Positions 1 to 64,000 of a stretch of DNA of 64,000 nucleotides are shown here, in pieces (within the stretch, counting starts at the first letter, position 1; the number at the start of each line of letters is the position of its first letter). The translations under genes were made by a program, and so were the position numbers. Below the pieces are notes generated by a model. That model saw nothing but the letters and a program-made list of their open reading frames with translations. It was not told where the DNA came from and made no database searches. Source of the stretch: an uncultured Lutibacter sp. Its GTDB lineage: Bacteria > Bacteroidota > Bacteroidia > Flavobacteriales > Flavobacteriaceae. The stretch is from positions 1 through 64,000 of the forward strand of contig NZ_CALAEQ010000099.1 of assembly GCF_937891065.1 (NCBI RefSeq), read 5' to 3'.

Positions 1-3000
1 CTGTCGTTATATGAAGAATATATACTCCTGCAGATTTCTTAATAGGAATAGAAAATTTTCTTTCATTAAAATTACCACCCCAACTTTCAACTTGTTGACC
101 TAAAAAATTAAACAATTTTATGTTAATGATCTCTGTATCAACAATTCTGTTAATTTGTAATTCAGAAGTATGGTTATTCATAGTTATAAATATTCCATCA
201 ACTAAATATATTTCTTTTAATGTTTTTAAACGTGGTTGAAATGCTAATTCAAATCTATTTAAATATTCTCCTGGTTCCATGTTAATTTCGAAGTCCTTTT
301 CACTTAGATTGTAGGTTTCACAAGTTAAATTGTCTTTAATATAAATAGGAGTGTTTTCATCCATATTTTGTAAGTTTTCAATTTTAATGGTTATCAAACC
401 TTGTTCTTTAATTTTTAAACCTAATGGAAATTGTTGATCTACATTAAAATTAGGAACTCCTTGAATTACAAATTTTGAGTCGTCTACCATCCAAAATATA
501 TCTTCATTAGCAATATCAGCAATTGGAGCATCATACCCCATATCAAAATGATTGGATGTGTTTTTATCTGCACCAATTAACAATTGACGATGATAGCCAT
601 TTGCAGAATCAAAAACCAATCTGATTTTTGATCTTGAATCTTTTTCTTTTTCAGGTATATTCGCTTTACTTTTTGAATTTGTTTTAAAAAATACCGAACC
701 ATTTCCACTATTTAAAACTTCTCTTTGAAAAAACCGCTGACTATTTTTAAAAATAATAGTACCACCGTCAACCGTTGCTGTTGTACCTGCTAAACTTGAA
801 GGTAGATACGCATGTACAAAAAATCCTTGATTTAAAGGGATGTATCTTTCTGGCACTTTTCCACCGATACTAAGGTTATTATTAATACGGCTGTCATTAG
901 ATATCGCTTCAGCACCTCCTATTAACGTGTATGTTGCATAACCTCCAACATATTCTTTTAAAATATGTGAATTTTCTTGACCAAAATGATGCCAAAAATA
1001 CAAGGCTCCATTAAATACATTAGCTGTATTTCTTCCAACTTTACTGTTGATCGTTTCTTTTATATTATCCTTAATAAACTCATCTGCATCAATTGCTGAA
1101 GGGTAAGGATTTCCAATAAGTCGATCATTTCCAGCTAAAATTGATAAGGTAATATCTCCATTGTTTGGTTTTCCTTTAAATACATAATTCTGGTTGGTTG
1201 CTACAGCTATTGGGCCAGAAGTTCCTTTCATTGTATATCCTTCTCCAGGTTTTAAAGGTGTGTATTGATTGATGGTATTCCAAGCATCATAATCATCGCT
1301 TGTACCATTAAATGTATATAACCAGAAAGAACTAATTGTTCTTGGAGATGAAGGTCCTGAATCTGCTGATGCATAAGAGGCGTTAAAATTTATATTTTGT
1401 GGTGTTGCCGACACAGATCCATCTAATAATGCACCTGCAACAGTATTATTGCTATTTACACTAGCTATTCCAGTTCCTCTTGTACCCGCATTACCACTTA
1501 TAGGCCCAACTGAAGACGACCAATAGTTATAATTAAAACTGTTGGCGGTTCCTTGCTGGTCTCGTTCAATATAACCACCACTATCTATATCTAAGATAGA
1601 TCCATCAGTTTGTATTAATTGTGATTCACCTATCAAATCTATAACTCCATCAATTTCTAAATAGTGAGTTACTGTTAATCCTTGTCCGTTATTAGTTTCA
1701 TCTAAAGCGCCTGTGCCAGCAATGGTAACTTTTCCTGCATTATTTTTTAACCCTAAAACAGTTATATCTTTATCTCCTGATGTAATATCATGCGTTGTTT
1801 GCACAATATTCCAATCTACTGTTGTGCCATTTAAAGTGGTGTTTGGTAAATATTGAACTGTGTTATTCAGCCATGTTGCCGGGGTATTCCAATTTCCATT
1901 TGTAGAAGATTCATATGGTAATGGTGCCGTTTGAACCTCCACTACTTGTTTGTCTTTAGCTAGATACTTTATTCGTGCCCAATTTTTGTTATTTGAATTA
2001 TCTTCAACAGTTGTCCCATAAAATGAATTCATATCATAATAGGCTTGTAAAGTATTCCAAGATCTAGAACTTATATCATTTTTAGTAATGTTATGGGGTA
2101 GTATTTCTCCATCTACATTTGTGCCAAACTCTACTATTTCCTGATTCATTATATAACGAATCTCGGTTATAGTTAAAGGTGAATTCCAAAATCTAACTTC
2201 GTCTACGGCACCATCAAATGAATTAATTGTAGTTTTATTAGTATATAAAGCTCCAATAGCAAACTTCTGAGCGCTACTTATTGGGTTTGCTAACGAGTTT
2301 ACTGTTGTATCTAAAATTCCGTCAATATATAAGGTTGCTGCTCCTCCACTAAATGTAATTGCTATATGATGCCAGTTTGAATCAACTGTATTTGTTGATG
2401 TTATTTTTGTACTTCCATTCCAATCTATTTCTATATTTTTACTTCCATTAATTTTAAAATTATAGCCTGTTCCTTTTGAAATAAAACTTCCGCCATTTGT
2501 GTTATTTTTTACCCAAGCTGAAACTGTGAAATTTGTAGTTAATTCCAAATTTGTATCTCCTAACAAAAACTCACCTGTTGTAAAATCTATTCTACGTTTT
2601 TCTTCAACTCGTGTTGCTTTAGCAATGGTAAAATATTTAGTCCCCTCAAAATCGTACCAAGCTTCTGAATTAGCTCCATTTGTAGTTAATGGTACAACAT
2701 CAATTATATTTGTGCTTCCAAAACTAGCATCATCAGCTACAACTAGCATATATTCTTCATTTGCAACTAGCGGAATATTACTTGTTAAATCTGAAGTTAC
2801 TATAGAAATTACTACTTCTGAAACATCGTTTTGAGTTTCTAAAATTTTCCATTTTCTAGAAACAGGTGTAAAAGTTGTTATTGAACTACTTAAATTTACA
2901 TTTTTAGCTACTTCAGAAGTTGTATTAAAATTACCATTATTACTACCCCAAACTAAAAAATCTAAATTTGACGCAAAACTATTTGCATTAGCATTGTTCG

Positions 3001-4570
3001 TAGTAGCCACTTCACTTAATCCTATTGCTATTATACTTCCTGCATTTACACTTTTAGATTGTTTTTGAATTAATTCTGAATCATCGTCTTGACCAATCCC
3101 TGCTATATCATAATTATAACCAGTATTTGCTGATTGATCCCAAATAACATTACCTGCAGAATCTACATAATCTTGACTAATACCATTAATACCTAGTGTT
3201 ATTCCATATTTTATAGCTAAATACGATTGAATTTTATTACGTTCAGTGGTTAAACTTGCATCATTTTTTCTAGCGGAATAAGTAATTATTTCAGCAACTC
3301 TACCATCTAAAGATGCTTTCCAACCTTCACTACGTCCAATCAAATAACTAGCATCATTAACATTTGCATGTTTTGGAGTATCATTTTGAGTTGTTTCAAT
3401 ATTAGTTGCATTATAGTACAATTCTTGTTGCGAATTTAAACTATTATTTCTAGTATTAATTATTCCAATATTAGCATACGTGTTGCCTGTACCAACTTCC
3501 GCAACGGCATATCCATCTCCTGCAATATTCTTATTATAAGTACTATAGGCATAGGTAATAATTTCATTATCAATTCTTCCTGTATATTTTCCAAATCCTA
3601 TTCCTGTTGCATCTTCTGTTTGTGTTGAAGTGTCAGAATCTGCACAGAAAGTATCCATACTGGGTGAAGCAGAACTCACTGTAACGTCAGGTATTACCAC
3701 CACAAAAATATCTTCAGAATAAAACCCATTTGCTCCTTCTAAAAATTGCCTAGATGTATCATTATAAGCATAATCAATAGGTACATTATTATAATCGTTA
3801 TCAAAATCTACTACAGGGTTAAAATTTACGTTATATGCAGCAGCATCTCTATAGGTTGGTTCTTGACCAGTTGTGTGTACTGTTGCATCAGAGCCTCTAC
3901 CTTGATCCGCCCAAAGGGATACACCTTGCCCATTAGTATAACCTAAACCACTTGTTGATTTTAACCATAGTTGCAAATCTGTAGTAATTCCTCCAGGTCC
4001 AATGATAGGGTTAGCTTTATCTATAAGTGTTATATTATCTATGGCCATATCACTTGCATAATAAGACCCCGTTAGACCCCTTATTCTTATTTTTACTGTT
4101 AAACCTATATATGCACTTAAATTAATACTAACCGGAATCCAAATAGAATTATTTGCTTTCTGTACTTCACCTGTATTACTCCATAAATTAGTAGAGTAAG
4201 TAGCACCTCCATCGGTACTTATATCAATATATAATGATCCCATGTCAGAGCCATACATATGATAATAAAAGATAAATTTTGGATTTACAGTACCTAATAA
4301 ATTAAAACTTGGGCTATCAAAATTTGCAATCTTTCCATAATTAGAACTAGCTTCAGTATACATATAATAATTTCCACTTGCCCCTGTTGAAGGGCCTGTA
4401 TTTCCTGATGGTGTACCTCCAGAATCTCTTGTCCAATCAAAATCATCGCCTGAAACTTGAGTCCAGCCATCTAACCCTCCTTCAAAATCAGCTGAATGTA
4501 TAACTGTTTGAGAAAAAACACTAGTACAAACCGAAAAAAACAGTATGAATAAAGTAATTATTATTTTCAT
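1..4570 (-). CDS. Large secreted adhesin-like protein (MAM-like N-terminus, LamG/concanavalin-like region, T9SS C-terminal sorting domain), 3' end beyond window
   Basis: Manual minus-strand reading from ATG at 4570 (MKIIITLFILFFSVCTSVFSQTVIHSADFEGGLDGW...) stays open to the window edge. It contains 'AEIITYSARKNDASLTTERNKIQSYLAIKYGITL' and a LamG-like segment, and ends near 'FSIPIKKSAGVYI', typical of type A T9SS sorting domains. Missing from the ORF track because it runs off the edge. Confidence 0.85.
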   Translation of the reverse strand, partial: MKIIITLFILFFSVCTSVFSQTVIHSADFEGGLDGWTQVSGDDFDWTRDSGGTPSGNTGPSTGASGNYYMYTEASSNYGKIANFDSPSFNLLGTVNPKFIFYYHMYGSDMGSLYIDISTDGGATYSTNLWSNTGEVQKANNSIWIPVSINLSAYIGLTVKIRIRGLTGSYYASDMAIDNITLIDKANPIIGPGGITTDLQLWLKSTSGLGYTNGQGVSLWADQGRGSDATVHTTGQEPTYRDAAAYNVNFNPVVDFDNDYNNVPIDYAYNDTSRQFLEGANGFYSEDIFVVVIPDVTVSSASPSMDTFCADSDTSTQTEDATGIGFGKYTGRIDNEIITYAYSTYNKNIAGDGYAVAEVGTGNTYANIGIINTRNNSLNSQQELYYNATNIETTQNDTPKHANVNDASYLIGRSEGWKASLDGRVAEIITYSARKNDASLTTERNKIQSYLAIKYGITLGINGISQDYVDSAGNVIWDQSANTGYNYDIAGIGQDDDSELIQKQSKSVNAGSIIAIGLSEVATTNNANANSFASNLDFLVWGSNNGNFNTTSEVAKNVNLSSSITTFTPVSRKWKILETQNDVSEVVISIVTSDLTSNIPLVANEEYMLVVADDASFGSTNIIDVVPLTTNGANSEAWYDFEGTKYFTIAKATRVEEKRRIDFTTGEFLLGDTNLELTTNFTVSAWVKNNTNGGSFISKGTGYNFKINGSKNIEIDWNGSTKITSTNTVDSNWHHIAITFSGGAATLYIDGILDTTVNSLANPISSAQKFAIGALYTNKTTINSFDGAVDEVRFWNSPLTITEIRYIMNQEIVEFGTNVDGEILPHNITKNDISSRSWNTLQAYYDMNSFYGTTVEDNSNNKNWARIKYLAKDKQVVEVQTAPLPYESSTNGNWNTPATWLNNTVQYLPNTTLNGTTVDWNIVQTTHDITSGDKDITVLGLKNNAGKVTIAGTGALDETNNGQGLTVTHYLEIDGVIDLIGESQLIQTDGSILDIDSGGYIERDQQGTANSFNYNYWSSSVGPISGNAGTRGTGIASVNSNNTVAGALLDGSVSATPQNINFNASYASADSGPSSPRTISSFWLYTFNGTSDDYDAWNTINQYTPLKPGEGYTMKGTSGPIAVATNQNYVFKGKPNNGDITLSILAGNDRLIGNPYPSAIDADEFIKDNIKETINSKVGRNTANVFNGALYFWHHFGQENSHILKEYVGGYATYTLIGGAEAISNDSRINNNLSIGGKVPERYIPLNQGFFVHAYLPSSLAGTTATVDGGTIIFKNSQRFFQREVLNSGNGSVFFKTNSKSKANIPEKEKDSRSKIRLVFDSANGYHRQLLIGADKNTSNHFDMGYDAPIADIANEDIFWMVDDSKFVIQGVPNFNVDQQFPLGLKIKEQGLITIKIENLQNMDENTPIYIKDNLTCETYNLSEKDFEINMEPGEYLNRFELAFQPRLKTLKEIYLVDGIFITMNNHTSELQINRIVDTEIINIKLFNFLGQQVESWGGNFNERKFSIPIKKSAGVYILHITT

Positions 4571-4836
4571 AAACATAAGGGGTTATATGTAATTTGAAAA
4601 ACTTAAATAAAATGCTTTTTAAAGAAATTTTACTTTCAATATTTAATTTACTAATATATTATAGGTTCTTTTTTTAAAACCCATAAAATAGTTTAAGAGC
4701 ATATTTTAGGCAGTAGTTTATATCTAACACAAATGTTGTTTGATATAAGAATTATTTTATCTTTTCATGAGCTTGGGGTTTTGGACTGACTAAAGTAATA
4801 AAATAAAATGTAACTTCCTAGTTTATAGGGAGGGAA

Positions 4837-7290
4837 TTAGATATTCAACAAAAAAGAAAGTGATAAATTACGTCCTGGCGAGCTAATTGCAGATGCAAAT
4901 TCCTTGTAATGAACATCAAAAATATTCTCAACATTCATAAATACAGTAATACTGTTATTAATTTTATAATTAGAATTAAAGCTAAAAGTATTCCAACTAG
5001 GGTTTCCGTAGTAAAAATCTGTTAAACTAATATATGGCGTTTGCTCTTCATTATCTATTCCTTCAACTAAATTATAATCATTTATGCTTTTTTTAGCATT
5101 GAATTTCCAGTTCAAACCAGCTTGTAAATTTTTGTAGTTGTAACTAATTTCTATATCTCCAAATATTGGAGGAATAGAGGATAATGGTAAATTTGTATCG
5201 TAAGCTTTACCTTTTGTATATGTTAATGAGCCTTTAGTACTCCAATTAGCATTTATATTTCCTTTAAAGCTAAAAGTACTTCCTATAATATAGGCATTAT
5301 TTTTATTAACATTTGCCATTATTTTACCTTCCTCTCCATTGTAGAAAATTGTAGATGAGTTATTTAATTCGATATAATCACGTGTAATATAATTATCTAG
5401 AAGCGTGTAATATAAATTTAAACCAATATGAGATTTTCGATTATTAAAATACTTTAAAGCACTTGTTTCAAAACTATAGGCATATTCAGGTTTCAAGTAA
5501 ATATTTGGCACCGTAACATCTCCGTTTTTCTCTCTAACTTTACCTACGTCATCAATATTTGGCGATCTAAATCCTGATGCTATTATACTGTTTAATTGCC
5601 AGTTTATTGTTGGTTTATATACATAACCAATTGTTGCCGTAATTGCTGAATTATTTAACGAAATATCAGCATCTGGTAAGGTTATAAATGTGTCATCATT
5701 CCATTTTGCTGTTAACAATGTATTAGTAAGACGAATTCCTGTATTTAATGTTGATTTCGCACTAATATCTTGTCTGTAATTTACATAAGAAGCTACACTT
5801 GTATAGGTGCTTCCTCCATCTGGATAACGTGATTGTTCAACAAATTTATCACCTAAACCAATAATTGTATTCTCAACTACTTCTAAAGCTCTTCCAAATG
5901 CTTCTGAATCAACTTCATTATGAGTTACTTCAAAACCATATGACAAAATTCTATCATTAGAGTTTGTTAGTGGAACAAAAAAATCTCCATTTAAACTTAA
6001 AACATCTAAATTTTCATAACCATAATACCGATTTAAACTTGAAAATTTTCTATCAACTCTAGATTCTTTAATATTCTGATAAGCAGCTGTTATAGTTCCG
6101 TTTTGAAGCCATTTTTTATTAGGTTCAATTTTTAATTGTGAGGATACTAACAATCTATTTTGAGGTCCATAATACCATTCTGCAAATTTCAATTCATCAC
6201 CTGAATATGTTGCTAAATTATCAAACCTATTAATATTTGATGATGTTGAATATTGAAAATTCACCATTAAATCAGTTTTTTCTGAAAGCGGTATTGCAAT
6301 TTTCTGAAGAATATCGGTTTGATTGTATCCTGTATTTTTTTGAATATTCTCATCAGGGTTAACAACCGAGTTTAAGCTATAAAATGTATTTGTATTTGTT
6401 GAATAATCAAAAACTTTTCCCCAATCATTGAAACCATGAGTGCGGTTTTTACCCATTTTTAAATCCCCAAATTCACTATGTGAAATACTTGTATATGAAG
6501 CCCACTTTTTATTTCTAAGTTCAATATTTCCTTCCGTTGTAAACTCATTATTAACCGAACTATAACGTGAATAAATTGAGGTGTTAATCTCATTTATATT
6601 GCTAATTTTTGGAGCTTTTGTATAATAATGAATTACTCCACCCAATGCGTCCGATCCGTAAATTACTGATGAAGGTCCAAAAATAACTTCGGTTCTATCA
6701 ATAATATTTGGAGAAACTGTAATTGAGTTTTGTAAATGTCCTGTTCTGTAAATTGCATTGTTCATTCTAACTCCGTCAACCACTAATAAAACACGATTCG
6801 CTTCCATTCCTCTTAAAACGGGGCTTCCACCACCAGATTGCGTTTTTTGAACTTTAATACCTGGTAAATTTGCTAATAAATCTGCAGAGGTTTGCGGAGC
6901 GATTCTTTTAATTTCTTCTTTTGAAATAATGTCTATTTGTTCTGCAATTCTGCTTCTACTTTCTTTTCCTTTTGAAGCTGATAAAACTATTTCGTTTAAC
7001 TGTTCAGCATTTTTACTTAAATACACCACAAACTCAATGATACCAAGTTCTTTTTTTAAAATTTCATATTCAATGTACCCTAAATGATTGAATGAAATTA
7101 TATCTGAATTTAAAAATGCTGTTAAATCTGCAATTCCTTTTTTATTAGTGTAAACTATCTTATTATTTGCATCATTGTAGATGGTCACATTTTCAATTGG
7201 GAAATTAGAATCTCTATCTACTACTTTTACTTGCTGAGAGGTTACAGAAATTGTTATAAAAAAAAGAAAAATAATATATAATATTCTCAT
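4837..7290 (-). CDS. TonB-dependent outer membrane receptor with N-terminal carboxypeptidase-regulatory-like domain
   Basis: Signal peptide; plug motif 'LANLPGIKVQKTQSGGGSPVLRGMEANRVLLVVDGVRMNNAIYRTGH'; C-terminal beta-barrel. Confidence 0.93.
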   Translation of the reverse strand: MRILYIIFLFFITISVTSQQVKVVDRDSNFPIENVTIYNDANNKIVYTNKKGIADLTAFLNSDIISFNHLGYIEYEILKKELGIIEFVVYLSKNAEQLNEIVLSASKGKESRSRIAEQIDIISKEEIKRIAPQTSADLLANLPGIKVQKTQSGGGSPVLRGMEANRVLLVVDGVRMNNAIYRTGHLQNSITVSPNIIDRTEVIFGPSSVIYGSDALGGVIHYYTKAPKISNINEINTSIYSRYSSVNNEFTTEGNIELRNKKWASYTSISHSEFGDLKMGKNRTHGFNDWGKVFDYSTNTNTFYSLNSVVNPDENIQKNTGYNQTDILQKIAIPLSEKTDLMVNFQYSTSSNINRFDNLATYSGDELKFAEWYYGPQNRLLVSSQLKIEPNKKWLQNGTITAAYQNIKESRVDRKFSSLNRYYGYENLDVLSLNGDFFVPLTNSNDRILSYGFEVTHNEVDSEAFGRALEVVENTIIGLGDKFVEQSRYPDGGSTYTSVASYVNYRQDISAKSTLNTGIRLTNTLLTAKWNDDTFITLPDADISLNNSAITATIGYVYKPTINWQLNSIIASGFRSPNIDDVGKVREKNGDVTVPNIYLKPEYAYSFETSALKYFNNRKSHIGLNLYYTLLDNYITRDYIELNNSSTIFYNGEEGKIMANVNKNNAYIIGSTFSFKGNINANWSTKGSLTYTKGKAYDTNLPLSSIPPIFGDIEISYNYKNLQAGLNWKFNAKKSINDYNLVEGIDNEEQTPYISLTDFYYGNPSWNTFSFNSNYKINNSITVFMNVENIFDVHYKEFASAISSPGRNLSLSFLLNI

Positions 7291-7292
7291 AA

Positions 7293-8009
7293 TTAACTAA
7301 ATACAGACTTTAATATTTCTAAAGATTTTGGTTTTTTAAAGCCGTCCAAATGTAATTCAAAATATTGAACTAAAATAGACAATACTGCTTGTCTGTTCTC
7401 AGCATTAAAATTAACCTGATGTATTACATCAAAATTTATGCCTAACAGCTTTTTAAACTGTACTAAATTATCTCCCGAAACGGTATTGTAATTATGATGT
7501 TTAATAAATTTTCCTTCTAACAAATCAAAATACGAATTTCCTATATTTCCAGTTTCGGGATAAAACCCCAAATACTTCGTTAAATTTAATAAAAACAATA
7601 AATGAAAATTAGAAATATTATCATGCGCATCTAGCCATAAAAATGAGCTTTCTAAGTATTGAAACAGATTACTGTTTTGTTCTTCTTCACGTATTGAATG
7701 ATATAATATTTCAGCCAAAAATAAAGCGATAGTTTGTTTTTTTATATCAGTATATATAGCGTTGTAAAAATTTGAAACCTCTAAATCTCTAATGGAGTTT
7801 AAATTCCCCTTATTATTGTGATTTGCCGTTAAATTAAGTTGCATTAAAGGTTGAAAATAAGCAGGTTTAATTTTTGCTTTTTTTGCTTTTAAAACACCTC
7901 TAAGCATATATGTTTTCACTCCGCTTTTTTGAGTGTAACATGTAGTTATTAAACTCGTATCACCATATTTAATGGTGTTTAAAACAATTGCCTTAGTAGT
8001 TTCAATCAT
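7293..8009 (-). CDS. recO: DNA repair protein RecO
   Basis: N-terminal 'ETTKAIVLNTIKYGDTSLITTCYTQKSGVKTYMLRGV' typical of RecO; 238 aa. Confidence 0.9.
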   Translation of the reverse strand: MIETTKAIVLNTIKYGDTSLITTCYTQKSGVKTYMLRGVLKAKKAKIKPAYFQPLMQLNLTANHNNKGNLNSIRDLEVSNFYNAIYTDIKKQTIALFLAEILYHSIREEEQNSNLFQYLESSFLWLDAHDNISNFHLLFLLNLTKYLGFYPETGNIGNSYFDLLEGKFIKHHNYNTVSGDNLVQFKKLLGINFDVIHQVNFNAENRQAVLSILVQYFELHLDGFKKPKSLEILKSVFS

Positions 8010-8011
8010 TA

Positions 8012-10315
8012 TTAATTGATAATAGCAATTTTAGCTATTGTAGTTTCTAAATGGTCTTTGGTAATTAGTAACACTATATAAATACCTGAAGCTACTTTGT
8101 TACCTGATAAATTTGTTTTATTCCAAACTACTTTTCCTCCAAATATTTCTTGACCTTCTTTGGTGTTAGTTTCATAAACTAAATTTCCTGCAGCATCTAA
8201 AATTTTAACATTCGTACCATTTGGTATATGTGAACCATTTCTTCCATCAATAGTAATAAATTCGTTATTTTTTGTTGAAGGATTTGGATACGCATAAACT
8301 TCTGGTAAAGTATCACCATATAAAGACACATTGCTATTGAAAGCTACAATACCTTTATCTGTAGCAAAATATACTTTTCCTGAATTTGTATCAACCCCAA
8401 TTTTTAAAATATTATTGGAAGGTAATGGTGAATTATCTGTATTAAAGTTTTTTAAAGTAGTTGTACCACTTGGATTTGTTTGTAATACACCGCCAGTTTC
8501 AGTTCCAAACCACTTATTATCAGCTCCATCAATAGCAATAGAATTAACAGGTTGTTCTCCTAATAATTTTTTTGCAATTCCATCGTCTAAAATTATAATT
8601 GGCTCAGCATCATTAATCGTTGAATTAAAAACATTCGCTGCATTATAAAAAACAACCAACCCTTTTTTTGTGCCAATCCATATTCTATTATTACTATCTG
8701 CTTTAACAGTTCTAACGTTTAAATCAGGTAATGAACCTCTCATTAATTCAGTTGTTAGAGATTTTTTATTCGCACCATTTTCATTAAAAACCAGAACGCC
8801 ATTTCTTCTAGAACCAATCCAAATATTATTTGTTTTATCAATAATAAGTTCGTTTAAGCCAAAAGCTGGATTTGTAATTACTGAACTCATATCAAAACTA
8901 GACCAAGTTCCGTCAGCACTGTATTTTTTTATTCTATCATCAACCCAAGCATTAGAAATCCATAAATTACCTTGAGTGTCAAAAGCTGAACCGTTTATTC
9001 TTATACTAACATAATTTGGGTTTGGTTGGTAATCTAATTTTTCTAATCCGCTATTTAAATGATTCCAGTATGTTGTTAATACATCGTCTTCAACAATTAA
9101 CATTCCACTGCCCCAAGAACTTAAATAAACTATATTATTATTGTTTGGGTCAAAAGTAATATTCACTAAATCTTTTACCCCAAACTCAGAATTATAAGGT
9201 GTATTTATCCAATTTGTTCCATTGAAATGGCTATACCCAAATCTTTTTCCTTGCGGAGTATAAGCTGAATCATACCCACCATATACTACCCATAAATTAT
9301 TGTTATTTACTCCAATTGAAAAAGGTAAATTAGAAACAGGTCCTTCTGGATGAATCTCTTCAAAAGTAGAAATATTTTCAATATTACTTTTTAATATTCC
9401 AAATTCTTTAGTTCCTAAGTATAGCTTATTATCTTCATAATAAGCGGTATTCAAATCAAAATAATAAGTATCTGTTAAACTTGTTGTATAATTGAGAATT
9501 TCAAAATTAGCAGCATCATTCACGTAAACACTTCTTTGTGTACTTATAATTAAATTTTCTTCTGAAGATTTTAAATTTCTTATGGCTGTTGGATAATTTT
9601 TTTGCAGTAAAAGGGTATTGTTTTCAATGGTATAAAGAGCTCTATTATTTGAAGCAAACACGTTGTTATTAAATACTTCTAATGCTGAAAAATTCCCAGA
9701 AAAATGTTGTGTCCAATTGTTGAAATCTATTAAATTTCGATTAGTAACATCTGCTGTGAAAATTCCATCTTCAGTAGCTGCATATATAATATTCTGATTA
9801 ATTTTAATTTGATTTATTACTATTTCTGAAGATTGATTCCCAATAAAATAAGTATCTCCAAATTGTAAATTATCAATATCATATACAATTACAGCAAAAG
9901 ATGTTGAAAGGTAAAGTTTATTATTGTACTCAGTAATATTATTAATTTGTTTATTTCCTGAGTAATTAAAATTTACAATATCTTTTGCAATTGTAATATT
10001 ATTATTACTATCAATTATTTCTAGCAATCCTGTTTCATACCCAATAATAACTTTATCAAACGTTTTACTATAAAATAAACTAGTAGTTGTTTCACCTGAA
10101 AGACCATTTACTGAAGATATTTTAGTTATTTCACTTGTATTAACATTAAAAGTAAAAATAGCATTATCTACTATGGCGTATATTTCATTATCTACTTTTA
10201 TAAAGTTTTTTACATTATTATAGGAATAAAAATCTTCCCAATTATTAGAATAATCAACTTGTGAGAAAGTTATGTTTATAAAAAGGACAATAAATATTTG
10301 AGTAAATTTCTTCAT
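8012..10315 (-). CDS. porZ: PorZ-like two-propeller protein, T9SS-associated, with C-terminal sorting domain
   Basis: Repeated beta-propeller blades ('NNIWIGSRRNGVLVFNENG', 'NRIWIGTKKGLVVF'), C-terminal 'VYAYPNPS...GIYIVLLITKDHLETTIAKIAIIN', located next to recO as is typical in Bacteroidetes. Confidence 0.82.
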   Translation of the reverse strand: MKKFTQIFIVLFINITFSQVDYSNNWEDFYSYNNVKNFIKVDNEIYAIVDNAIFTFNVNTSEITKISSVNGLSGETTTSLFYSKTFDKVIIGYETGLLEIIDSNNNITIAKDIVNFNYSGNKQINNITEYNNKLYLSTSFAVIVYDIDNLQFGDTYFIGNQSSEIVINQIKINQNIIYAATEDGIFTADVTNRNLIDFNNWTQHFSGNFSALEVFNNNVFASNNRALYTIENNTLLLQKNYPTAIRNLKSSEENLIISTQRSVYVNDAANFEILNYTTSLTDTYYFDLNTAYYEDNKLYLGTKEFGILKSNIENISTFEEIHPEGPVSNLPFSIGVNNNNLWVVYGGYDSAYTPQGKRFGYSHFNGTNWINTPYNSEFGVKDLVNITFDPNNNNIVYLSSWGSGMLIVEDDVLTTYWNHLNSGLEKLDYQPNPNYVSIRINGSAFDTQGNLWISNAWVDDRIKKYSADGTWSSFDMSSVITNPAFGLNELIIDKTNNIWIGSRRNGVLVFNENGANKKSLTTELMRGSLPDLNVRTVKADSNNRIWIGTKKGLVVFYNAANVFNSTINDAEPIIILDDGIAKKLLGEQPVNSIAIDGADNKWFGTETGGVLQTNPSGTTTLKNFNTDNSPLPSNNILKIGVDTNSGKVYFATDKGIVAFNSNVSLYGDTLPEVYAYPNPSTKNNEFITIDGRNGSHIPNGTNVKILDAAGNLVYETNTKEGQEIFGGKVVWNKTNLSGNKVASGIYIVLLITKDHLETTIAKIAIIN

Positions 10316-10381
10316 AAATTATTCAAATATATTTATTAAAAATGAGTTAAAGAAAGGAATATTTATAATTAAACTTTATTA

Positions 10382-10500
10382 CAAAAAAAAAACCTTGAAC
10401 ATTGTAATTCGAATATACAATGTTCAAGGAATAAATAAATCAACCCCAAAGACTTATTTAATGTTTTATGAAATATGTCAAAACCCCTTTTGACATAAAC
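10382..10500 (-). ncRNA. Candidate small RNA: three consecutive hairpins ending in an intrinsic terminator
   Basis: Hairpins 10475-10496 (ATGTCAAAA/CCCC/TTTTGACAT), 10433-10459 (AAATAAATC/AACCCCAAA/GACTTATTT) and 10393-10429 (14-bp perfect stem). The last is followed on the minus strand by a run of Ts. A TATATTTG box (minus strand, 10507-10514) lies just upstream. Confidence 0.5.
10393..10429 (-). terminator. Intrinsic terminator, 14-bp perfect stem plus T-run on minus strand
   Basis: CCTTGAACATTGTA-ATTCGAATA-TACAATGTTCAAGG with a poly-A tract (+ strand) at 10383-10392. Confidence 0.75.
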
Positions 10501-11032
10501 ACAATTCAAATATACATAAGAAAAGGATTGCTTTTTTGGCAAATAAACAAATGATTTAGAAAAGTATATGAATGGTATGAAATGAAGTCTAAACCATTAA
10601 AAATTGATAATTTGAACAACCCATATTTAACGTAAATAAAACAAAAAAGCTAATACTGACAAAAGCAATAACTATTATTACATAATTAACTACTCAATTA
10701 CAAGAAAATTAAGGCATTTTCTTTTAAATATTTGTTTTTATCTAGTAGATAAAAAAGAATTCTGTGAATCTATTTAAATTTAAACAATTAAAGAAATCCT
10801 GTTACCATTATTAAACAACTGCAAGAAGTTATCTAAATCATTTCACTTTTGATTAATATTTTCAAAGAACAATTTGTTAATTAAAACACCTAATTTGCAT
10901 CTAATATTTAATTAACTATATTCGTAATAAAAATCGTTTAAGTTCAATCAAACATATATTTTTTAAAAAAGTATTGAAAAGAAAAACGTACAAAAAAACA
11001 TATACTTCAAAAACAAATTAAAATCCTTAACC

Positions 11033-13222
11033 ATGAATATAAATACCTTTAGAATTCTCCTATTTTTTTGTTTTTTATTTTTTAATTTTAATGTAGAAGC
11101 TCAAATAAATTGGACAAATGATGGCGATTCTTATTTTAAATTAGAAAAAAATCAATTAGTGACCTATACCCTACCTAACCATGGCGTAAAAACAGTCATT
11201 TCAAAAGAGCAACTTACCCCAGTAGGGAAATCGGAACCTATTAAGATCGCCCATTTTTCATTCTCTTCAGACCAACAAAAAGTGCTATTGTTTACAAATA
11301 CTAAAAAAGTTTGGAGACTAAATACCAAAGGAGACTATTGGGTTTTTGACTTTAAAACAAATACGCTCACTCAAATAGGGAAGACCTTACCAACTTCATC
11401 TCTGATGTTTGCAAAATTTTCTCCAGATGGGAAAACTATAGCTTATGTTTCCGAAAACAATTTATATAGTGAAGATTATGCAAGTGGCAACATCCAACCA
11501 TTAACTAAGGATGGAACGGTTACCTTAATAAATGGAACTTTTGATTGGGCTTATGAGGAAGAGTTTGCTTGTAGAGATGGATTTCGTTGGAGTCCAGACA
11601 GTAAATCTATTGCCTATTGGCAAATTGATGCAAGTGCTATCAAGAAATTTTATATGATAAACAATACAGATGCTATCTATTCACAATTAGTACCTTTAGA
11701 ATATCCTAAAGTTGGCGAAAGCCCTTCTGCCTGTAAAGTTGGGGTTGTAAAACTTTCCGATTCTAAAACAACTTGGATTAATATTCCAGGAGATGCCTCA
11801 CAGAACTATTTAGTAAGAATGGAATTTATTCCATCAACCAACAATTTATTAATCCAACAATTAAACAGAAAACAAAATAACAGCAAATTATATATTATAG
11901 ATGCTTTAAATGGAAGTACAAAAGTTATTCAAGAAGAATCTGATGAAGCTTGGGTAGATCTATTTCAATTAGGAAATCCATATCAAATTGATTATACAAA
12001 TAATTTTAGTTTTTTGAAAGATACCAATAGCATTCTTTGGGCATCAGAAAAAGATGGATGGAGGCATTTATATCAAGTTTCTTTAGAAGGAAAGCCTGAA
12101 GTTCTTATCACAAATGGAGAATACGATGTTATCGATTTAAAGCACGTCAATGTACAAGAAGGATATGTTTATTATTTAGCTTCACCAGATAATGCCACTC
12201 AAAAGTATTTATATAAATCTAAATTAAACGGAAAAGGAAAAAGCAAATTATTAAGCCCTGAAAGTTTAAAGGGAACTCACGATTATTCTTTTTCTACTAA
12301 TGGTAAATATGCTGAACATAGTTTCTCAAACCACTACACCCCAAGTACTAAAGAATTTATTACTGTTGCCAATCAGAAAGCTTTAAGTGAAGAAAAAAGC
12401 ATCATTAATAACGTAAAAAAAATAGAAGAAAAAGCAACCACAGAGTTTTTTACTATTACCACTGCAGATAACGTTGAAATGGACGGATGGATGGTGAAAC
12501 CAACTAATTTCGATCCAAGTAAAAAATATCCTGTGGTGTTTTATGTTTATTCTGAGCCCGCTAGTACTACCGTAAACGACAACTATTATGCCGGAAGAAA
12601 TTGGTTTTATAAAGGAAATATGGCCGATGATGGATATATATACATTTCTCTAGATAACAGAGGTACTCCAGCTCCAAAAGGACGCGAATGGAGAAAGTCT
12701 ATTTACAAAAAAATTGGTGTAATTAATATAAACGATCAAGCTATGGCAGCCAAAGAGATTTTGAAATGGGACTTTGTTGATGCTGAACGCTTAGCAGTTT
12801 GGGGGCATAGTGGTGGCGGATCTGCCACATTAAATTTGATGTTTCGATATCCTGAGATTTACAAAACGGGAATTTCACTTGCTGCAGTTGCAAATCAATT
12901 AACTTATGATAACATTTATCAAGAACGTTATATGGGTTTACCTCAAGAAAACATGGATGATTTTATTGAAGGTTCACCTATTACATATGCCAAAAATTTA
13001 GAAGGAAATCTACTTTATATACATGGAACTGGAGATGACAATGTCCATTATCAAAATGCTGAACTTTTATTAAATGAATTGATAAAATACAACAAGCAAT
13101 TTCAATTTATGCCATATCCAAACAGATCTCATGGATTTAGAGAAGGAGAAGGTACTTGGGAACATTTGTCAACTTTATATACAAATTACTTAAAACTACA
13201 CTGTCCTCCAGGAGGAAGGTAA
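11033..13222 (+). CDS. S9 family peptidase (dipeptidyl peptidase IV-like)
   Basis: DPP-IV N-terminal beta-propeller; catalytic 'AVWGHSGGGSATLNLMFRYPEIYKTGISLAAV' (GxSxG), D in 'HGTGDDNVHYQN', H in 'YPNRSHGF'. Confidence 0.95.
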   Translation: MNINTFRILLFFCFLFFNFNVEAQINWTNDGDSYFKLEKNQLVTYTLPNHGVKTVISKEQLTPVGKSEPIKIAHFSFSSDQQKVLLFTNTKKVWRLNTKGDYWVFDFKTNTLTQIGKTLPTSSLMFAKFSPDGKTIAYVSENNLYSEDYASGNIQPLTKDGTVTLINGTFDWAYEEEFACRDGFRWSPDSKSIAYWQIDASAIKKFYMINNTDAIYSQLVPLEYPKVGESPSACKVGVVKLSDSKTTWINIPGDASQNYLVRMEFIPSTNNLLIQQLNRKQNNSKLYIIDALNGSTKVIQEESDEAWVDLFQLGNPYQIDYTNNFSFLKDTNSILWASEKDGWRHLYQVSLEGKPEVLITNGEYDVIDLKHVNVQEGYVYYLASPDNATQKYLYKSKLNGKGKSKLLSPESLKGTHDYSFSTNGKYAEHSFSNHYTPSTKEFITVANQKALSEEKSIINNVKKIEEKATTEFFTITTADNVEMDGWMVKPTNFDPSKKYPVVFYVYSEPASTTVNDNYYAGRNWFYKGNMADDGYIYISLDNRGTPAPKGREWRKSIYKKIGVININDQAMAAKEILKWDFVDAERLAVWGHSGGGSATLNLMFRYPEIYKTGISLAAVANQLTYDNIYQERYMGLPQENMDDFIEGSPITYAKNLEGNLLYIHGTGDDNVHYQNAELLLNELIKYNKQFQFMPYPNRSHGFREGEGTWEHLSTLYTNYLKLHCPPGGR

Positions 13223-13318
13223 ATTTTAGTAAAAATACATCCTCATTAATTAAGAAAAATAAAGAAAGAACAACATTGGTGATCGTTGGTAAGTCTTTAA
13301 AAATAGATGAAACACTTC

Positions 13319-13344
13319 AAAAACCCCTTTCTTATGGGGTTTTT
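13319..13344 (+). terminator. Intrinsic terminator downstream of the S9 peptidase gene
   Basis: AAAAACCCC TTTCTTAT GGGGTTTTT. Confidence 0.75.
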
Positions 13345-13434
13345 GCTTTTAATAATATTATTGTTATTTCAAGCTTAAATAACACTTTTTAAAAAATGAC
13401 AGGAATTTTAACCAAAACCTTAGTAAATACTATT

Positions 13435-15288
13435 TTACTTTTTTTCAGCCATAAATAAATTTTCTAAAGATTCAAATCCTTCCATATATTTCAATTTTGT
13501 TTGGTTTGAATTGTCGTAAATTTCCAATGCTTTTTTACCTTGATTTATTAATTCAATGCCTTCTTTTTTAACCGTAGGATCAAACTTCTTTTTGAGTTGC
13601 CATATTTTCAGGATTGAAAAATTATAACATACTTTTCCTATTAATATATTATAAAAAATAGGGTTATCTAAACTAAGTTTATTGTATATAATTAATGCTT
13701 CTTTATATTTTTCCGGGGCCAATTCAGAGTCTTTTTGCTCACCTTGATATATAAGTCCTAATTCAGTTGCTAAACTAGCAACTCCTGAAGAGAATAAAGG
13801 ATTATCTAGTGCTTGTTCTCTTAATATTAATAATGCTTCTTCATATTTTTCAATCGCAAGTTTAATTTCATTATTACCTTGATATATTAATCCTAAATTC
13901 ATTAAAGAAGTTGAGATAACCGCCAATTGTGTACGATCATTAATTACGAGTTCTTTTCTTATTTTTAAAGCCGTTTCAATATAATTTAATGCTAATGAAT
14001 ATTGCTGAATACTAATATATAAACTTCCTATATTATTTAATGTATTTGCTAAATCTGGCAAATACATTTTGGGATTTCCTTGTACCTTATATTTACATAT
14101 TTGTAATGCTTCGGCATATAAATTTAATGCTTTATTAGATTCTCCTATTTTTGAATAAAGATCTCCCAAACCATTTAGTGAGTTTATCAAATCCAGTGAA
14201 TATCTATTTGAATTTTCTTGCGTAAGTTTTCTTTGTATGATTATTGCTTCACTGTATTTGTCAATTGCTTTGGAAAATTGATTTTGTTCACTTAAGATTG
14301 TTCCTAAATTGTTTAATACTTGTGCCTTTAGCCCATTACTTTCTTTGTGATTATTTAATATACTCAATGCTTCTTTATAATTTAATATTGCCATTTCATT
14401 AAAATTTTGCATATGACGTAACAGGCCTACTTTATGCAAGTTTTTGACTAACAGTATCGGGTTATATATTTTTTTTCTTAACAATAAACTTAAAGTGTCA
14501 TACTTTTGAATGGCTTCTTTAAATCTGTATAAATTTTCAAGGCTTTTAGCATCTCTTTCAATTTCCTCAAGACCTGCTTGCATTTTATGCTCACTTTCTA
14601 CTATTTCTTTAAATGCTTTTTTAGTATTTAATACTTTTCTAGCCTCTTCAATTTGAATGCCTGCATCCAAAGCATCTAAAAAGTCAATAACTCGTTGGTT
14701 TGCATCATCTCTATTGATACTCGCTATTTCTAAAGCTTCTTTATAAATCTTTAAAGAATCATTGGTTTGTGTCTTTAAATGCGCGATTTCATCTTGTAAG
14801 TTTATTACTAAGTTATGTGAAGCTCCTAATTTTTCTTTTATAGCTATCAATTCTCTATTTTTTTTATCGATGATGCTTTTTTCTTCTGTTCGGATAATAT
14901 TATAATATTTCTTTGCTGCTTCATCCCTGAATCCCTTAGGGCAGACTATAATTTTTAAGGGTGCTCTGCTGGCATCTGAAGGTATATTTACTGCTTCCAA
15001 CTTATCAGCATTAACCAATTCAATTTTCTTAATTTTAGTACCATTTAAAACTATTTCATTACCTATTTCTGGATATACCGTAGTTCCTGCTTTATTGTGA
15101 GGGAAATTTAAAATATAATCGCCTTCAGACTTTGAATAATCTCCACTACTACCTTTTGCTTTAATCTCTACCCCAACAGCAGGGGTTTTTCCGCTATTCA
15201 AATAAACAACAGAACCTATTATTTTGCTTTGCGAAATAGCATTCCAACTTAAAACAAATAGCATCAAGATTGTAATATTTACTTTCAT
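13435..15288 (-). CDS. Exported carboxypeptidase-regulatory-like, coiled-coil and TPR protein of unknown function
   Basis: Signal peptide 'MKVNITILMLFVLSWNAISQ'; N-terminal 'GSVVYLNSGKTPAVGVEIKAKG'; central coiled coil; several kinesin-light-chain-like TPRs ('ALNYIETALKIRKELV', 'AIEKYEEALLILREQ'). Confidence 0.75.
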   Translation of the reverse strand: MKVNITILMLFVLSWNAISQSKIIGSVVYLNSGKTPAVGVEIKAKGSSGDYSKSEGDYILNFPHNKAGTTVYPEIGNEIVLNGTKIKKIELVNADKLEAVNIPSDASRAPLKIIVCPKGFRDEAAKKYYNIIRTEEKSIIDKKNRELIAIKEKLGASHNLVINLQDEIAHLKTQTNDSLKIYKEALEIASINRDDANQRVIDFLDALDAGIQIEEARKVLNTKKAFKEIVESEHKMQAGLEEIERDAKSLENLYRFKEAIQKYDTLSLLLRKKIYNPILLVKNLHKVGLLRHMQNFNEMAILNYKEALSILNNHKESNGLKAQVLNNLGTILSEQNQFSKAIDKYSEAIIIQRKLTQENSNRYSLDLINSLNGLGDLYSKIGESNKALNLYAEALQICKYKVQGNPKMYLPDLANTLNNIGSLYISIQQYSLALNYIETALKIRKELVINDRTQLAVISTSLMNLGLIYQGNNEIKLAIEKYEEALLILREQALDNPLFSSGVASLATELGLIYQGEQKDSELAPEKYKEALIIYNKLSLDNPIFYNILIGKVCYNFSILKIWQLKKKFDPTVKKEGIELINQGKKALEIYDNSNQTKLKYMEGFESLENLFMAEKK

Positions 15289-15291
15289 GTT

Positions 15292-16803
15292 TTAATTTTT
15301 TGAAATTAAGATTTCAATCGCATCACCAGCAACATATGATTTTTCTTTAGAGATATAACCTTCTTTTTCTACTCTAATTACATAATATATTCTTCTAAGA
15401 TTTATAGGAACTTTTATATAGAATTCTCCTAACTCATTCGTATATGTTATTATATTATCAACTATTATTTTAGCATTATTAATCAGAGTTTGACCATCTC
15501 TAGAAATGACTTTCCCTTTTATTTCTGATAAAACTTCATTTGGTTTAATTAATAATAAAGCTGCTTTATTATCTAAAACCATGCTATCATTAACAAACTC
15601 CCAATAATTATCAACGAGTTCAATTTCACATGCCAATTTCTTTAAATTACTTGATAGTTCTGAAAGTATAATTTCATTAGAAAAAGTAATTTCTTTTTCT
15701 TTTGTTTCTGAAGGAAAATAAAAAAGAACGCGCGCTTCTTCTGATAGTTTAGGGTACTCAGAGTGAATTTCCAATGAGTTATCTAACATTATTCCAACAT
15801 TCATTTGAAAAGGAGCTGTTTTAATTTTATAAACAAGACCAATTATACACAGTGAAATAATAGCGAAAAGAGCTATAATTATTACTTTGTTTTTTGCTAT
15901 CCAATTTTGCTTTAATTCTTTGCTGAAACCTTTCGTAATTCCTTTTATTTTATCTATTTCATCTCTAATTTCACCTGTTATATCAACTAGTAATTGCGTA
16001 TCTTTTTTAATACCATCTATTTGATTGTTGATACTTGCTTCAAATTCTGGAGTAATTTGATCAAAAGAAGTTTCAATTATTTTTTTACTTACTTGATTCC
16101 ATTTACTATTGCTTTTTTGTATGGTTTCTTTTTCTTTATTATCATCTAACTTTTGAAGTATCAGTTCATTTTGAGCAATTACTTTATTAATTGTCTGGTC
16201 TAAATTCTGATAAACTTCTCTTTGATATGCAATGAGCGCTGGTCTATTTTTTTCATTTTTAAGTAATTCACCAAAACAAAGTTTAAGGTTAGGTTCAAAT
16301 TGTTTTATGAAGAAATTTTTATACGAATTATTTTCATTAATTGTAGGAAATCCTTCAATATTTAAATCAAAAGTTTTTAAAAGGTTATTTTCATTTGTTG
16401 GGTTCTCAATTATTTTATAAACGCCATCTCCCTTTTCATTTAATGTATTTTTTAGGAGTTTAACTTCCTCCAATAGTGATTTGGTAAATAATTTTAACTC
16501 TTTTATTTGGGTTGGATCTGAAAGTTCTTTTTTGTAAAGAATCTGGATATTTAAAATAGCCCATTCAACTGCCTTAACCATAATTTTCTGCAAATCGTGG
16601 TTAAGGTCTGATGGATCTGTTTCTTGTAGAAGTTTACCAATTTTGTTAAATTCTATTTTATCAAAAAAATTATTTGAAATTCCACCTACTATTCCACTTA
16701 AAGCACCAATAATCAAATTTGAACTTCCTTGAGTAGTTATTGAAAGCCCTGTAGTAATTGCGAAGCCAGCAATATTCTTTATAATAGCTAATTTTTCATT
16801 CAT
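15292..16803 (-). CDS. Single-TM protein with cytoplasmic alpha-helical N-terminus and C-terminal carboxypeptidase-regulatory-like domain; unknown function
   Basis: Hydrophobic/Gly-rich N-terminus; coiled-coil centre; TM 'VIIIALFAIISLCIIGLVYKI'; C-terminal 'IKGKVISRDGQTLINNAKIIVDNIITYTNELGEFYIKVP'. 3 bp between stop and the next start. Confidence 0.75.
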   Translation of the reverse strand: MNEKLAIIKNIAGFAITTGLSITTQGSSNLIIGALSGIVGGISNNFFDKIEFNKIGKLLQETDPSDLNHDLQKIMVKAVEWAILNIQILYKKELSDPTQIKELKLFTKSLLEEVKLLKNTLNEKGDGVYKIIENPTNENNLLKTFDLNIEGFPTINENNSYKNFFIKQFEPNLKLCFGELLKNEKNRPALIAYQREVYQNLDQTINKVIAQNELILQKLDDNKEKETIQKSNSKWNQVSKKIIETSFDQITPEFEASINNQIDGIKKDTQLLVDITGEIRDEIDKIKGITKGFSKELKQNWIAKNKVIIIALFAIISLCIIGLVYKIKTAPFQMNVGIMLDNSLEIHSEYPKLSEEARVLFYFPSETKEKEITFSNEIILSELSSNLKKLACEIELVDNYWEFVNDSMVLDNKAALLLIKPNEVLSEIKGKVISRDGQTLINNAKIIVDNIITYTNELGEFYIKVPINLRRIYYVIRVEKEGYISKEKSYVAGDAIEILISKN

Positions 16804-18069
16804 AACTTTAGCTTTATTTATTTAATTCTTATTTTTATGTTTTTCCCAAAAAACACTACCACCTATACTTAAATAATTTTCTATAATAGCATAGGCTTTT
16901 AATCTTAAAAATCTATATGAATTCTTCTACTTTTCAACTCTGAACTACCAAGTTTTTTCTTTCTGTATTGAAAGCTTATTCTATTGTATTCCTTTTGAAA
17001 ATAATTTACAATTAGTTAATAAATTCAAAAAAAATTATGTCTTTGCCATTTTTATTACCACTTTATTTTATTATTAATAACTTAATGATGTATCCTATAA
17101 ACAAAGAAATTATTATGATTGAAAAGTATTTTTCATAAATTATTGTCCTACTAATAGAAACTGAAATGGTGCTTTTTGGGGAATTACAGAAGAAAATAAC
17201 AAAGCGAAATGTAGTCGAAAAAGCGGCTATGTTAATTGATAAAGGTGTTAATATTTTAGATTGAACATTCTTCACACAATAAATTTACAAAAAAAACTTA
17301 ATAATAACGAATCCAGCAACTTAGAATATTAATCATGTGAGTTTCTCTATAATTGAGCATTTAAAAAGATGCAAAAAAACATGATTTACGCCTTGAAGAA
17401 TTCCTAATGACAACACTTATTTTAACCTGATAAACTAAAAAAGTAGTTCCCACTATTACTCGGAGTTGCAACCAACATCTCGTAAATTTACTCTTAAAGG
17501 AAGTTTCTAAACGACAGAACCATTTATTCTCCCTATTCTATTAAGAATAATAGCTAAAGATTATTATAATGATGAAAGCTTTTGCAGAGATAATAAAGGA
17601 AATCTTAATCTATGGAACAAGTAAAATCTATCCACTCAAGCAAACAAGAGTAGCTACATTAATACTTTCATAGAAAGGAAAGGAATGTAAATTAAGGTAT
17701 AGCTAAAGCACTCAACGGAAATAATAAATACCATTGGTTTTTAAGTTGAGTGAGGCCTAATATCTTTTAATTAGAAGTTTATCTTAATTATTTCAAGTGA
17801 TTATCCCAAAATATATTCACTATTTGTTTATCTTTATACTGAAACTTCATAGAATGAGTTTGTTTTTCTCCTCAAAACAAATAACATACGTACGATTGTT
17901 TGAAATATTTAAAAACTAAAAAGTATACAATAACATGGCTTGGTTTGTATGCGACTGAATATGGGTGAATATGGGTGAGCCTTTCAGGTTTCGCCATTGA
18001 TCATGTATTACAAAAACAGGCAACCCAATTTAAGTAAAATAAATTATAAACACTATAAAACAGCGCATC

Positions 18070-19383
18070 ATGAAAAAGTGGATAATACTATTTGTAGGAA
18101 TTCTAGCATGTAAGTTTATGGCATTTGGCCAAATATCGAACGGTAAAGTACAAGCCAAAAGTTATACGCAATCTACAGGAAGAGTACATGCAACAGATGA
18201 ACCTGCGGCCGAAGGAGGTACGTGTCTTGGATGGATTTCAAATGGTACTTACGCTGCTTACAGACACGATTTTGGATCGGGTGCAAATCTTTTCCGTATA
18301 AGTGCTTCTAGTGGAACTTCAGGCGGAAGCATACAAATACGAACCGGAAGTTCTTCGGGAACTTTGCTCGGTACCGTTCAGTTTTCAAATACTGGGTCGT
18401 TTACTAAATACCAGACAAAAGAAACTACCATTAATTCCATATCTGGGGTACAAGACCTATATCTCGTATTTATTGGAGGAGCAGGTTGGCTCTTTAACAT
18501 TGCTTGGTTCGAAACACTGTCAACAAGTAATAGTAGTGGAATGGTCCTAACACCAGCACCTGTTTCTTCTGGGGGGCAAATATCCAATGGTAAGGTACAA
18601 GCCAAAAGTTATACGCAATCTACAGGAAGAGTACATGCAACAGATGAACCTGCGGCCGAAGGAGGTACGTGTCTTGGATGGATTTCAAATGGTACTTACG
18701 CTGCTTACAGACACGATTTTGGATCGGGTGCAAATCTTTTCCGTATAAGTGCTTCTAGTGGAACTTCAGGCGGAAGCATACAAATACGAACCGGAAGTTC
18801 TTCGGGAACTTTGCTCGGTACCGTTCAGTTTTCAAATACTGGGTCGTTTACTAAATACCAGACAAAAGAAACTACCATTAATTCCATATCTGGGGTACAA
18901 GACCTATATCTCGTATTTATTGGAGGAGCAGGTTGGCTCTTTAACATTGCATGGTTCGAAACACTGTCAACAAATAATAGTAGCGGAATGGTCCCAACAC
19001 CTGTTTCTTCTCAACCAGTGTTGGGTAGTATAATATTCCAAAACGGGAACACGTCTGGGGTCTTTAACGGAGTCAAAAGCAACACGGATTTTTATGTTAG
19101 GCAAACCACTATTATTTCGAGTATTTTGAACTACCACTGGAACAATGGTAACGGGTCGCAGCCCGGTCAGATAGGATTACGTGATGCCCGCGGGACAATA
19201 CTGGGAACATGGCAATCAGAAGGAAGTGATGGAATGAGGGGAGTCAAAAACGCAAATTGGACAGTTCACCCCAATATTACCTTACAACCAGGTATTTACA
19301 TGATTACAGATAGCGAACCTTCTACTTGGTCACAAAACAGCGGTTCGTTTGGTGCGGGATTCTCCATTGTAAATGCGAAATAA
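18070..19383 (+). CDS. Secreted protein with two near-identical CBM6-type carbohydrate-binding modules and an unassigned C-terminal domain
   Basis: Signal peptide; 'GTCLGWISNGTYAAYRHDFGSG...LFNIAWFE' CBM6-like pattern twice; C-terminal 'PVLGSIIFQNGNTSGVFNG...GAGFSIVNAK'. Confidence 0.8.
   Translation: MKKWIILFVGILACKFMAFGQISNGKVQAKSYTQSTGRVHATDEPAAEGGTCLGWISNGTYAAYRHDFGSGANLFRISASSGTSGGSIQIRTGSSSGTLLGTVQFSNTGSFTKYQTKETTINSISGVQDLYLVFIGGAGWLFNIAWFETLSTSNSSGMVLTPAPVSSGGQISNGKVQAKSYTQSTGRVHATDEPAAEGGTCLGWISNGTYAAYRHDFGSGANLFRISASSGTSGGSIQIRTGSSSGTLLGTVQFSNTGSFTKYQTKETTINSISGVQDLYLVFIGGAGWLFNIAWFETLSTNNSSGMVPTPVSSQPVLGSIIFQNGNTSGVFNGVKSNTDFYVRQTTIISSILNYHWNNGNGSQPGQIGLRDARGTILGTWQSEGSDGMRGVKNANWTVHPNITLQPGIYMITDSEPSTWSQNSGSFGAGFSIVNAK
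18148..18950 (+). repeat. Direct tandem repeat, period 447 bp, with about 356 bp identical between copies (18148-18503 and 18595-18950)
   Basis: Visual alignment of the two segments; first differences are gcTtgg/gcAtgg at 18504/18951 and aaAgta/aaGgta at 18147/18594. Confidence 0.9.
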
Positions 19384-20036
19384 ACACATGTAAATAGACC
19401 CCGATAATTTCGAATCAAGATCAATGTTAGCGTTGCAGAGCAGTCATACAATTTAGCAAGAACCTAATGAAGACAGCTTGATTAAATTAATTGACGTGTA
19501 AATTGTCAATAATAGGCACCCTGCTTTTGGGAATTTTATATAGAGTGTTTCAAAATCTTTAAATTTGAATCATTGAACTAAAGCAGGAATTTATTAATTC
19601 AATACATAATTATTAGAATATTAAGGGATTTAACCTTAATATTTCTTGAAATACTTTAGTATTAATGCCACTAAAAGAGGGAGGAACTTTTTTATATCAA
19701 AAAAATTGGCGAGTCTCAGTTGAAGTAAGATGTAATTATTTTGGAAGTGGAAATGAGGCAATAAAAAAGGACCACTATAATTAGAAATCCTTTTTTAGAG
19801 TTTGATTTATTTCTTACTAAAAATTTAACTCTTGCCTAAAACCAAAATTAGTTAAAATATAACTTGTTAATTTTCAGACATTAAGATGTTGTTAACAACT
19901 TTATGCACAAAATTATTAAGAGTTTCCAATTAAAGCCTGCTCTTATGATTTAGAATTATTCTAATTAGATTTTGCATTTCATGAAGTAAAATAAGGCAGC
20001 AAATAATCAATTCGTACACCAAAACCTTACGTATAA

Positions 20037-20085
20037 AAAAAAGCCTCTACATTTCTGTAAAGGCTTTCAGCACTTGAGCTCCCCC
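20037..20085. repeat. attL: 49-bp direct repeat identical to 40410-40458
   Basis: AAAAAAGCCTCTACATTTCTGTAAAGGCTTTCAGCACTTGAGCTCCCCC present at both coordinates. Confidence 0.95.
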
Positions 20086-20172
20086 AGCCAAATCTTGACT
20101 ATCTTTTCCTGTATTAATTGCTATTGAACCAACAATCAACACGATAATTCCAATTATTACAAACCAAACCAT
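20047..20172 (-). CDS. 41-aa predicted single-TM microprotein whose C-terminus is encoded by the att repeat
   Basis: Manual translation: MVWFVIIGIIVLIVGSIAINTGKDSQDLAGGAQVLKAFTEM*; absent from the ORF track, probably because of a length cutoff. Confidence 0.5.
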   Translation of the reverse strand: MVWFVIIGIIVLIVGSIAINTGKDSQDLAGGAQVLKAFTEM

Positions 20173-20333
20173 AATTTTTATTTTAAATTAATCACTTCAT
20201 TTTAATTCCTTTTTAAAGAAATCTAGAAAATGGTTATAAACAATCTGATAGCATTCCTTTATTATTTCATTAATTTGAATCATCAGACAACTTAAATCCA
20301 TTGTTGTTTAAGTCTTAATTTATGTTACATTGG

Positions 20334-20783
20334 TCAATTAAGGTTATTCTCAGAACCTTTCATTGCATAAACAACACTATCAAATACTCCATGGACTGAA
20401 CTAAAAATTTGATATTCTATATTGTTTCTGTTATATATAAAATATCCATCTCCAATTTTCAGAGAAACATTTTTATTTACAAATACACTATTACCCATTC
20501 CTCCATAATAAAAGTCAAAAAGAATTTTATCTGTTTTTATATCATTGTGCTTATATGTATTTTGGTGTTTAAACAATAGTCGCTCTGCACCTAAATATGT
20601 ATTTTCATCCGAGAATAAACTTGTTTCATAACAAACTAGTTGTCCAGCTTTAATAAGGTAAATCGTAATTCCTCCTGAATTTCCCATAGCGCCACTTCCT
20701 GCAACTTCCGCATAAATAATTTCATCAGCTAAAACTGTATCAAGTACATCTATTGATAATTTTGTCATTATTGGTTCAATCAT
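20334..20783 (-). CDS. Hypothetical protein (island cargo)
   Basis: 149-aa ORF with plausible composition, no recognised domain. Confidence 0.55.
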   Translation of the reverse strand: MIEPIMTKLSIDVLDTVLADEIIYAEVAGSGAMGNSGGITIYLIKAGQLVCYETSLFSDENTYLGAERLLFKHQNTYKHNDIKTDKILFDFYYGGMGNSVFVNKNVSLKIGDGYFIYNRNNIEYQIFSSVHGVFDSVVYAMKGSENNLN

Positions 20784-20936
20784 AGCTATTTCTTTTTAAT
20801 ATTATTAATTTGTACAGACAAACTCTTTTGTATATAGCTTAATCACACTGACATAGTAATAATTAAGTATGAGAAACTTACTGCATTGAAACCTTAATGA
20901 ACCTTACTTAAGCTTAGTTTTTGTTTGATGAGATTT

Positions 20937-21218
20937 TTAAAAATAATAACGTTTATTATTTGGGTTTTTAACGTATTTCCTGCTATTATCCCATTTCACA
21001 TAAGTTGTATACCAATATCCCTGATACTCTATTTCTATATCCGAAATATCCCCATAAGCATCTATAGTATACCTAATTGGAGAACTTGTTCCATCACTAT
21101 GATAACCTGTTGTGTAATTCCAAGAAGTTGAATATTCAGTTTTAAAACTTTTTGATTCTACGTTTCCATATGAAATACTGCTGAATGCTAAAAACAATGT
21201 AAATAATAATATTCTCAT
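20937..21218 (-). CDS. Small secreted hypothetical protein (island cargo)
   Basis: Signal peptide 'MRILLFTLFLAFSSISYG', Tyr/Trp-rich mature region. Confidence 0.55.
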   Translation of the reverse strand: MRILLFTLFLAFSSISYGNVESKSFKTEYSTSWNYTTGYHSDGTSSPIRYTIDAYGDISDIEIEYQGYWYTTYVKWDNSRKYVKNPNNKRYYF

Positions 21219-21280
21219 AATTAATTAATTTTAAACACCTACTCTAATTAAAGGTTTTCAGTTTCCCCTTGTAAAAATCA

Positions 21281-22003
21281 CTATTCATCAAAAAAGAAAT
21301 CGTGAATTTTAATAATCTCACTTCTTCCTATTTGCACTAAATCTCTAGTTTCTTTAAGAAAAATTCCTAGTGATCGTTCATTATAAATAAATTTCATTTC
21401 ATCTGAGTAATCTGTAACCACATACATATCACCTCCTAATTTATAAAATGGAATATCTAAATCTCCTTTTCCCTTTACTCCTTTATTTACAATTTTACCA
21501 GCAATCAAAGCTTCTTTTATATGACTTTCATTCACTTGACCTGAAGCAACTTTCACATATGAAGTCATCATTTTCAGCCATTCTGGGCTATCTATAAGCA
21601 TCCAATTAACTTTAGAGAAATCTATACCTTGATCATTTATCCAACCACGACTAGTAAATCCAAATAACACTTGTTTTTTACCATCAAGTTCTGGTTTATC
21701 CATTGGTTTAAACTCCTGAATATTAAACAGTATAACAGATACTGAAGACATATCTTTTAACTTTTTTCCTTCAAAATCCAGTGTTTTTAATGAAAAGCTA
21801 GTCATTGCAGGTTGATTTGCTAATACCCACTGTGTTGCAGTAAGTTCAGCTTGTTCCTGCATTTGTTTAACAGCGGCTATCCCTGCACCTATAGCAAGTA
21901 ATCCTCCTGCAACAGCTGCAATTGCGGCTCCATCTTTTTGGGCTGTAGCTTGTTTAGGAATTAAAATTGATACAATAACAAGTAATAAAATAATTCTTTT
22001 CAT
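21281..22003 (-). CDS. Exported hypothetical protein (island cargo)
   Basis: Signal peptide 'MKRIILLLVIVSILIPKQATAQ' followed by a Gly/Ala-rich hydrophobic segment; 240 aa. Confidence 0.65.
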   Translation of the reverse strand: MKRIILLLVIVSILIPKQATAQKDGAAIAAVAGGLLAIGAGIAAVKQMQEQAELTATQWVLANQPAMTSFSLKTLDFEGKKLKDMSSVSVILFNIQEFKPMDKPELDGKKQVLFGFTSRGWINDQGIDFSKVNWMLIDSPEWLKMMTSYVKVASGQVNESHIKEALIAGKIVNKGVKGKGDLDIPFYKLGGDMYVVTDYSDEMKFIYNERSLGIFLKETRDLVQIGRSEIIKIHDFFFDE

Positions 22004-22314
22004 TTCTTTTTTTTAATTTTCTACTCTTATGGATTTTCAAATTCCTCCCCGTTTATTAAAGTGGTTTCTGGACTCCACTATTATATATAACCCAACAGAA
22101 ATTATCAAAGAGATTTACTCTTTATGTTTTAACAAAAAAGAAAAGGAATTGTAGCAATTTTTTCATAGGGTTTCATAACAACTTTAAAACTAAGTAGTTT
22201 AAGTGTAAAATATGATGATAATTATCACACACTCAAATTTAGCCTGAATTAATAATTATACTTTACGGAAATCCGTAATGTTTTAATAAAATTTAGGAAG
22301 ATTTTAATAAAAAA

Positions 22315-22335
22315 CCCACTTCTTCGAGAGGTGGG
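22315..22335 (-). terminator. Intrinsic terminator at the 3' end of the PUL operon
   Basis: CCCACTTCT TCG AGAGGTGGG stem (one G-U) with A-run on + strand (T-run on minus). Confidence 0.65.
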
Positions 22336-22433
22336 TAAATTGCTATGAAAAAGATGTAGGAAAAATAACCTACGTTTTATAAATTTCAATTAGCTTAAAG
22401 TAATTATTAAATCTTAATTCGGTGTTTTTGATA

Positions 22434-23885
22434 TTACTTTTTAGCAAAAACTGATTCCATTTCTTCCAAAGTTTTCCCTTTGGTTTCTGGAATGAATTTC
22501 CATACAAATACAATGATTAGAATGATAAATCCTGAAAATATAAAATATGGTAGTGCATTGTTCCAAACTCCACCTTTAATCTGTAATTTATTTACATCGC
22601 TTTCTACAATTATAGGGAAAGTTTGGGAAACAAAATAGTTAGCCATCCATTGTCCCGCAACAGCTATAGATAAAGCAACACTGCGTATTTTATTTGGGAA
22701 AATCTCTGATAAAATTACCCAAACCACAGGTCCCATTGACATAGCAAATGATGCAATAAAAATTAAAATACCAACTAAACTAATAATTCCTTCTGAAGAA
22801 GATATTGTAGGCATTCCTGCTGAATTTAATTGAGAATAATCACTAAAATATAAGGTGAATCCCATCATTAAAAAACCAATTAACATCCCAAAACCACCTA
22901 TCATAAGTAATGGTTTTCTTCCAAATTTATCAACAGTAAACATTGCTATAAATGTAAATACTAAATTAACTGTTGCTAATAATATTTGCTGTAATAATAT
23001 ATCTTCCTTACCAAACCCTAATGCTTGTTCAAAAATATCGGCGCCATAATATAACACAGCGTTTATTCCTGTGAATTGTTGTAATACTGAAAGTATTGTA
23101 CCAATAATTATAATTGGAAGAAAAGATTTAGAGAATATTGAAACTTTTACTGTTTTACCTTCACTTTGAATAGACTCTTTAATTTCAATAAATTCTTGAT
23201 TTCCAATTTCTTCTCCATGAATTTTGGTTAACACATCTTTAGCTTCATTCTCTTTTCCTTTCATCATTAACCAACGTGGACTTTTAGGGACAAAAAATAA
23301 CAGTGATAGAAATAAGAACGCTGGTATTAATTCAGACCAAAACATGTATCTCCAACCCATAGAAATATTTTCACTCTCAGTCATACCATTTCCAATAAAA
23401 TAAGTAGCTAAAAACACCGCAAAAAATCCAATTACTATGGCTAACTGATAAAAAGTAACTAGGGTCCCTCTCTTGTTTGCAGGGGCAATTTCAGCAATAT
23501 ACATTGGTGCATTCATAGATGCCATACCAATAGCAATACCTCCCAATATTCTAAAAAACACCATTAGTGAAATTGATTCTGGTAATATACTTGGTAAACC
23601 CGATCCCCAAGCTGAAATAGCAAACAAAATCGCTGCTATAATTAATGATTTTTTACGACCAATAGATTTGCTCAATATACCAGAGCATGCTGCTCCAGCT
23701 AAAGCCCCAATCAAAGCACTACTAACAATAAATCCTTTTAATGCACCTGTTAACTCAAAATATTTTGAAAAATAAAACTGAGTTCCGTTTATTACTCCTG
23801 TGTCATAACCAAATAATAAACCTCCTAAGGTTATAACTATAGTAATAAAGTAAATGTTTATTCTTTTGTTTGATGAATTGTTCAT
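22434..23885 (-). CDS. Sugar porter family MFS transporter
   Basis: 'GGLLFGYDTGVINGT', 'GRKKSLI', 'PKSPRWLMMKGKENEA', 'IPETKGKTLEEME' sugar-porter signatures. Confidence 0.93.
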   Translation of the reverse strand: MNNSSNKRINIYFITIVITLGGLLFGYDTGVINGTQFYFSKYFELTGALKGFIVSSALIGALAGAACSGILSKSIGRKKSLIIAAILFAISAWGSGLPSILPESISLMVFFRILGGIAIGMASMNAPMYIAEIAPANKRGTLVTFYQLAIVIGFFAVFLATYFIGNGMTESENISMGWRYMFWSELIPAFLFLSLLFFVPKSPRWLMMKGKENEAKDVLTKIHGEEIGNQEFIEIKESIQSEGKTVKVSIFSKSFLPIIIIGTILSVLQQFTGINAVLYYGADIFEQALGFGKEDILLQQILLATVNLVFTFIAMFTVDKFGRKPLLMIGGFGMLIGFLMMGFTLYFSDYSQLNSAGMPTISSSEGIISLVGILIFIASFAMSMGPVVWVILSEIFPNKIRSVALSIAVAGQWMANYFVSQTFPIIVESDVNKLQIKGGVWNNALPYFIFSGFIILIIVFVWKFIPETKGKTLEEMESVFAKK

Positions 23886-23890
23886 TATAC

Positions 23891-26545
23891 TTATATTTTT
23901 ATCAATCTTAAATAATCAATCATTGCCTTGTTTATAGCTACATTCATATTGATATTCCAATCTTCAAATGTTATGTTTATTGTATTATCTCCCTTTTTAA
24001 AATTAATTTTATATGAATTAGAATACCCCCAATCTGACCATTCATCCAATCCTCTTTGAGGTAAAACTATAGCACCTAAATAATTATCATTAACATACAG
24101 TGATCTGCTGGTGCATTTATTGTCTGTATTCCATGGGCCACTCCCATTTGAATATTTAAAATCCAGATAATAATCTCCTGATTGTTCCATAGGGATATTT
24201 ATTGTAAAGTTTTTATTTTTAGTATTTGAAAACTCAACAAATCCATTTCCACTAAAATTGATATAATTCAACGCTGATTTTTCAACAAAATCTTCAATTT
24301 CAAATAGTACAGGCTTATTTTTATTTATCAAAATAGGTTCGCTAACAAATGATTCTAAACCAAATTTATCGACTGAACTAACAGCGTATTCTGCTATATC
24401 TTGCAGATCAATACTATATGATTCTAAGTCTATATTATTTATTAATTTTCCGTTTTTATAAATATTGTACGATTTTGCTCCCTCAATTGAATTCCAAATC
24501 AAATTGTGGTTATTTAATGATACTTTGGGGGCTGCAGGTGAAAATTTATTATCTACTAAATTTATACCATCCTTTGAAAAATCATTATTCATCATTTCAA
24601 TTTTCAATTCATGTGTACCTCTAGTTACCCCAAGAATTATTGCTTTCTCTACTTTTTCATTATCCAAATAAACCGAAGCTATTTTATTTCCAAACCCTTC
24701 TACAGTAATATTTAAAATAGCATCTCGGTACTTGAAATTATTCAATGTTCTTTTGCCTCCATAATTTCTAGGTATTACAGGATTAAACTCAAGATGATCT
24801 TCTTCAAATTGCATCCCTAAAAAGACTCTGTAAACCATGGCTAAATTTCCAGCCATACTCCATAACATTCTATGTGAATTTATCTCCGTCCCTTTAAAAT
24901 CACCATTATCTGCTACCATATTTTCATAATTTGTCAAATACAACCCTGCTGCTCTATAAATAGAGGCCAGACCATGATTTAAAACCTTTTCATTTCCAGC
25001 TTTGGCAGCTGCTAAATTCCAATAAGACTGTACAAATGGCCATATACCATTGTTGTGATAAGGGGGAATTGATGGAATTTGAGGATAAATACAAGTCGCA
25101 CCAAATTCAGTTAGTGGTGAGTTTTGAATAATTGATTTTGCTCTTTGATTGTCTGCAACGCCAAAGATTACTGCAAGTGACTCTCCTAAAGCCTCATATC
25201 TTTTTGAAGGTATTAAAAAATTTCTACCATAAAGATATTGTGCATAATAGCCTTCTTCTTTTATCCATAAATAGGTGTTTATTCCTTCTTTTATTTCTGA
25301 AGCAATTTTTTCATATTTAAATGAATCTTCACCAAGTATCTTAGCCATTTTTGATAAAATGATATGAGTTTGATAATGCACCACGTTTGTACCAAGATTT
25401 TGGGATACATATATATCTTTATTTGACATCCACTTTGGGTATGTTTGTTCTCTCCAATCTAAAAATGAAGATTCACCAGAATACATTCCAGTCTCTTTAG
25501 ATCTAATTATTTTATAATCATCATCGACGGTGTTTTTGATAATCACATAGACTTTTCTTAACCAGTTTATATCTCCAGTAGTTTTATAGATTTCCCAGGC
25601 TGCTAATGCCCATGTTGTCCTATCAGATGAAATAGGCCATGCACCACCAGAACCTGTATCCTGAATTATCCTATCTCTTTTTACTTTTTTTAATAAACTA
25701 ATTTTTGCTACCTCAGGTTCCAAATAAGCAAATGCTAAAAGTATGCTATAACTGATATCTCTAGTCCAAACACCACTCCATTTAGCTCCTGTTCTAAAAG
25801 TACTATCTGGTTCAATTGCCAACTTAGACTCTTCTAATGACATGTTGTACAATGCATCAACTATAGGCTGATCTGAAGAATATTTTGCTGAGTTAGATAA
25901 ATTCTCAGTAAGTTTCCATTCCTTTTCTTCATTTTTTAGTAGAGGGTTTAATATCAACGTAATTTCATAAATATTATCCTTATCCAAATCACTCATTTTT
26001 AACTTTCTTTCATCGAGATTTACAAAGTCCCACGTAAGAGGTAAAGCTCCTCCAGCTATATAGACTCCTTTAAAATCAGATTTTGCAATTTTAGAACCAT
26101 CTGCGCATTGATAATATCCTTTTTCTTTAAATTGGCTAAAAACAGGAGACATATCAAGTTTAAAAGTAAAATTATAATCAACAGGTAAAATACTTTCTTC
26201 ATTATTCATTTCTTCAATAAGAGGCTCCCCAAAAGAATATATTGCTGATTCTTTTTGATTTTTAATTAAAATCTGTCTATCAACTCCTTGAGCTAAATCA
26301 TTATCTTTTTCGTTAATACTAAATTTGAATGAAATAAGATTTGAATATGTTTGATTTTCTTGGCTTTTATAATTTGATTTTATATGATTTGATGAAATAA
26401 CTTTCGCTATATTATCTCCCTGAACAATTGAACTTTCATTCAACGTAAATTTCTTGGACTGATATAGCTTGTTATCTTTATTTATACAACTAGCAAAAAA
26501 AATAACCCCTAATAAATAGGCAAAGCTTGATTTTGAATACTTCAT
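23891..26545 (-). CDS. Putative six-hairpin ((alpha/alpha)6) glycosidase / glycogen-debranching-like lipoprotein with C-terminal CBM6/35-like domain
   Basis: Lipobox 'FFASC'; 'WSGVWTRDISYSILLAFAYLEPE', 'GGAWPISSDRTTWALAAWEIYKTTGD', 'NNGIWPFVQSYWNLAAAKAG'; C-terminal 'FEIEDFVEKSALNYINFSGNGFVEF...AMIDYLRLIKI'. Confidence 0.75.
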   Translation of the reverse strand: MKYSKSSFAYLLGVIFFASCINKDNKLYQSKKFTLNESSIVQGDNIAKVISSNHIKSNYKSQENQTYSNLISFKFSINEKDNDLAQGVDRQILIKNQKESAIYSFGEPLIEEMNNEESILPVDYNFTFKLDMSPVFSQFKEKGYYQCADGSKIAKSDFKGVYIAGGALPLTWDFVNLDERKLKMSDLDKDNIYEITLILNPLLKNEEKEWKLTENLSNSAKYSSDQPIVDALYNMSLEESKLAIEPDSTFRTGAKWSGVWTRDISYSILLAFAYLEPEVAKISLLKKVKRDRIIQDTGSGGAWPISSDRTTWALAAWEIYKTTGDINWLRKVYVIIKNTVDDDYKIIRSKETGMYSGESSFLDWREQTYPKWMSNKDIYVSQNLGTNVVHYQTHIILSKMAKILGEDSFKYEKIASEIKEGINTYLWIKEEGYYAQYLYGRNFLIPSKRYEALGESLAVIFGVADNQRAKSIIQNSPLTEFGATCIYPQIPSIPPYHNNGIWPFVQSYWNLAAAKAGNEKVLNHGLASIYRAAGLYLTNYENMVADNGDFKGTEINSHRMLWSMAGNLAMVYRVFLGMQFEEDHLEFNPVIPRNYGGKRTLNNFKYRDAILNITVEGFGNKIASVYLDNEKVEKAIILGVTRGTHELKIEMMNNDFSKDGINLVDNKFSPAAPKVSLNNHNLIWNSIEGAKSYNIYKNGKLINNIDLESYSIDLQDIAEYAVSSVDKFGLESFVSEPILINKNKPVLFEIEDFVEKSALNYINFSGNGFVEFSNTKNKNFTINIPMEQSGDYYLDFKYSNGSGPWNTDNKCTSRSLYVNDNYLGAIVLPQRGLDEWSDWGYSNSYKINFKKGDNTINITFEDWNINMNVAINKAMIDYLRLIKI

Positions 26546-26547
26546 TT

Positions 26548-29052
26548 CTAATTATTTATTATAATTACTTGCTTCATTTTGTTATCAGGTAATTTTATAT
26601 ATAGAATTCCTTTTTTGGAATCGAAATTATACCCTGATACTTTAAAATCAAAATTTCTATTTTCAAAAAGCTTATTCCATTTATTTTTTTTGATTTTTTT
26701 ATCATTTAAAACTACAGATTTTGGCCTTTTACTTGTATGTATTTGTACCCAATAATTTCTATCTTCAGTATTAAAAAGCTCACTTATAGCTGGCTCATGA
26801 ATGATTAATTTTTCAAAATCTTTACTATCTTGATATTCTATTTTTGTTTTTGAAAATACATTCTTTTTATAATTATTCGTTTCTCCATCATCTTCATAAA
26901 TTATAAATGAAGTGTTATTGTTTTGTTTAGGATAAATATCCAAGATCAATGGATAATTTTTTTGAGCTCCTATAAATTGCATAACTGGCATCATAGGTAT
27001 TATAGAACCTTCCTTAATGAACATTGGAATGATGTCGATAGGTGTTTTATAAGAAATATAGGAAGAGCCTTCATATACTTTACTTGGATTATTGAAATCA
27101 ATCCAATTGCCTTTGGGTAGATATATATTTTTATTGATCTCACCTTCTTTAACAACCGGAGCAATGAGCAACTCTTTTCCTAATAAAAATTGATCATCAA
27201 TTTCAAAAGTTCTAGTATCTGAAGGGTATTCTAAAAATAATGCTCTCATTATAGGCAAGCCTGTATCATATGCTTCACGAGCATATGTATAGATATAAGG
27301 GTGTAATTTATACTTTAATTCAATTGCTTTTTTAGCAATAATTGTTTCTTTATCACCAAATAACCATGGCTCAACTGCATTGTTTCCTTCATGATGAGCA
27401 CGGCTTAATGGATTAAAAACACCAAATTGTAACCATCTAACATATAATTCAGAAAATTCTTCATAATCTGTTATATCTCCACAATACCCAGATATATCTG
27501 TTGTCCAAAAAGGAACTAAACCTAAACCTGCTGAAAGACCTAAAGGAATTTGATTTTCTAAATTAATCCAACCATTTAAAACATTACTTCCATTTCCGCT
27601 ATCTCCTGACCATCCAAAAGTATATCGTTGCATCCCAGCATATGCTGCTCTAGTCATTTGAAAAACACGTTGATTAGGATTGCGTTTCTCAAATTGTTCT
27701 GTTACAACCTTGTCCCATGTCAACCCATAAACATTATGTATCTCATCATGATTTCCTAAATAATGCTTCATATTTAATCTATCTGTACTTTCTTCATTAC
27801 TCCATGCAGGTTCACCCATATCTGTCCAAAAACCTTTTATTCCATCATCAATGGGTTTTTGTTGAAGTTCTCCCCACCAATCAGACACTTTTGGATTTGT
27901 AAAATCTACAACCCCAGCATTTCCTCCCCAAGGCCAAGGCATATCATAGCTTTTGTTTGTTCTTATATCAGCAACAAAATAATTATTTGCATTTGCATAA
28001 TCCCATTGATCTGTATTTGATTGTGATACTATTGGATCTTGAGAAACAATTACTTTAAATCCTTCAGTCAATAAATCAGATAACATCTTTTTTGGGTTGC
28101 TATATTTATCTTTGTGCCAATCAAAATTTTGCAGAGCATCAACCCATCCAATATCCTGATAAATAATATCACAAGGAATATTTCTCTCCCTATATTCTTT
28201 TGCAATTTCTCTAGTAAGTTTTTCTGTAGTTAGTAATCCTCGGCTTTGAGAAAATCCAAAAGCCCATTTTGGAGGAAGAATTGGTTGACCTGTTAATTGA
28301 ATATAAGATTTAAATATTTCCTTATAATTTTTACCATACATAAAATAATAAATAAAAGGTCCTCCTGGTGTTGAGAAAGAATAATATTCGTTTGATTCCT
28401 CTCCAAAATCAAATTTGGTTTTATACGTATTATCAAAAAATATTCCGTAGTTATAGTTGCTTACAAAAAATGGGATGCTTTTATAAAGAGGATCTTCTAT
28501 TTCTGAATAACACGGTTTATCACTATTCCACATTACATAAGATTTCCCTCTTCTATCCAAAGATCCAGTTTTCTCTCCTAATCCAAAAAAGTGTTCGTCC
28601 TGTCTCAAAACTTTTTTAGTAATTATATTGGAATCTTCATAGGAAAAACCCCCTTTAACTAAATCTCCTAAAATCAACTTTTGATATTTATCAAATATTT
28701 GGATATTAAACGGATTTTTTGACACACGAACTCTCAAATCACCTGTAAATATCTCAAATGCAGAACTAGAATCTTGAACTGATATTGTAATTGAATTGTC
28801 AAAATCTTCATTAATAACAGCAAATGATTCATTATTTCTTTCAAAATCTCCGTTTGGTGAAAACCAACATTTAATATTTTTAGAATCCAAGAATTTAAGA
28901 GCTATTTTTGCTCCATCATTGCATTTAAAAATGACGTTGTTGTCTATTTTTTCATAACTTTTACAAGATAAAACCTGTTTGTTTTGAGAATAAATCTGTA
29001 TTCCAATTAATAGAAATATGAAAATGCTATACGATTTTTTAAATTTAATCAT
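26548..29052 (-). CDS. Glycoside hydrolase family 31 alpha-glucosidase-like
   Basis: 'IPCDIIYQDIGW', 'GIKGFWTDMGEPAW', 'RAAYAGMQRYTFGWSGDSG', 'DDGETNNYKK'. Confidence 0.93.
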   Translation of the reverse strand: MIKFKKSYSIFIFLLIGIQIYSQNKQVLSCKSYEKIDNNVIFKCNDGAKIALKFLDSKNIKCWFSPNGDFERNNESFAVINEDFDNSITISVQDSSSAFEIFTGDLRVRVSKNPFNIQIFDKYQKLILGDLVKGGFSYEDSNIITKKVLRQDEHFFGLGEKTGSLDRRGKSYVMWNSDKPCYSEIEDPLYKSIPFFVSNYNYGIFFDNTYKTKFDFGEESNEYYSFSTPGGPFIYYFMYGKNYKEIFKSYIQLTGQPILPPKWAFGFSQSRGLLTTEKLTREIAKEYRERNIPCDIIYQDIGWVDALQNFDWHKDKYSNPKKMLSDLLTEGFKVIVSQDPIVSQSNTDQWDYANANNYFVADIRTNKSYDMPWPWGGNAGVVDFTNPKVSDWWGELQQKPIDDGIKGFWTDMGEPAWSNEESTDRLNMKHYLGNHDEIHNVYGLTWDKVVTEQFEKRNPNQRVFQMTRAAYAGMQRYTFGWSGDSGNGSNVLNGWINLENQIPLGLSAGLGLVPFWTTDISGYCGDITDYEEFSELYVRWLQFGVFNPLSRAHHEGNNAVEPWLFGDKETIIAKKAIELKYKLHPYIYTYAREAYDTGLPIMRALFLEYPSDTRTFEIDDQFLLGKELLIAPVVKEGEINKNIYLPKGNWIDFNNPSKVYEGSSYISYKTPIDIIPMFIKEGSIIPMMPVMQFIGAQKNYPLILDIYPKQNNNTSFIIYEDDGETNNYKKNVFSKTKIEYQDSKDFEKLIIHEPAISELFNTEDRNYWVQIHTSKRPKSVVLNDKKIKKNKWNKLFENRNFDFKVSGYNFDSKKGILYIKLPDNKMKQVIIINN

Positions 29053-29107
29053 TTGATTGTGTTTACTTTAATACTATTTGCGATACTCCTCAAGAATAAT
29101 AAATTAG

Positions 29108-30874
29108 TTAATTGTATTCTACTACTATCATCCCCCAATATTGAAGTGAAGGAATTTTAAAAACTAAATTGTTTCCATTTTGAGTAAATTCCAATTCTCT
29201 TGAACTTCCTTTATTTAAATCTGGTGAAGCATACCAAACCTTGGTTACAATTTTATTGCTTGTGAGATTTAGCATGAAATCTTTTCTAATTTGAGGTGTA
29301 TTTTGATCTCCATGTGTATCTCTCCATGTTAATATATTACTATCTGAAAAATTTATTAAATGAATGATTTGTTTATCTGAAAACTCCTTACCAATAACAG
29401 ATACTTTTGAAAAAACAGGAGGCCAATTTCTTAAACTTATTTTGCCGTCTCCAGAAACCAATTCTGGATTATTAAAAGTACCTCCATCTCTCAATAAGTT
29501 TTGATAGGCAACTAAAAAATTATAGTATGATCTAAGGTTCTTTTTTAATTCCGAACTTATATTTAAATTATTGTTTGGAAAATATTCTTTACCTAACATA
29601 TGTTCCCCTAATTCCAAATGAGAACCTCCAAAAGCGAATATTACAGCATCTGCCAATAAAACACTAGGAGTATTAAAAACCCCAGAGTTATTAGCCAAAT
29701 CATAATTCAAATATGCAGCTAATACGGTATTTAGAGAATTATTTGATAATGTATTATTATTTTGAATAATGGAAGCTAAATCATCAAACCCTTCATTACC
29801 ATCCCAAACTTCTGTATAAGCAAAATCTACAGATTCATTTAATATTTGTGATTGCCCATATTGATTTACAGCATTTAGAACCATTTTTTTGTTTGGAAAT
29901 GTATTTTTTAAATTTGATAAGAAAGGACCAAAAGAATCTTCTATGTTTACAACATCTCCATTGTAATTATATACTTTACCCCGATTTCCAAGTTGATCTA
30001 AATGCCAACCATCAAAATCTAGATTATTGTAGATGTTTCGTGTTTTTTGAAAAATATAATCTTGCCATAAAGTATTAGCAGGGTTTAAAACTAGAATATC
30101 ACTTAAAGCCCAATTATCATCCAAATCATGTTTGTTAATATTTTGATGATTTGAATCATTAAAAAGCATCCATTCAATTGAAACCTCATCAGTTGCAAAA
30201 TCCTCCCAAGCTCCATATAATAGGTTATAACTCATAGATGCAATATTCATCTCTTTAGATTTTTGTATATAATTTTCTACAGTTCTAAAGTAAGTATCTC
30301 GTTTTGCTATATCTAGCCAATTTGATGCTGGAGAATCACCATCCATTTTTAGAGGTAAATGATGTTTATTATGCCAATCATAATATTGCAGTCCATTAAT
30401 ATGATAATCTTTTAAATTATCAATAACTTGATTCATTTGATTATCTGAAATATCTCCAAATTTTGAAAGAAAACCATATCTAGGAAATTTTGTCCAATCT
30501 GAAGATACATCTACAGCTACTGATCCAACTGCAATTTCATCTTCATCCACAGACCGATATAACTCTATCATATAGCCTTTAAAATCATCTGAAGGCGGAT
30601 ACCATTCCCAAGAGGTTCCTGATAAGGATTCCTGTGATAAAACCTTATTAAGGTATTTATATTTTATAGTAATATTACTATAAGCATTATCAGATGAAAA
30701 AACGATTTTTTCTCCTGGAGCATAAACTGCTTTATCTGTTTTTATATTGATTTCAACTATTTCTACTATTTCCTCTGGAATATAGTTTATATCTTCATTA
30801 TTGTTTTTACTACAATTACTTAAGAATATTAGTACTAATAGACAACATAATATCTTAATAAGATATTTCTTCAT
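29108..30874 (-). CDS. Glycoside hydrolase family 66 (dextranase-like) lipoprotein
   Basis: Lipobox 'FLSNC'; 'YHINGLQYYDWHNKHHLPL', 'LDFDGWHLDQLGNRG', 'DFAYTEVWDGNEGF' match the GH66 pattern. Confidence 0.88.
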   Translation of the reverse strand: MKKYLIKILCCLLVLIFLSNCSKNNNEDINYIPEEIVEIVEINIKTDKAVYAPGEKIVFSSDNAYSNITIKYKYLNKVLSQESLSGTSWEWYPPSDDFKGYMIELYRSVDEDEIAVGSVAVDVSSDWTKFPRYGFLSKFGDISDNQMNQVIDNLKDYHINGLQYYDWHNKHHLPLKMDGDSPASNWLDIAKRDTYFRTVENYIQKSKEMNIASMSYNLLYGAWEDFATDEVSIEWMLFNDSNHQNINKHDLDDNWALSDILVLNPANTLWQDYIFQKTRNIYNNLDFDGWHLDQLGNRGKVYNYNGDVVNIEDSFGPFLSNLKNTFPNKKMVLNAVNQYGQSQILNESVDFAYTEVWDGNEGFDDLASIIQNNNTLSNNSLNTVLAAYLNYDLANNSGVFNTPSVLLADAVIFAFGGSHLELGEHMLGKEYFPNNNLNISSELKKNLRSYYNFLVAYQNLLRDGGTFNNPELVSGDGKISLRNWPPVFSKVSVIGKEFSDKQIIHLINFSDSNILTWRDTHGDQNTPQIRKDFMLNLTSNKIVTKVWYASPDLNKGSSRELEFTQNGNNLVFKIPSLQYWGMIVVEYN

Positions 30875-30995
30875 GGCTTAGAATTTATAAAAAATTTAAA
30901 CTTTGAGAAAAGACTCAATTAAAGGGGAATAATGAATTTAACACACCCCCCCTTTTTTCGCTGTTTTCACAACTTCATTCTTAACTCAATAATTA

Positions 30996-32477
30996 TTATA
31001 TTTTTGTAATAGTCATTATATTTTGTTCCAAATCAATCATAATTTCATAGCTTCCTGCTTCTCCATCCTTTAATTGCCATTTATTATCTGGTCCATCACA
31101 TCCGTGAGTAAGAATAAAGTTAGAATCATAAATAGATTGTGATTCAGTAGCTGGATTTATCCAATCTCCATCACACCAATTTCCTTTAAATTTTGAAATT
31201 TTAAATTCACCAATTGGATTACTAGCTCCTAATTCACCATTAAAAATATATACTCCATTTTCATAAGTAAAAGGTGCAGGGTTAGCGATATCCCAACCTG
31301 CTGGACCTCCATCACCAACAACGTAAAGGTTTACTTTTTCAATTTTTATGGTATTACTGAAAGTGTCTAGTGTAATTTTATATCTTCCTTGATCTTCAGA
31401 TGTGATAGTCCATTTATTATCTACTTCACACCCTGAATTTTGTTCAACTTCTGTCAAGCTCAGATCTTGACCATTGACTAAAGGTCTGTACCATTGTCCA
31501 CACCAATCTCCAAGTGCCCCCGCGAAAATTTTAAAGTCTCCCGGAACAAGACTGGCTTCATATGTAAATACAAAAGGGTTACTTGTTCTAGTGAATTCTT
31601 GTGGAGAATCAACATTCCAACCACTTGGGCTAGCATCTCCTACAATCCAAATTTGTGAAAATAGGGGCTCCTCACTTTCTTCAATATTAAACGTAAGTTC
31701 TAATAAATCAATTTCTATTTTATATTTTCCACCTTCTAAAATTTCCCATTGAATATCATCTCCACTACCAGCAATATTATGAATAATACGTGTTGGATCT
31801 GTAGGATCTTGTGTGTAAAAATCTTGGCACCAGCATCCTTCTCTATTTACAGGAAACTTAAAATTCCCTGGAGATAATAAACCTTCATAAGTGAATAAAC
31901 CAGATTTAGTCGTTGAAGGAACCAATTCTATTGCATTTGAAATATCCCAACCTATTGGTGTTGCATCCCCAACAATAAATAATTGACTTGTTACTGGCAA
32001 ATATGGGGTAACCACAAAGCTGGTTGAAGCTGTTTGAGATGAAACACTACTATCTGCAAATATCGCAGTAACTCGAGCTTCAAGTTCTTGAGTTGTATTT
32101 GGTTCAACATTAAAAGTATTCAACAAAATTTGATTTAACGTTTTATAATTAATTGGGAATCCAAACTGATTTTTTCCCATGTCATATTCCAGAGGCATTG
32201 AAAAATCACTTCCTGCTTTATCAATTTCTAGAAAATAAGAAATTGACGAGTTAGTACCTTTATTGCTGCCCGTTGTCCAATTAATTGTTACTGTACTTTC
32301 AGTAAAACGCTCATCCAAAACAACTTCTGAGTCCGATACATTTACAGTAAGAACGTCATCAACATCAAATGAGTTATCTTCTAATTGTTCGTCACATGAA
32401 ATTAATAATGAAGAAAATATTAAAAAGGTTAGAGTGAACAATAGTTTTGAGCAATATTTTATATTTATTTTTTTCAT
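30996..32477 (-). CDS. SusE/SusF-like outer membrane lipoprotein with three starch-binding-type domains
   Basis: Lipobox 'LLISC'; SusE N-terminal domain; three repeats starting 'LFIVGDATPIGWD', 'IWIVGDASPSGWN', 'LYVVGDGGPAGWD'. Confidence 0.9.
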   Translation of the reverse strand: MKKINIKYCSKLLFTLTFLIFSSLLISCDEQLEDNSFDVDDVLTVNVSDSEVVLDERFTESTVTINWTTGSNKGTNSSISYFLEIDKAGSDFSMPLEYDMGKNQFGFPINYKTLNQILLNTFNVEPNTTQELEARVTAIFADSSVSSQTASTSFVVTPYLPVTSQLFIVGDATPIGWDISNAIELVPSTTKSGLFTYEGLLSPGNFKFPVNREGCWCQDFYTQDPTDPTRIIHNIAGSGDDIQWEILEGGKYKIEIDLLELTFNIEESEEPLFSQIWIVGDASPSGWNVDSPQEFTRTSNPFVFTYEASLVPGDFKIFAGALGDWCGQWYRPLVNGQDLSLTEVEQNSGCEVDNKWTITSEDQGRYKITLDTFSNTIKIEKVNLYVVGDGGPAGWDIANPAPFTYENGVYIFNGELGASNPIGEFKISKFKGNWCDGDWINPATESQSIYDSNFILTHGCDGPDNKWQLKDGEAGSYEIMIDLEQNIMTITKI

Positions 32478-32490
32478 AATCTTAGTTTTA

Positions 32491-33969
32491 TTAGTATCCT
32501 GGATTTTGAGTTAGATTAGGATTTCTATCTCTTTCTATTTGAGGTACAGGGAATAGTAAATGTTTTTCCGATGCATTTGTCTTACCAATTGAATGAAGAA
32601 AATCAAGACCATATTGCCCATTATTTATTCTAATAAGATCAAACCATCGCTGACCTTCAAAAGCAAGTTCCATTCTACGTTCATGTAATATCGCTTCCTT
32701 TAAAGAAATTTGATCCATTCCCGATGAAATATCTAGTAAACCTGCCCTATTTCTCACTATATTTAAAGACGTTTCAGCTTGTGAACTTTGCCCTAATTCA
32801 TTCAATGCTTCTGCTTTCATTAATAATACATCTGCAAAACGTAAAACAGGGAAATTTAACGGACTATTATCATAGGATGATGATACATCCAGAGGAACTA
32901 AATATTTTCTAACATTATAACCTGTTAGTGAATATGCAGCATCATAAGACTTTTCATCAAAATCAGGACCACCTTCAAATAAAATAGTTGCTCCCTTCCT
33001 TAAATCATTAGGTTCATATTCATTAACAAATTCTTGTGTTGGTTGATTCCACCCCCATGCACCAGCAACAAAATCAGAACCTCTTGGGCCCATAAATGTA
33101 CTTAACCATGATGATTGATTTTCATTACCCCAAAAACTAAACCCACCATTACTTGCGTATTGAACCTCAAAAATAGATTCAGCTGAATTTTCAGTATATG
33201 GATTAAAATTATCTGAGTAATTATCATTTAGACGATAACCTAACCCTTCAAGCTCAGTTGTTAGTGTAACAACTTTATCCCAATTTCCTAATGTGAGATA
33301 AACCTTTGCTAAGATACCTAGAGCAGCTCCTTTACTTGCCCTTCCTAAATCTGTTCCTGAATAACTATCTTTTGTTGGCAGCAATTCTATTGCATTTTCA
33401 AGATCACTTATAATTTGGTCATAAACATCATTTTTAGAAACCCTTTCAGGGTATAAACTATCATCTGAAGACTGAGGCTCGGTAATTAAGGGAACATCCC
33501 CAAAATATCTTGTTAAAATAAAATAATAATGAGCTCTAAGAAAATACGCTTCTCCAATGGATCTATTTTTTATGGCTTCGTCAATTTCTAGGCTTGGAGC
33601 AACATCTAATACAATATTTGACATTAAGATTCCTGGCCAAGGGCCTCTCCAAAGGTCTAAAACTCCAGCATTATCAGTATTTGTGACAAAATTAGTCATA
33701 TCTTGAGTTTCTATACCATCAGATCCTCCACCAGCTCCAACAATACTATTCCCTGCCATGATATCAGATGTCCACATTCTTAAATTGTATAGCTTAGGCC
33801 ATTGCAGAGGTTGATACACTCCATTTACAACAGTAATCAATTCTTCTGCAGTAGCTGGATAATTTTCCGTATTTATTGTATCTAAGGGTGTTTTATCTAA
33901 AAAATCCTCAGAACAATTAATCATTGAAATAACTACTATTAGTAGTAATATAATTTTAATTTTTTTCAT
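32491..33969 (-). CDS. susD: RagB/SusD family nutrient uptake lipoprotein
   Basis: 'MINCSEDFLDKTPLDTINTENYPATAEEL', 'RAHYYFILTRYFGDVPLITEP', C-terminal 'HERRMELAFEGQRWFDLIR'. Confidence 0.96.
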   Translation of the reverse strand: MKKIKIILLLIVVISMINCSEDFLDKTPLDTINTENYPATAEELITVVNGVYQPLQWPKLYNLRMWTSDIMAGNSIVGAGGGSDGIETQDMTNFVTNTDNAGVLDLWRGPWPGILMSNIVLDVAPSLEIDEAIKNRSIGEAYFLRAHYYFILTRYFGDVPLITEPQSSDDSLYPERVSKNDVYDQIISDLENAIELLPTKDSYSGTDLGRASKGAALGILAKVYLTLGNWDKVVTLTTELEGLGYRLNDNYSDNFNPYTENSAESIFEVQYASNGGFSFWGNENQSSWLSTFMGPRGSDFVAGAWGWNQPTQEFVNEYEPNDLRKGATILFEGGPDFDEKSYDAAYSLTGYNVRKYLVPLDVSSSYDNSPLNFPVLRFADVLLMKAEALNELGQSSQAETSLNIVRNRAGLLDISSGMDQISLKEAILHERRMELAFEGQRWFDLIRINNGQYGLDFLHSIGKTNASEKHLLFPVPQIERDRNPNLTQNPGY

Positions 33970-33980
33970 TTTTATATAAT

Positions 33981-36900
33981 TTAAAATCCAATGTTTAATC
34001 CAACAGAAATAGTTTTAGTTGTAGGATAAAGATTATTATCTATCCCTCCAATTGAAACTTCTGGATCTAGTCCATTATAACTTGTTAGTGTTAATAAGTT
34101 TTTACCAGAAATATATATTCTAGAATAATCAAATAATTTTGTCAAGAAAAACTCTTTTGGAATATTGTATGTTAGCGTTATATTTTTAACTCGTAAATAA
34201 GATCCATCTTCTATATATCTGCTTGAGGCTCGACTGTTATTATTTGGATCCCCAAATACCGCACGTGGAATAGAATTACTTGTACCAGGTCCTGTCCATC
34301 TGTCTAAAACTGAATTTAATTGATTAGTAGTTATAGACATTCCTTCGGTATATATTCTATTAGCATTAAATATTTCATTACCATAAACTCCTTGTAAAAA
34401 AATATTTAATTTAAAATCACCCAAAGTAAATGTATTGTTTAAAGAAAACGTCAAATCAGGATTAGGGTCACCTAAAAAAGTTCTGTCTTCATCAGTAATT
34501 AAACCATCATTATTGAGGTCTTTATAACGAATATCCCCAGGAGAAGTACTATTACTAATAGAAGTTCCGGGCACTTGTACTGCGTGATTATCAACTTCTG
34601 TTTGAGTTTGAAAAATACCGTCATGTACAAACCCATAAAAAACATCAACTGGATAACCACTTTGGATTCTAGAAAGGTTATAATTTAATCCTATACCTCC
34701 TCTAATTAATGGAGTATCACTGTTTATATCAATAACCTCGTTTTTATTAAACGAAAAAACAATATCTGAATCCCATGAGAAATTTTCTTTATCAATATTT
34801 CTAGAATTAACAATAACCTCAATCCCTTTGTTTTTAATCTCACCTGCATTAATATAGGGAACATAAATGTCAGAATAACCTGAAGTTACTGGTACAGATT
34901 GAGGAACAAGCATGTCTTTCGTATTTTTAATATAAGCATCAATTATTAACTTGATTCTATTATCAAACAAACTAGCATCTAATCCAATATTAAGTTGTTC
35001 TTGAGACTCCCACTTGACATTTGAATTTGGTAATACTGTTGGTACAGCTGCACTTACTAAATTACCATTAAAATTATATAAATTAGTGCTATAAGATGAT
35101 GCGAAAGAATAATTACCTATTTCTTGATTTCCAGTAATTCCAAAACCTGCTCTCAGTTTTATATTATTAATAAATTTTGATTTAAAAAAATCCTCGCTTG
35201 AAACTCTCCAGGCTAACGATCCAGACGGAAAGGTACCATATTTATTATCCTTACCAAATCTAGAAGAACCATCACGTCTAATAGTAGCCGTCAAATAGTA
35301 TTTGCTTTTATAATCAAAATTTGTTCTTGCAAAATAAGAGAATAAAGCCCACTCTGAACCTGTTCCATTTAAAGTTACTTGATCTACCCCATTGTTTAAT
35401 GTTTGCGATAGTTCACTTGGGAAATTTTGAATAGATCCATTTATAAATTCAAAATTATTCTCTTGCGCACTTGTACCAAGAAGTGCTGTAAGGTTTAATC
35501 CATTTTCAAAATTCTTCTTGTATGTTAAGGTATTATCCCAAAGCCAGGTTATGCTCTGGTTAGAAGATTCACTTAAATATGCATTCTGTTGAACATCTGA
35601 ATCCCATTCATATGAGGGAACCCACGTTCTATTTTTCCAGAAATTTGCTTCTATTCCTAAAACCGTTTTGAAGGTGAAATTATTTAATAAAGATAATTCT
35701 CCAAATACAGTTCCTTGAATATTATACCCTTTAGTTACATTGTCTACAATATTTGCTTTCCCTATTGGATTATCAACATCTCCTGAATAAATAGGTTGTC
35801 CTATAGGTCCTGAATAATTTCCATTCTCTCTATATATTGGTTGTGTTGGTAAAGATAGAATCGTATTTCTAATATTATAATCTCCCTGAGATTTAATATC
35901 ATGATTTAATTTAAAATTATTACCAAACTTCAATTTATCTGAAATTTTTGTTTCAGTGTTGAATTGTAAAATATATCTATTATAATCAGTATTAAGAATA
36001 ATCCCTTCCTGATTAAAAATATTCATAGAAGTATATACTGTAGTCTTTTCATTACCATTTGAATAGGATAATGTATAATTATTTGACATTGCATTATTAA
36101 AAAAAGGTGCCAACCAATCCGTCCCTTTTCCTAACTGTTCTGGATTTGCAAAATCTATATTTGGAGTCATTCCTCCATTAATCAACATTTCATTACTTAG
36201 TGTTGCAAATTCAGAGGCATTCAAAACAGATAACATATTTGTAGCTTCGCTAAATCCAGTAAACGTATCGAAAGATACAGTGGCTTCACCTTTTTTACCT
36301 TTCTTAGTTGTAATTATAACAACACCATTAGCCCCTCTAGACCCATAGATAGCCGTAGATGATGCATCTTTAAGGATATGTAAAGACGCAATATCATTCA
36401 TGTTCACCTGATTCAAACCTCCATTTAATGGCATCCCATCAACTACAATTAAAGGTTCATTGTTTCCTATTGTACCTGTTCCTCTAATTCTGAAAGATGG
36501 ATTATCACCTGGCTTACCTGAAGTTACTACTTGAACACCTGAAGCGCGCCCTTGGATTGCATCTCCAACATTTGCAACTGGCTGTCCAACTATCTCTTCT
36601 ATATCAACTGATGATACTGCACCTGTTAAATCTTTGGATTTTACTGAACCATATCCGACTACTACAACTTCATCTAAAGAATTAAGATCTGGCAATAATT
36701 TTACAAAAATAGATGGAGTTTTGACAGCAATTCTTTGTGTCTTATATCCAACATAACTAATTACTAATATGGAATTAGCTTTCTTTACAAATATTTCAAA
36801 ATTACCATCAAAATCAGTAGTTGCACCATTATCTGAACCTTCCTCAATAATAGAAGCTCCTGGTAAGGGTGTTTCGTTTTCATCTACAATTTTTCCTACA

Positions 36901-37019
36901 ACTTTAAAATTTGTATTACTTTCTTGTGCTGACAATATCGTGGTCGACATTATTAGGATTAAAAGAGTAACAAGAAATTTTACCCTTTTATAAAAAGAAC
37001 AATTTAGTTTAATATTCAT
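33981..37019 (-). CDS. susC: SusC/RagA family TonB-linked outer membrane protein
   Basis: 'VVGYGSVKSKDLTGAVSSV', 'GEPLPGASI'-like CarboxypepD_reg domain, 'SSTAIYGSRGANGVVIITTKKGK'. Confidence 0.97.
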   Translation of the reverse strand: MNIKLNCSFYKRVKFLVTLLILIMSTTILSAQESNTNFKVVGKIVDENETPLPGASIIEEGSDNGATTDFDGNFEIFVKKANSILVISYVGYKTQRIAVKTPSIFVKLLPDLNSLDEVVVVGYGSVKSKDLTGAVSSVDIEEIVGQPVANVGDAIQGRASGVQVVTSGKPGDNPSFRIRGTGTIGNNEPLIVVDGMPLNGGLNQVNMNDIASLHILKDASSTAIYGSRGANGVVIITTKKGKKGEATVSFDTFTGFSEATNMLSVLNASEFATLSNEMLINGGMTPNIDFANPEQLGKGTDWLAPFFNNAMSNNYTLSYSNGNEKTTVYTSMNIFNQEGIILNTDYNRYILQFNTETKISDKLKFGNNFKLNHDIKSQGDYNIRNTILSLPTQPIYRENGNYSGPIGQPIYSGDVDNPIGKANIVDNVTKGYNIQGTVFGELSLLNNFTFKTVLGIEANFWKNRTWVPSYEWDSDVQQNAYLSESSNQSITWLWDNTLTYKKNFENGLNLTALLGTSAQENNFEFINGSIQNFPSELSQTLNNGVDQVTLNGTGSEWALFSYFARTNFDYKSKYYLTATIRRDGSSRFGKDNKYGTFPSGSLAWRVSSEDFFKSKFINNIKLRAGFGITGNQEIGNYSFASSYSTNLYNFNGNLVSAAVPTVLPNSNVKWESQEQLNIGLDASLFDNRIKLIIDAYIKNTKDMLVPQSVPVTSGYSDIYVPYINAGEIKNKGIEVIVNSRNIDKENFSWDSDIVFSFNKNEVIDINSDTPLIRGGIGLNYNLSRIQSGYPVDVFYGFVHDGIFQTQTEVDNHAVQVPGTSISNSTSPGDIRYKDLNNDGLITDEDRTFLGDPNPDLTFSLNNTFTLGDFKLNIFLQGVYGNEIFNANRIYTEGMSITTNQLNSVLDRWTGPGTSNSIPRAVFGDPNNNSRASSRYIEDGSYLRVKNITLTYNIPKEFFLTKLFDYSRIYISGKNLLTLTSYNGLDPEVSIGGIDNNLYPTTKTISVGLNIGF

Positions 37020-37257
37020 AAATTTTGATTTGTTAATTACTTGTTCAGTTAAATATCAAAACATACAATAATGAAATACTGCACACTTATTTAACAAATT
37101 TCCAAAATTTAACAGCTTAAATTACTTGTAAAAATATTTGTATAGATAAATATTAATAAATACATAGTGTCATAAAACTTAAAAAACTATTAATCAGACA
37201 TGTAAAAAACAAAAGAGTAAAATAAATATATAGAAAAAAAGATGTAAAAAAATTATT

Positions 37258-38940
37258 TTAGAGCTTTAAAGTAGTAATTTCTAGTAAATTTTGATCAAAA
37301 TCATTCTTATCTACTATAGCTCTATTACGTATTTTAGTTTTATAAGCATAAATAGAATTTACAGAATACCCTAAAATTTGAGCGATAATCTCATTGTGTT
37401 TTACACCCAATCTTATCAAAGCAAAAATTCGTAATTCATTTGAAAGGTGTCGTTCATTTTTTAGTTTAACTTTATACTCATCCTTCATCAAAGAATTAAA
37501 TTCATTTATAAAGTTAGGAAATAGCTTCATAAAGGCATCATCAAAATTTAGTAAGACTTTTTCTTTTTCTTTCTTTATATTATAATTTGCCACATGGCGC
37601 TTTGCCTTTTCAAAATTTTCTTCAAGAATACATTTCTCTATTCTATGTCTAAAATATTTCAGCTTTTCAAATATATCATCGTACTGCGTGAAAAAGAATC
37701 CTAGATATTCTTCCTTAATTTTATTAGATTCTAATAGATTCTCATTAATTACTTTTATCCTTAAGTTATGCTCCTTGATTTGTTTATTAACATTCGTTAA
37801 TTCAATGTTGATTTTTTCAAGATTAGTATGCGCTTCTGATATTTCTTTTTTAGCCTTTTTTAGCTTTCTATATTGCATATAGATTATAAAGAAAAAACAA
37901 AGAACAAATAACAGAAATAAACTAATAATGATATTTTGCCAATACAATCTCTCTTTTTCTTTTTCTACATTTAGCACCATTTCTTGCTCTATTAATGGTA
38001 AAATCGCACCTACTTGAATTTTTCTCTGTTGAGCTCCATAAAACAAAGCATCTTCATTAGCTTTGTGAATTAAAACAGATGCATTTTTAATATCACCTTT
38101 TTTAAAAAGAATTTCAGACAATTTAATAATTGCTAAAGATTCCTTTGCTGAAGTCTTAATATCTGAAATAACTGCTTTTGCAAAATAGTTTATTGCCTGT
38201 TCACTTTTATCTAGTTGTAAATATAAATCTCCAACCATATAATTCACTAGTGCCTTATCTCTAATTCCAATACTATCTTGAAGTAAATATTTGAATTCAT
38301 CAAGTGCCTCCTCAGTTTGATTGTTCTTTGATTTGTTAAATATCCTTAAAAAGGAATTGAAAAATGTATTTTCATCTGTATTTTCTAATGCTTTTTCTCT
38401 ATAATAATTGGCTTGCTTTTTGTAATCTAAATAAAAATTTGGAATATTATTATATTCAGCCATATCTCCATAGCAACGTCCCATTAAACCATAATAAAGT
38501 GAACGATAGTTTTTTGGCATATCAACCGGATTTATTGATTCTAAAAAGCTAAAAGCTTCTTTGTACATTCCAGCTGAAACACTTATATCTGCTAAATTTA
38601 TATTTGCAGTATTTACTATTAAATTATCATTAATCTTAAGTGCTATTTTTTTTGCTCGTAACGCATAGTGAAAGGCAGAATCCCTTTTAAAAACTTTATA
38701 TTCTTGAAATAATTGCTCATTTAAATAATAGAGAGTTATTAAATCCTTTTTATTCGTACTTAGTAGTGTTTTTTTTATGCTGTTAATATTGAGTATCTTT
38801 TCCTTATCATACCCTAAAGAAGATTTGATAACTTTATTTAGATTTACTAGAGTATTATTTTCTTGACCATTAATATTTTGAGGTATAAAAAAATAAATAC
38901 ATACTGATAATAAAAAACCTCTCAATAGATATGTTTTCAC
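37258..38940 (-). CDS. Membrane TPR regulator with C-terminal LuxR-like HTH (DUF6377/SusR-like type), PUL regulator
   Basis: Signal peptide, TPRs, TM 'NIIISLFLLFVLCFFFIIYMQY', coiled coil, C-terminal 'ELRIFALIRLGVKHNEIIAQILGYSVNSIYAYKTKIRNRAI'. Confidence 0.85.
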   Translation of the reverse strand: MKTYLLRGFLLSVCIYFFIPQNINGQENNTLVNLNKVIKSSLGYDKEKILNINSIKKTLLSTNKKDLITLYYLNEQLFQEYKVFKRDSAFHYALRAKKIALKINDNLIVNTANINLADISVSAGMYKEAFSFLESINPVDMPKNYRSLYYGLMGRCYGDMAEYNNIPNFYLDYKKQANYYREKALENTDENTFFNSFLRIFNKSKNNQTEEALDEFKYLLQDSIGIRDKALVNYMVGDLYLQLDKSEQAINYFAKAVISDIKTSAKESLAIIKLSEILFKKGDIKNASVLIHKANEDALFYGAQQRKIQVGAILPLIEQEMVLNVEKEKERLYWQNIIISLFLLFVLCFFFIIYMQYRKLKKAKKEISEAHTNLEKINIELTNVNKQIKEHNLRIKVINENLLESNKIKEEYLGFFFTQYDDIFEKLKYFRHRIEKCILEENFEKAKRHVANYNIKKEKEKVLLNFDDAFMKLFPNFINEFNSLMKDEYKVKLKNERHLSNELRIFALIRLGVKHNEIIAQILGYSVNSIYAYKTKIRNRAIVDKNDFDQNLLEITTLKL

Positions 38941-39035
38941 AATTAATATTTAGAATTCTTAAAAATATAAAGGTAATTTATTTATACAAATATTAAAATA
39001 ATGGTAAATAAGTATTTATAACTTACTTACCATAC

Positions 39036-40232
39036 CTACCCCTTTAATTTCAACTTATTTATTTCTTCACTAACTTTCCTTTTTATTACTTTCCCATAAC
39101 TATCTTCAGTTGTTATTATACTGCTATGTCCAAGAAGCTGTGATACAATCTCCATAGGCACATCATTATATAACAGTACAGTAGATGCAAATGTTTTCCT
39201 TGCAGTATGAGTTGTCAATCTTTTAGTTATTCCTAGGATATTTGCTATTTCCTTTAAGTAAGAATTATAACGTTGGTTACTACATATTTCAAAAACTACC
39301 TCAGAATTATCATCCTCATACTTTTTAATCAGCTGTTTAGCTTTAGGTAACAATGGAACACTAATATTCTTTTGTGTTTTCTCCCTTTTCATTTCAATCC
39401 ACAATTCACCATCAAAACCTATAACAATATGTTGTTTTTTAAGATTTTTGATTTCATTATATGCCAATCCTGTATAACAACTAAATACAAACCAATCTTT
39501 AACTTGTTGTAATCTTGGTTGAACAAATTGATGGTTTTCTAAATTCTCTAATTCATCTACAGATAAAAACACAATTTCCTTCTTGATATGCTTAGCTCTG
39601 TACAATAAAAATGGGTCTTTATCTAAATACCCTTCAGCTACTGCAACCTTAACAGATTTTCTGAAACGTTGTATATTCTTATTCACAGTAATTTGTTTAT
39701 GGTTCTTCTCTGTTTTCAGATAATAATCAAAGTCAAATAAAAACTGAAGTCTTAGCTTATTTAACGGTAGATCATTGGTTTTATATTTCCATTTAATAAA
39801 AGATTTTACATTGTTTTTTACATAGTAGGATTTGTTCCAAGTTATCTGCTTAATGTCTATTCCTATAAGCTTTTTTAGCTTATCTAAGAACGCTTCAAAG
39901 TATTCAATTACATTGTGTTCTTTAGCTATTTTCACGCCTTTATACAGCATGTAAATATCATCTACAGAAAAGTTTTCTTCCTGAATTTGAAGGAATAAAA
40001 AAGCCCTATTAATTTTACTTTTAATAAGGCTTAGTTGTGTGTTGATGTTGTCATTTTCATCATTAGGAGGTTTAGCATTTTGGTGCTTACTATCCCAGAA
40101 TGATGGATTTATAAATAATCCTGTAGAGAATTCTTTTCTATTTTTATTGTAGGTGGTTCTGCATTTTATAACAGATTTATCTTTTTTATTCGTTTTTGAT
40201 TTATCTATATAAAACCTTATTGTAATTTTCAT
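39036..40232 (-). CDS. Tyrosine-type site-specific integrase
   Basis: 'SCYTGLAYNEIKNLKKQHI', 'RLTTHTARKTFASTVLL', 'VSQLLGHSSIITTEDSYGKV'; 398 aa; adjacent to attR. Confidence 0.95.
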   Translation of the reverse strand: MKITIRFYIDKSKTNKKDKSVIKCRTTYNKNRKEFSTGLFINPSFWDSKHQNAKPPNDENDNINTQLSLIKSKINRAFLFLQIQEENFSVDDIYMLYKGVKIAKEHNVIEYFEAFLDKLKKLIGIDIKQITWNKSYYVKNNVKSFIKWKYKTNDLPLNKLRLQFLFDFDYYLKTEKNHKQITVNKNIQRFRKSVKVAVAEGYLDKDPFLLYRAKHIKKEIVFLSVDELENLENHQFVQPRLQQVKDWFVFSCYTGLAYNEIKNLKKQHIVIGFDGELWIEMKREKTQKNISVPLLPKAKQLIKKYEDDNSEVVFEICSNQRYNSYLKEIANILGITKRLTTHTARKTFASTVLLYNDVPMEIVSQLLGHSSIITTEDSYGKVIKRKVSEEINKLKLKG

Positions 40233-40262
40233 AATTGTATGTTTTTGAAGATGATTAAAAAT

Positions 40263-40304
40263 GGGGCACCTTTTAAAAATAGTGGGGCACCTAATAGGGC
40301 ACCT
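40263..40304 (+). promoter_or_regulatory. Three direct copies of (G)GGGCACCT between integrase start and attR; candidate integrase arm-type sites
   Basis: GGGGCACCT at 40263-40271 and 40284-40292; GGGCACCT at 40297-40304. Confidence 0.45.
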
Positions 40305-40409
40305 TTTTTACTCAAAAAAGTTGACAAGTTGGCAAATTGTAGGTAAATGCAATGAATGCATATAATGCAATAATATTAGGAAGTATGTAGTGTTCAACCT
40401 GTATAAAAT

Positions 40410-40458
40410 AAAAAAGCCTCTACATTTCTGTAAAGGCTTTCAGCACTTGAGCTCCCCC
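40410..40458. repeat. attR: 49-bp direct repeat overlapping the last 7 nt of tRNA-Asn and its terminator
   Basis: Identical to 20037-20085. Confidence 0.95.
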
Positions 40459-40525
40459 TCTTGGACTCGAACCAAGGACCCTCTGATTAACAGTCAGATG
40501 CTCTAACCAACTGAGCTAAGGAGGA
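40452..40525 (-). tRNA. tRNA-Asn (GTT)
   Basis: Minus strand TCCTCCTTAGCTCAGTTGGTTAGAGCATCTGACTGTTAATCAGAGGGTCCTTGGTTCGAGTCCAAGAGGGGGAG; cloverleaf arms pair; anticodon GTT. Confidence 0.96.
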
Positions 40526-40857
40526 ATTTATTCTCTTTTGCGAGTGCAAATATACAAGGTTTTATACTTTTTGCAAGATTTTTTTAGAAAAAAAATAAGA
40601 TTTTATCATTTTTTTTTTACTATTCAAGTAACTACCTGAAAATTAAACTTTAAAAGTGAAAATAAATTAATGATTATTTTATTAAGTTTTCATTATTTAG
40701 TGCTAATTAAACATAGAAAATATTGCATATTTACTATAACTCACCTATTTGTATTAAAAATATAATAATTACAATTAAGCTTTTAATAAATCGATGGTTT
40801 TGTTAAAAATTGTATTTTAGCCGTTACTAAACAAATCATTGACTATTAACAATAAAT

Positions 40858-43620
40858 ATGGATAAGTTTTCATTTTTAAATACCGTGCATACAGGATATA
40901 TTTCCGATTTATACGACCAGTATTTAATAAATCCCGATACCTTAGAACCCAGTTGGAAAAGTTTTTTTCAAGGCTACGATTTTGCCAATGAAGAGTATTC
41001 ATTAACTGATGAAAAATCTGATTTTGAAGTTCCTGAAAATGTTTTGAAGGAATTTAAAGTGCTCGACTTAATTAATGGGTACAGAACAAGAGGGCACTTA
41101 TTTACCAAAACAAATCCAGTTCGTGAACGAAGAAAATATACACCTACACTTGCTATTGAAAACTTTGGATTGTCTGAAAAAGATTTAGACACCGTTTTTG
41201 ATGCTGGTAATATTATTGGAACAGGTAAAGCCAATTTACGCACAATAATTAAACATTTAGAAACTGTTTATTGCGATTCAATTGGTGTTGAATATATGTA
41301 TATTCGAAATCCTGAAGAAATAAAGTGGTTTCAAAAACAACTGAACAAAAACTCAAACCACCCCGATTATACGCCAGAAACAAAAAAATATGTACTGCAA
41401 AAGTTAAATCAGGCAGTCACTTTTGAAAACTTTCTGCAAACAAAATATGTAGGCCAAAAGCGTTTTTCATTAGAAGGAGGTGAAACTTTAATTCCAGCAA
41501 TGGGCGCTGTTATCCGATTGGCTGCAGAAAATTACAATGTTAAAGAGTTTGTTTTTGGGATGGCTCATAGAGGTCGTTTAAATACATTGATAAATATTTT
41601 CAGAAAACCTATCCGAGATTTATTTAACGAATTTGAAGGGAAAGATTTTGAAGAAAAAGATTTTGATGGCGATGTAAAATATCATTTAGGATTAACCATT
41701 ACAAAAACTTTAAAAAACAATACTGAACTGAAGATGAATTTAGTTCCAAATCCTTCTCACTTAGAAACTGTTGGACCTATTGTTGAAGGAATTGCACGTG
41801 CTAAAATAGATAAAACTTATAACGGAGATAATTCAAAAATACTTCCAATAATTGTTCATGGTGATGCTGCCATTGCAGGTCAAGGATTGGTGTATGAAGT
41901 TACTCAAATGAGTCAATTAAAAGGTTATTCAACGGGCGGAACCATTCATATTGTAGTAAATAATCAAATTGGCTTTACCACCAATTATTTAGATGCACGC
42001 TCAAGTACATACTGTACAGATGTTGCAAAAGTAACTTTATCGCCTGTTTTACACGTAAATGCTGACGATGTGGAAGCCGTTACACATGCTGTAGAAATTG
42101 CACTTAATTTTAGAATGCAATTCAAAAGAGATATTTTTATTGATTTATTGGGTTATAGAAAATACGGTCATAATGAAGGTGATGAACCTCGTTTTACACA
42201 ACCTAAATTATACAAAGCAATTTCAAAGCATTCAAACCCAAGAGATATTTATGCTGAAAAATTAATAGCTGAAGGTGTAATTGACACTTCTTATTTAAAT
42301 AAATCTATTGAAGAATTCAAAAATTTATTAGAAGAGGAATATAACGAATCAAAAAAAATTGATAGTTCTAAAGTACGTGAATTTATGCAAGATACTTGGG
42401 AAGGTTTTACTAGAAAAGACCTTGATTCTATGCTAATTTCAGAAAATACAACGTATCCAAAATCCAAATTAGAAACTATTGCGAAAATTGTTTCAACGGT
42501 ACCCCAAGGTGTTAAGTTTTTACGTAAAGCAGAGAAAATTTTACGAGACAGAAACAACATGGTTTTTGAAACCAATAAAATTGATTGGGGAATGGGTGAA
42601 ACCTTAGCCTACGGAAGTTTATTGCAAGAAGGTTTTGATGTTCGTATTTCTGGTCAGGATGTTGAACGTGGTACATTTAGCCATCGTCACGCAATTTTAC
42701 GTGATGAAATTTCAGAAGAACGTATCAACTTATTAAATACAATTAGTGACAAACAAGGTAAAATGGAAATTTACAATTCCTTATTATCTGAATATGGTGT
42801 GCTTGGTTTTGACTACGGTTATGCAATGGCAAACCCAAATTCGTTAACCATTTGGGAAGCCCAATTTGGAGATTTTAGTAACGGTGCACAAATTATTTTC
42901 GACCAATATATGTCGGCTGCTGAAGATAAATGGAAACTACAAAATGGTATTGTAGTATTGCTTCCTCACGGTTATGAAGGTCAAGGATCTGAACATTCAT
43001 CAGCTCGTATGGAACGTTTTTTACAATTATGCGCTATAGACAATATGAATATCGCAGATTGTTCAACTCCCGCAAATTTTTATCATTTGTTACGCCGACA
43101 AATGAAACGAGATTTCAGAAAACCATTAATTGTATTTACACCCAAAAGTTTATTGCGTCACCCTTTAGCAACTTCAACATTAGAAGAGTTTTCCGAAGGA
43201 AGTTTTCAAGAAGTAATTGATGATATCATAGAACCTGAAAATGTAATTAAATTAGTATTTTGCACTGGTAAATTCTATTACGATTTATTAGCCGAACGTA
43301 CCAATTTAGATAGAAATGATATTGCTTTAGTGAGAATTGAACAATTATTCCCTTTACATTTAGAAAAATTAAAAGAAGTTATTAATAGATATCCAAACGT
43401 AAAAAATTATGTTTGGGCACAAGAAGAACCTGAAAATATGGGCGCATGGAGTTTTATGCTGCAACGTTTTAGATTGGTACATTTAGAGGTTGCATCACAA
43501 CCTTTTTATGCAGTTCCAGCAGCAGGTTCAGCAGCAAGATTTAAAAGAAGACACCAACGTGTTATTGATAATGTATTTGAAACGAGCAAAACAAATTTTG
43601 ACTCAAATGAAAATATTTAA
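40858..43620 (+). CDS. sucA: 2-oxoglutarate dehydrogenase E1 component
   Basis: 'FGMAHRGRLNTLINIFRKP', 'IIVHGDAAIAGQGLVYEVTQMS', 'GHNEGDEPRFTQP', 'LLPHGYEGQGSEHSSARMERFLQL'. Confidence 0.98.
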   Translation: MDKFSFLNTVHTGYISDLYDQYLINPDTLEPSWKSFFQGYDFANEEYSLTDEKSDFEVPENVLKEFKVLDLINGYRTRGHLFTKTNPVRERRKYTPTLAIENFGLSEKDLDTVFDAGNIIGTGKANLRTIIKHLETVYCDSIGVEYMYIRNPEEIKWFQKQLNKNSNHPDYTPETKKYVLQKLNQAVTFENFLQTKYVGQKRFSLEGGETLIPAMGAVIRLAAENYNVKEFVFGMAHRGRLNTLINIFRKPIRDLFNEFEGKDFEEKDFDGDVKYHLGLTITKTLKNNTELKMNLVPNPSHLETVGPIVEGIARAKIDKTYNGDNSKILPIIVHGDAAIAGQGLVYEVTQMSQLKGYSTGGTIHIVVNNQIGFTTNYLDARSSTYCTDVAKVTLSPVLHVNADDVEAVTHAVEIALNFRMQFKRDIFIDLLGYRKYGHNEGDEPRFTQPKLYKAISKHSNPRDIYAEKLIAEGVIDTSYLNKSIEEFKNLLEEEYNESKKIDSSKVREFMQDTWEGFTRKDLDSMLISENTTYPKSKLETIAKIVSTVPQGVKFLRKAEKILRDRNNMVFETNKIDWGMGETLAYGSLLQEGFDVRISGQDVERGTFSHRHAILRDEISEERINLLNTISDKQGKMEIYNSLLSEYGVLGFDYGYAMANPNSLTIWEAQFGDFSNGAQIIFDQYMSAAEDKWKLQNGIVVLLPHGYEGQGSEHSSARMERFLQLCAIDNMNIADCSTPANFYHLLRRQMKRDFRKPLIVFTPKSLLRHPLATSTLEEFSEGSFQEVIDDIIEPENVIKLVFCTGKFYYDLLAERTNLDRNDIALVRIEQLFPLHLEKLKEVINRYPNVKNYVWAQEEPENMGAWSFMLQRFRLVHLEVASQPFYAVPAAGSAARFKRRHQRVIDNVFETSKTNFDSNENI

Positions 43621-43665
43621 TACTAACTAATAAAAATTCGTCTATAAAGACAAAAAACTAATAAG

Positions 43666-44883
43666 ATGATTTTAGAAATGAAAGTTCCCTCTCCGGGAGA
43701 ATCTATTACAGAAGTAGAAATTGCAACTTGGCTGGTTCAAGATGGAGATTACGTTGAAAAAGATCAACCAATTGCTGAAGTTGATTCAGACAAAGCAACT
43801 TTAGAATTACCGGCTGAAGAAAGTGGAATTATAACTTTAAAAGCTGAAGAAGGTGATGCTGTAGCTGTTGGTGCTGTAGTTTGTTTAATTGATTTAGACG
43901 GGAAAAAACCTATAGGAACAGCTACTAAAGAAGTGAAAACAGAATCGCCGAAAGCAGTTGAAAAGAAAGATGAATTAGTCACTTCGAGCGCAGTCGAGAA
44001 AACGTATGCTACTGGAACTACTTCACCAGCTTCAAAGAAAATTTTAGATGAAAAAGGAATTACTCCTTCCGATGTAAAAGGAACAGGGCGAGATGGAAGA
44101 ATTACTAAAGATGACGCTATAAATGCGACACCAAGTATGGGAACTCCTGTTGGTGGATCACGTAATTCTGAACGTTCAAAAATGTCTATGCTTCGTAGAA
44201 AAGTAGCACAACGATTGGTTGCTGTGAAAAATGAAACTGCTATGCTTACTACTTTTAATGAAGTAGATATGAAACCAATTTTTGATTTAAGAAAAGAATA
44301 TAAAGACGATTTTAAAGCAAAACATGGTGTTAGCCTTGGGTTTATGAGTTTCTTCACATTAGCAGTTGTTAGAGCTTTAGAATTGTACCCAGATGTAAAT
44401 TCAATGTTAGATGGCGATTATAAAATTTTACACGACTTTAAGGATATTTCAATTGCAGTTTCTGGACCAAAAGGTTTAATGGTTCCTGTAATTAGAAATG
44501 CTGAAAATTTAACATTTAGAGGTGTTGAAAGTGAAGTAAAACGCTTAGCTATAAGAGCTCGTGACGGTCAAATTACAGTTGATGAAATGACAGGTGGAAC
44601 TTTTACAATTACTAACGGTGGTGTATTTGGCTCTATGCTATCTACACCAATTATAAACCCTCCACAAAGTGGAATTTTGGGAATGCATAATATTATTGAA
44701 AGACCAGTTGCTATTAATGGAGAGGTGGTTATTAGACCAATAATGTATGTTGCCTTATCTTACGACCATAGAGTTATTGACGGAAGAGAATCTGTTGGAT
44801 TTTTAGTGGCTGTAAAAGAAGCTTTAGAAAATCCAGTTGAAATATTATTAAATAATGATATTAAAAAAGGGTTAGAATTATAG
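43666..44883 (+). CDS. sucB: Dihydrolipoamide succinyltransferase (E2 of 2-oxoglutarate dehydrogenase)
   Basis: Lipoyl domain '[17 protein letters not shown]', E3-binding '[14 protein letters not shown]'-like segment, catalytic '[16 protein letters not shown]'. Confidence 0.97.
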
Positions 44884-44908
44884 AAAATAATACTCTTTAA
44901 AAATATTT

Positions 44909-44940
44909 AAAAAGCCAGGCAAAATTGTCTGGCTTTTTTT
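44909..44940 (+). terminator. Intrinsic terminator downstream of sucB
   Basis: AAAAAGCCAGGC AAAATT GTCTGGCTTTTTTT. Confidence 0.8.
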
Positions 44941-45002
44941 TATACTTGTATGACAAAAACCCTAAAAAAACATTGGAATTATAATTCCAAATATATTTAA
45001 AT

Positions 45003-45027
45003 CCGAACAGTCCGTTCGGGTTTTTTT
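45003..45027 (+). terminator. Second short GC-rich hairpin with T-run
   Basis: CCGAAC AGTCC GTTCGG GTTTTTTT. Confidence 0.6.
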
Positions 45028-45045
45028 ATGATAAATGTCATCTTT

Positions 45046-45096
45046 ATTTAAAATGATTCTAAATAATCTTGCGTGTTATTTAGAATCATTCTAAAT
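45046..45096. promoter_or_regulatory. Two 19-bp ATTTAGAATnATTCTAAAT-type palindromes (45046-45064, 45078-45096), candidate Fur-family operators
   Basis: ATTTAAAAT-G-ATTCTAAAT and ATTTAGAAT-C-ATTCTAAAT, centres 32 bp apart, upstream of the His-rich protein and TonB receptor genes. Confidence 0.6.
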
Positions 45097-45120
45097 TTGT
45101 ATTTCGATTTAAGAAACAGA

Positions 45121-45492
45121 ATGAAATTCTTTAGAAATAGCCTTGTCATAAAATTCTTAAGCTTATTAAGTTTAAGTATTCTACTATTGAGTATTATTAA
45201 CCGAAGTGTTTATTTACATTCTCATCAACTTGGAAGTGGTGAAATAGTAATTCACGCACATCCATTTAATCAGCAAGAAGATAATGCCCCTTTAAAATCT
45301 CATAAGCATACCTCCCTAGAGTATTTAGTATTTAAAACTTTTAATATTTTTACAACCATTATCCTTTTATTTATATTAGCTACTTTTATAGCGGCAGCTT
45401 CTGTTAAAAGATTTGTTTTAAAAACTTTAATCAGGCAGTTTTATTTTCATTATAAACAAAACAAATCTCCACCTATTTTAAATAGTATTTAG
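45121..45492 (+). CDS. Small His-rich membrane protein (start corrected from 45073)
   Basis: 'MKFFRNSLVIKFLSLLSLSILLLSIINRSVYLHSHQLGSGEIVIHAHPFNQQ...SHKHT'; the track start at 45073 lies inside the operator region. Confidence 0.7.
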   Translation: MKFFRNSLVIKFLSLLSLSILLLSIINRSVYLHSHQLGSGEIVIHAHPFNQQEDNAPLKSHKHTSLEYLVFKTFNIFTTIILLFILATFIAAASVKRFVLKTLIRQFYFHYKQNKSPPILNSI

Positions 45493-45529
45493 TACATCAA
45501 AGAGTAATAACAACTATTTAAAATATATA

Positions 45530-47905
45530 ATGAAAAGAATTACATTAATTCTAATAAACATAATGTTTATTAGTCAATCAATTATTGCACAAGACAGTAA
45601 TAAAAATGCTAGCATTACAGGAAAAACAACAAGCAATGGTATTGGAATTCCGTATGTTTCAATCTTTTTAAAAGGGACAACAATTGGAACTTCAACAAAT
45701 GAAAAAGCCGAATTCAATCTTTCAAATTTAATCCCTGGCTTGTATACCATTCAAATACAAGCTGTTGGATTTAAACCTTTTGAACAAAATATTGAGCTAC
45801 AAAACAATGAAAATAAACATATAAACATTGAACTTGAAACAGACGTTTTAGGCTTAGAAGAAGTTGTGGTGACAGGTAATAGAGCTAGAATTATGCGTAA
45901 AAAAGCGTCTTCAATTGTAAACGTAATAAACAGTAACATTTTCAGTTCAACTCAATCAGTAACCTTAAGTGAAGGTTTGAATTTTTGCTCTGGATTAAGA
46001 ATGGAAAACGATTGTCAGAACTGTGGGTTTAGTCAAGTTAGAATGAACGGATTAGAAGGCCCTTATTCTCAAATACTAATTAATAGTAGACCCATTTTTA
46101 GCGGTTTAGCAGGTGTGTATGGTTTAGAGCTAATTCCATCAAATATGATTGAAAAAGTTGAAATCATTCGCGGTGGTGGTTCTGCTTTGTATGGCGGAAA
46201 TGCAATAGCTGGAACCATAAACATATTGCTAAAAGATCCTATTCAAAATTCTTTTGAAATTGGAGTAAACAACTCTTTTATTGGAGTTGGTCTAGATGAT
46301 TCGAATGCTACAGCAACAGATTACTCATTAAACTTTAACGCAACTGTTGTTGGAAAAAATGAACAAAGTGGTGTTGCCATTTATGGTTTTAATAGAGAAC
46401 GAAAACCTTTTGATGCTAATGGAGATTCCTATTCAGAAATTGCCCTGCTAAAAAATATTACGTTAGGTTCAAGAATGTTTCATAAGTTAGGCACAAAAGC
46501 AAAAGTTTCGTTAGATTTTTTCCATATAAATGAAGAAAGGAGAGGTGGAAATAAATTTAACCTGCCAAATCATGAAGCTGATATTTCTGAAGCTTTAGAA
46601 CATAATTTAACAACTGCTGCATTTACATTTGAGCAATATTATAGAAACAATGATTTATTTTCAGTTTTTGGTGCTGTTCAAAAAATTAATCGTGATTCTT
46701 ATTATGGTGCCGAAAAATCTTTAAGCGATTATGGAAACACAAAGGATGTAATGATTAACACAGGAATTCAATACAATGCAAAATTCAACTCTTCTGATTT
46801 AGTTGTAGGAATTGAAGATACACATTCAATATTAAAGGACATAAAACTTGGGTATTTAGATCTTAACAATGCACTAATTGTTGATAATAAAATTGTTTCA
46901 ATTCCACATACTAACAGTACAACTATTTCAAATCAGAAAATGAATTCGCTTGGGTTGTTTTCTCAATACGATATAAGAATAAATAAACTAAAACTATCTT
47001 TAGGAGCTCGTATAGATAATTATACTATTGAAGATAAAGAAAGTAATGCTGCTAAAAAAACAGGCAATGTATTTAGTCCTCGTATTAATTTTTTATATGA
47101 CATTCGCGCAGATTTCCAAGCAAGGTTCAGTTATTCAGGAGGATATAGAGCGCCTCAAATTTTTGATGAAGATTTACATATTGAATCATCAGGATCGAGA
47201 AAAGTTATACATGTAAACGATGCTGATTTAAAACAAGAAACTAGCGATAGCTTTATGGCTTCATTAGATTATAATACAACATTTGGATCAACAAGTTTTG
47301 GATTTTTAGTTGAAGGGTTTTATACAAAATTAAACAATCCGTTTACCAATGAATATTCAGCACCAAATGAAGATGGCATAGTAATTTACAATAGAATAAA
47401 TGCTTCTGAAGGTGCATTTGTTCAGGGAATTAATTTGGAGTTGAACTACGTTCCGATTGCTGTATTAAAATTTAAAGGAGGGTTTACTTCCCAAAAAAGC
47501 AAGTACGTAAAAGCACAAGAATTTGATGAAAAAAACTTTTTTAGAACTCCTGAAAATTACGGGTTTTTCACCATAGACTGGGAGCCATCAGATAGCTGGT
47601 GTATTATTGGAACTGGAACATATACAGGAAAAATGTTAATCCCATATTTTGGGACTACAATTCCCAATCCTAAAGAAGGAATACTTAAAAACTCTGGAAC
47701 TTTTTTTGATGCAGGTTTAAAAATAACCAAAATATTAAAGTTAGCACATAATAATCTAGAAATATCAAGCGGAATTAAAAATATATTCAATTCGTATCAA
47801 GAAGATTTTGATATAGGAATTGACAGAGATCCAGCCTATGTATACGGACCAATGACACCTAGAACTATATATTTTGGATTAAAATTTGGAAATATTTTAA
47901 ACTAA
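45530..47905 (+). CDS. TonB-dependent receptor (FecA/CirA-like) with N-terminal carboxypeptidase-regulatory-like domain
   Basis: Signal peptide; 'CQNCGFSQVRMNGLEGPYSQILINSRPIFSGLAGVYGLELIPSNMIEKVEIIRGGGSALYGGNAIAGTINI'. Confidence 0.94.
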   Translation: MKRITLILINIMFISQSIIAQDSNKNASITGKTTSNGIGIPYVSIFLKGTTIGTSTNEKAEFNLSNLIPGLYTIQIQAVGFKPFEQNIELQNNENKHINIELETDVLGLEEVVVTGNRARIMRKKASSIVNVINSNIFSSTQSVTLSEGLNFCSGLRMENDCQNCGFSQVRMNGLEGPYSQILINSRPIFSGLAGVYGLELIPSNMIEKVEIIRGGGSALYGGNAIAGTINILLKDPIQNSFEIGVNNSFIGVGLDDSNATATDYSLNFNATVVGKNEQSGVAIYGFNRERKPFDANGDSYSEIALLKNITLGSRMFHKLGTKAKVSLDFFHINEERRGGNKFNLPNHEADISEALEHNLTTAAFTFEQYYRNNDLFSVFGAVQKINRDSYYGAEKSLSDYGNTKDVMINTGIQYNAKFNSSDLVVGIEDTHSILKDIKLGYLDLNNALIVDNKIVSIPHTNSTTISNQKMNSLGLFSQYDIRINKLKLSLGARIDNYTIEDKESNAAKKTGNVFSPRINFLYDIRADFQARFSYSGGYRAPQIFDEDLHIESSGSRKVIHVNDADLKQETSDSFMASLDYNTTFGSTSFGFLVEGFYTKLNNPFTNEYSAPNEDGIVIYNRINASEGAFVQGINLELNYVPIAVLKFKGGFTSQKSKYVKAQEFDEKNFFRTPENYGFFTIDWEPSDSWCIIGTGTYTGKMLIPYFGTTIPNPKEGILKNSGTFFDAGLKITKILKLAHNNLEISSGIKNIFNSYQEDFDIGIDRDPAYVYGPMTPRTIYFGLKFGNILN

Positions 47906-47934
47906 ACTCTTTATTTAGATAATAGCTAATTTAT

Positions 47935-47972
47935 AATAAAGAAGTCGAACCTAGCGATTCGGCTTCTTTATT
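47935..47972. terminator. Bidirectional terminator between convergent genes
   Basis: TAATAAAGAAGTCGAA ... TTCGGCTTCTTTATTA (one G-U). Confidence 0.75.
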
Positions 47973-48025
47973 ATGAATTTGTTTACTTATTTAATGGGTC
48001 TTCGTAAATCTTAAATTTAGGGCTT

Positions 48026-48382
48026 TCATAACAGCTGATTATCAGCGTTATGAGATTTACAAATAAATTCAAAGTGATCAACTTTACAATTTTTAAGATA
48101 GCCTCTTTTTTTTAACTTAAAAATTAGCTTTTTTAAGTACACACATTTATTTTTATAATCTATTTTTACTTTACCCTTTTCAAGAATATCAGCCCCAATA
48201 ATTCCATCAACAGCTTTAGCTTTATACTCTATTAACGCAGTATTTATGTAGGTTAAATCCAACAATACTAAACTGAACTTTTCATAATTCCAATCTTTAA
48301 ATTTAAAAAGAATGCTATTTAATCTGATGTAGTAGTTATTTCGATTAAATTCAACGTTTTTTAAAAAGAAAATAGCCAGCAA
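48026..48382 (-). pseudogene. N-terminally truncated retropepsin-like aspartic protease fragment
   Basis: 'LVLLDLTYINTALIEYKAKAVDGIIGADILEKGKVKIDYKNKCVYLKK' matches the C-terminal half of flavobacterial clan AA proteases; no DTGA-type catalytic motif; overlaps the 3' end of the CHAT gene. Confidence 0.6.
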
Positions 48383-51026
48383 TTAAAAACAAACCAACAA
48401 TTAAAAACCACATAAAATTAAAGTTTTTATTTTGATGTGAACTAACTTCGCCAATGTATATAAAACTAGCCCAATAATATGGTGATTTTTTACTGACTGA
48501 AATAGATTCATTATTTAAATAAGATAATTTGGCCGTATGCAAAGCTTCAGATTTATTTCCTGTTTTCTTATAATTTTTATAAAATTCAGACATTAATTCC
48601 TCGGTAGATTTATCATTTACTTTCCATAAAGAAACTAGTAAATTTTTTACGCCGGCGTAAGAAAAACCACGAGCTAAACTCATTGCGCCTTCACCCTTTC
48701 TTAAAGTGCCTAAACCAGTTTCACAGGCACTTAAAACTAATAAATCTGTTTTGAAATTATACCCATAAATTTCAGGTAAATATAATGTTTCATTATAAAA
48801 TTCAATAGCAGGTGGTGTATAATAATTTCCTGAAGTTGCATGAGTTGATAAATGAATAATAGAATAATTTTTAGCTAGTTGATTAAATGCTTTTTTTGTT
48901 GCTTTTTGCTTTAATAAAAATGCTCCATCAATACTATTTTCAATACTATTTGCTTCTTGCAATGTGTAATTAAGTTCTGATAAATCACGATAATTTTTTT
49001 CGAAAACAGGGAAAAAGCCTATAAAATTTTCTTTTCCCTTTCCTACAACTTTAGAATCCTGTATTAAAATTGATGCTGAATAAGCATAACTTATATTGCT
49101 TTTTTTGAGTAAATATGGTAAATTTTCAAAGTTAGTGATTGCCGTTTTTTCAGTAATTAAAGCATCAAAAGGAAGAAATGAAAATAAACCGTCAGGAACT
49201 ATAATTGTGTTTTTACTTAGCTCTTTTGAGAATAAATTTTTATACAATTGAAATCCTAATGAAGTATATTTAGTAACATTATTTTGTAAATCACTTCCTC
49301 TACTATTAGCAAACAAATTTAAAAACTCTGAAATTTGAGTATTAAATTCATCTTCTTTTACAATCTTATCTAATTTAGGTGCTATTCCTTTTGAAATTGA
49401 AAAGACATAAACATTTTCTTTTCCATCAAAAAATTCAATTAATTGTTCGTTTTTTCTTAATAGTTTTTCTTCAATGGTTTTGAATGAAATTAAACTATCA
49501 TTTTTCACAGTTAAGGTTGGATATTTTGCATTAATTTCCTGTTTTAACAATTGCAACTCATTAAAAACAATTGCACGTTTATTTGTTAAATCTGCTAATA
49601 AATGTATCGATGCTTTTTCTCCTTTTAATTCTTCAATAGTAATCCTTTTATTAAGTTGTGATTTATTAAACAGCAACTGATTTTCAATCACAAATAAACT
49701 ATCATTTTTAATTTTAGACTTTTGAAAAGCAGTTTCTTTTGCTTCTAATAACACAACCGATTTGGATTGTTCAGCAAACTGAAATGCCTTTTCAATCCAA
49801 TTTATATTATTAGTTTGTTGATATAATTCGTAACACAAATCAATACAATTTTCACTTCTATTTCTATTTTCTTGTTGTTGAATTAATTTCGAATTCTGAC
49901 TTAAAAAAGAGGCTCTTAACTCATCTTCAACTTTAAAAGCTAATTCGAAATTTTTTAGTGCATTTTCAAAATCATTTTGTTGAATAAACAATAATGCTCT
50001 CCCGTCCAAAGCTTCTTTTAATGTGTTTTCAGGATAAAAATTAGTAGTCTCAGGATTTTCAAAAACTGATTTAGGATGGTACTTTGGAAGCAATACACTT
50101 AACGATTTCTGATAATAAATTAATCCATTTTCATATTGATTTATTTTACCATAAACTTCAGCAGTTTGATTGTAAATTTTAGCAACTTCTCTATCGTGTT
50201 CTCCAAATGCTTTTTGAGCATTTTTTAAAGCATTCTCAAATTGAACAATAGCGTTATCAAATTCTTGTATTTGAACAAGGCAATTTGCTAAAGTGACCTG
50301 GTTTTTAGTTAAAATTGAACTCTCATTATCAATATTAAATTTATTTGAAAGCTGTACGTTTTCTTTGGCTTTTTCAATATCATTTAAATACAAAAAATTG
50401 ATAGCCAAATCTGAATGAATTCTAGATTTTATTTCTTTTTCCTCATTTAAATTTAATGCTAAATTCAAATAATGTATCGCCTTTAAATATTCGCCTTTGG
50501 TTCTAAAAACAACTGCTAAATTTGAATAACCTGCAATTATTTGAGTGGTATTATTTTCTTTTTGAGCTTTTTCAATCGTAATTTTTAAAATATCTTCAGC
50601 TCTATCTATATCGCCCAAACGTGTGTAATTATTAGCTAGTGGTTTTAAACAAAATTCAATAATATCAAATTGAATATCTCCTTTTTTATAAAATGAAAAT
50701 GCGTTTTCATATTGAAATATAGACTGGTTTATAAACCCAAATTGCTTTAAATAAAAAGCGTAATTAATATGTAAATAAAGTTGTGCAGTTTTTTCTTTAT
50801 TATTTGTTGGAGTTCGCCATAAATTAGTTGAAATCTCTTCAAATAATTTTAAATTTTTAATAGATGGATTTTTCGCATACTCATCAAGTTGGGCATAAAT
50901 AAATTCAGAAAAATTATCTTGCTGTTTTAATGAATCTAACCTTACTTTAAGATGAGAGTCTGTTTTTTGTGCAACTGATATAACACTAAAAAATACTAAA
51001 AATAGAATGATAACATTTTTCAGCAT
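48351..51026 (-). CDS. Exported TPR-CHAT domain protein (caspase-like), C-terminal membrane anchor
   Basis: Signal peptide; TPRs; 'YSIIHLSTHATSGNYYTPPAI' (His) and 'DLLVLSACETGLGTLRKGEGAMSLARGFSYAGVKNLLVSLWKVND' (Cys); C-terminal TM 'FMWFLIVGLFLIAGYFLFKKR'. Confidence 0.93.
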   Translation of the reverse strand: MLKNVIILFLVFFSVISVAQKTDSHLKVRLDSLKQQDNFSEFIYAQLDEYAKNPSIKNLKLFEEISTNLWRTPTNNKEKTAQLYLHINYAFYLKQFGFINQSIFQYENAFSFYKKGDIQFDIIEFCLKPLANNYTRLGDIDRAEDILKITIEKAQKENNTTQIIAGYSNLAVVFRTKGEYLKAIHYLNLALNLNEEKEIKSRIHSDLAINFLYLNDIEKAKENVQLSNKFNIDNESSILTKNQVTLANCLVQIQEFDNAIVQFENALKNAQKAFGEHDREVAKIYNQTAEVYGKINQYENGLIYYQKSLSVLLPKYHPKSVFENPETTNFYPENTLKEALDGRALLFIQQNDFENALKNFELAFKVEDELRASFLSQNSKLIQQQENRNRSENCIDLCYELYQQTNNINWIEKAFQFAEQSKSVVLLEAKETAFQKSKIKNDSLFVIENQLLFNKSQLNKRITIEELKGEKASIHLLADLTNKRAIVFNELQLLKQEINAKYPTLTVKNDSLISFKTIEEKLLRKNEQLIEFFDGKENVYVFSISKGIAPKLDKIVKEDEFNTQISEFLNLFANSRGSDLQNNVTKYTSLGFQLYKNLFSKELSKNTIIVPDGLFSFLPFDALITEKTAITNFENLPYLLKKSNISYAYSASILIQDSKVVGKGKENFIGFFPVFEKNYRDLSELNYTLQEANSIENSIDGAFLLKQKATKKAFNQLAKNYSIIHLSTHATSGNYYTPPAIEFYNETLYLPEIYGYNFKTDLLVLSACETGLGTLRKGEGAMSLARGFSYAGVKNLLVSLWKVNDKSTEELMSEFYKNYKKTGNKSEALHTAKLSYLNNESISVSKKSPYYWASFIYIGEVSSHQNKNFNFMWFLIVGLFLIAGYFLFKKR

Positions 51027-51032
51027 TGCATC

Positions 51033-53027
51033 TTATATTTTCCAAATAGCATAAAAATGAAATTGAGAATGTGGTTCGTTAAAATTATAAAGATAACGCA
51101 CACCAACACTCGGCCCAATTCTAGATGCTCCAATAGTAATATCTCCAAAAACACCATATTTTATATCACTTAACGATGAATTACTTTCAGTTGTTACTGT
51201 TTCATTAAGTGCCTCAATTGGGTCTCCTATAGTTTCCTTTGAGTATACAAAATAACTAGAACTTGTTGTATTATTCACTTTATTTGAGATATCAAAAGAA
51301 AGTTGTGGACCAACTCCCAAACCTATAACTCCATTTAAATTATATCGAAATGACACCGGAACTACATCAATATTTAACTTTGTAATTTCCGAATTTGTTT
51401 CATCAAATCGTATGGCGCTGTCAATTATAACACCTTGATCTAATTCAATTGGTCCAAGTTGTTGACTAGCACTTTTAAAATCACCAAATTCATGTGTAGA
51501 AATCATCAATTCAGCTTGCAAATATTTTTTATATGATTTGTAAGGTGAAATGGTTGCTCCAACAAAATAACTTTTAGAATCTTTTACATCTAGATAACTA
51601 TTATACCCAGATTTTACTCCAATTGAAATACCTGGAGAAAATCGTGATGTAGAAGTATTTGTAATTATTGGTTCGTTTTTATCAAAAATAATAGCGGTTT
51701 TACTTTTAGACTTTACCTTGTGAAAATCTTTCCCAAATTTCATTGAATATTTTACAAACCCTTTAGTAGAATCTTTATCATGAACTCCTTTTTGAGCTGT
51801 TCCGGGTAAATAAATATTTTTAAACTGAAATGAAATTTGATCTTTTGTAATAATAGTATCTAAACAACTATAATTAATTTCTTCTTCCGGGCAAATTGGG
51901 CATTCAGGATACATGTCTAAAACTTCTAATGAAGATTTATCTAACATTTCAGGAATATCAACATTTAGTTTTATCAATCTAGCTGGTCCTTCTCCATCAT
52001 TTTGAAAGCGAACTTTATATTTTAAACGTTTAAAACGAACTAATCTATAATTTAATCTTGTATCGTAAACAGCCATTTTATTTGGGTCATGCGAGGTTAC
52101 AATTTCCATTTCTTTAGTTAGCACTTTATGAGAATCGTTACCACGTTCAGGCACGTAAATACTTCTAATTGAAATTACGGCGCTTGTATCTTTTAGCATT
52201 TCTGGGGTAGTTTTAAAGCTAAAAAACATATTTCGCTCTTCGTTGGCTTCTAAATTATCAATTGTATACATTTTCACATCATGATAATAGGCTTTCGCTT
52301 CCTCTAAGGTTAATGGTAAGTTTTGCTTTAATGTATCGGCTACAATTAACTGCTCGTCAATAAATGTAGAAACTCCTGTAGTTTTTATAAATTCATTTTT
52401 AGAAATATACCGGTTATTATCAGCTATAATTTCATTTGAAATTTCTTTTTCATTGTGATGTAATCTAACGTCAACAAGCTCGAAATTTTTAGCTTTGTAT
52501 TTCTTTTCATTGAAAAAAACATAAATTTCCCCATTCGTTGGAAACTCTTTTGTATTTCCATAACTCAATACCAATTGCATTTCTTCATTTGGTACTGGAT
52601 CTCTATTTGTTTGTATTCTAAAACCATTGTGAGCAGCCACTAAATAATGATTTTCGTTTTCAGAAACATCAAAGTTGGCTTCATGTATAGCAACTTCTTT
52701 AGGCCGTGTTGCTGGCGGTTTTCCATCATCATAATTATTAGTTACGGAAAGTTGAGTATTGTAATTTCCCTTCTTTTTATAAGTATGCTTTGGGTCTTTT
52801 TCAAAACTATAATTACCATCACCAAACTCCCAATAAAACGTGTAAAATGATTTTGGAGCTCCCGCAATTTGACTTAATTGGGGTGTTTCAGGATTAAATG
52901 AAATTTTATTCCCGTTTACAGTATATTCAATGGTAGCTGTTCTTGTAATTGTATCATTTTCTATGCTTTGCGCATAAAAAAAAGTTTGAAACAATATTAA
53001 AAACATTGTTAAAATGTGATTTTTCAT
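51033..53027 (-). CDS. PKD-domain protein with predicted C-terminal outer-membrane barrel (start corrected from 53060)
   Basis: 'FYTFYWEFGDGNYSFEKDPKHTYKKKGNYNTQLSVTN' PKD domain; C-terminal amphipathic strands; internal start MKNHILTMFLILFQTFFYAQ is a signal peptide. Confidence 0.75.
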   Translation of the reverse strand: MKNHILTMFLILFQTFFYAQSIENDTITRTATIEYTVNGNKISFNPETPQLSQIAGAPKSFYTFYWEFGDGNYSFEKDPKHTYKKKGNYNTQLSVTNNYDDGKPPATRPKEVAIHEANFDVSENENHYLVAAHNGFRIQTNRDPVPNEEMQLVLSYGNTKEFPTNGEIYVFFNEKKYKAKNFELVDVRLHHNEKEISNEIIADNNRYISKNEFIKTTGVSTFIDEQLIVADTLKQNLPLTLEEAKAYYHDVKMYTIDNLEANEERNMFFSFKTTPEMLKDTSAVISIRSIYVPERGNDSHKVLTKEMEIVTSHDPNKMAVYDTRLNYRLVRFKRLKYKVRFQNDGEGPARLIKLNVDIPEMLDKSSLEVLDMYPECPICPEEEINYSCLDTIITKDQISFQFKNIYLPGTAQKGVHDKDSTKGFVKYSMKFGKDFHKVKSKSKTAIIFDKNEPIITNTSTSRFSPGISIGVKSGYNSYLDVKDSKSYFVGATISPYKSYKKYLQAELMISTHEFGDFKSASQQLGPIELDQGVIIDSAIRFDETNSEITKLNIDVVPVSFRYNLNGVIGLGVGPQLSFDISNKVNNTTSSSYFVYSKETIGDPIEALNETVTTESNSSLSDIKYGVFGDITIGASRIGPSVGVRYLYNFNEPHSQFHFYAIWKI

Positions 53028-53127
53028 AATTAGTAGTTTAAACAAATATAAAAAAAGCATTCTATATTATATTTTTTGTTGCAAGAGATCGATCTAGTTT
53101 TTAATAAAAAATAAACAAAACCAAAAA

Positions 53128-53151
53128 AAAGCTGTCTTGTTAGACAGCTTT
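53128..53151 (-). terminator. Intrinsic terminator downstream of the lipoprotein gene
   Basis: AAAGCTGTCT TGTT AGACAGCTTT with + strand A-run. Confidence 0.75.
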
Positions 53152-53197
53152 CCCACTTGCAATTGACCTATTTCAACCGTTCAATAATTGCAATGTT

Positions 53198-54226
53198 TTA
53201 TGGTAAATCGTTAATTAATGTTTCTAAAGCAGCTTGGGTAATTGGACTTAAGCTTGATATCACTTCAATATGATCTTCAACAATTGTTGTTCCTTGTATT
53301 GCGTAATTTAATTGTCCATCTATTTCAGCAACCATTATAATATGTACTTCTAATCCTACAGGAATTAATCCGTAATGCTCAGTAAACATTTCTAAAGTTG
53401 TATTGTAAACATCCATTCTTGCTAAAGTTGATGCTTCACCATCATATGATAAATACACTGCACAATTGTCTTGGTTAAATTCAGCTGGTACATCAATAAA
53501 AATTTCAGTTTTTGCTCCGGCATAGTTATACCATTTGTCTAAGTTTGTCCATCCAAAATCTCCTATATCATAATTATATGTTGCAAATGCACCATCTGCA
53601 CCTTGTCCATCTCTAATTTGAGCATCATCTTTTTCTCCATTACCATCTTCATCAGCTTCAACCCAATCTCCATTTGTATCATCATCTCCTCTAAAAATTT
53701 GCATTCCACCTTCTAAATCAGCAAAATCAACTGGTCGACTTTGAACTCCTGCCATTTCTAACAATTCCATTTGCACATCACTTTGTAAAGCAGAAATATG
53801 AAACTCTCCTGCCGATTTTAGTGCTTCTTTATCTCCATTAGCTCTCATTCCTAACGTAGATTTATCTTTTAAAAGCATTGAAGCTTTATCGTAAATCTCA
53901 ATTAATTTAACTGTTACATTTCCTGTTACTGGAGTTCCATTTAATCCGAAAGAATTTGGTTGAAAAGTTACTTGTGTTCCTTGTGTTCCTATAATTACAC
54001 CACCTGCGGCAGCGTCTAAAATAAATTCTTGTGTAGCATCTGCTCTGTTATCTTCAAAACGAGCTGCTAAGGCTACACCATCTGGTTGAGGAACTAAAAC
54101 CTCATCTTTGTCATTAATACAACTTGCTAAACTTGCAAGTACCATTACTCCTAATACATTTTTTAAAATTCTGTTTACAACTTTACTATTCTTTAAGTTT
54201 GTAAAATTTTGTTTTTGCGTTTTCAT
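53198..54226 (-). CDS. Lipoprotein of unknown function
   Basis: Lipobox 'LASLASC'; acidic 'DDDTNGDWVEADEDGNGEKDD' segment. Confidence 0.7.
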   Translation of the reverse strand: MKTQKQNFTNLKNSKVVNRILKNVLGVMVLASLASCINDKDEVLVPQPDGVALAARFEDNRADATQEFILDAAAGGVIIGTQGTQVTFQPNSFGLNGTPVTGNVTVKLIEIYDKASMLLKDKSTLGMRANGDKEALKSAGEFHISALQSDVQMELLEMAGVQSRPVDFADLEGGMQIFRGDDDTNGDWVEADEDGNGEKDDAQIRDGQGADGAFATYNYDIGDFGWTNLDKWYNYAGAKTEIFIDVPAEFNQDNCAVYLSYDGEASTLARMDVYNTTLEMFTEHYGLIPVGLEVHIIMVAEIDGQLNYAIQGTTIVEDHIEVISSLSPITQAALETLINDLP

Positions 54227-54338
54227 AATTATTAAATTTTAATTGTTTATAAATTTGTTTTACACTTACATATCAACAGGTTTTATTTTTTGTTACCCTT
54301 TTTTATGAAAAAAAAATTAAATTAGCTATCTCTAACTA

Positions 54339-54926
54339 TTGCACATGATTCAAAAACCACACGAAGACCACATATATATAGAGGCTTTGTTAAAAAATGA
54401 CAGCAGAGTACTTTCTAAGATTTATGAAAAATTTTCACATAAGATTGTTTCATATGTAAGAAATAACAATGGAAATTCTGATGATGCCCAAGATATTATT
54501 CAGGAAACACTCGTTACAATTTACCACCAGGCAAAAGAGAAAAATTTTGTACTTACTTGTCCGTTTGATGCTTATTTCTATTTATTATGTAAAAGACGTT
54601 GGTTAAATGAACTTAAAAAAAGAGGAAATAAAAGGGTAACAATTTTAGACGATACTACATCTATTACTGAAGAGCAAGAACAACAAGTTGAAGAAACTGA
54701 AATTTTTGAAAAACAAAGTCAGCTTTTTGAATCAAAATTTAAAGAATTAGGTGCAAAATGTCAAGAATTATTAAAAACCACCTTTAAAATTAAATCGATG
54801 GAGAAAGTTGCCGAAATTTTAGGTGTTACTTATGGTTATGCTCGTAAGAAGAAATCGCAATGTATGGGTAAATTAACTCAGCTTGTGAAAAATTCGAATG
54901 AATTTCATCAACTAAAAGCCTACTAA
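54339..54926 (+). CDS. RNA polymerase sigma-70 family (ECF) factor
   Basis: 'SDDAQDIIQETLVTIYHQAK', 'DAYFYLLCKRRWLNELKKRG', sigma-4-like 'MEKVAEILGVTYGYARKKKSQCMGKL'. Confidence 0.88.
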   Translation: MHMIQKPHEDHIYIEALLKNDSRVLSKIYEKFSHKIVSYVRNNNGNSDDAQDIIQETLVTIYHQAKEKNFVLTCPFDAYFYLLCKRRWLNELKKRGNKRVTILDDTTSITEEQEQQVEETEIFEKQSQLFESKFKELGAKCQELLKTTFKIKSMEKVAEILGVTYGYARKKKSQCMGKLTQLVKNSNEFHQLKAY

Positions 54927-54927
54927 A

Positions 54928-55668
54928 ATGAGTGAAGATAACTACATAACGTTTGATAAGTATCTAAATAATGAATTATCGGATTTAGAGTTAACATCTT
55001 TTAAAGAACAACTAAAATCCGATATAGATTTTAAGCAAGAATTTGAAATTTATAAAGCGCTAGAAGCTTCATTAAGTTCAAAATTCGAAAATGAAGAAGA
55101 AGAAAAAGCTTTGAAAACTACACTTTCAAAATTAGGTTCAAAATACCTAAAACCTGAAAACACCATTAAAAAGAAAGGTAAATTAATTTCATTATTCAGC
55201 AATAAACAATTCATGGTTGCAGCAAGTATTGCACTGTTAATTGGTTTTTTCATATTTAATAATGGTGAACCTGTTTATAGCGATTTTTCGAGCCATAATT
55301 CATTAGAATTAGTTGTGAGAAGTGATAATAGCGAAACTATTATCAAAGCTCAGGAAGCGTTTAATTCTAAAAATTATGAAGTTGCTTTAGAACAATTAAC
55401 GGTTTTATCTGAAACAAATAAAAACGATGCTGAAATTGAATTGTATAAAGGAATTTGCTTTTTGGAGTTAAATAATTATGTGGAGGCCGATCAAATTTTT
55501 GATGCCATAAGCAGCGGAAAATCAACTTTTGTACATACTGCATCTTGGTATAAAGCTTTAAGTATGTTAAAACAAGAACAGTTTGAAGCTTGTAAATACG
55601 TTTTACAAACAATTCCTGAAAGTGCTGATGAATATAAACAAGCAAAAAAGTTATTAAAAAAGTTATAG
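54928..55668 (+). CDS. Single-TM anti-sigma-like protein with C-terminal TPR region
   Basis: 1 bp after the sigma factor; 'FMVAASIALLIGFFIFNNG' TM; 'AQEAFNSKNYEVALEQLTVLSE' TPR. Confidence 0.75.
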   Translation: MSEDNYITFDKYLNNELSDLELTSFKEQLKSDIDFKQEFEIYKALEASLSSKFENEEEEKALKTTLSKLGSKYLKPENTIKKKGKLISLFSNKQFMVAASIALLIGFFIFNNGEPVYSDFSSHNSLELVVRSDNSETIIKAQEAFNSKNYEVALEQLTVLSETNKNDAEIELYKGICFLELNNYVEADQIFDAISSGKSTFVHTASWYKALSMLKQEQFEACKYVLQTIPESADEYKQAKKLLKKL

Positions 55669-56093
55669 TATTTTTAAAATAAATTACAATAAAATGCCAT
55701 ACTTATATTTGTAAATATGGCATTCTATTGTAAGTATTGATTCCTATTAAAATTGATTCCTGTCTTCTCAAAAATAACATGATTTTTTAGTAGAAAGGCA
55801 AAAAAATTAAAACAAACTGGCTTAAAAAGTCGGAATCTGATTAAAAAAAACTCTCAAAAATTAATTTTAGATGATTATACCTTTTTAAGATAGCCTGTAA
55901 TTATTACTATTAATGAGATAAATGTACGAAATACAAAAAAAATTGTTGTTATTTTTAAATAAACTTCAATAATTAAGCGCATTTTATACATTAACAAGAT
56001 AAGTGTTGTCATTCCCTCAGAATGTAACATTTGTCATACAATATATATTTTATTAAAAGTATATTCATCGCTTACTAAACAATTAGATTAATT

Positions 56094-56981
56094 ATGAGAA
56101 AAAATTTATTATTATTAGTTGCTCTTGTTATGGCGACTAGTGCAAGCGCACAATTTTACGTAAGTGCAAGTGGTGGATTATCTATGGGTAGTGCAGGTAT
56201 ACTTATGGGTACCTCATTAAACGATACTAAAACTGAAGCTGAAAATCATTATGGTAGTTATGGTGAAGGATTAAACGCTCAATTAATGGGAGGTTACTTT
56301 TTTAATGACATGTTTGGGCTTGAATTAGGTGTAGGTTATTTACATGGTTCAGACCAAACCATTGATACATACAAAGTTAATGATGCAGGTTCTATTGCTG
56401 AATATACAGAAGGTATTGCACACGGAAGAGCTTATGGTTTAAATTTATCATTAGTTTATAAATTTAATGAAAAAATATACGGGAAAATTGGTGCTATTAC
56501 TAAATTAGGTGGTAAAACCGAAGCTATATTTACAAAAACGACTTCTACTCCTTTAGGACCAATTATTGCAGAAGGAGTAACAGATTACCACGGTAGAATT
56601 CCACTAGGATTTACAGCTACTATTGGACATAAGTTTAAATTAAATGATAATTTAAATTTATTTGCTGAGCTAGAATACTTAGGAATAAATGTAACTAGAG
56701 ATAATTCTGAATATCAAGAATTATTAGTTACTACTCCTGCAATCCCTGCTGGTGTAGTTGGTGCTTCTGCTGTACCATCAATGACATGGACTTTAGGTGA
56801 AGCTCCTTTAGCTCATCCAGTTTTTGGAACTATCGCTGCTCCGTCAAAAATTACTTATGTAGATAATTTAAGTACAACTAATACAGATCCTTCAAAGGCA
56901 TTGTCATCTGTTGTACCTTACTCTTCATTTGGTATTAACTTTGGTATTACTTATAATTTTGGAAATAAAGAAAAGAACTAA
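56094..56981 (+). CDS. Outer membrane beta-barrel protein
   Basis: Signal peptide 'MRKNLLLLVALVMATSASAQ'; alternating barrel strands; C-terminal 'FGINFGITYNFGNK'. Confidence 0.85.
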   Translation: MRKNLLLLVALVMATSASAQFYVSASGGLSMGSAGILMGTSLNDTKTEAENHYGSYGEGLNAQLMGGYFFNDMFGLELGVGYLHGSDQTIDTYKVNDAGSIAEYTEGIAHGRAYGLNLSLVYKFNEKIYGKIGAITKLGGKTEAIFTKTTSTPLGPIIAEGVTDYHGRIPLGFTATIGHKFKLNDNLNLFAELEYLGINVTRDNSEYQELLVTTPAIPAGVVGASAVPSMTWTLGEAPLAHPVFGTIAAPSKITYVDNLSTTNTDPSKALSSVVPYSSFGINFGITYNFGNKEKN

Positions 56982-57005
56982 GTTTTTTATTTAACACCAA
57001 TACAT

Positions 57006-57044
57006 AAAAAAGCCGTTTAAAATTTAATTTTAAACGGCTTTTTT
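57006..57044. terminator. Bidirectional terminator
   Basis: AAAAAAGCCGTTTAAAATT ... AATTTTAAACGGCTTTTTT. Confidence 0.85.
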
Positions 57045-57059
57045 ATTTTAGTATATTAT

Positions 57060-57533
57060 TTAGTTGCTAGTTAACTTAACAGCTGAATCATCAATTATTT
57101 TATTAAAATCACTTTCTAATATATTTGTTTTTAAACCTAGTAGCACATAATCGTTATCGCTTTTAACTTTCAAGACTATTTCTTTAATTGTATTTTTATG
57201 CTTCAAAAAGTACAACTGAACTTTATCTCCGTTTTGATTTATCCTAAAAATTGAAGTGTATTTTTTTTGTTTAATAAACCTCTCAAACTTTCTATCTAAA
57301 GAAGTTGAAGCATCTGAAAAAATCATTACTTTATAATGCTTTACTTTTTTAAATAAATCTTCATATTCTTTAACATCATCTTTTGGAATAAACATATTTG
57401 CAATAAAAGCAGGTGAGCTTATTGAAAATTCACAAGTCTCTTTATTTTCAACATAAAAAGAGTTAAAAGATGATTTTGTTGCGCAAGAAGTTAATATAAT
57501 TGCGGCTACTAAAATTAGAAAACTATTTTTCAT
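57060..57533 (-). CDS. Lipoprotein of unknown function (start corrected from 57566)
   Basis: 'MKNSFLILVAAIILTSCATKS' lipobox. Confidence 0.7.
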   Translation of the reverse strand: MKNSFLILVAAIILTSCATKSSFNSFYVENKETCEFSISSPAFIANMFIPKDDVKEYEDLFKKVKHYKVMIFSDASTSLDRKFERFIKQKKYTSIFRINQNGDKVQLYFLKHKNTIKEIVLKVKSDNDYVLLGLKTNILESDFNKIIDDSAVKLTSN

Positions 57534-57588
57534 AATAAAGGTGTTTAATCTATGACGATTAAACACCCTTATTGTAACTTTACATTAC

Positions 57589-58191
57589 TTATTTTTTTGC
57601 ATATAACATCGGATTTGTATCCTCGTCATTATACATTTTCATTTGTTTATATACTTTTACAAACTTCTCTCCTGAAGCAAAATCGCTTAATAAATCATCT
57701 ATTGCAGTAGATAAATCAACACGTTGTTCTAAAAGTACATTTAGTTTTGTTTGGCATTTTGCTCTATGATCTTCTGATGCAGATTTACGAGTTGCCTCTT
57801 CATTCATATGATAAATTTTTAAGGCTAAAATTGACAATCTATCTATTGCCCAAGCTGGTGTTTCAGAATTAATTTTAGCACCTTCTTTTACCTTAACATC
57901 TTTAAATTTATTTAAGAAATAACTATCAATAAATTCAACCATATCAGTTCTATCCTGATTTGAAGCGTCAATTTTACGCTTTAAAACAATTGCTTCAACA
58001 GGGTCTATATTTGGCAAACGAATAATATCTTCATAATGCCATTGTACCGTATCTATCCAGTTTTTTCTGTACAATAAATGCTCGAAAGTATTTTTATCAA
58101 ACGGATTTTCAAATGGTTGATCAACATCATCTATAATGTGATATTTTGCGATTACTTCATCAAATAATTGATTGTATTGTTTTGCGTTCAT
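57589..58191 (-). CDS. DUF4254 domain protein
   Basis: 'FEHLLYRKNWIDTVQWHYEDIIRLPNIDP' is typical of the family. Confidence 0.8.
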   Translation of the reverse strand: MNAKQYNQLFDEVIAKYHIIDDVDQPFENPFDKNTFEHLLYRKNWIDTVQWHYEDIIRLPNIDPVEAIVLKRKIDASNQDRTDMVEFIDSYFLNKFKDVKVKEGAKINSETPAWAIDRLSILALKIYHMNEEATRKSASEDHRAKCQTKLNVLLEQRVDLSTAIDDLLSDFASGEKFVKVYKQMKMYNDEDTNPMLYAKK

Positions 58192-59189
58192 AAGTGTTTT
58201 TCTAATATATGTAAATATTCAACTGTTTCAGTTGCTTTGTGATTTCTGTTTTCTGTTTTATCAGCTTTAAATCGTTGATAATTTGTGGTTTTTAAGCTGT
58301 ATTTTCCGTACTTTAATAATATTGTACTTACTTCATTTTCAGACATTAAACCCTCATTATTGTAACTCAAAAAAATATGCTTAAAGTTAGCGTTTTTTAT
58401 TAGTTCTTCAAAAGATATTTTTACTTCATTTTTTTTACAATAGGAAGACTTATAATAATCTCGTAATCCTGTTTTTCCCTTCGGAAGAAATGTGTCGTAT
58501 TTAGCAATTGTATTTAATAAATGATAATTTGAACCATATTGCCGAGCATTATATGGTGGATCTAAATACAAAATATCTCCTTTAATTTTTTTTATGAGAT
58601 CGTTGCTATCTTCATTAAAAATTTGGTGTGAACTCTCTGTTTTTAAAAATTTTGCAGGAACAATTAATAATGTTTTTTGAGCTGTTTTTTTTAATTGCTT
58701 TAAATATGCTCCATAAACCGAAGCTGTGTTCGCTACTTTATCAGCACTTTCAATTAATGACGCCAATAAAAAGTAATATTCATCAGCTGTTATTTCGATA
58801 CTTGTTTTCCACTTCTCAATTTGCATCCGAATAGCATCAATTTTTTTTCCGTTTTCTGATGAAAAATATAATCTCTCTTCATTTCCACCTTCACAATAAT
58901 TCTGAAAAATAAAACCTTCTATTCCTACTAAATTATTTAAACATTCAATTTGTTTTTCACAATTTATTGATGTGTGATTTCCAATATAATTTCTATTTAG
59001 TACATAACTATATCGTTCAACATCATTAGCAATAACTTGTTTAACTAACGGCTTAAATGTTCTACCAACAATTCCAGTACCTGCAAACAAATCACAAAAC
59101 ACAAGGCTTGATAAATCTGAATTCACCGTATTAATTATTGATGATTTTAAAAAGGAAGATAACTTATGTTTAGAACCTATATAATTCAA
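58188..59189 (-). CDS. D12-class N6-adenine DNA methyltransferase
   Basis: 'MNYIGSKHKL', 'FCDLFAGTGIVGRTFK', 'DILYLDPPYNARQYGSNYHLLNT'. Confidence 0.9.
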   Translation of the reverse strand: MNYIGSKHKLSSFLKSSIINTVNSDLSSLVFCDLFAGTGIVGRTFKPLVKQVIANDVERYSYVLNRNYIGNHTSINCEKQIECLNNLVGIEGFIFQNYCEGGNEERLYFSSENGKKIDAIRMQIEKWKTSIEITADEYYFLLASLIESADKVANTASVYGAYLKQLKKTAQKTLLIVPAKFLKTESSHQIFNEDSNDLIKKIKGDILYLDPPYNARQYGSNYHLLNTIAKYDTFLPKGKTGLRDYYKSSYCKKNEVKISFEELIKNANFKHIFLSYNNEGLMSENEVSTILLKYGKYSLKTTNYQRFKADKTENRNHKATETVEYLHILEKHL

Positions 59190-59226
59190 AGTTTTTATTT
59201 ACGGTTTACAAATTTCTGTATCAAAA

Positions 59227-59862
59227 TTACTTTATTGCCCAAATAATATCGGCTTTTACAATTTCATTTTTAAAATAAAAACTGTGTAATTTTGAAGTTT
59301 CAAATTTAAGTAAATATGTTGATACTATTTTTTTTAACCAACTAATTTCAGCTTTTAATTTCCAATGCTCATTTTCATTTTCATAATTTACCAACACAAT
59401 AAAAAGTCGATTTTTAAAATGTTTTCGTTGTTGCTGACTTTGGTTTTTATACAACCATTCTATTATTTCATTTTTATGTGCAATTGCGTATGGAACAGAT
59501 TTTTTAAATCCTTTTGGAAAAACGGTAGTTTTATGATCAAACGGGGTTTCGTTAATAAAAAAATCTGTGAATTTATTGTATGAATCGTGATGCGGATTCA
59601 CCATCTCATGTTTACAAAAAAAACTTTCTACTGCTTTTGCTGACCAAAAATTAAACCACCTATTTAATGTGTAATTTTTTAAATCGTTGTATTGAAAATT
59701 GTTTTTGAATTTGGTTTCAATTTCTGACAAAAGCGAATCAAATGAGCTTATTTTATATATAAAATTAGTCTGAATATCAAACTCATCTACTTGCTTTCGT
59801 CCCCAGGAATATTCAAATTTTAATCTCTTTTTTAACTCTTTTTCAATTGTAACATCAACCAT
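59227..59862 (-). CDS. Putative PD-(D/E)XK-type restriction endonuclease, cognate of the adjacent methyltransferase
   Basis: 'FTDFFINETPFDHKTTVFPKGF' resembles a D-Xn-DXK nuclease core; adjacent to a DNA MTase on the same strand. Confidence 0.5.
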   Translation of the reverse strand: MVDVTIEKELKKRLKFEYSWGRKQVDEFDIQTNFIYKISSFDSLLSEIETKFKNNFQYNDLKNYTLNRWFNFWSAKAVESFFCKHEMVNPHHDSYNKFTDFFINETPFDHKTTVFPKGFKKSVPYAIAHKNEIIEWLYKNQSQQQRKHFKNRLFIVLVNYENENEHWKLKAEISWLKKIVSTYLLKFETSKLHSFYFKNEIVKADIIWAIK

Positions 59863-59867
59863 TTTAA

Positions 59868-60593
59868 TTATAAAAATTTACGCTCAATCAAATTAATTAA
59901 ACGTTCTTCATAATCTTGTTTAGCACTCCAATCGTAATCAGGTTTTACCATTTTTTTTATAAAATCCTTTGCTTCCTCTTCATTTTTAAATGAGTTTAAC
60001 TGCGATAATACACGATTAAAATCTTCTTGATTATTTTCAAATAAATGCTTTACAAATGCAATCCTATCATTTAACCCCACTTGTATGTTATTTTTAAATA
60101 ATGTATCATTTAAAGAACGTTGTGTATTTTCAGGTACTTCTTCAATCTTAGGATTTTCTTTAGTAACTCTTTCAAACATTTCAGTAGCAACATCTGCAGA
60201 AATAGCATCTTTAAGTTCTTCTTCTAATGAGTTTAGAACTGAAAAAACTTCTTTTTCATCATCTTTTAATATGCTGTTTTCAATATCAAGCACCCCTTCA
60301 ATTTGTTCGTCTAATAACATTTCAAGCTTTTCAACATCTTCTATAACTTCAATTAAATTAGAAGACACTTCCTTTTCTTCTTCAAAAGAAGGTTCTATTT
60401 TATCAACAATTTTATTGGTGATTTCTAATGAATTAGATTCACTATTTATATACGCATCAACAAACTTCAACACCGACAATTTTTCATAAATTCCTTGTGC
60501 TTTTTCATGAAGTGCACTAATATCATCACTATTTTCCAATTGTAAAATACTGTGTGCCAGACTTACTAATTCGGCTTTTATTTTTTTGTGCAT
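59868..60593 (-). CDS. Acidic coiled-coil hypothetical protein
   Basis: Continuous 241-aa ORF with low-complexity acidic helices; C-terminal 'KPDYDWSAKQDYEERLINLIERKFL'. Confidence 0.7.
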   Translation of the reverse strand: MHKKIKAELVSLAHSILQLENSDDISALHEKAQGIYEKLSVLKFVDAYINSESNSLEITNKIVDKIEPSFEEEKEVSSNLIEVIEDVEKLEMLLDEQIEGVLDIENSILKDDEKEVFSVLNSLEEELKDAISADVATEMFERVTKENPKIEEVPENTQRSLNDTLFKNNIQVGLNDRIAFVKHLFENNQEDFNRVLSQLNSFKNEEEAKDFIKKMVKPDYDWSAKQDYEERLINLIERKFL

Positions 60594-60765
60594 AAGTTGC
60601 TTTATTAAATCGTTTTAGATGTATTATTTTTAATAAATTTGTAAGAATTCAAAAACAGCAAATTGCCGTTTTATATGAATGACTAAACGAATGTAACAAT
60701 TATTTTTATTGCATTTGTTTTGAATGTAAAAAATTACAATAACCTTTCAAGCGTGAAATTACAAA

Positions 60766-61383
60766 ATGTTTCTTGAAAATACAGTAAATCATAACGAACA
60801 ATTTGGCTGGATTGAAGTAGTTTGCGGATCCATGTTCTCTGGTAAAACAGAAGAATTAATTCGTAGGCTAAAACGAGCACAGTTTGCCAAACAAAAAATA
60901 GAAATTTTTAAACCTGCCATTGATACAAGGTACGATATAGAAATGGTTGTTTCACATGACGCTAATGAAATTAGATCTACACCAGTACCTTCATCATCAA
61001 ATATTTTAATTTTAGCTGCAAATGTAGATGTTGTTGGTATTGATGAAGCTCAATTTTTTGACGATGGTATTGTTGCTGTTTGCAATGAATTAGCAAATCG
61101 TGGTGTTCGTGTTATTGTTGCTGGTTTGGATATGGATTTTAAAGGAAATCCGTTTGGCCCAATGCCTGCGCTTATGGCAACTGCAGAATATGTTACAAAA
61201 GTGCACGCGGTTTGCACAAGAACTGGAAATTTAGCTCATTATAGCCACAGAACTGCAGTTGGTGATGAACTTGTAATGCTAGGCGAAACACAAGAGTATG
61301 AACCTTTAAGTCGTGCTGCATACTACAAAGCTATTCGTGCAGAAAAAATAAAAAAGGAAGCACAAAATAACAATGGAAAATAA
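60766..61383 (+). CDS. tdk: Thymidine kinase
   Basis: '[32 protein letters not shown]', 'GIDEAQFFD', '[23 protein letters not shown]'. Confidence 0.97.
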
Positions 61384-62482
61384 CCACGTTACTGTTCTTG
61401 AAATAAATTTAAATGCCATTGATTTTAACTTCAATTATTTTAAATCTAAACTTCATAAAAAAACTAAAGTTTTAACTGTTATTAAAGCTTTTGGTTATGG
61501 TTGTGGTTCAATTGAAATTGCTAAATTTTTAGAATCTAAAGCAGATTATTATGCCGTTGCTTATTTAGATGAAGGTATAGCCTTAAGAAATGCCGGTATT
61601 AAAACACCTATCATTATATTACACCCTCAAAAAAACAATCTTCAAAAAATTGTTGAATACCAATTAGAACCCAATATTTATTCAATTAATTTACTAAAAT
61701 CTTTTGTTGAAGATGCAAAACAATTAAAACTTCAAAATTACCCATTTCATTTAAAATTTAATACAGGTTTAAACAGATTAGGATTTTCTAATGATGAAAT
61801 TTTAGAAATATCATCAACAGTAAACAATCAAAAAGAATTATTTATAAAATCTGTTTTTTCACACATTGCAGCAAGTGAAGATTTAAATGAACGTGAATTT
61901 ACATTACAACAGATAAATACCTTTAATTCACTTTCTAAGGAATTAATTAGTCAGCTAAATAACAATCCGTTTAAGCACATGTTAAATACTTCAGGAATAC
62001 TAAATTATGCTTCTGAAGCTCAATTTGATATGGTACGCTTAGGAATTGGGTTATATGGTTTTGGAAATGATGAAAAGGAAACCACCAACTTAAAAAATGT
62101 TGTTACTTTAAGATCAGTAATTTCTCAAATACACACTGTTCAAGAAGGTGAAACCGTTGGTTATAATAGAGCTTTTAAAGCAACTTCTACTGTGAAAACA
62201 GCTACAATTCCGATTGGGTATGCTGATGGAATTTCAACACAATTTAGTAATGGAGTTGGTTATGTTTACATAAACAACCAAAAAGCAGCCATAATTGGGA
62301 ATATTTGTATGGATATGTTAATGGTAAATGTTTCTGATATTAATTGTAATGAAGGTGATGAAGTTTTAATTTATAAAAACCAACAACATATTGAAGCATT
62401 GGCGAAAGCTATAAACACAATTCCTTATGAATTATTGACATCAATCTCACAACGAGTTAAAAGAGTGTTAAAACAGTGTTAA
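61373..62482 (+). CDS. alr: Alanine racemase
   Basis: '[23 protein letters not shown]', '[13 protein letters not shown]', 'RLGIGLYGF', '[12 protein letters not shown]'. Confidence 0.95.
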
Positions 62483-62539
62483 ATAAAGTGGTTTTTTTAC
62501 TATCTTCGTTATACTATTAATCAATTAAAATAGCTTAAA

Positions 62540-62950
62540 ATGGGAATGTTTAAAGAATTCAAAGATTTTGCAATGAAGGGAAACCTTGTTGATATTGCAG
62601 TAGGTTTTGTAATGGGTGCAGCTTTTAAAAGTGTTGTGACATCATTTACTGGTGGTATTGTTTCACCACTTATTGGTTTAATTTTCAATTCAAATTTCAA
62701 AGATTTAAACTGGGTTGTTAAAGATGGTGTTGCAAATGATGCTGGAGAAATGGTGGGTGAAGTTGTAGTTCTTTACGGTGATTTTTTAACAAACTTATTA
62801 GATTTTATAATTGTTGCATTTGTAATGTTTATGATTATAAAAGGAATTAATAAAACAAAGAAAAAAGAAGAACCAGCTCCTGAAGCACCAAAAGGACCTT
62901 CTCAAGAAGATTTATTAACTGAAATAAGAGATTTATTATCTAAAAAGTAA
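62540..62950 (+). CDS. mscL: Large-conductance mechanosensitive channel
   Basis: 'MFKEFKDFAMKGNLVDIAVGFVMGAAFKSVVTSF'. Confidence 0.97.
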   Translation: MGMFKEFKDFAMKGNLVDIAVGFVMGAAFKSVVTSFTGGIVSPLIGLIFNSNFKDLNWVVKDGVANDAGEMVGEVVVLYGDFLTNLLDFIIVAFVMFMIIKGINKTKKKEEPAPEAPKGPSQEDLLTEIRDLLSKK

Positions 62951-62972
62951 ACCAAACTTTATTTAGTAAACT

Positions 62973-63000
62973 AAAAAGGCTCGCAATTGCGAGTCTTTTT
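62973..63000. terminator. Bidirectional terminator between mscL and the MOSC gene
   Basis: AAAAAGGCTCGCAATTGCGAGTCTTTTT. Confidence 0.8.
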
Positions 63001-63549
63001 TTATTGTTGTTTTTTTGTTTCGTAAACCACCGCTATTGTTGGGTAATTTTCACTTTGAGTAATTAAAATTAATTCGTCATTAACAGTAACATTACCTGTT
63101 TGAAGCACTTTAAAATACATTCCACTTTTAGTAGAATTCCAAAATTGTTTTAATATTTTTTGAGTCCCAAAAACCAACCCTAATTTCATACAAGGTTCTC
63201 TTGGCTTTGTAACTTCTAAAATAACTTCGCCTAATTTATACACATTCCCAACCTGAATTTTAGTTTCTTCTAAATTTGAAATGGTTAAATTTTCACCAAA
63301 AATACCATAATACCAATCTAAATTTGGGTATAATTCCTTCCAATACTGATAATGATTCTCAGAATACGCATATACTGCTTGGTCAATTCCACCGTGATAT
63401 TTTCTATCTATTACAACGTCGTTTTCAACATCTTCTTTACCTAAAAAAATAGGATGATTTACTGGTTTTTTAAAAATTCCAGTTTCAATTGTTTTTCCTT
63501 TATAGTTGATAGTTTTTTTCTCTCCAATATTAACCGATACTACTTTCAT
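63001..63549 (-). CDS. MOSC domain protein
   Basis: 'HGGIDQAVYAYSENHYQYWKELYP', 'GIFGENLTISNLEE', 'EVTKPREPCMKLGL'. Confidence 0.92.
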   Translation of the reverse strand: MKVVSVNIGEKKTINYKGKTIETGIFKKPVNHPIFLGKEDVENDVVIDRKYHGGIDQAVYAYSENHYQYWKELYPNLDWYYGIFGENLTISNLEETKIQVGNVYKLGEVILEVTKPREPCMKLGLVFGTQKILKQFWNSTKSGMYFKVLQTGNVTVNDELILITQSENYPTIAVVYETKKQQ

Positions 63550-64000
63550 TATATTTTAAATTTTGAAAGTTCATTCGCAATTTTACGATTGTCAGATAAA
63601 CGAGGCACTTTATTTTGTCCTCCTAACTTCCCAATTGATTTCATATAACTGTTAAAACCACCTTTTTCAATACTAGTTATTTTTAAAGGTTGTAATATTT
63701 TTCCTACAATTAAATCGAGATAATACATATTTTGCTGTTGCATTGAAATATCAATTTTAGCTGCAAAATCTTGTAAATTTTCTGGTTCATTTTCAAACTC
63801 AATAAACCACTCATGATATGGCAACCCGCTTTGCGGTGTGATTTGTGGTGCTACAGTAAACTCTGTAATACCAATATTTGTATTGGTTGTGTTTTCATTA
63901 ATTGCTTGCTCTACTTCTTTACCAATTACGTGCTCCCCAAATGCTGAAATAAAATGTTTAATACGTCCGGTAACCATAATTCTTGGTGGATTTACTGAGA
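63549..64000 (-). CDS. GH3 auxin-responsive-promoter family protein, C-terminal part (5' end beyond window)
   Basis: Frame is open upstream of the listed Met ('SVNPPRIMVTGRIKHFISAFGEHVIGKEVEQAI'); matches the C-terminus of bacterial GH3-family proteins. Confidence 0.75.
   Translation of the reverse strand, partial: SVNPPRIMVTGRIKHFISAFGEHVIGKEVEQAINENTTNTNIGITEFTVAPQITPQSGLPYHEWFIEFENEPENLQDFAAKIDISMQQQNMYYLDLIVGKILQPLKITSIEKGGFNSYMKSIGKLGGQNKVPRLSDNRKIANELSKFKI

Follow-up and report, generated by a model that had tools for sequence, protein, structure and literature searches.

Lutibacter, and probably hundreds of related marine species, carry a conserved set of genes in which a caspase-like protease located outside the cytoplasm most likely cuts a membrane-bound protein proposed to be an anti-sigma factor, and would thereby free an ECF sigma factor that turns on genes for surface proteins. 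The arrangement resembles a CRISPR-linked protease circuit but is placed in the cell envelope. The module was examined in a 64,000-nucleotide stretch of DNA from an uncultured Lutibacter sp. (assembly GCF_937891065.1, contig NZ_CALAEQ010000099.1, positions 1 to 64,000), hereafter the window, and consists of genes for a TPR-CHAT protease (CHAT), a PKD protein that is probably an outer-membrane barrel (PKD), a lipoprotein (LP), an ECF sigma factor (SIG) and a transmembrane TPR protein (ANTI). An earlier note, based on the sequence alone, had pointed out this cluster, and its observation proved correct, with all genes at the positions it gave. Its interpretation was only partly supported: a sigma/anti-sigma-like circuit at the envelope tied to an extracytoplasmic CHAT protease is upheld, but the suggestion that this circuit controls the protease is not, as the likely direction is the reverse, with CHAT (perhaps together with PKD) controlling the sigma factor and LP being an output. 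That the protease might act on the TM-TPR protein had been raised in the note only as something to test. Literature searches, although they covered few subscription papers, found no description of this module.

The CHAT gene (48351-51026, minus strand) encodes a protein of 891 aa with a signal-like N-terminus, a TPR region (TPR_12, E=1e-18), a CHAT domain (PF12770, E=2.6e-47; 162 bits against a curated cut-off of 24) and a C-terminal TM segment at 872-888, the last being present in 72 of 72 homologues. The PKD gene (51033-53060, minus strand) starts after a gap of 6 bp and combines PKD, DUF7619 and DUF7849 (E=6e-60) domains; 69 of 80 homologues end in Phe, as expected of an outer-membrane barrel, although this protein ends in Ile. 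LP (53198-54226, minus strand) has a lipobox with an invariant Cys36 and represents a new family, as no Pfam family was matched and its AF2 model, although good (pLDDT 86), gave no confident match to a PDB fold. On the opposite strand, SIG is better started at the ATG at 54345 (54345-54926, plus strand), scores 63 bits against a cut-off of 42.9 for the sigma70-ECF model TIGR02937 over residues 25-181, and shares 57% identity with the copy in another family. ANTI (54928-55668, plus strand) follows after 1 bp and is composed of a four-helix N-terminus assigned to the cytoplasm, a single TM at about 95-111 (68 of 68 homologues have a single TM) and a TPR C-terminus assigned to the periplasm; an AF2 model with a pLDDT of 81.6 shows the four helices followed by the TM. 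The gene position, the single TM and the helical N-terminus are those of a membrane anti-sigma factor, yet this role is an inference: a Pfam search with the N-terminal part returned only weak sub-threshold matches (zf-HC2 0.045, DUF3379 0.026) and a PDB fold search recognised only the TPR, results that do not settle whether an anti-sigma domain is present. None of the five proteins matched a PADLOC model at E<=0.01.

The association of these genes exceeds what chance would produce. Conservation of the neighbourhood had been named in advance as a condition that the proposal should survive, and it did, as all five genes are found together in 64 of the 80 best Flavobacteriaceae loci. Within Lutibacter the module is all-or-none, being present in 20 genomes and lacking from 17, and this holds even in 10 genomes where LP-SIG-ANTI sits far from PKD-CHAT, the latter then lying behind sprA-gcvH-vanZ-tonB-like genes. 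PKD is always beside CHAT, and the same 19 of 36 congeners have both, adjacent to one another. The note had likewise stated that loss of the catalytic residues in homologues would count against it; instead, His729 and Cys768 are invariant in the alignment and the His/Cys pair is kept in 72 of 72 complete homologues, as would be expected of an active enzyme, although proteolytic activity itself was not assayed. Farther afield in the Bacteroidota, about half of the membrane-tailed TPR-CHATs sampled (36 of 68 in two samples) adjoin a sigma and TM protein pair, in contrast to 0 of 9 untailed ones, and in distant triads CHAT stays with SIG-ANTI while LP and PKD are absent.

The direction of control is suggested by the promoters. 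A sharply conserved ECF-type promoter, GGGTAACAA-N13-TTGATATAA, lies in front of LP and of scattered genes for exported proteins; in the window it occupies 54270-54300 on the minus strand as an exact match (GGGTAACAA-N13-TTGATAT), where it would drive LP, the constant target of the module promoter. Of 109 loose matches in 3.1 Mb, 106 lie in the module, on the LP strand. A PWM of the motif was built from 63 loci. The motif occurs in 14 of 16 genera with SIG and in 3 of 85 without (p=1.5e-12), and two of the three sites in genera without SIG precede LP or a lipoprotein of the same set. Binding of SIG to these sites was not measured, but the motif tracks the presence of the sigma factor. By contrast, it is missing before PKD-CHAT in 71 of 79 loci and in every Lutibacter genome where the two halves are unlinked. 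Moreover, an intrinsic terminator (53124-53154, minus strand; a hairpin of -15.4 kcal/mol followed by a T-run) separates LP from PKD in the window, and a comparable one was found in 60 of 76 LP-PKD gaps. In the remaining 8 of 79 loci the promoter also precedes PKD, so feedback on CHAT exists in some species. Autoregulation of SIG through the motif was considered and rejected, as the motif always faces LP and SIG-ANTI is instead preceded by a housekeeping-like -7 element, TAAATTAG (54318-54325, plus strand). The corresponding TAnnTTnG is found about 18 bp before SIG in most loci, with 29 loci at a spacing of 15-30 from the divergent -35 against 2.6 in shuffles.

A possible cleavage site was recognised in ANTI. 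Arg131 (codon at 55318-55320, plus strand) lies in a coil between the TM and the TPR, in the periplasmic linker, and is Arg in 53 of 53 Flavobacteriaceae and in 15 of 22 distant partners at that column. In CHAT, Glu691, proposed to be an S1 pocket residue, is kept in 28 of 28 CHATs with an Arg partner and lost in 6 of 6 without, in at least 3 lineages by the tree. In a second set, which rests on 40 loci, it is kept in 15 of 15 with Arg (43 of 43 in all) and lost in 2 of 4 with a non-basic residue. There are exceptions and caveats: two triads (loci L336 and L346) keep Glu although the partner has no Arg, and one partner without Arg at the column (locus L311) has an Arg 3 residues on. Glu691 was found by scanning columns, and it is also kept in CHATs with no adjacent partner (7 of 7 untailed, 13 of 14 others), so its role may be wider, and Arg131 could be structural. 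Csx29, whose known sites are not Arg, has a gap at this Glu in the profile alignment (PMC11106740).

These observations are best explained, with moderate confidence, by an envelope-signalling module in which SIG is held inactive by ANTI, a single-pass inner-membrane protein. In this view a signal, possibly sensed by the PKD outer-membrane protein, would activate CHAT, a caspase-fold protease anchored in the inner membrane and facing the periplasm, which would cut ANTI in the linker between TM and TPR, most likely after Arg131, with Glu691 forming the Arg-binding pocket; further intramembrane proteolysis would then free SIG to transcribe LP and a small set of exported and lipoprotein genes. What the computation itself shows is the existence of the module, the topology signals, the catalytic residues, the promoter and its link to SIG, the separateness of the PKD-CHAT unit, the association of CHAT with SIG-ANTI across the Bacteroidota and the Arg/Glu pattern. 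That SIG binds this promoter, that ANTI inhibits SIG, that CHAT cuts ANTI, that PKD is a sensor and that later proteolysis follows are inferences, as no experiment has been done, and about half of the tailed CHATs have no adjacent pair. A broader view is about as likely as not: a widespread class of bacterial envelope signalling in which an exported, membrane-anchored caspase-fold TPR-CHAT protease makes the first cut in a TM-TPR anti-sigma factor, after a conserved Arg that co-evolves with an acidic residue in the protease, the Craspase sigma circuit then being a cytoplasmic, CRISPR-recruited relative.

Other explanations appear unlikely but deserve consideration. The direction favoured in the earlier note, with SIG released by another signal and inducing CHAT as an effector that degrades or processes envelope proteins, would be in keeping with the location of CHAT in the same cluster and with the 8 of 79 loci with a promoter upstream of PKD, and read-through from LP cannot be excluded in the 16 of 76 loci where no terminator was found; nevertheless, the lack of the promoter elsewhere, the terminator, the distant triads and the Arg131/Glu691 pattern all speak against it. 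A similarly doubtful alternative is that CHAT and ANTI work together without CHAT cutting ANTI, with CHAT processing another exported substrate and the TPR of ANTI binding CHAT or the product as a sensor. The promoter targets do include small basic exported proteins with RKRPG repeats that could be such substrates, both CHAT and ANTI carry TPRs, and two triads keep Glu691 without an Arg in ANTI, but the small proteins are lineage-specific while Arg131 is kept across families, and Arg and Glu were jointly lost in at least 3 lineages.

Two further readings are viewed as very unlikely. TPR-CHAT proteins are typical of conflict systems, and the match of the CHAT domain profile to Csx29 (E=3e-9) might suggest a defence or programmed-death module with a cell-killing or antiviral protease, as in Craspase; this is countered by the absence of PADLOC matches, the exported location, the conservation of the cluster over a family, and promoter targets that are exported proteins, not nucleases or toxins. 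The view that the two divergent operons are merely neighbours with separate functions, clustered through shared ancestry only, finds support in the 10 Lutibacter genomes with the halves apart, yet the halves are always inherited together even then, and CHAT next to SIG-ANTI recurs in distant Bacteroidota without the other genes.

Among known systems, the closest is the Craspase accessory circuit of type III-E CRISPR, composed of Csx29 (TPR-CHAT), Csx30 and CASP-sigma (PMC10028731, PMC11106740), where a TPR-CHAT protease is also genetically tied to an ECF sigma factor and its inhibitor, cutting of the inhibitor is reported to relieve inhibition of the sigma, and sigma sites occur in the locus. 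The CHAT domains are detectably homologous, although this was hidden by TPR hits when the whole-length protein was used and became visible only with the CHAT-domain profile. Here, however, the protease, with its signal peptide and TM, and the proposed cut region lie outside the cytoplasm, the proposed inhibitor is a TM-TPR protein, no Cas7-11 gene was seen among the neighbours listed (the genomes were not searched as a whole for it), and a conserved Arg site is predicted, whereas Craspase cuts at non-conserved sites (L|D, M|K, A|S). The proposed scheme also recalls RseA/DegS/RseP-type control, with a single-pass anti-sigma factor cut in its periplasmic part and then released into the cytoplasm, but the first protease would be a caspase-fold cysteine enzyme and not a PDZ serine protease, and ANTI has TPRs and no RseA domain match. 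The ECF54 group is noted to have CHAT, subtilase or carboxypeptidase genes nearby and is described as lacking an anti-sigma factor (PMC8999054); in the present module an ECF sigma has a CHAT gene in its neighbourhood and a TM partner is present, the group membership of SIG not having been assessed. FecI/FecR surface signalling of Bacteroidota likewise pairs an ECF sigma with a membrane partner and an outer-membrane component, but neither a FecR domain nor a TonB-dependent receptor was found among the five module proteins.

Caspase-like CHAT proteins are common in bacteria, yet few have a known substrate, and in this respect the module offers a precise and testable enzyme-substrate pair (CHAT and Arg131 of ANTI), a defined promoter and a compact target set in easily grown Flavobacterium. 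It would place a caspase-fold protease at the head of an envelope sigma cascade, offer a natural context from which the Craspase-sigma circuit could have come, and assign a role to many genes now labelled only as TPR, PKD, DUF7849 or hypothetical lipoprotein. An aspartyl protease encoded downstream was also considered as a fixed partner of the module, but it is absent or decayed in several genomes, including the one analysed here.

The five genes of the cluster are present as the earlier note described them, and its observation therefore holds. The CHAT protein consists of 891 aa, with an N-terminal hydrophobic signal, TPRs, a CHAT domain (E=2.6e-47) and a C-terminal TM segment. The PKD gene starts 6 bp away, and its product carries PKD, DUF7619 and DUF7849 domains, whereas the lipoprotein (LP) has a lipobox but is not covered by any Pfam domain. 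The gene termed SIG, for which position 54345 is the better start, encodes an ECF sigma factor, and it is followed after 1 bp by ANTI, the gene for a TM-TPR partner with one TM segment.

Loss of the gene neighbourhood or of the catalytic residues among homologues had been named in advance as evidence against the proposal, and neither was observed. Of 36 other genomes of the genus Lutibacter, the same 19 carry CHAT, DUF7849, LP and ANTI while 17 carry none, that is 20 against 17 when the present genome is included; one of the 17 (genome G028) retains only a broken stub of CHAT. In 10 genomes LP-SIG-ANTI lies far from PKD-CHAT, yet both halves are kept. As related genomes are not independent, the associated p-value of 6e-11 is only descriptive. 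In these unlinked genomes (loci L059-L069) PKD-CHAT sits directly behind a very large SprA-like gene and gcvH, vanZ-like and tonB-like genes, and at four loci (L061, L063, L067 and L069) a second trio, composed of a sigma factor (187 aa), a TM protein (about 250 aa) and a protein of 354-371 aa, lies next to the CHAT locus. A copy in another family of the order (genome G052) has all five genes in the same order at 34-57% identity. A search of GTDB genomes yielded at least 433 relatives of the PKD protein, and among the 80 best loci (Flavobacterium, Aquimarina, Hyunsoonleella, Bizionia, Olleya, Tenacibaculum and others) 64 hold all five genes, most of the remainder being cut by contig ends or belonging to unlinked Lutibacter. 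The His and Cys of CHAT are kept in all 72 complete proteins, three of them with variant motifs. Downstream of CHAT, at window positions 48026-48382 (-), there is a remnant of a 150-aa retropepsin-like aspartyl protease in which only the part matching residues 88-142 remains and the DTGAS motif is gone; intact copies are found downstream of CHAT in most Lutibacter and some Flavobacterium.

The SIG-LP intergenic regions share one bipartite motif that faces LP, consisting of GGGTAACAA, 13 bases and TTGATATAA, with nearly fixed spacing. With a looser pattern, 106 of 109 matches in 3.1 Mb fall in the module on the LP strand. Among 101 genomes, nearly all of different genera of the family, the strict pattern occurs in 14 of 16 with SIG and in 3 of 85 without (p=1.5e-12); of those three, one site precedes an LP homologue and one a lipoprotein of a recurrent target family, both in incomplete genomes. 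Within Lutibacter, 19 of 20 genomes with SIG have sites, compared with 3 of 17 without, and the reversed pattern gave 3 matches in 60 genomes. Sites outside the module mostly precede exported proteins, including small basic repeat proteins, a Cys-rich 118-aa lipoprotein, other lipoproteins and large surface proteins. The small exported proteins behind the SIG-type promoter at loci L249, L250, L251, L254, L262 and L263 are basic and fast-changing, several having RKRPG-type repeats, while the protein at locus L252 has DHNASRSNTTSSKAQ repeats; these are possible substrates or surface peptides. In Aquimarina (loci L164, L182 and L205) a beta-lactamase-like lipoprotein of about 406 aa, with its own SIG-type promoter, lies between LP and PKD.

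The position of these sites bears on the direction of the circuit. PKD is not preceded by the motif in 71 of 79 loci, nor in any of the unlinked Lutibacter, and an intrinsic terminator follows LP in the window (53124-53154) and in 60 of 76 loci. LP is therefore an output, and PKD-CHAT is usually a separate unit. The interpretation offered in the earlier note, a surface-signal or envelope-stress circuit controlling a periplasmic protease, is thus supported only in part. Nevertheless, in 8 loci (for example in Hyunsoonleella and Mariniflexile) a site also precedes PKD, so that feedback is possible.

Outside the Flavobacteriaceae, exported TPR-CHAT proteins with a C-terminal TM segment sit next to an ECF sigma factor plus TM-TPR pair without LP or PKD. 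In two samples 16 of 30 and 20 of 38 tailed CHATs have such a pair within 3-4 kb, while none of 9 untailed ones does. The tail assignment of three proteins in the first sample was made by eye, and one untailed locus that was flagged automatically (L354) was not counted, as its partner is not TPR-like.

The linker of ANTI between the TM segment and the TPRs contains Arg131, which is invariant in 53 Flavobacteriaceae and relatives and present at that column in 15 of 22 distant partners, with one more having it a residue away; in the AF2 model this residue lies in a coil. A scan of CHAT for acidic columns showed that Glu691 is present in 28/28 CHATs with an Arg partner and absent in 6/6 without, although one of these six (locus L311) has an Arg 3 residues on. 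On the CHAT tree the group without Arg needs 4 changes, at least 3 of which are forced by well supported branches. A second set drawn afterwards gave 15/15 with Arg and Glu, whereas two CHATs whose partners have Met have lost Glu, and two with Ser (L336 and L346) and one with Lys (L337) in the partner keep it. The rule that an Arg partner implies Glu thus held 43 of 43 times, while the reverse has exceptions, and Glu691 is also common in CHATs without a pair. A distinct linker type, GLxVxM[S], occurs in TM-TPR partners whose CHAT lacks Glu691 (loci L304, L314, L347 and L353), which may mean that Met is the cut residue. Csx29 aligns with a gap at the place of Glu691 and is reported to cut at L|D, M|K or A|S (PMC11106740).

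Taken as a mechanism, it is inferred that a signal leads to CHAT, which would cut ANTI after Arg131, followed by release of SIG and then by production of LP and exported proteins. There is a published precedent in the CASP system, where a TPR-CHAT protease cuts an inhibitor of an ECF sigma factor (PMC10028731). Whereas the gene association, the promoter motif and the residue pattern come from the sequence comparisons themselves, inhibition of SIG by ANTI, binding of SIG to the motif, any cleavage, the nature of the signal, and the function of LP or PKD have not been shown. The module works most like the Craspase-sigma circuit and RseA/DegS but is a member of neither, as no CRISPR effector lies beside it, the protease is extracytoplasmic, and no RseA domain was found; a FecR domain was likewise not found. 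It has been noted in a review that CHAT genes occur near ECF54 sigma factors without an anti-sigma factor (PMC8999054); the group membership of SIG was not assessed here. What is already known is the cutting of a sigma-factor inhibitor by a TPR-CHAT protease, and what differs in this proposed variant is the extracytoplasmic protease and the absence of an adjacent CRISPR effector.

Elsewhere in the window, the Rfam RNA motifs DUF805 and DUF805b are located at 22014-22083 (-) and 21236-21271 (-), respectively, and the region 57589-60593 (-) contains an adenine-methylase-like gene (58188-59189, with a DPPY motif) together with three neighbours of unknown function.
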